From an uncultured Pseudomonadota bacterium (GTDB taxonomy: Bacteria > Pseudomonadota > Gammaproteobacteria > Methylococcales > Methylomonadaceae), in assembly GCA_903931355.1 (NCBI GenBank), contig CAIZCB010000247.1, positions 1 through 10,912 on the forward strand: DNA of 10,912 nt, in the 5' to 3' direction. Position 1 is the first letter of the stretch. Every line of letters starts with the position of its first letter. Below, one piece after another: positions 1 to 10,912 of this stretch. The position numbers and the translations under genes are program-made. Below the pieces are notes generated by a model. That model was not told where the DNA came from and did not search any database. It saw nothing but the letters and a program-made list of their open reading frames with translations.

Positions 1-573
1 ATTGCTAATCGCTTTGCGCCTTGGATTGACGAAGAAGAAGTGTTTTCGGTGCTGGATTTATGCACTGGTAGCGCTTGTATCGCTATCGCTTGTGCTTATG
101 CATTTCCCAGTGCTCAAGTCGATGCGGTGGATTTATCGGCAGATGCTTTAGCGGTGGCTGAAATCAATCTCGAAAAACATCATTTAAGTGATGATCTCGC
201 CTTGTACCAATCGGATTTATTTACTGCTTTACCGCGTAAACCTTACGACATCATTGTCACCAACCCGCCTTATGTCAGCATTGCCGAATGGGAAAGCTTG
301 CCAGAGGAGTTCCATGCTGAACCGGCTTTAGGCTTTAAAGGTGGTGATAATGGTTTGGATTTGGTGATTAAAATCTTGGTTGAAGCCAACCACTATTTAG
401 CCGAGCACGGTATCTTAGTGGTCGAAGTCGGCAATAGCGATGTAACCCTACAGGAATTATTCCCCGAAGTGCCGTTTAACTGGCTGGAATTCGAAAACGG
501 TGGCGAAGGCGTGTTTTTATTAACCGCCGAACAAATCAAACTTTACCATTCACTCTTTACAAGCGCCTTATAA
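1..573 (+). CDS. prmB: Ribosomal protein uL3 glutamine N5-methyltransferase PrmB, 3' part
   Basis: The gene is cut by the window start: the frame is open from base 1, and the first GTG, at 40, lies inside the protein and is not its start. The visible 190 codons are the C-terminal two thirds of a family usually about 300 residues long. Visible codons 18-30 carry the S-adenosylmethionine-binding loop ([13 protein letters not shown]), and codons 88-91 carry the NPPY motif that holds the target amide. The C-terminus ([12 protein letters not shown]) matches PrmB as I remember it from E. coli and separates it from the release-factor methylase PrmC. The family methylates a glutamine of ribosomal protein uL3 (L3) in the cytoplasm. 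The stop is 2 bases before aroC, the same order as in E. coli, which suggests co-transcription. The reading is firm apart from the missing N-terminus. Confidence 0.93.
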
Positions 574-575
574 CT

Positions 576-1664
576 ATGTCTGGAAATAGCATCGGAAAAT
601 TGTTCACTGTGACCACCTTTGGCGAAAGCCACGGTCTTTCTATTGGCGCGATTGTTGATGGTTGCCCGCCGGGTTTGTCATTAACCGAAGCCGATTTGCA
701 AATCGATTTAGATCGCCGCAAACCAGGTACTTCACGCCACACCACCCAACGCCGTGAAGCCGACGAAGTGAAAATTTTGTCTGGGGTTTTTGAAGGCAAA
801 ACCACCGGTACTTCCATTGGTTTGTTAATCGAAAACACCGATCAACGCTCAAAAGATTATTCCAAAATCGCCCAAGCTTTCCGTCCCGGTCATGCTGATA
901 TTACTTATCAGCAAAAATACGGTTTCCGTGATTATCGCGGTGGCGGTCGTTCATCGGCTCGCGAAACTGCGATGCGAGTAGCGGCAGGTGCTATTGCTAA
1001 AAAATATTTATTAGAGCAACACGGCATTCAAGTTCGTGGTTATTTATCGCAATTAGGCCCGATTAAAATCGAAAATTTTGATTGGGATGAAATTGCTAAT
1101 AATCCTTTTTTCAGTCCTGATGCTGGCAAAGTGGACGCCATGACCGCTTATATGGACGCATTGCGTAAAGAAGGTGAGTCAATCGGTGCAAAAATTGAAG
1201 TGATTGCCAGTAACGTGCCAGCCGGTTTAGGTGAGCCAGTTTTTGATCGTTTAGATGCGGATTTAGCTCATGCTTTGATGAGCATCAATGCGGTTAAAGG
1301 CGTCGAAATTGGTGATGGTTTTGATTGTATTGAAGCTAAAGGCACTCAATTTAGAGATGAAATCACCCCCGAAGGCTTTTTAAGCAATCATGCCGGTGGC
1401 ATTTTAGGCGGCATTTCCAGCGGTCAAGATATTGTCGCTCGCATCGCTTTAAAACCCACCTCCAGCTTACGTTTGCCAGGTCGTAGCATCAACAGCAAAG
1501 GTGAAGTGGTGGAAGTGGTTACCGAAGGCCGACACGATCCTTGTGTTGGCATCCGTGCCACGCCGATTGCCGAAGCGATGGTGGCGATTATCTTAATGGA
1601 TCATTTATTGCGTCATCGCGCACAAAACCTGCATGTTGATAGTGGTTTACCCGTTTTACGCTAA
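576..1664 (+). CDS. aroC: Chorismate synthase AroC
   Basis: This is a full-length 362-residue protein, close to the E. coli length. It converts 5-enolpyruvylshikimate-3-phosphate to chorismate using reduced FMN, the last common step of aromatic amino acid, folate and quinone synthesis. Three family signatures are visible: [18 protein letters not shown] at residues 3-20, RPGHAD at 103-108 followed by [17 protein letters not shown] at 115-131, and [15 protein letters not shown] near the C-terminus. The two catalytic histidines would be H19 and H106. The ATG follows the prmB stop after 2 bases and has no clear Shine-Dalgarno sequence, so translation may be coupled to prmB. The next gene starts directly after the stop. 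No key residue is missing. Confidence 0.98.
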
Positions 1665-2816
1665 ATGAAGCTGCCTTACTGGCGATTATCGGGGTTTTAT
1701 TTTTTCTATTTCGCCACGCTGGGCGCGTTTCTGCCGTTTTGGAGTTTATATCTAAAACACGCCGGATTTGCCGCCAAGGAAATCGGCGAATTAACCGCCT
1801 TAATGATCGCCACCAAAATCATAGCCCCGAATCTGTGGGGCTATGTGGCGGATAAAACCGGCAAACGCTTATGGCTGATTCGCCTCGCCATTGGTTTGTC
1901 GGCTTTATTATTCGCCGGATTTTTTTATGGCAACGATTACTACTGGTTTGCCATCGTCACCATCAGTTTCAGTTTTTTCTGGAACGCCACCTTGCCGCAA
2001 TTTGAAGCGGCGACGCTATTACATCTTAAAAACCAAGCAGGGCAGGCTTATAGCCGCATTCGGCTCTGGGGGTCTATTGGTTTTATTCTGGCGGTGTTGG
2101 GTATAGGCTGGTTTTTAGACAGCTTTAGCATTGGCTATTTGCCGCTGATTATTACCAGTTTATTAAGTCTAAACGCCTTGATTGCACTGATTACTCCCGA
2201 ACCTAAAGCCAGCCAACAAGCCAAGCAAGGTGTGGGGATTTGGCAAGTGTTGTGCCGATTTGAAGTGATCGCTTTTTTCTTGGTCTATATGTTTTTACAA
2301 ATCGCCCATGGCCCTTATTACGTGTTTTATTCGGTTTACCTGAAACAACATGCATACACCGCAACCGCCACGGGTTTGTTGTGGGCGCTAGGGGTTTGTG
2401 CAGAAATCGTCATGTTTATGCTGGTCAGTCATTTATTGCGATTGTTTAGCCTAAGGCGTTTGCTGTTAGTCAGTTTGGCGCTAACTACTTGGCGCTGGTT
2501 GATCATTGCTTATCAAGTTGATCAATTAGCGTGGGCGATTTGGGCGCAATGCTTACACGCCGCCTCTTTTGGTATTGCCCATGTGGTAGCGATTCAATTG
2601 CTGTATCAATATTTTGGCGACCAACATCAAGGCAAAGGCCCAGCGCTTTATGCCAGTTTTAGCTTTGGTATCGGCGGCATGTTGGGGAGTTTGTATAGCG
2701 GCTATTTTTGGGATCAATTAGGTGCTAGTCAGGTGTTTGTGATTGCGGCTTTGGCGAGTGGGCTGGCTTTGTTGATTGGGTTTGTTGGCGTGGGGCGTAA
2801 ACGCGTTGCACGATAA
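1665..2816 (+). CDS. MFS transporter, MFS_1-like (HcaT/LacY-like) type
   Basis: This is a 383-residue, very hydrophobic protein with about 12 predicted membrane segments, placing it in the inner membrane. The loop between the second and third segments carries an MFS motif A, GYVADKTGKR at residues 59-68. The start of the protein (YFFYFATLGAFLPFWSLYL) and the segment around RLWGSIGFI resemble the MFS_1-like group that contains HcaT and nucleoside or sugar proton symporters. The substrate cannot be read from sequence. The ATG abuts the aroC stop with no spacer and no Shine-Dalgarno sequence, suggesting translational coupling. From memory, an MFS gene also follows aroC in Pseudomonas, so the neighbourhood is probably conserved. 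A link to aromatic compounds is only a guess. Confidence 0.88.
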   Translation: MKLPYWRLSGFYFFYFATLGAFLPFWSLYLKHAGFAAKEIGELTALMIATKIIAPNLWGYVADKTGKRLWLIRLAIGLSALLFAGFFYGNDYYWFAIVTISFSFFWNATLPQFEAATLLHLKNQAGQAYSRIRLWGSIGFILAVLGIGWFLDSFSIGYLPLIITSLLSLNALIALITPEPKASQQAKQGVGIWQVLCRFEVIAFFLVYMFLQIAHGPYYVFYSVYLKQHAYTATATGLLWALGVCAEIVMFMLVSHLLRLFSLRRLLLVSLALTTWRWLIIAYQVDQLAWAIWAQCLHAASFGIAHVVAIQLLYQYFGDQHQGKGPALYASFSFGIGGMLGSLYSGYFWDQLGASQVFVIAALASGLALLIGFVGVGRKRVAR

Positions 2817-2824
2817 CCATACTA

Positions 2825-2869
2825 ATTGCTGCCAAAACGATTAAAATCGCTGTTTTTTTAATCAGCAAT
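2825..2869 (+). terminator. Weak terminator-like structure after the MFS gene
   Basis: A 7-bp inverted repeat, ATTGCTG at 2825-2831 and CAGCAAT at 2863-2869, encloses a small CGAT/ATCG hairpin at 2838-2849 that is followed by seven T residues at 2853-2859. The inner stem has only 4-5 bp, so termination would be inefficient. It lies in the 64-bp gap before the next plus-strand gene. Confidence 0.3.
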
Positions 2870-2880
2870 CTATAAAAATC

Positions 2881-3315
2881 ATGAGCTTAATATCTAAAAT
2901 AATAAAAATAGCCATCAAATTAACCCCTAGCGCTTTGATTATCTGGGTAGGGAATTTTGTTTTGAAAGGCATTGCTCAATTAACCGAATTTAGTTTTGAC
3001 CTCGATTCTCGCAAAGTCCATGTACAAACACGGCTGTATGGTGAAGTCGATACCATCGATGTTTGGCTGGAAGATTTTGCTGTCGTCACCGACGGCGAAA
3101 CCTATGAGTTCATGATTAAACAAGCTAAATCTGATCGTCCTTGGTTAACTAATATCTTGGCATTGGTGGTTGGTAAAGCTTGGAAAATTCCAGCAATTCC
3201 ACAATTAGCACCTTATCTTGGTTTGGTGGCTGAATTATTACAAGCCGAACAAATAGTCGATGTTGCAGGCGAATCTGAAGAAAGTCCTTTATTGCCTGTT
3301 ATCGACCAAGGTTAA
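2881..3315 (+). CDS. Hypothetical protein, 144 residues, unrecognised
   Basis: I do not recognise a family. The N-terminal 35 residues are hydrophobic and basic (MSLISKIIKIAIKLTPSALII), possibly a membrane anchor or an amphipathic helix. Residues about 38-80 look like beta strands with charged edges (FSFDLDSRKVHVQTRLYGE, then a DVWLEDFAV stretch). Residues about 85-120 read SDRPWLTNILALVVGKAWKIP and then a proline-rich hydrophobic helix. There are no cysteines, no lipobox and no catalytic-looking motif. Codon use matches the neighbours. No clear Shine-Dalgarno sequence precedes the ATG, which was chosen because it opens the longest frame and gives a sensible N-terminus. It stands 64 bp after the MFS gene and may be read from that operon or alone. 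A lipid- or membrane-associated role is only an impression. Confidence 0.7.
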   Translation: MSLISKIIKIAIKLTPSALIIWVGNFVLKGIAQLTEFSFDLDSRKVHVQTRLYGEVDTIDVWLEDFAVVTDGETYEFMIKQAKSDRPWLTNILALVVGKAWKIPAIPQLAPYLGLVAELLQAEQIVDVAGESEESPLLPVIDQG

Positions 3316-3332
3316 GAGGCTTAGTCGTTTTT

Positions 3333-3360
3333 TCCCGTTGATTCGTTTGAATCAACGGGA
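3333..3360. terminator. Perfect 12-bp stem-loop between convergent genes
   Basis: TCCCGTTGATTC at 3333-3344 pairs perfectly with GAATCAACGGGA at 3349-3360 around a GTTT loop. It sits between the stop of the 144-residue protein (plus) and the stop of the dCMP deaminase (minus), where a shared terminator is expected. The flanks are not canonical: a T run precedes the stem on the plus strand, and only ATCTTTAATT follows it. Termination in both directions is plausible but not certain. Confidence 0.55.
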
Positions 3361-3364
3361 ATCT

Positions 3365-3895
3365 TTAATTGAACGAATTTTCTCCCGTTGCAATTAACTG
3401 TTCTATAAAACTTGAATCGCTGACGCCTAGCTCAGCATAAGCCATGCTTTTTACCCCCGCCGCTTTAAACATTTTATCTACGGCCTGATTAATCAACAGA
3501 TGGCTGTCGTGCTGTTTTTTACGCAGATAAACCACTTCTTTAATTCCTACCTGAATAATCGCTTGAGCGCAGGTGTTGCAAGGGAATTGAGTGGTGTAAA
3601 GCTTGGCGCCCGTCATGTTGTGCAACATGCAGTTATAAATAGCGTTTTTTTCAGCGTGAACCACATAAGTGTGTTTTGAATGAGTCAAATCGCTGTCGTC
3701 TTGGTCTTGCCAATATTGTGGGTCGTTATCATCGCAGCCAGCCGGTAAGCCGTTGTAGCCAATGCCGATGACTTTGTTATTGGGATCGACAATACAAGCG
3801 CCGTTTTGGGTTTTGTTGTCTTTGGAGCGGAACGAGGAGAGCAGAGCGACTGACATAAAGTAGCTATGCCAAGTCATGTATTTTTGTTTTTTCAT
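3365..3895 (-). CDS. Deoxycytidylate (dCMP) deaminase, zinc-dependent
   Basis: This 176-residue protein has the usual length for the cytidine/deoxycytidylate deaminase family related to ComEB and the phage T4 enzyme. It would deaminate dCMP to dUMP, feeding thymidylate synthase. The zinc-binding and catalytic residues are present: H80-A-E82 in the HAEKNAI motif, and P105-C-x-x-C109 in PCNTCAQ. The N-terminal part (RSKDNKTQNGACIVDPNNK, then GIGYNGLP) is typical of dCMP rather than cytidine or tRNA deaminases. The ATG is preceded by no strong Shine-Dalgarno sequence. It lies 66 bp downstream of the GTPase gene in the same direction and may share its transcript. Since the enzyme needs zinc, it could be a client of that GTPase, which is inference. 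Confidence 0.92.
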   Translation of the reverse strand: MKKQKYMTWHSYFMSVALLSSFRSKDNKTQNGACIVDPNNKVIGIGYNGLPAGCDDNDPQYWQDQDDSDLTHSKHTYVVHAEKNAIYNCMLHNMTGAKLYTTQFPCNTCAQAIIQVGIKEVVYLRKKQHDSHLLINQAVDKMFKAAGVKSMAYAELGVSDSSFIEQLIATGENSFN

Positions 3896-3942
3896 AAGCT
3901 TAAAGGTCTTTAACGCGCATTTGCCTACATGATACCTTGTTT

Positions 3943-3961
3943 CTCGGCAAGTTTTGCCGAG
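3943..3961 (-). other. Stem-loop directly after the GTPase stop codon
   Basis: CTCGGCAA at 3943-3950 and TTGCCGAG at 3954-3961 form a perfect 8-bp stem with a 3-base loop. On the minus strand the stem begins at the base after the GTPase stop codon (3962-3964). No U tract follows, so it is not a standard intrinsic terminator. It may stabilise the mRNA end or reduce read-through into the dCMP deaminase gene. Confidence 0.4.
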
Positions 3962-4909
3962 TTAGATTTGCGTGAGTAAGGCTAATTGTTCAAGAAACTC
4001 GACTTTTATGCTATCCAAATTCTCACTGCCAATAAAAACCAGTTTGCTGTGTTGTTCGGTTGATGTTGGTGTGGTCAATGCTGTTGGTGGATACAAAGTG
4101 TTGGTTGTGGCGTGAATTGCCAGTGCTTGGCTGTGATCGTTGGGATAAATCACGCCTTTAATTCGTAGTAATTGCTTTGAATAGCGTGTCACAAAATCTT
4201 GTAATAAGGTTTGTAATTGCGGCCAAGTCGGTGGATTTTGCAGATAAATCGAAACGCTATGAAAACCATGATTTGGTAATTCGGTCTGGGTTGATAAGAC
4301 TCTGATATTAGGCGATTTTAGTTTCGCCAGTTGATTGACTTGCCAGTGTTTAATTTGCGGCGTAGCAGGGGCAAGCGCTGTTAATTGCTGTTCCACTTTG
4401 TCGATTTGTTGCTGATTGGCGTTGTCGATATGTGTCAGTAATAACAAATCAGCCCAAGCAATTTGGGCGTTCACTTCGCTAAAACGGGCTAATTGTTCTA
4501 AAGCTGAGGGAACGGCTACCGTGGTGATGACTTGTTGTAACTGATAGTGTTTAGCCAACCAGCGTTCACGTAGCAAAGTATCCAAAATTGGCTCTGGACT
4601 CGCAACGCCGCTGGTTTCGATGATGATGCGATCAAACGGTTTTTCGCTTGCGCTATTCCATGCCATCCATAAGTTTTTTAATGTCGGTGCTAGGGTGCCC
4701 TTAATCTGGCAACACAGGCAACCGCCAGCCAAGATGGTTAAAGGCATTCCATTTTGTTGCAATAAATCCTGATCAATCGGCGTGCTGCCAAATTCATTAA
4801 TGATCACGGCGGATTTTGGGGTTTCGGCTAGTAAGCGGTTGAGGAGGGTGGTTTTGCCGCTACCCAAAAAACCGGTGATGACAATGACTGGGATTTTTAA
4901 ATGATTCAT
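3962..4909 (-). CDS. COG0523 (CobW/G3E) GTPase, putative zinc metallochaperone
   Basis: This is a 315-residue P-loop GTPase of the CobW/YjiA/ZigA group. Walker A is GFLGSGKT at residues 13-20. The metal-binding CxCC motif is GGCLCC, with C64, C66 and C67. ETSG at 98-101 corresponds to the conserved E-x-SG segment. The C-terminal part ends in a CobW_C-like strand (HSKLVFIGSENLD). Family members bind zinc or cobalt and couple GTP hydrolysis to metal delivery. Here the lysine of the guanine-specificity motif (N/T-K-x-D) is histidine: T159-H160-I161-D162. The aspartate of the preceding VVD strand also appears lost (VITTVAVPSA). No long histidine-rich stretch is seen. It lies downstream of a ZnuD-like receptor with a Zur-type site, so zinc is the likeliest metal. 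The start is the ATG 2 bases after a fossil receptor stop. Confidence 0.92.
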   Translation of the reverse strand: MNHLKIPVIVITGFLGSGKTTLLNRLLAETPKSAVIINEFGSTPIDQDLLQQNGMPLTILAGGCLCCQIKGTLAPTLKNLWMAWNSASEKPFDRIIIETSGVASPEPILDTLLRERWLAKHYQLQQVITTVAVPSALEQLARFSEVNAQIAWADLLLLTHIDNANQQQIDKVEQQLTALAPATPQIKHWQVNQLAKLKSPNIRVLSTQTELPNHGFHSVSIYLQNPPTWPQLQTLLQDFVTRYSKQLLRIKGVIYPNDHSQALAIHATTNTLYPPTALTTPTSTEQHSKLVFIGSENLDSIKVEFLEQLALLTQI

Positions 4910-4911
4910 GG

Positions 4912-4953
4912 CTAGTAACTTAATTTAAAGCCCACTTCAGCACAGCGAGCGGC
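4912..4953 (-). pseudogene. Fossil C-terminus of a second TonB receptor
   Basis: Read on the minus strand, this encodes AARCAEVGFKLSY followed by TAG. It aligns with the last residues of the intact receptor upstream, AGRGAELGFRLSY followed by TAA, with 9 of 13 identical. At DNA level the 32 bases from 4912 match those from 5135 at 27 positions. The frame is closed by a TAG at 4954-4956, so only the tail survives. Its stop lies 2 bases before the GTPase ATG. It is therefore probably the remnant of a receptor gene once tightly joined to the GTPase gene. Confidence 0.7.
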
Positions 4954-4962
4954 CTAAGATTA

Positions 4963-5052
4963 GTAGGCTGGAATAAGCGTAGCGTTTCCGGCGAAGGCTT
5001 TCACAGTTTTCATAAGCCCTCTGCCCGAAACGCTGCGCTTATTCGTGCCTAC
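4963..5052. repeat. Palindromic REP/MITE-like element, about 90 bp
   Basis: The two ends are inverted copies about 30 bases long. The left arm starts GTAGGCTGGAATAAGCGTAG, and the right arm, read on the minus strand, starts GTAGGCACGAATAAGCGCAG. About 26 of 30 positions match. The middle contains a smaller hairpin (GGCTT at 4996-5000 with AAGCC at 5014-5018). It has no coding capacity. Arms of this kind (GTAGG, GAATAAGCG, AGCGTTTC) are common in dispersed bacterial intergenic palindromes. Mobility cannot be judged from one copy. Confidence 0.7.
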
Positions 5053-5102
5053 GTATTCGTCGGTGTTTTTATCATTGTGGGAACGATAAACGTCCTGGAC
5101 TT

Positions 5103-5130
5103 CGTCATTCCCGCGAAGGCGGGAATGACG
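5103..5130. repeat. Perfect 12-bp palindrome resembling the dRS3-type repeat
   Basis: CGTCATTCCCGC at 5103-5114 pairs perfectly with GCGGGAATGACG at 5119-5130 around GAAG. Its core fits ATTCCC-8N-GGGAAT, the form of the neisserial dRS3 repeat, and similar palindromes are dispersed in many proteobacteria. It lies 4 bases beyond the receptor stop codon and could form an mRNA stem-loop at the end of that gene. No U tract follows on the minus strand, so a simple intrinsic terminator is doubtful. Confidence 0.65.
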
Positions 5131-5134
5131 GTTA

Positions 5135-7129
5135 TTAATAACTTAATCTAAAACCCAGTTCAGCACCCCGTCCTGCTTCCGGTGCAAAATTACGCAGGTA
5201 AGAGCTTGCGTTACGAATATTTTCATTCAGCAAGTTATTACCCTTGGCAAACAGCATCAGTTTTGTGTTTTCTGTCGCTTTGATTTGATAGTTAAGCCCA
5301 ACATTGAGTAAAAAATAACCGGCAGTTGTGGTGTCAAACTCGCCAATATAGCTTTGATCATCAGCTCGGGTCAGGCGCAGATAACTGGAAAATTTCTTGT
5401 TGCTGTAATCCAGTTGCACACCATAACGCAAAGGCGGCATTCTGGGAACATTGGCACCGTTACGGAATTCACCACGGGTGTAATCGCTGAATAAGGTCAA
5501 ATCCAGCAAACCATAATGATTTTCCATCATCGGCAAAATCAGCTTCGCTTCATAGCCTTTAAAAATCGCATCCGCTTGAGCACTTTGTAAAACCGGCACA
5601 CTGTCGACAAACTCACCGTTTCTTTGCTGATAGATGTAATCGCCCGCCCAATTATGGAATAAATCAAACTCGGCTCTTAGCCAATCGGTTTTAAACCGAT
5701 AGCCTAAATCAAGGTTATAAGCGGTTTCTAGGCCCAGATTGAGATCGCCGTGTTCATAACTACGAGTGGCATCATGGTAGCCATTGGCTAATAACTCCTG
5801 AACTTGTGGCGCTCTTGAGGAGCGGGTCAACGCCAAATTCAAGCTGTTGCGTTGATCCAATTTCCATAACGCCGATGCAGAAGCGCTGACTGGGGTGTAG
5901 TTCAAATTTGCAAAACCATCCGGTTGAATACTGGTTGGTTCAACGCGAGTACCGAATTGATAAGTGAAGCTGCCCAGCTCAAACGACTCTAAAACGAATG
6001 CACTGTAACTATTGATGTCGGAGCGCGGGACGATACTTTCGCCCGTTAATTTTTCGATGGCGTTAAAATCGCTGGCTTGAGCTTGAAAGCCAACTATACC
6101 GTGCACAATACCAAAGTCTTGATGATCAATTTCTAAACGGCTTTCATAGGATTTGTTGCTGTAAAAAGCCCCAGCTTCGCCATTGGCAATCTCGGTATGT
6201 TGATAGTCGGTGTAGCCAAGGCGAGTGCGAATATTTTTAGCGAACTTAAATGGATTATTTAATTCACTTTTGAAATCGTATTTTTGCTGGCGTAAGGCGA
6301 TACGGACTTTTTCGTCGCCGTTGCCATTGGGCGCAATGCCGTAATTGTTATCAAGATTGTTAATTGAGATGCCAGCAAAACCGCTTGTTGCAACCCAAGA
6401 TAATCCCGCCGAACCGCTGATAGCTTCTGCGCCAGTGTTGTTCAAATAGCCTTTGGGGTTATCGACCACGGTTAGCGATGGATCAGTTATCCCAACTTTA
6501 GCGCTATCTATACCGCTTCCGCCGATGTCCATATTATTGCGGTGTCGATAAAAACCATCGAGGTGATAGGCCAGTTGATTTTTGCCACCTTCAATTTTCA
6601 TGGTGGTACTGGTTTCATCGCTAGTTGAGTCGAAGCGTTGTTCGAGTCCGCCGCCTAATACTTTGTCGGTAATTCTGTTGGGAATTCGGTTATCAACCAC
6701 ATTGACGATACCGCCCATTGCACCGCCGCTATATAGCAATGCCGCTGGGCCACGTAATACTTCAATTCGTTCAGCGAGTAAAGGCTCGACGCTGGAGGCG
6801 TGATCTGGGCTAATCGAAGAAGCATCGTTGCTGCCGATGCCGTTGCTGAGCACTTTAACTCTTGCGCCAGATTGACCTCGGATCACCGGCGTTCCAACCC
6901 CAGGCCCGAAAGATTGGTTGCTGATGCCTAATTCATTTTTCAGTGTGTCGCCGATGCTGTTGCCGATTTTCATGGCTAATTCGTCGTCACTTAACACAGC
7001 GTTTGGCAAAGTGATTTGTGATTGAATTTTGGGTGGGGTAACTATCACGGCTTCAAGCTCGGTTACAGAGCTTTCGAAAGCTAATGCGATTGAAGGAACT
7101 AATAACAACGGTACAGCGTTTTTTAGCAT
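5135..7129 (-). CDS. znuD: ZnuD-like TonB-dependent outer-membrane receptor
   Basis: This is a 664-residue outer-membrane beta-barrel receptor. Residues 1-17 form a signal peptide likely cut after ALA. A TonB-box-like stretch (EAVIVT) follows at 26-31. The plug domain contains PVIRGQSGARVKVL at 81-94, SPDH at 107-110 and RIEVLRGPAALLYSGGAMGG at 121-140. The barrel ends with FRLSY, the C-terminal aromatic expected for insertion. The plug sequence, the segment VRIALRQQKYDFKSEL, and the late NLLNENIRNASSYLRNFAP resemble the zinc receptor ZnuD more than siderophore receptors. In ZnuD the SPDH aspartate and histidine are thought to help bind zinc. The loop after NNYGIAP, which I recall as histidine-rich in many relatives, has no histidine here. 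A Zur-type operator lies upstream and a COG0523 GTPase downstream. Zinc is the best guess, though another metal complex is possible. Confidence 0.88.
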   Translation of the reverse strand: MLKNAVPLLLVPSIALAFESSVTELEAVIVTPPKIQSQITLPNAVLSDDELAMKIGNSIGDTLKNELGISNQSFGPGVGTPVIRGQSGARVKVLSNGIGSNDASSISPDHASSVEPLLAERIEVLRGPAALLYSGGAMGGIVNVVDNRIPNRITDKVLGGGLEQRFDSTSDETSTTMKIEGGKNQLAYHLDGFYRHRNNMDIGGSGIDSAKVGITDPSLTVVDNPKGYLNNTGAEAISGSAGLSWVATSGFAGISINNLDNNYGIAPNGNGDEKVRIALRQQKYDFKSELNNPFKFAKNIRTRLGYTDYQHTEIANGEAGAFYSNKSYESRLEIDHQDFGIVHGIVGFQAQASDFNAIEKLTGESIVPRSDINSYSAFVLESFELGSFTYQFGTRVEPTSIQPDGFANLNYTPVSASASALWKLDQRNSLNLALTRSSRAPQVQELLANGYHDATRSYEHGDLNLGLETAYNLDLGYRFKTDWLRAEFDLFHNWAGDYIYQQRNGEFVDSVPVLQSAQADAIFKGYEAKLILPMMENHYGLLDLTLFSDYTRGEFRNGANVPRMPPLRYGVQLDYSNKKFSSYLRLTRADDQSYIGEFDTTTAGYFLLNVGLNYQIKATENTKLMLFAKGNNLLNENIRNASSYLRNFAPEAGRGAELGFRLSY

Positions 7130-7161
7130 GGGTAAAACTCGATTAAATCACAAAAGCACGA

Positions 7162-7176
7162 TGTTATACTGTAACA
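7162..7176 (-). promoter_or_regulatory. Zur-type operator overlapping the receptor promoter
   Basis: TGTTATACTGTAACA matches the gammaproteobacterial Zur core TGTTATA-N-TATAACA at all but one position (TGTAACA in the second half). It is 32 bp upstream of the receptor ATG. On the minus strand a -10-like TATAAC (7163-7168) lies inside it, with a -35-like TTGCAT (7184-7189) 15 bases upstream. Repressor binding here would block RNA polymerase, as expected for zinc-replete repression. A weaker 15-bp match lies at 7185-7199. The operator assignment rests on the consensus as I remember it. Confidence 0.7.
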
Positions 7177-7184
7177 CATTGCTA

Positions 7185-7199
7185 TGCAACATTATCACA
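7185..7199 (-). promoter_or_regulatory. Possible second, degenerate Zur half-box
   Basis: On the minus strand this reads TGTGATAATGTTGCA, agreeing with the Zur core at about 11 of 15 positions. It is centred 23 bp from the better site, a spacing that could allow tandem binding. It may be chance in an AT-rich promoter. Confidence 0.3.
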
Positions 7200-7357
7200 T
7201 CTTGGTTTTTTCTAAATCATGGTTTTCAATTATCGAGCTTTGCAATTAGCGTTTTATGCTTGACAGCGAACAGACAGCCTATCAAGAGTGTTTTTAAACT
7301 TGGGTCTCGAAGTATCTATTAATCGCAAGATTGCGGTGCATTTTTAAAATACGACCA

Positions 7358-7364
7358 TAAGGGG
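7358..7364 (+). promoter_or_regulatory. Ribosome binding site of the BON lipoprotein gene
   Basis: TAAGGGG lies 5 bases before the ATG at 7370 and fixes that start. The following GTTGCTATG is shared with the start region of the DUF3309 gene at 8210-8218, hinting at a common origin or similar translation control. A perfect TTGACA at 7260-7265 has no convincing -10 partner at the normal distance, so no promoter is called. Confidence 0.7.
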
Positions 7365-7369
7365 TTGCT

Positions 7370-7807
7370 ATGAAAAACATTACTCTGATCAATCAATCAA
7401 AACCCATTATCGTTAGCTGTCTGGCGATGATGATTGGCTTAACTGCGTGTCAGCAGTCAGAGGGGCCGGCAGAAAAAATGGGTAAACAAATTGATCAAAC
7501 TGTCACCAAGGTAGAAAAACAAATCGAAGCCAATAAAGATGCGGTAGTTGAAACCACCCAAGCGACTGGCACATTCGTTGATGACGCCTTAATCACCACC
7601 AAAATCAAAACCGCTATTTTGAGTGATGAGTTACTTAAAGACGCGCAAATTGATGTGGTCACTAGCAACGGTATTGTCAAACTCAGCGGCACAGTAGCAT
7701 CAGAAGCCGCTGTCACTAGTGCTATCTCGCTTGCCAATGCAATCCATGGTGTGAAAATGGTGCAAAACGAATTACTGATTGTTTCGATTGCCCCCAGTAA
7801 ACAGTAA
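7370..7807 (+). CDS. BON-domain lipoprotein, OsmY-like
   Basis: This is a 145-residue exported lipoprotein. The hydrophobic signal ends in a lipobox LTAC with C27 as the lipidated cysteine. Residues about 36-65 (KMGKQIDQTVTKVEKQIEAN) are charged and probably helical, perhaps a short coiled coil. Residues about 68-138 form one BON domain, with the typical DDALITTKIKTAIL start, the VVTSNGIVKLSGTV strand pair and the closing GVKMVQNELLIV. BON domains are thought to bind phospholipid or envelope components, as in OsmY, DolP and Kbp. There is a single BON domain, whereas OsmY and DolP have two. The next plus-strand genes are DUF3309 and NdvB, also envelope-linked. A role in envelope or osmotic stress is inferred. 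Confidence 0.88.
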   Translation: MKNITLINQSKPIIVSCLAMMIGLTACQQSEGPAEKMGKQIDQTVTKVEKQIEANKDAVVETTQATGTFVDDALITTKIKTAILSDELLKDAQIDVVTSNGIVKLSGTVASEAAVTSAISLANAIHGVKMVQNELLIVSIAPSKQ

Positions 7808-7859
7808 TCTACTTCTCGGGCATCGTGCGGCAACGTACCGAAATTAGGCTTCCAAATTT

Positions 7860-7973
7860 TTAAACTATTCAACGGTGAGTATCTGCTGTGGGTGCGGTAC
7901 TTGCTATTAGGTAATTGGGCCTGATGCTTCCCTCCAACCGTAGCGAGTTCCCTCCATTTGCTACGGTTTTTTT
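7860..7973 (+). ncRNA. Candidate small RNA with repeated anti-Shine-Dalgarno-like motif
   Basis: The 3' end is well defined by the intrinsic terminator at 7936-7973. TTCCCTCCA occurs twice, at 7928-7936 directly before the stem and at 7948-7956 inside the 15-base terminator loop. CCCTCC is complementary to GGAGGG-type ribosome binding sites, and unpaired copies in loops are a known design of trans-acting small RNAs in several proteobacteria. The 5' end is a guess because no clear promoter is visible. Alternatively, this is simply the 3' untranslated region of the BON gene, which could itself release a small RNA. Confidence 0.4.
7936..7973 (+). terminator. Strong intrinsic terminator
   Basis: AACCGTAGC at 7936-7944 pairs perfectly with GCTACGGTT at 7960-7968, and a run of seven T residues occupies 7967-7973. 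The loop is 15 bases and holds a CCCTCC motif. It is the only canonical intrinsic terminator in the window and lies about 130 bases beyond the BON stop codon, so it ends that transcript or a separate small RNA. Confidence 0.88.
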
Positions 7974-7981
7974 CCTACCGC

Positions 7982-8020
7982 GATCAATTTCAGCTTGATC
8001 ATTAATTTAATCAATTTTTT
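7982..8020 (+). other. Mutually exclusive hairpins with T tract
   Basis: TTGATC at 7995-8000 can pair with the upstream GATCAA at 7982-7987 (6 bp, 7-base loop). Its TTGAT can instead pair with ATCAA at 8010-8014, which is followed by six T residues at 8015-8020. The second pairing would be a weak AT-rich terminator and the first its competitor. Both stems are short. Confidence 0.3.
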
Positions 8021-8093
8021 CCCAGTGTTAACTGGCGAACGGTTTTAGTTCGCTGATAAAGATTTAATAACCATCAGTTATGACTTGATTCCA

Positions 8094-8173
8094 TTAGGGA
8101 TTGCCGATGTCCCAGAGCCAAGGATGGATCGCACATTGAAGTGAATTGGATATCGGCAATCCCTAACGGGATT
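8094..8173 (+). promoter_or_regulatory. 15-bp inverted repeat with competing hairpin, leader of DUF3309
   Basis: TTAGGGATTGCCGAT at 8094-8108 is perfectly complementary to ATCGGCAATCCCTAA at 8152-8166, enclosing 43 bases. The AATCCC of the right arm can instead pair with GGGATT at 8168-8173 around TAAC. The structure ends about 30 bases before the Shine-Dalgarno sequence of the DUF3309 gene. It may be a cis-acting leader RNA, or a DNA inverted repeat used by a regulator or left by a small mobile element. I do not recognise a known riboswitch family. Confidence 0.5.
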
Positions 8174-8202
8174 AGGTTTTGGATGTTGTTAATTTTCAAA
8201 TC

Positions 8203-8210
8203 AAGGAGAG
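8203..8210 (+). promoter_or_regulatory. Ribosome binding site that fixes the DUF3309 start
   Basis: AAGGAGAG lies 5 bases before the ATG at 8216. An in-frame GTG at 8141 would add 25 residues, but it falls in the loop of the inverted repeat and has no ribosome binding site. The short 52-residue reading is therefore preferred. Confidence 0.85.
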
Positions 8211-8215
8211 TTGCT

Positions 8216-8374
8216 ATGACAGCGGGCACATTGTTATTAATTATTTTGGTTCTGATGTTGTTAGGGGTTATTCCAGTTTGGCCGCACAGCCGAAGCTGGG
8301 GTTATGGACCGACTAGCGGATTGGGTTTGGTATTAATTATCTTGTTGGTTTTGATATTGCTCGGACGAGTTTAG
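8216..8374 (+). CDS. DUF3309 small membrane protein, 52 residues
   Basis: The protein starts MTAGTLLLIILVLMLLGVIP and has two hydrophobic segments, residues about 4-20 and 37-50, joined by a loop WPHSRSWGYGPTSGLG. The W-P-x-S-R-x-W-G-Y-G-P loop and the closing LLGRV are the hallmark of the DUF3309 family of tiny inner-membrane proteins. Its function is unknown. Members are often found beside stress or envelope genes, as here: a BON lipoprotein lies upstream and an NdvB-type glucan synthase begins 22 bases downstream. The start is chosen from the AAGGAGAG site 5 bases upstream. The leader carries a large inverted repeat, so expression may be controlled at RNA level. Confidence 0.9.
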   Translation: MTAGTLLLIILVLMLLGVIPVWPHSRSWGYGPTSGLGLVLIILLVLILLGRV

Positions 8375-8396
8375 TCGTTGCTAACTGAGATTTCTT

Positions 8397-10608
8397 ATGT
8401 GGTTCAAACGCTTAGCCGCACGACCAGAACAAAGACGTTTTGTTAGAAGTCCGCATCCGGTTGGTGGTGAAGCGCCGATTCGTTTTGAAGTATTTAATAC
8501 CGAACGATTGCAACAACATGCAATCAGTTTGGCCGATGCACAACGTAAAACCTGTTTTAAAAAAGGTCAAAAACTCATTCCACGGGTTCGCGAGAATGCC
8601 GTGGTTTTACTGAATGCTTATCAAGCGGTTGATGCCGAAGTGCGTGGTCAACACGCGATTACCCCCGCTGCGGAATGGCTGTTGGATAATTTCCACGTCA
8701 TTGAAGAGCAGTTAGCTGATATTTATGCCGATTTACCCGAAAGTTACGCCCGAGAATTACCAAAATTAGAAGACGGTATTTTTGCGGGTTATCCACGAGT
8801 GTATGGGATTGCTTGGGCATTAGTCGCTCATACCGACAGCCGTTTTAATCCCGATTTACTGCATTTGTTCATTAGCGCTTATCAAAGCGTGACGCCTTTG
8901 AGCTTAGGCGAGCTATGGGCGATACCGATTACTTTACGCGTATTGTTAATCGAAAATCTGCGCCGTTTAGCGGTGGGGATTATGCGTTCGCAACACGGTC
9001 GGCGCTTGGCGGATCAATTTGTCGATCACATTGAAAAAATCATTGCCCACAGCGAGCGAGCTGATCCGCCGATTCCAGCCGCCAAATTACCCGAAGCCTC
9101 TTTGCGTCAGGCTTATGCGGTACAAATTCTGCAACGCTCACATGATCCACATCCATCAGTCGTCATTTCTTTAGATTTTTTGACCGATTGGCTGATTCAA
9201 GAAAATCTCAGCATCGACCAATTAGTACACAAAGAACACGCCGAGCAGATTGCCGATAATTTGACGGTCCGCAATATCATCACCAGTATGCGCGCCATTT
9301 CGGTGTTCGACTGGACGCAATTTGTCGAACAAGTCAGCTTGGTCGATGCTTGTTTGCGTCAGCATGATGGCTATTTGGCGATGGATTTTTTAACTCGCGA
9401 CCGCTATCGCCATGCCATTGAAGAATTAGCCAAACGCTCGGCTTATTCTGAACTAGACATCGCTCGTCTGACTTTAAACCAAATTGAGCGAGCCAAAATT
9501 CAAATCAATTTTGATCAACGCCAATTGGAGCCGGGTTATTACCTGATTGGAGCAGGGCGCTATCGGTTTGAAGAGCAAGTGGCTTATCGACCGTATTTCA
9601 AACAACGCTTACTTCGGCTTTATATCAAGTATTCTGGCTTGGCTTATATCAGCAGTTTGCTGGCTTTAAATCTGTTATTACTGGGCTTGCCGTTAGTAGT
9701 AGCGAACAGTGCGGGGATTAGCGATGTTCATCTGCTGATACTAGCTTTATTGCTGATTTTTCCGGCTTCGGATATTGCGGTTGGGATTATTAATCAAATC
9801 ATTATTACTGGCTTGCCGCCCTGTCATATGCCGCGTTTGGAATTTAAAGACGGGGTGCCTGAAGCGTTTAGTACCTTTGTGGTGGTGCCGACTTTATTTA
9901 GCGCTGAGCAGGATGTTAAGCAGCAAGTTGAGCAAATGGAAATCCGTTATTTAGCCAATCCCGATGGCGCGGTGCGCTTTGCTTTGCTTTCCGATTGGGT
10001 CGATGCCGACCATGAAAGCTTGCCCAAAGATCAAGTATTGCTGAATTTGGCGATTAGCTTGGTTAATGCCTTGAACACTAAATACGCCAAACCACTGTTT
10101 TTTGTTTTTCATCGCAAACGCTTATGGAATCCCAGCGAAGCTAAATGGATGGGCTGGGAACGCAAGCGCGGTAAGTTGCATGAATTTAATCGTTTATTAC
10201 GCGGCGCAACCGATACCACGTTTTTGCCGATCAATGGTCAACCAGCCACCGCGCCAAGCGGGGTTTGTTATGTAATCACGCTGGATGCGGATACCAAATT
10301 GCCGATGGGCGTGGTGTCGCAATTGGTGGGGGTAGCGGCTCATCCCTTGAATAGTCCGGTGTTGGATTGCCAGTGCCAACAGGTTGTCAACGGTTATGGG
10401 ATATTGCAACCACGAGTCACACCGACTTTGCCGCATCGCCATGAGCGTTCGCTATATCACCGGATTTTTGCCGGAGCCAGCGGCACCGATGCCTACGCCA
10501 GTAGTGTTTCCGAGGTTTATCAGGATTTGTTTGGGCTAGGTACTTATAGCGGCAAAGGCTTATACCATGTCGATACCTTTCAAGCCGCGCTGGCAGGGCG
10601 AGCACCTG
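8397..10608 (+). CDS. ndvB: Cyclic beta-1,2-glucan synthase NdvB, N-terminal part, broken at a junction
   Basis: About 737 residues are readable from the ATG at 8397. The family usually exceeds 2,500 residues, with a GT84 glycosyltransferase domain followed by GH94 phosphorylase-like domains. The N-terminal part reads RRFVRSPHPVGGEAPIRFEV and continues with the conserved EEQLADIY and LPKLEDGIFAGYPRVYGIAW. Two membrane segments lie at about 411-433 and 440-460. The catalytic region shows WERKRGKLHEFNRLLRGA from W587 and the DxD-type LDADTKLP with D630 and D632. It then reads GKGLYHVDTFQAALAGRAP, after which homologues continue EN-x-LLSHDL. Here the similarity stops and GC rises to about 73%. 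The enzyme would use UDP-glucose to make periplasmic cyclic glucans for osmotic adaptation. It follows DUF3309 by 22 bases, with only a weak GAG as ribosome binding site. The arginine-rich continuation of this frame to the window end is not part of the real protein. Confidence 0.88.
10583..10608. other. Composition junction, probable assembly misjoin
   Basis: Left of here the ndvB frame is intact and matches the family. Right of here that frame becomes arginine-rich nonsense, while the frame beginning at 10585 (CCG CGC TGG CAG GGC) has almost exclusively G or C third bases. The roughly 25 bases in between read sensibly in both frames, as expected if a short shared word joined two unrelated sequences. 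Confidence 0.75.
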
Positions 10609-10912
10609 GTGGCCACGCTGGCCTGGGAGACCGATGCGCGGCTGGCGCTGGAATACACCGTCTCCGGCGGCGATCCCGTCGACGGCGTGATGGAGATCGA
10701 GATCGCCGACGCGGAGATGTGGCTGCTGGCCGGCGGCACGGCGCTGGGCGTCGACCCGTCCGATTGCGACCGTCTCGTCACGTCGCCGAACCATCTGGAG
10801 ATCCTCCGCGACGATCGGCCGCGGCGGGCGATGGTCCTGGCCGGGGCGATCGCCCGCTACTCGGCCAGCCGCGCGCGGGCCGAGATCGCCGCCGCCGGCA
10901 TCTGTCCCTGGG
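10585..10912 (+). CDS. Partial coding sequence from a high-GC genome, unrecognised
   Basis: The open frame runs to the window end without a stop, about 109 codons, starting PRWQGEHLVATLAWETDARL. Nearly all third positions are G or C, the signature of real coding sequence in a genome of about 70% GC. An in-frame ATG at 10567 lies on the ndvB side of the junction and is probably not its start. Visible segments include LALEYTVSGGDPVDGVMEIE, WLLAGGTALGVDPSDCDRLV and AGAIARYSASRARAEIAAAG. I do not recognise a family. It has no functional link to the neighbouring genes if the junction is artificial. Confidence 0.6.

Follow-up and report, generated by a model that had tools for sequence, protein, structure and literature searches.

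A switch from an ndvB-like gene to viral sequence at a contig end in a draft genome, read as a very probable assembly chimera

The window analysed here is the whole of contig C247 (10,912 bases), part of a draft genome (G000) of 2.29 Mb that lies in 525 contigs and is 84% complete. Close to its right end a bacterial gene, which is taken here to be ndvB, gives way to GC-rich DNA read in another frame, and this raises the question of whether the junction exists in an organism, through gene transfer or the integration of a virus, or came about when the sequence was put together. Three stretches bear on the answer:

8397-10602, plus strand: 5' part of an ndvB-like gene (cyclic glucan synthase type); the frame has no stop as far as 10607 (737 codons), with 10603-10607 of doubtful origin.
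10582-10608, plus strand: stretch fitting both parents and presumed to be the bridging word; 10582-10602 (21 bases) is best supported, and 10608 (27 bases) is the outer limit.
10603-10912, plus strand: foreign end, which by comparison with six IMG/VR relatives is the interior of a viral open frame of 671-811 codons, without a start or stop of its own.

The change in composition at this junction is abrupt. GC content is 73.3% over 10621-10912, where the hand count of 214 of 292 bases made in the sequence-only reading was reproduced exactly, and 47.2% over 8397-10583; immediately ahead of the junction (10400-10583) it is 50.5%, in agreement with the figure of about 50% given earlier. When 8397-10912 was searched for a single GC change point, the best one fell after base 10583, with a log-likelihood ratio of 42. 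The frame that takes over had been described as having nearly pure GC third positions, and over 10609-10911 third-position GC is indeed 92% in the frame of 10567, as against 46% in the ndvB frame. For a control, 100 of the 525 contigs were fetched; 44 of these read as N and were excluded, and 56 were measured (331,066 bases, including contig C137, described below). Non-overlapping tiles of 300 bases on the 56 contigs (n=1,074) have a mean GC of 44.1%, a standard deviation of 4.8 points and a maximum of 57.7%, and the excess of a contig end over the rest of its contig is at most 11.5 points at their 112 ends, as against 28.2 points at the right end of the window. The GC step is real and beyond chance. 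No second end of this kind was seen among the 56 readable contigs of the 525, so such ends do not visibly recur in the assembly.

Relatives of the host side were searched for in 40 genomes, 24 from the same genus and 16 from the same order. The ORF starting at 8397 (8397-10607) is matched in 16 of the 40, the nearest being genome G004 (locus L004), with 96% protein identity. The open frames run to 2667-2970 codons in 15 of the 16 matched relatives, one of which has a TAA inside the match, and the G004 frame is cut by the end of its own contig soon after the match. Compared base by base, the window and L004 share 565 of the 608 bases in 10000-10607; after 10608 they share 53 of 211, which is chance level. 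The conserved protein had been said to stop at AALAGRAP, where homologues would go on; the reading does stop there, and [DE]NTQLSHD follows the break point in each of the 11 relative loci fetched. The host sequence itself, however, probably ends already at 10602, before the alanine codon of GRAP is complete, since the codon at 10602-10604 is GTN (valine) in 11 of 11 relatives and GCA (alanine) in the window: the window equals L004 base for base over 10591-10602, and at 10603 it has C where all 11 relatives have T. For the half of ndvB in the window, Pfam returned nothing above the cut-off (one match lies at E 0.25), and neither half of the gene matches NCBIfam.

Two further observations concern the host. 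Elsewhere in the window, 5135-7129 on the minus strand encodes a TonB-dependent receptor that resembles the zinc receptor ZnuD, with a score of 389 bits that is well below the curated cut-off of 950 for the ZnuD model. The genomes of the genus (G000, G001-G024) span 2.0-5.7 Mb; G004, the nearest by ndvB, has 2.8 Mb at 99% completeness, as against 4.4-5.7 Mb in many others at 99-100%, so the branch of G000 and G004 may have a small genome.

The remainder of ndvB, which the earlier reading expected on another contig beginning with an EN-x-LLSHDL segment, was found in the same assembly. The 71 residues that come next in L004 returned one match when searched against the draft genome, C137:1-213, at 99% identity. 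Contig C137 (6,634 bases) starts at the codon expected next: from base 1 onward it reads DNTQLSHDL, in a frame that is open from that base for 2,155 codons, up to a stop at 6468, and 737 + 2155 codons make 2892, the size of the frames of most relatives. The true host continuation is thus present, uninterrupted, elsewhere in the assembly (G000:C137:1-6468), and its domains, two GH94 supersandwich stretches, a GH94 catalytic domain and a glycoamylase domain, fit the name presumed for the gene. With the rest of the gene lying on C137, in frame to its stop, ndvB is divided between two contigs, and nothing indicates that it is interrupted in the organism.

On the foreign side, Pfam gave no match for the 115-codon ORF that starts at 10567, and the piece is unmatched in the 24 same-genus and 16 same-order genomes. 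A search of 5.8 billion proteins returned one relative (P0001), with 82% identity over 39% of the query, and an alignment-based protein search returned three environmental proteins only, P0001 among them. The protein P0001 is 100% identical to sequence on a viral contig (L019), and viral contigs were reached both through it (two) and through alignment A2 (six, including those two): IMGVR_UViG_3300031241_000009 (L019), IMGVR_UViG_3300035696_001570, IMGVR_UViG_3300004774_000478, IMGVR_UViG_3300032516_000058, IMGVR_UViG_3300036975_000021 and IMGVR_UViG_3300033150_000877. Their proteins are 36-79% identical to the window, the match beginning at residue 5 or 6 in the ORF starting at 10567. At the DNA level L019 is the best match, with 242 of 304 bases identical, ungapped, over 10609-10912 (about 80%), and only 47 of 182 over 10400-10581, before the switch. 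In all six relatives the match lies inside a stop-to-stop frame of 671-811 codons, 514-653 of which are upstream and absent from the window; the window holds viral residues only from the equivalent of KPRW on, and its frame meets a stop soon upstream. The sole confirmed contig matches of the foreign part are viral contigs (from IMG/VR, a viral collection).

To call the end part of a 73% GC genome, as had been done, is correct for the local composition and overstated for the genome. GC content is 58-68% in the six viral loci (5.7-10.3 kb) and 58-72% over their homologous 304 bases; the best relative reaches 72% over the homologous stretch, but 63% across its 10-kb locus. Named phages (50,697 records) gave no match for the piece in the window, for P0001 or for a 702-aa viral protein, and two copies of the viral protein had no Pfam or PHROGs match when scanned. 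The long frames of this protein lie at 3213-5288 in L019, at 3180-5288 in L020 and around 5001 in L131-L136, and five adjoining ORFs in L020 are likewise without a PHROGs match. The protein may be part of a block of structural or tail-region genes in a group of viruses not yet described.

Horizontal transfer from a high-GC bacterium was also considered and set aside, after a scan of genome contigs gave 148 pattern matches, none of them a relative. This negative is weak evidence of absence, because a scan of the same kind with a nearly identical query missed the viral contigs too (43 pattern matches, none confirmed).

Where the two parents meet, a short stretch can be read as either. In the earlier reading both frames share a short word, its length put at roughly 20-26 bases; by position it comes to 21-27 bases, starting at about 10582. 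Viral similarity begins at 10582 when the L019 locus is compared by BLAST with the draft genome, and 10582-10593 is identical, ungapped, in L019; if bases are uniform, the probability that 12 bases agree at a preset position is about 4^-12 (simple arithmetic). Next after those 12 bases L132 carries CAG, and L131 and L132 together support 10582-10596. The viral relatives back the word over 10582-10596 only, and 10597-10602 would be viral by position alone, the exact donor not being in hand. On the other side, base 1 of C137 equals window base 10608, and the two diverge from 10609. The preferred extent of the word is 10582-10602 (21 bases), in which case five host bases would be missing between the window and C137. 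If the alanine in the window were a true host change, the word would extend to 10608 (27 bases), and C137 would abut with one shared base. The choice between 21 and 27 bases leaves the odds of the readings unchanged. With bases taken as uniform, a 2.29-Mb genome and 1 Gb of other sequence should by chance have about 1,041 words of length 21 in common and 0.25 of length 27, which makes such a coincidence unremarkable when a sample is large, at 21 bases more than at 27. Both lengths also coincide with smallest k values of common assemblers, and this was given no weight.

The order of host gene, word and viral DNA is also the pattern of site-specific integration, as at a prophage attachment site in a protein-coding gene, where the host gene, a short core and viral DNA follow one another much as they do in the window. 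Prophage or other viral DNA could then be truly integrated in the ndvB of some cells of the population, the word serving as attachment core and C137 coming from uninserted cells as the empty-site allele. This is very unlikely on several counts. In six of six viral relatives the word falls within a long open frame that continues through it without a break. Of the viral DNA searched (10.3 kb), nothing further is present in the assembly, which is, though, only 84% complete: when a 691-aa viral protein and these 10.3 kb, from one relative, were searched against it, only the end of the window matched. The GC contents are 73% and 45%. No integrase was recognised in nine viral ORFs (parts of two viral contigs) scanned against PHROGs, where one weak match was returned (E 0.0003), to a PHROG of unknown function. 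A core in mid-gene in all six relatives, the lack of a recognised integrase in the nine ORFs and the missing viral remainder together disfavour true integration and set the window apart from a prophage site. Fainter still is the chance that the junction is real in the sense that a virus of the group of the six IMG/VR contigs, a group that had no match in the named phages searched, entered ndvB through a 21-27-base core within its own long gene; such an integration would split a host gene and a viral gene.

The foreign part, at only about 300 bases, is comparable in length to one read or insert, which would also suit a chimeric DNA molecule formed in library preparation, by ligation or an amplification jump, and then sequenced and assembled. 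Amplification jumps also prefer shared words. The true path, however, would usually prevail over a single chimeric molecule, and C137 starts at the switch or within six bases of it, which is a sign of a branch in the assembly graph; an origin in library preparation accordingly carries little probability, as slight as that of the mid-gene viral entry.

It is very probable that the window is an assembly chimera, in which a bacterial gene and a co-sampled virus were joined through a short word presumed common to both. Each side has its own match among independently known sequences: L004 at 565 of 608 positions and then 53 of 211, L019 at 47 of 182 and then 242 of 304. With one switch point and a separate parent on either side of it, the preference for a false join over a real insertion, already voiced in the sequence-only reading, is upheld. 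Two parents, a switch at the word, an orphaned continuation, an end piece of about read or insert length and no further match in the assembly to the viral stretch that was searched make a false join much the best reading. A relative of each parent and the true continuation were directly observed, as was the position of the switch, with an uncertainty of a few bases.

The events behind the join may be pictured as follows; what we infer is exactly how far the word extends, that the virus was present in the same sample, and which step of the software was at work. The true bacterial path would lead from about 10602 (or 10607) to base 1 of C137. The virus was probably in the same sample, and its long gene would contain the same word of 21-27 bases. 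After this word the graph would have branched, and the assembler would have followed the viral branch for some 300 bases, about the length of one read or insert; the foreign piece sits at the very end of the window. The true continuation would have been left as a separate contig that starts at the branch or within six bases of it. Many graph assemblers leave an overlap of k-1 between such contigs, and its near-absence here differs from that: C137 overlaps the host part by at most one base, or is separated from it by a gap of five bases if the host ends at 10602.

Chimeric contigs arising from k-mers shared between genomes have been described as a failure mode (PMC7299287). In metagenome assembly a chimera of this kind joins unrelated parents, changes abruptly in GC and frame, lies at a contig end and has its continuation elsewhere, as in the window; no difference was found, the second parent here being a virus for which the searched collection of named phages gave no match.

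Some results run counter to an assembly chimera. A virus with the exact word was not found, L019 matching the first 12 bases and L132 the next three. The left end of the window served as a control, and there the absent N-terminal part of prmB, searched for with the sequence of a relative, was not found in the draft genome. These results (no exact donor, almost no overlap, no second chimera and a failed left-end control) do not favour a biological junction over an artefact.

Suspicious contig ends can thus be tested without reads, by means of relatives of both parents and an orphaned continuation. For this bacterium, the ndvB product of 838 codons that is predicted here, with its arginine-rich tail, is to be discarded, as is any phage gene in this bacterium, or link between host and virus, that is taken from the window. 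The junction, probably an artefact rather than a gene transfer, is biologically of no consequence.
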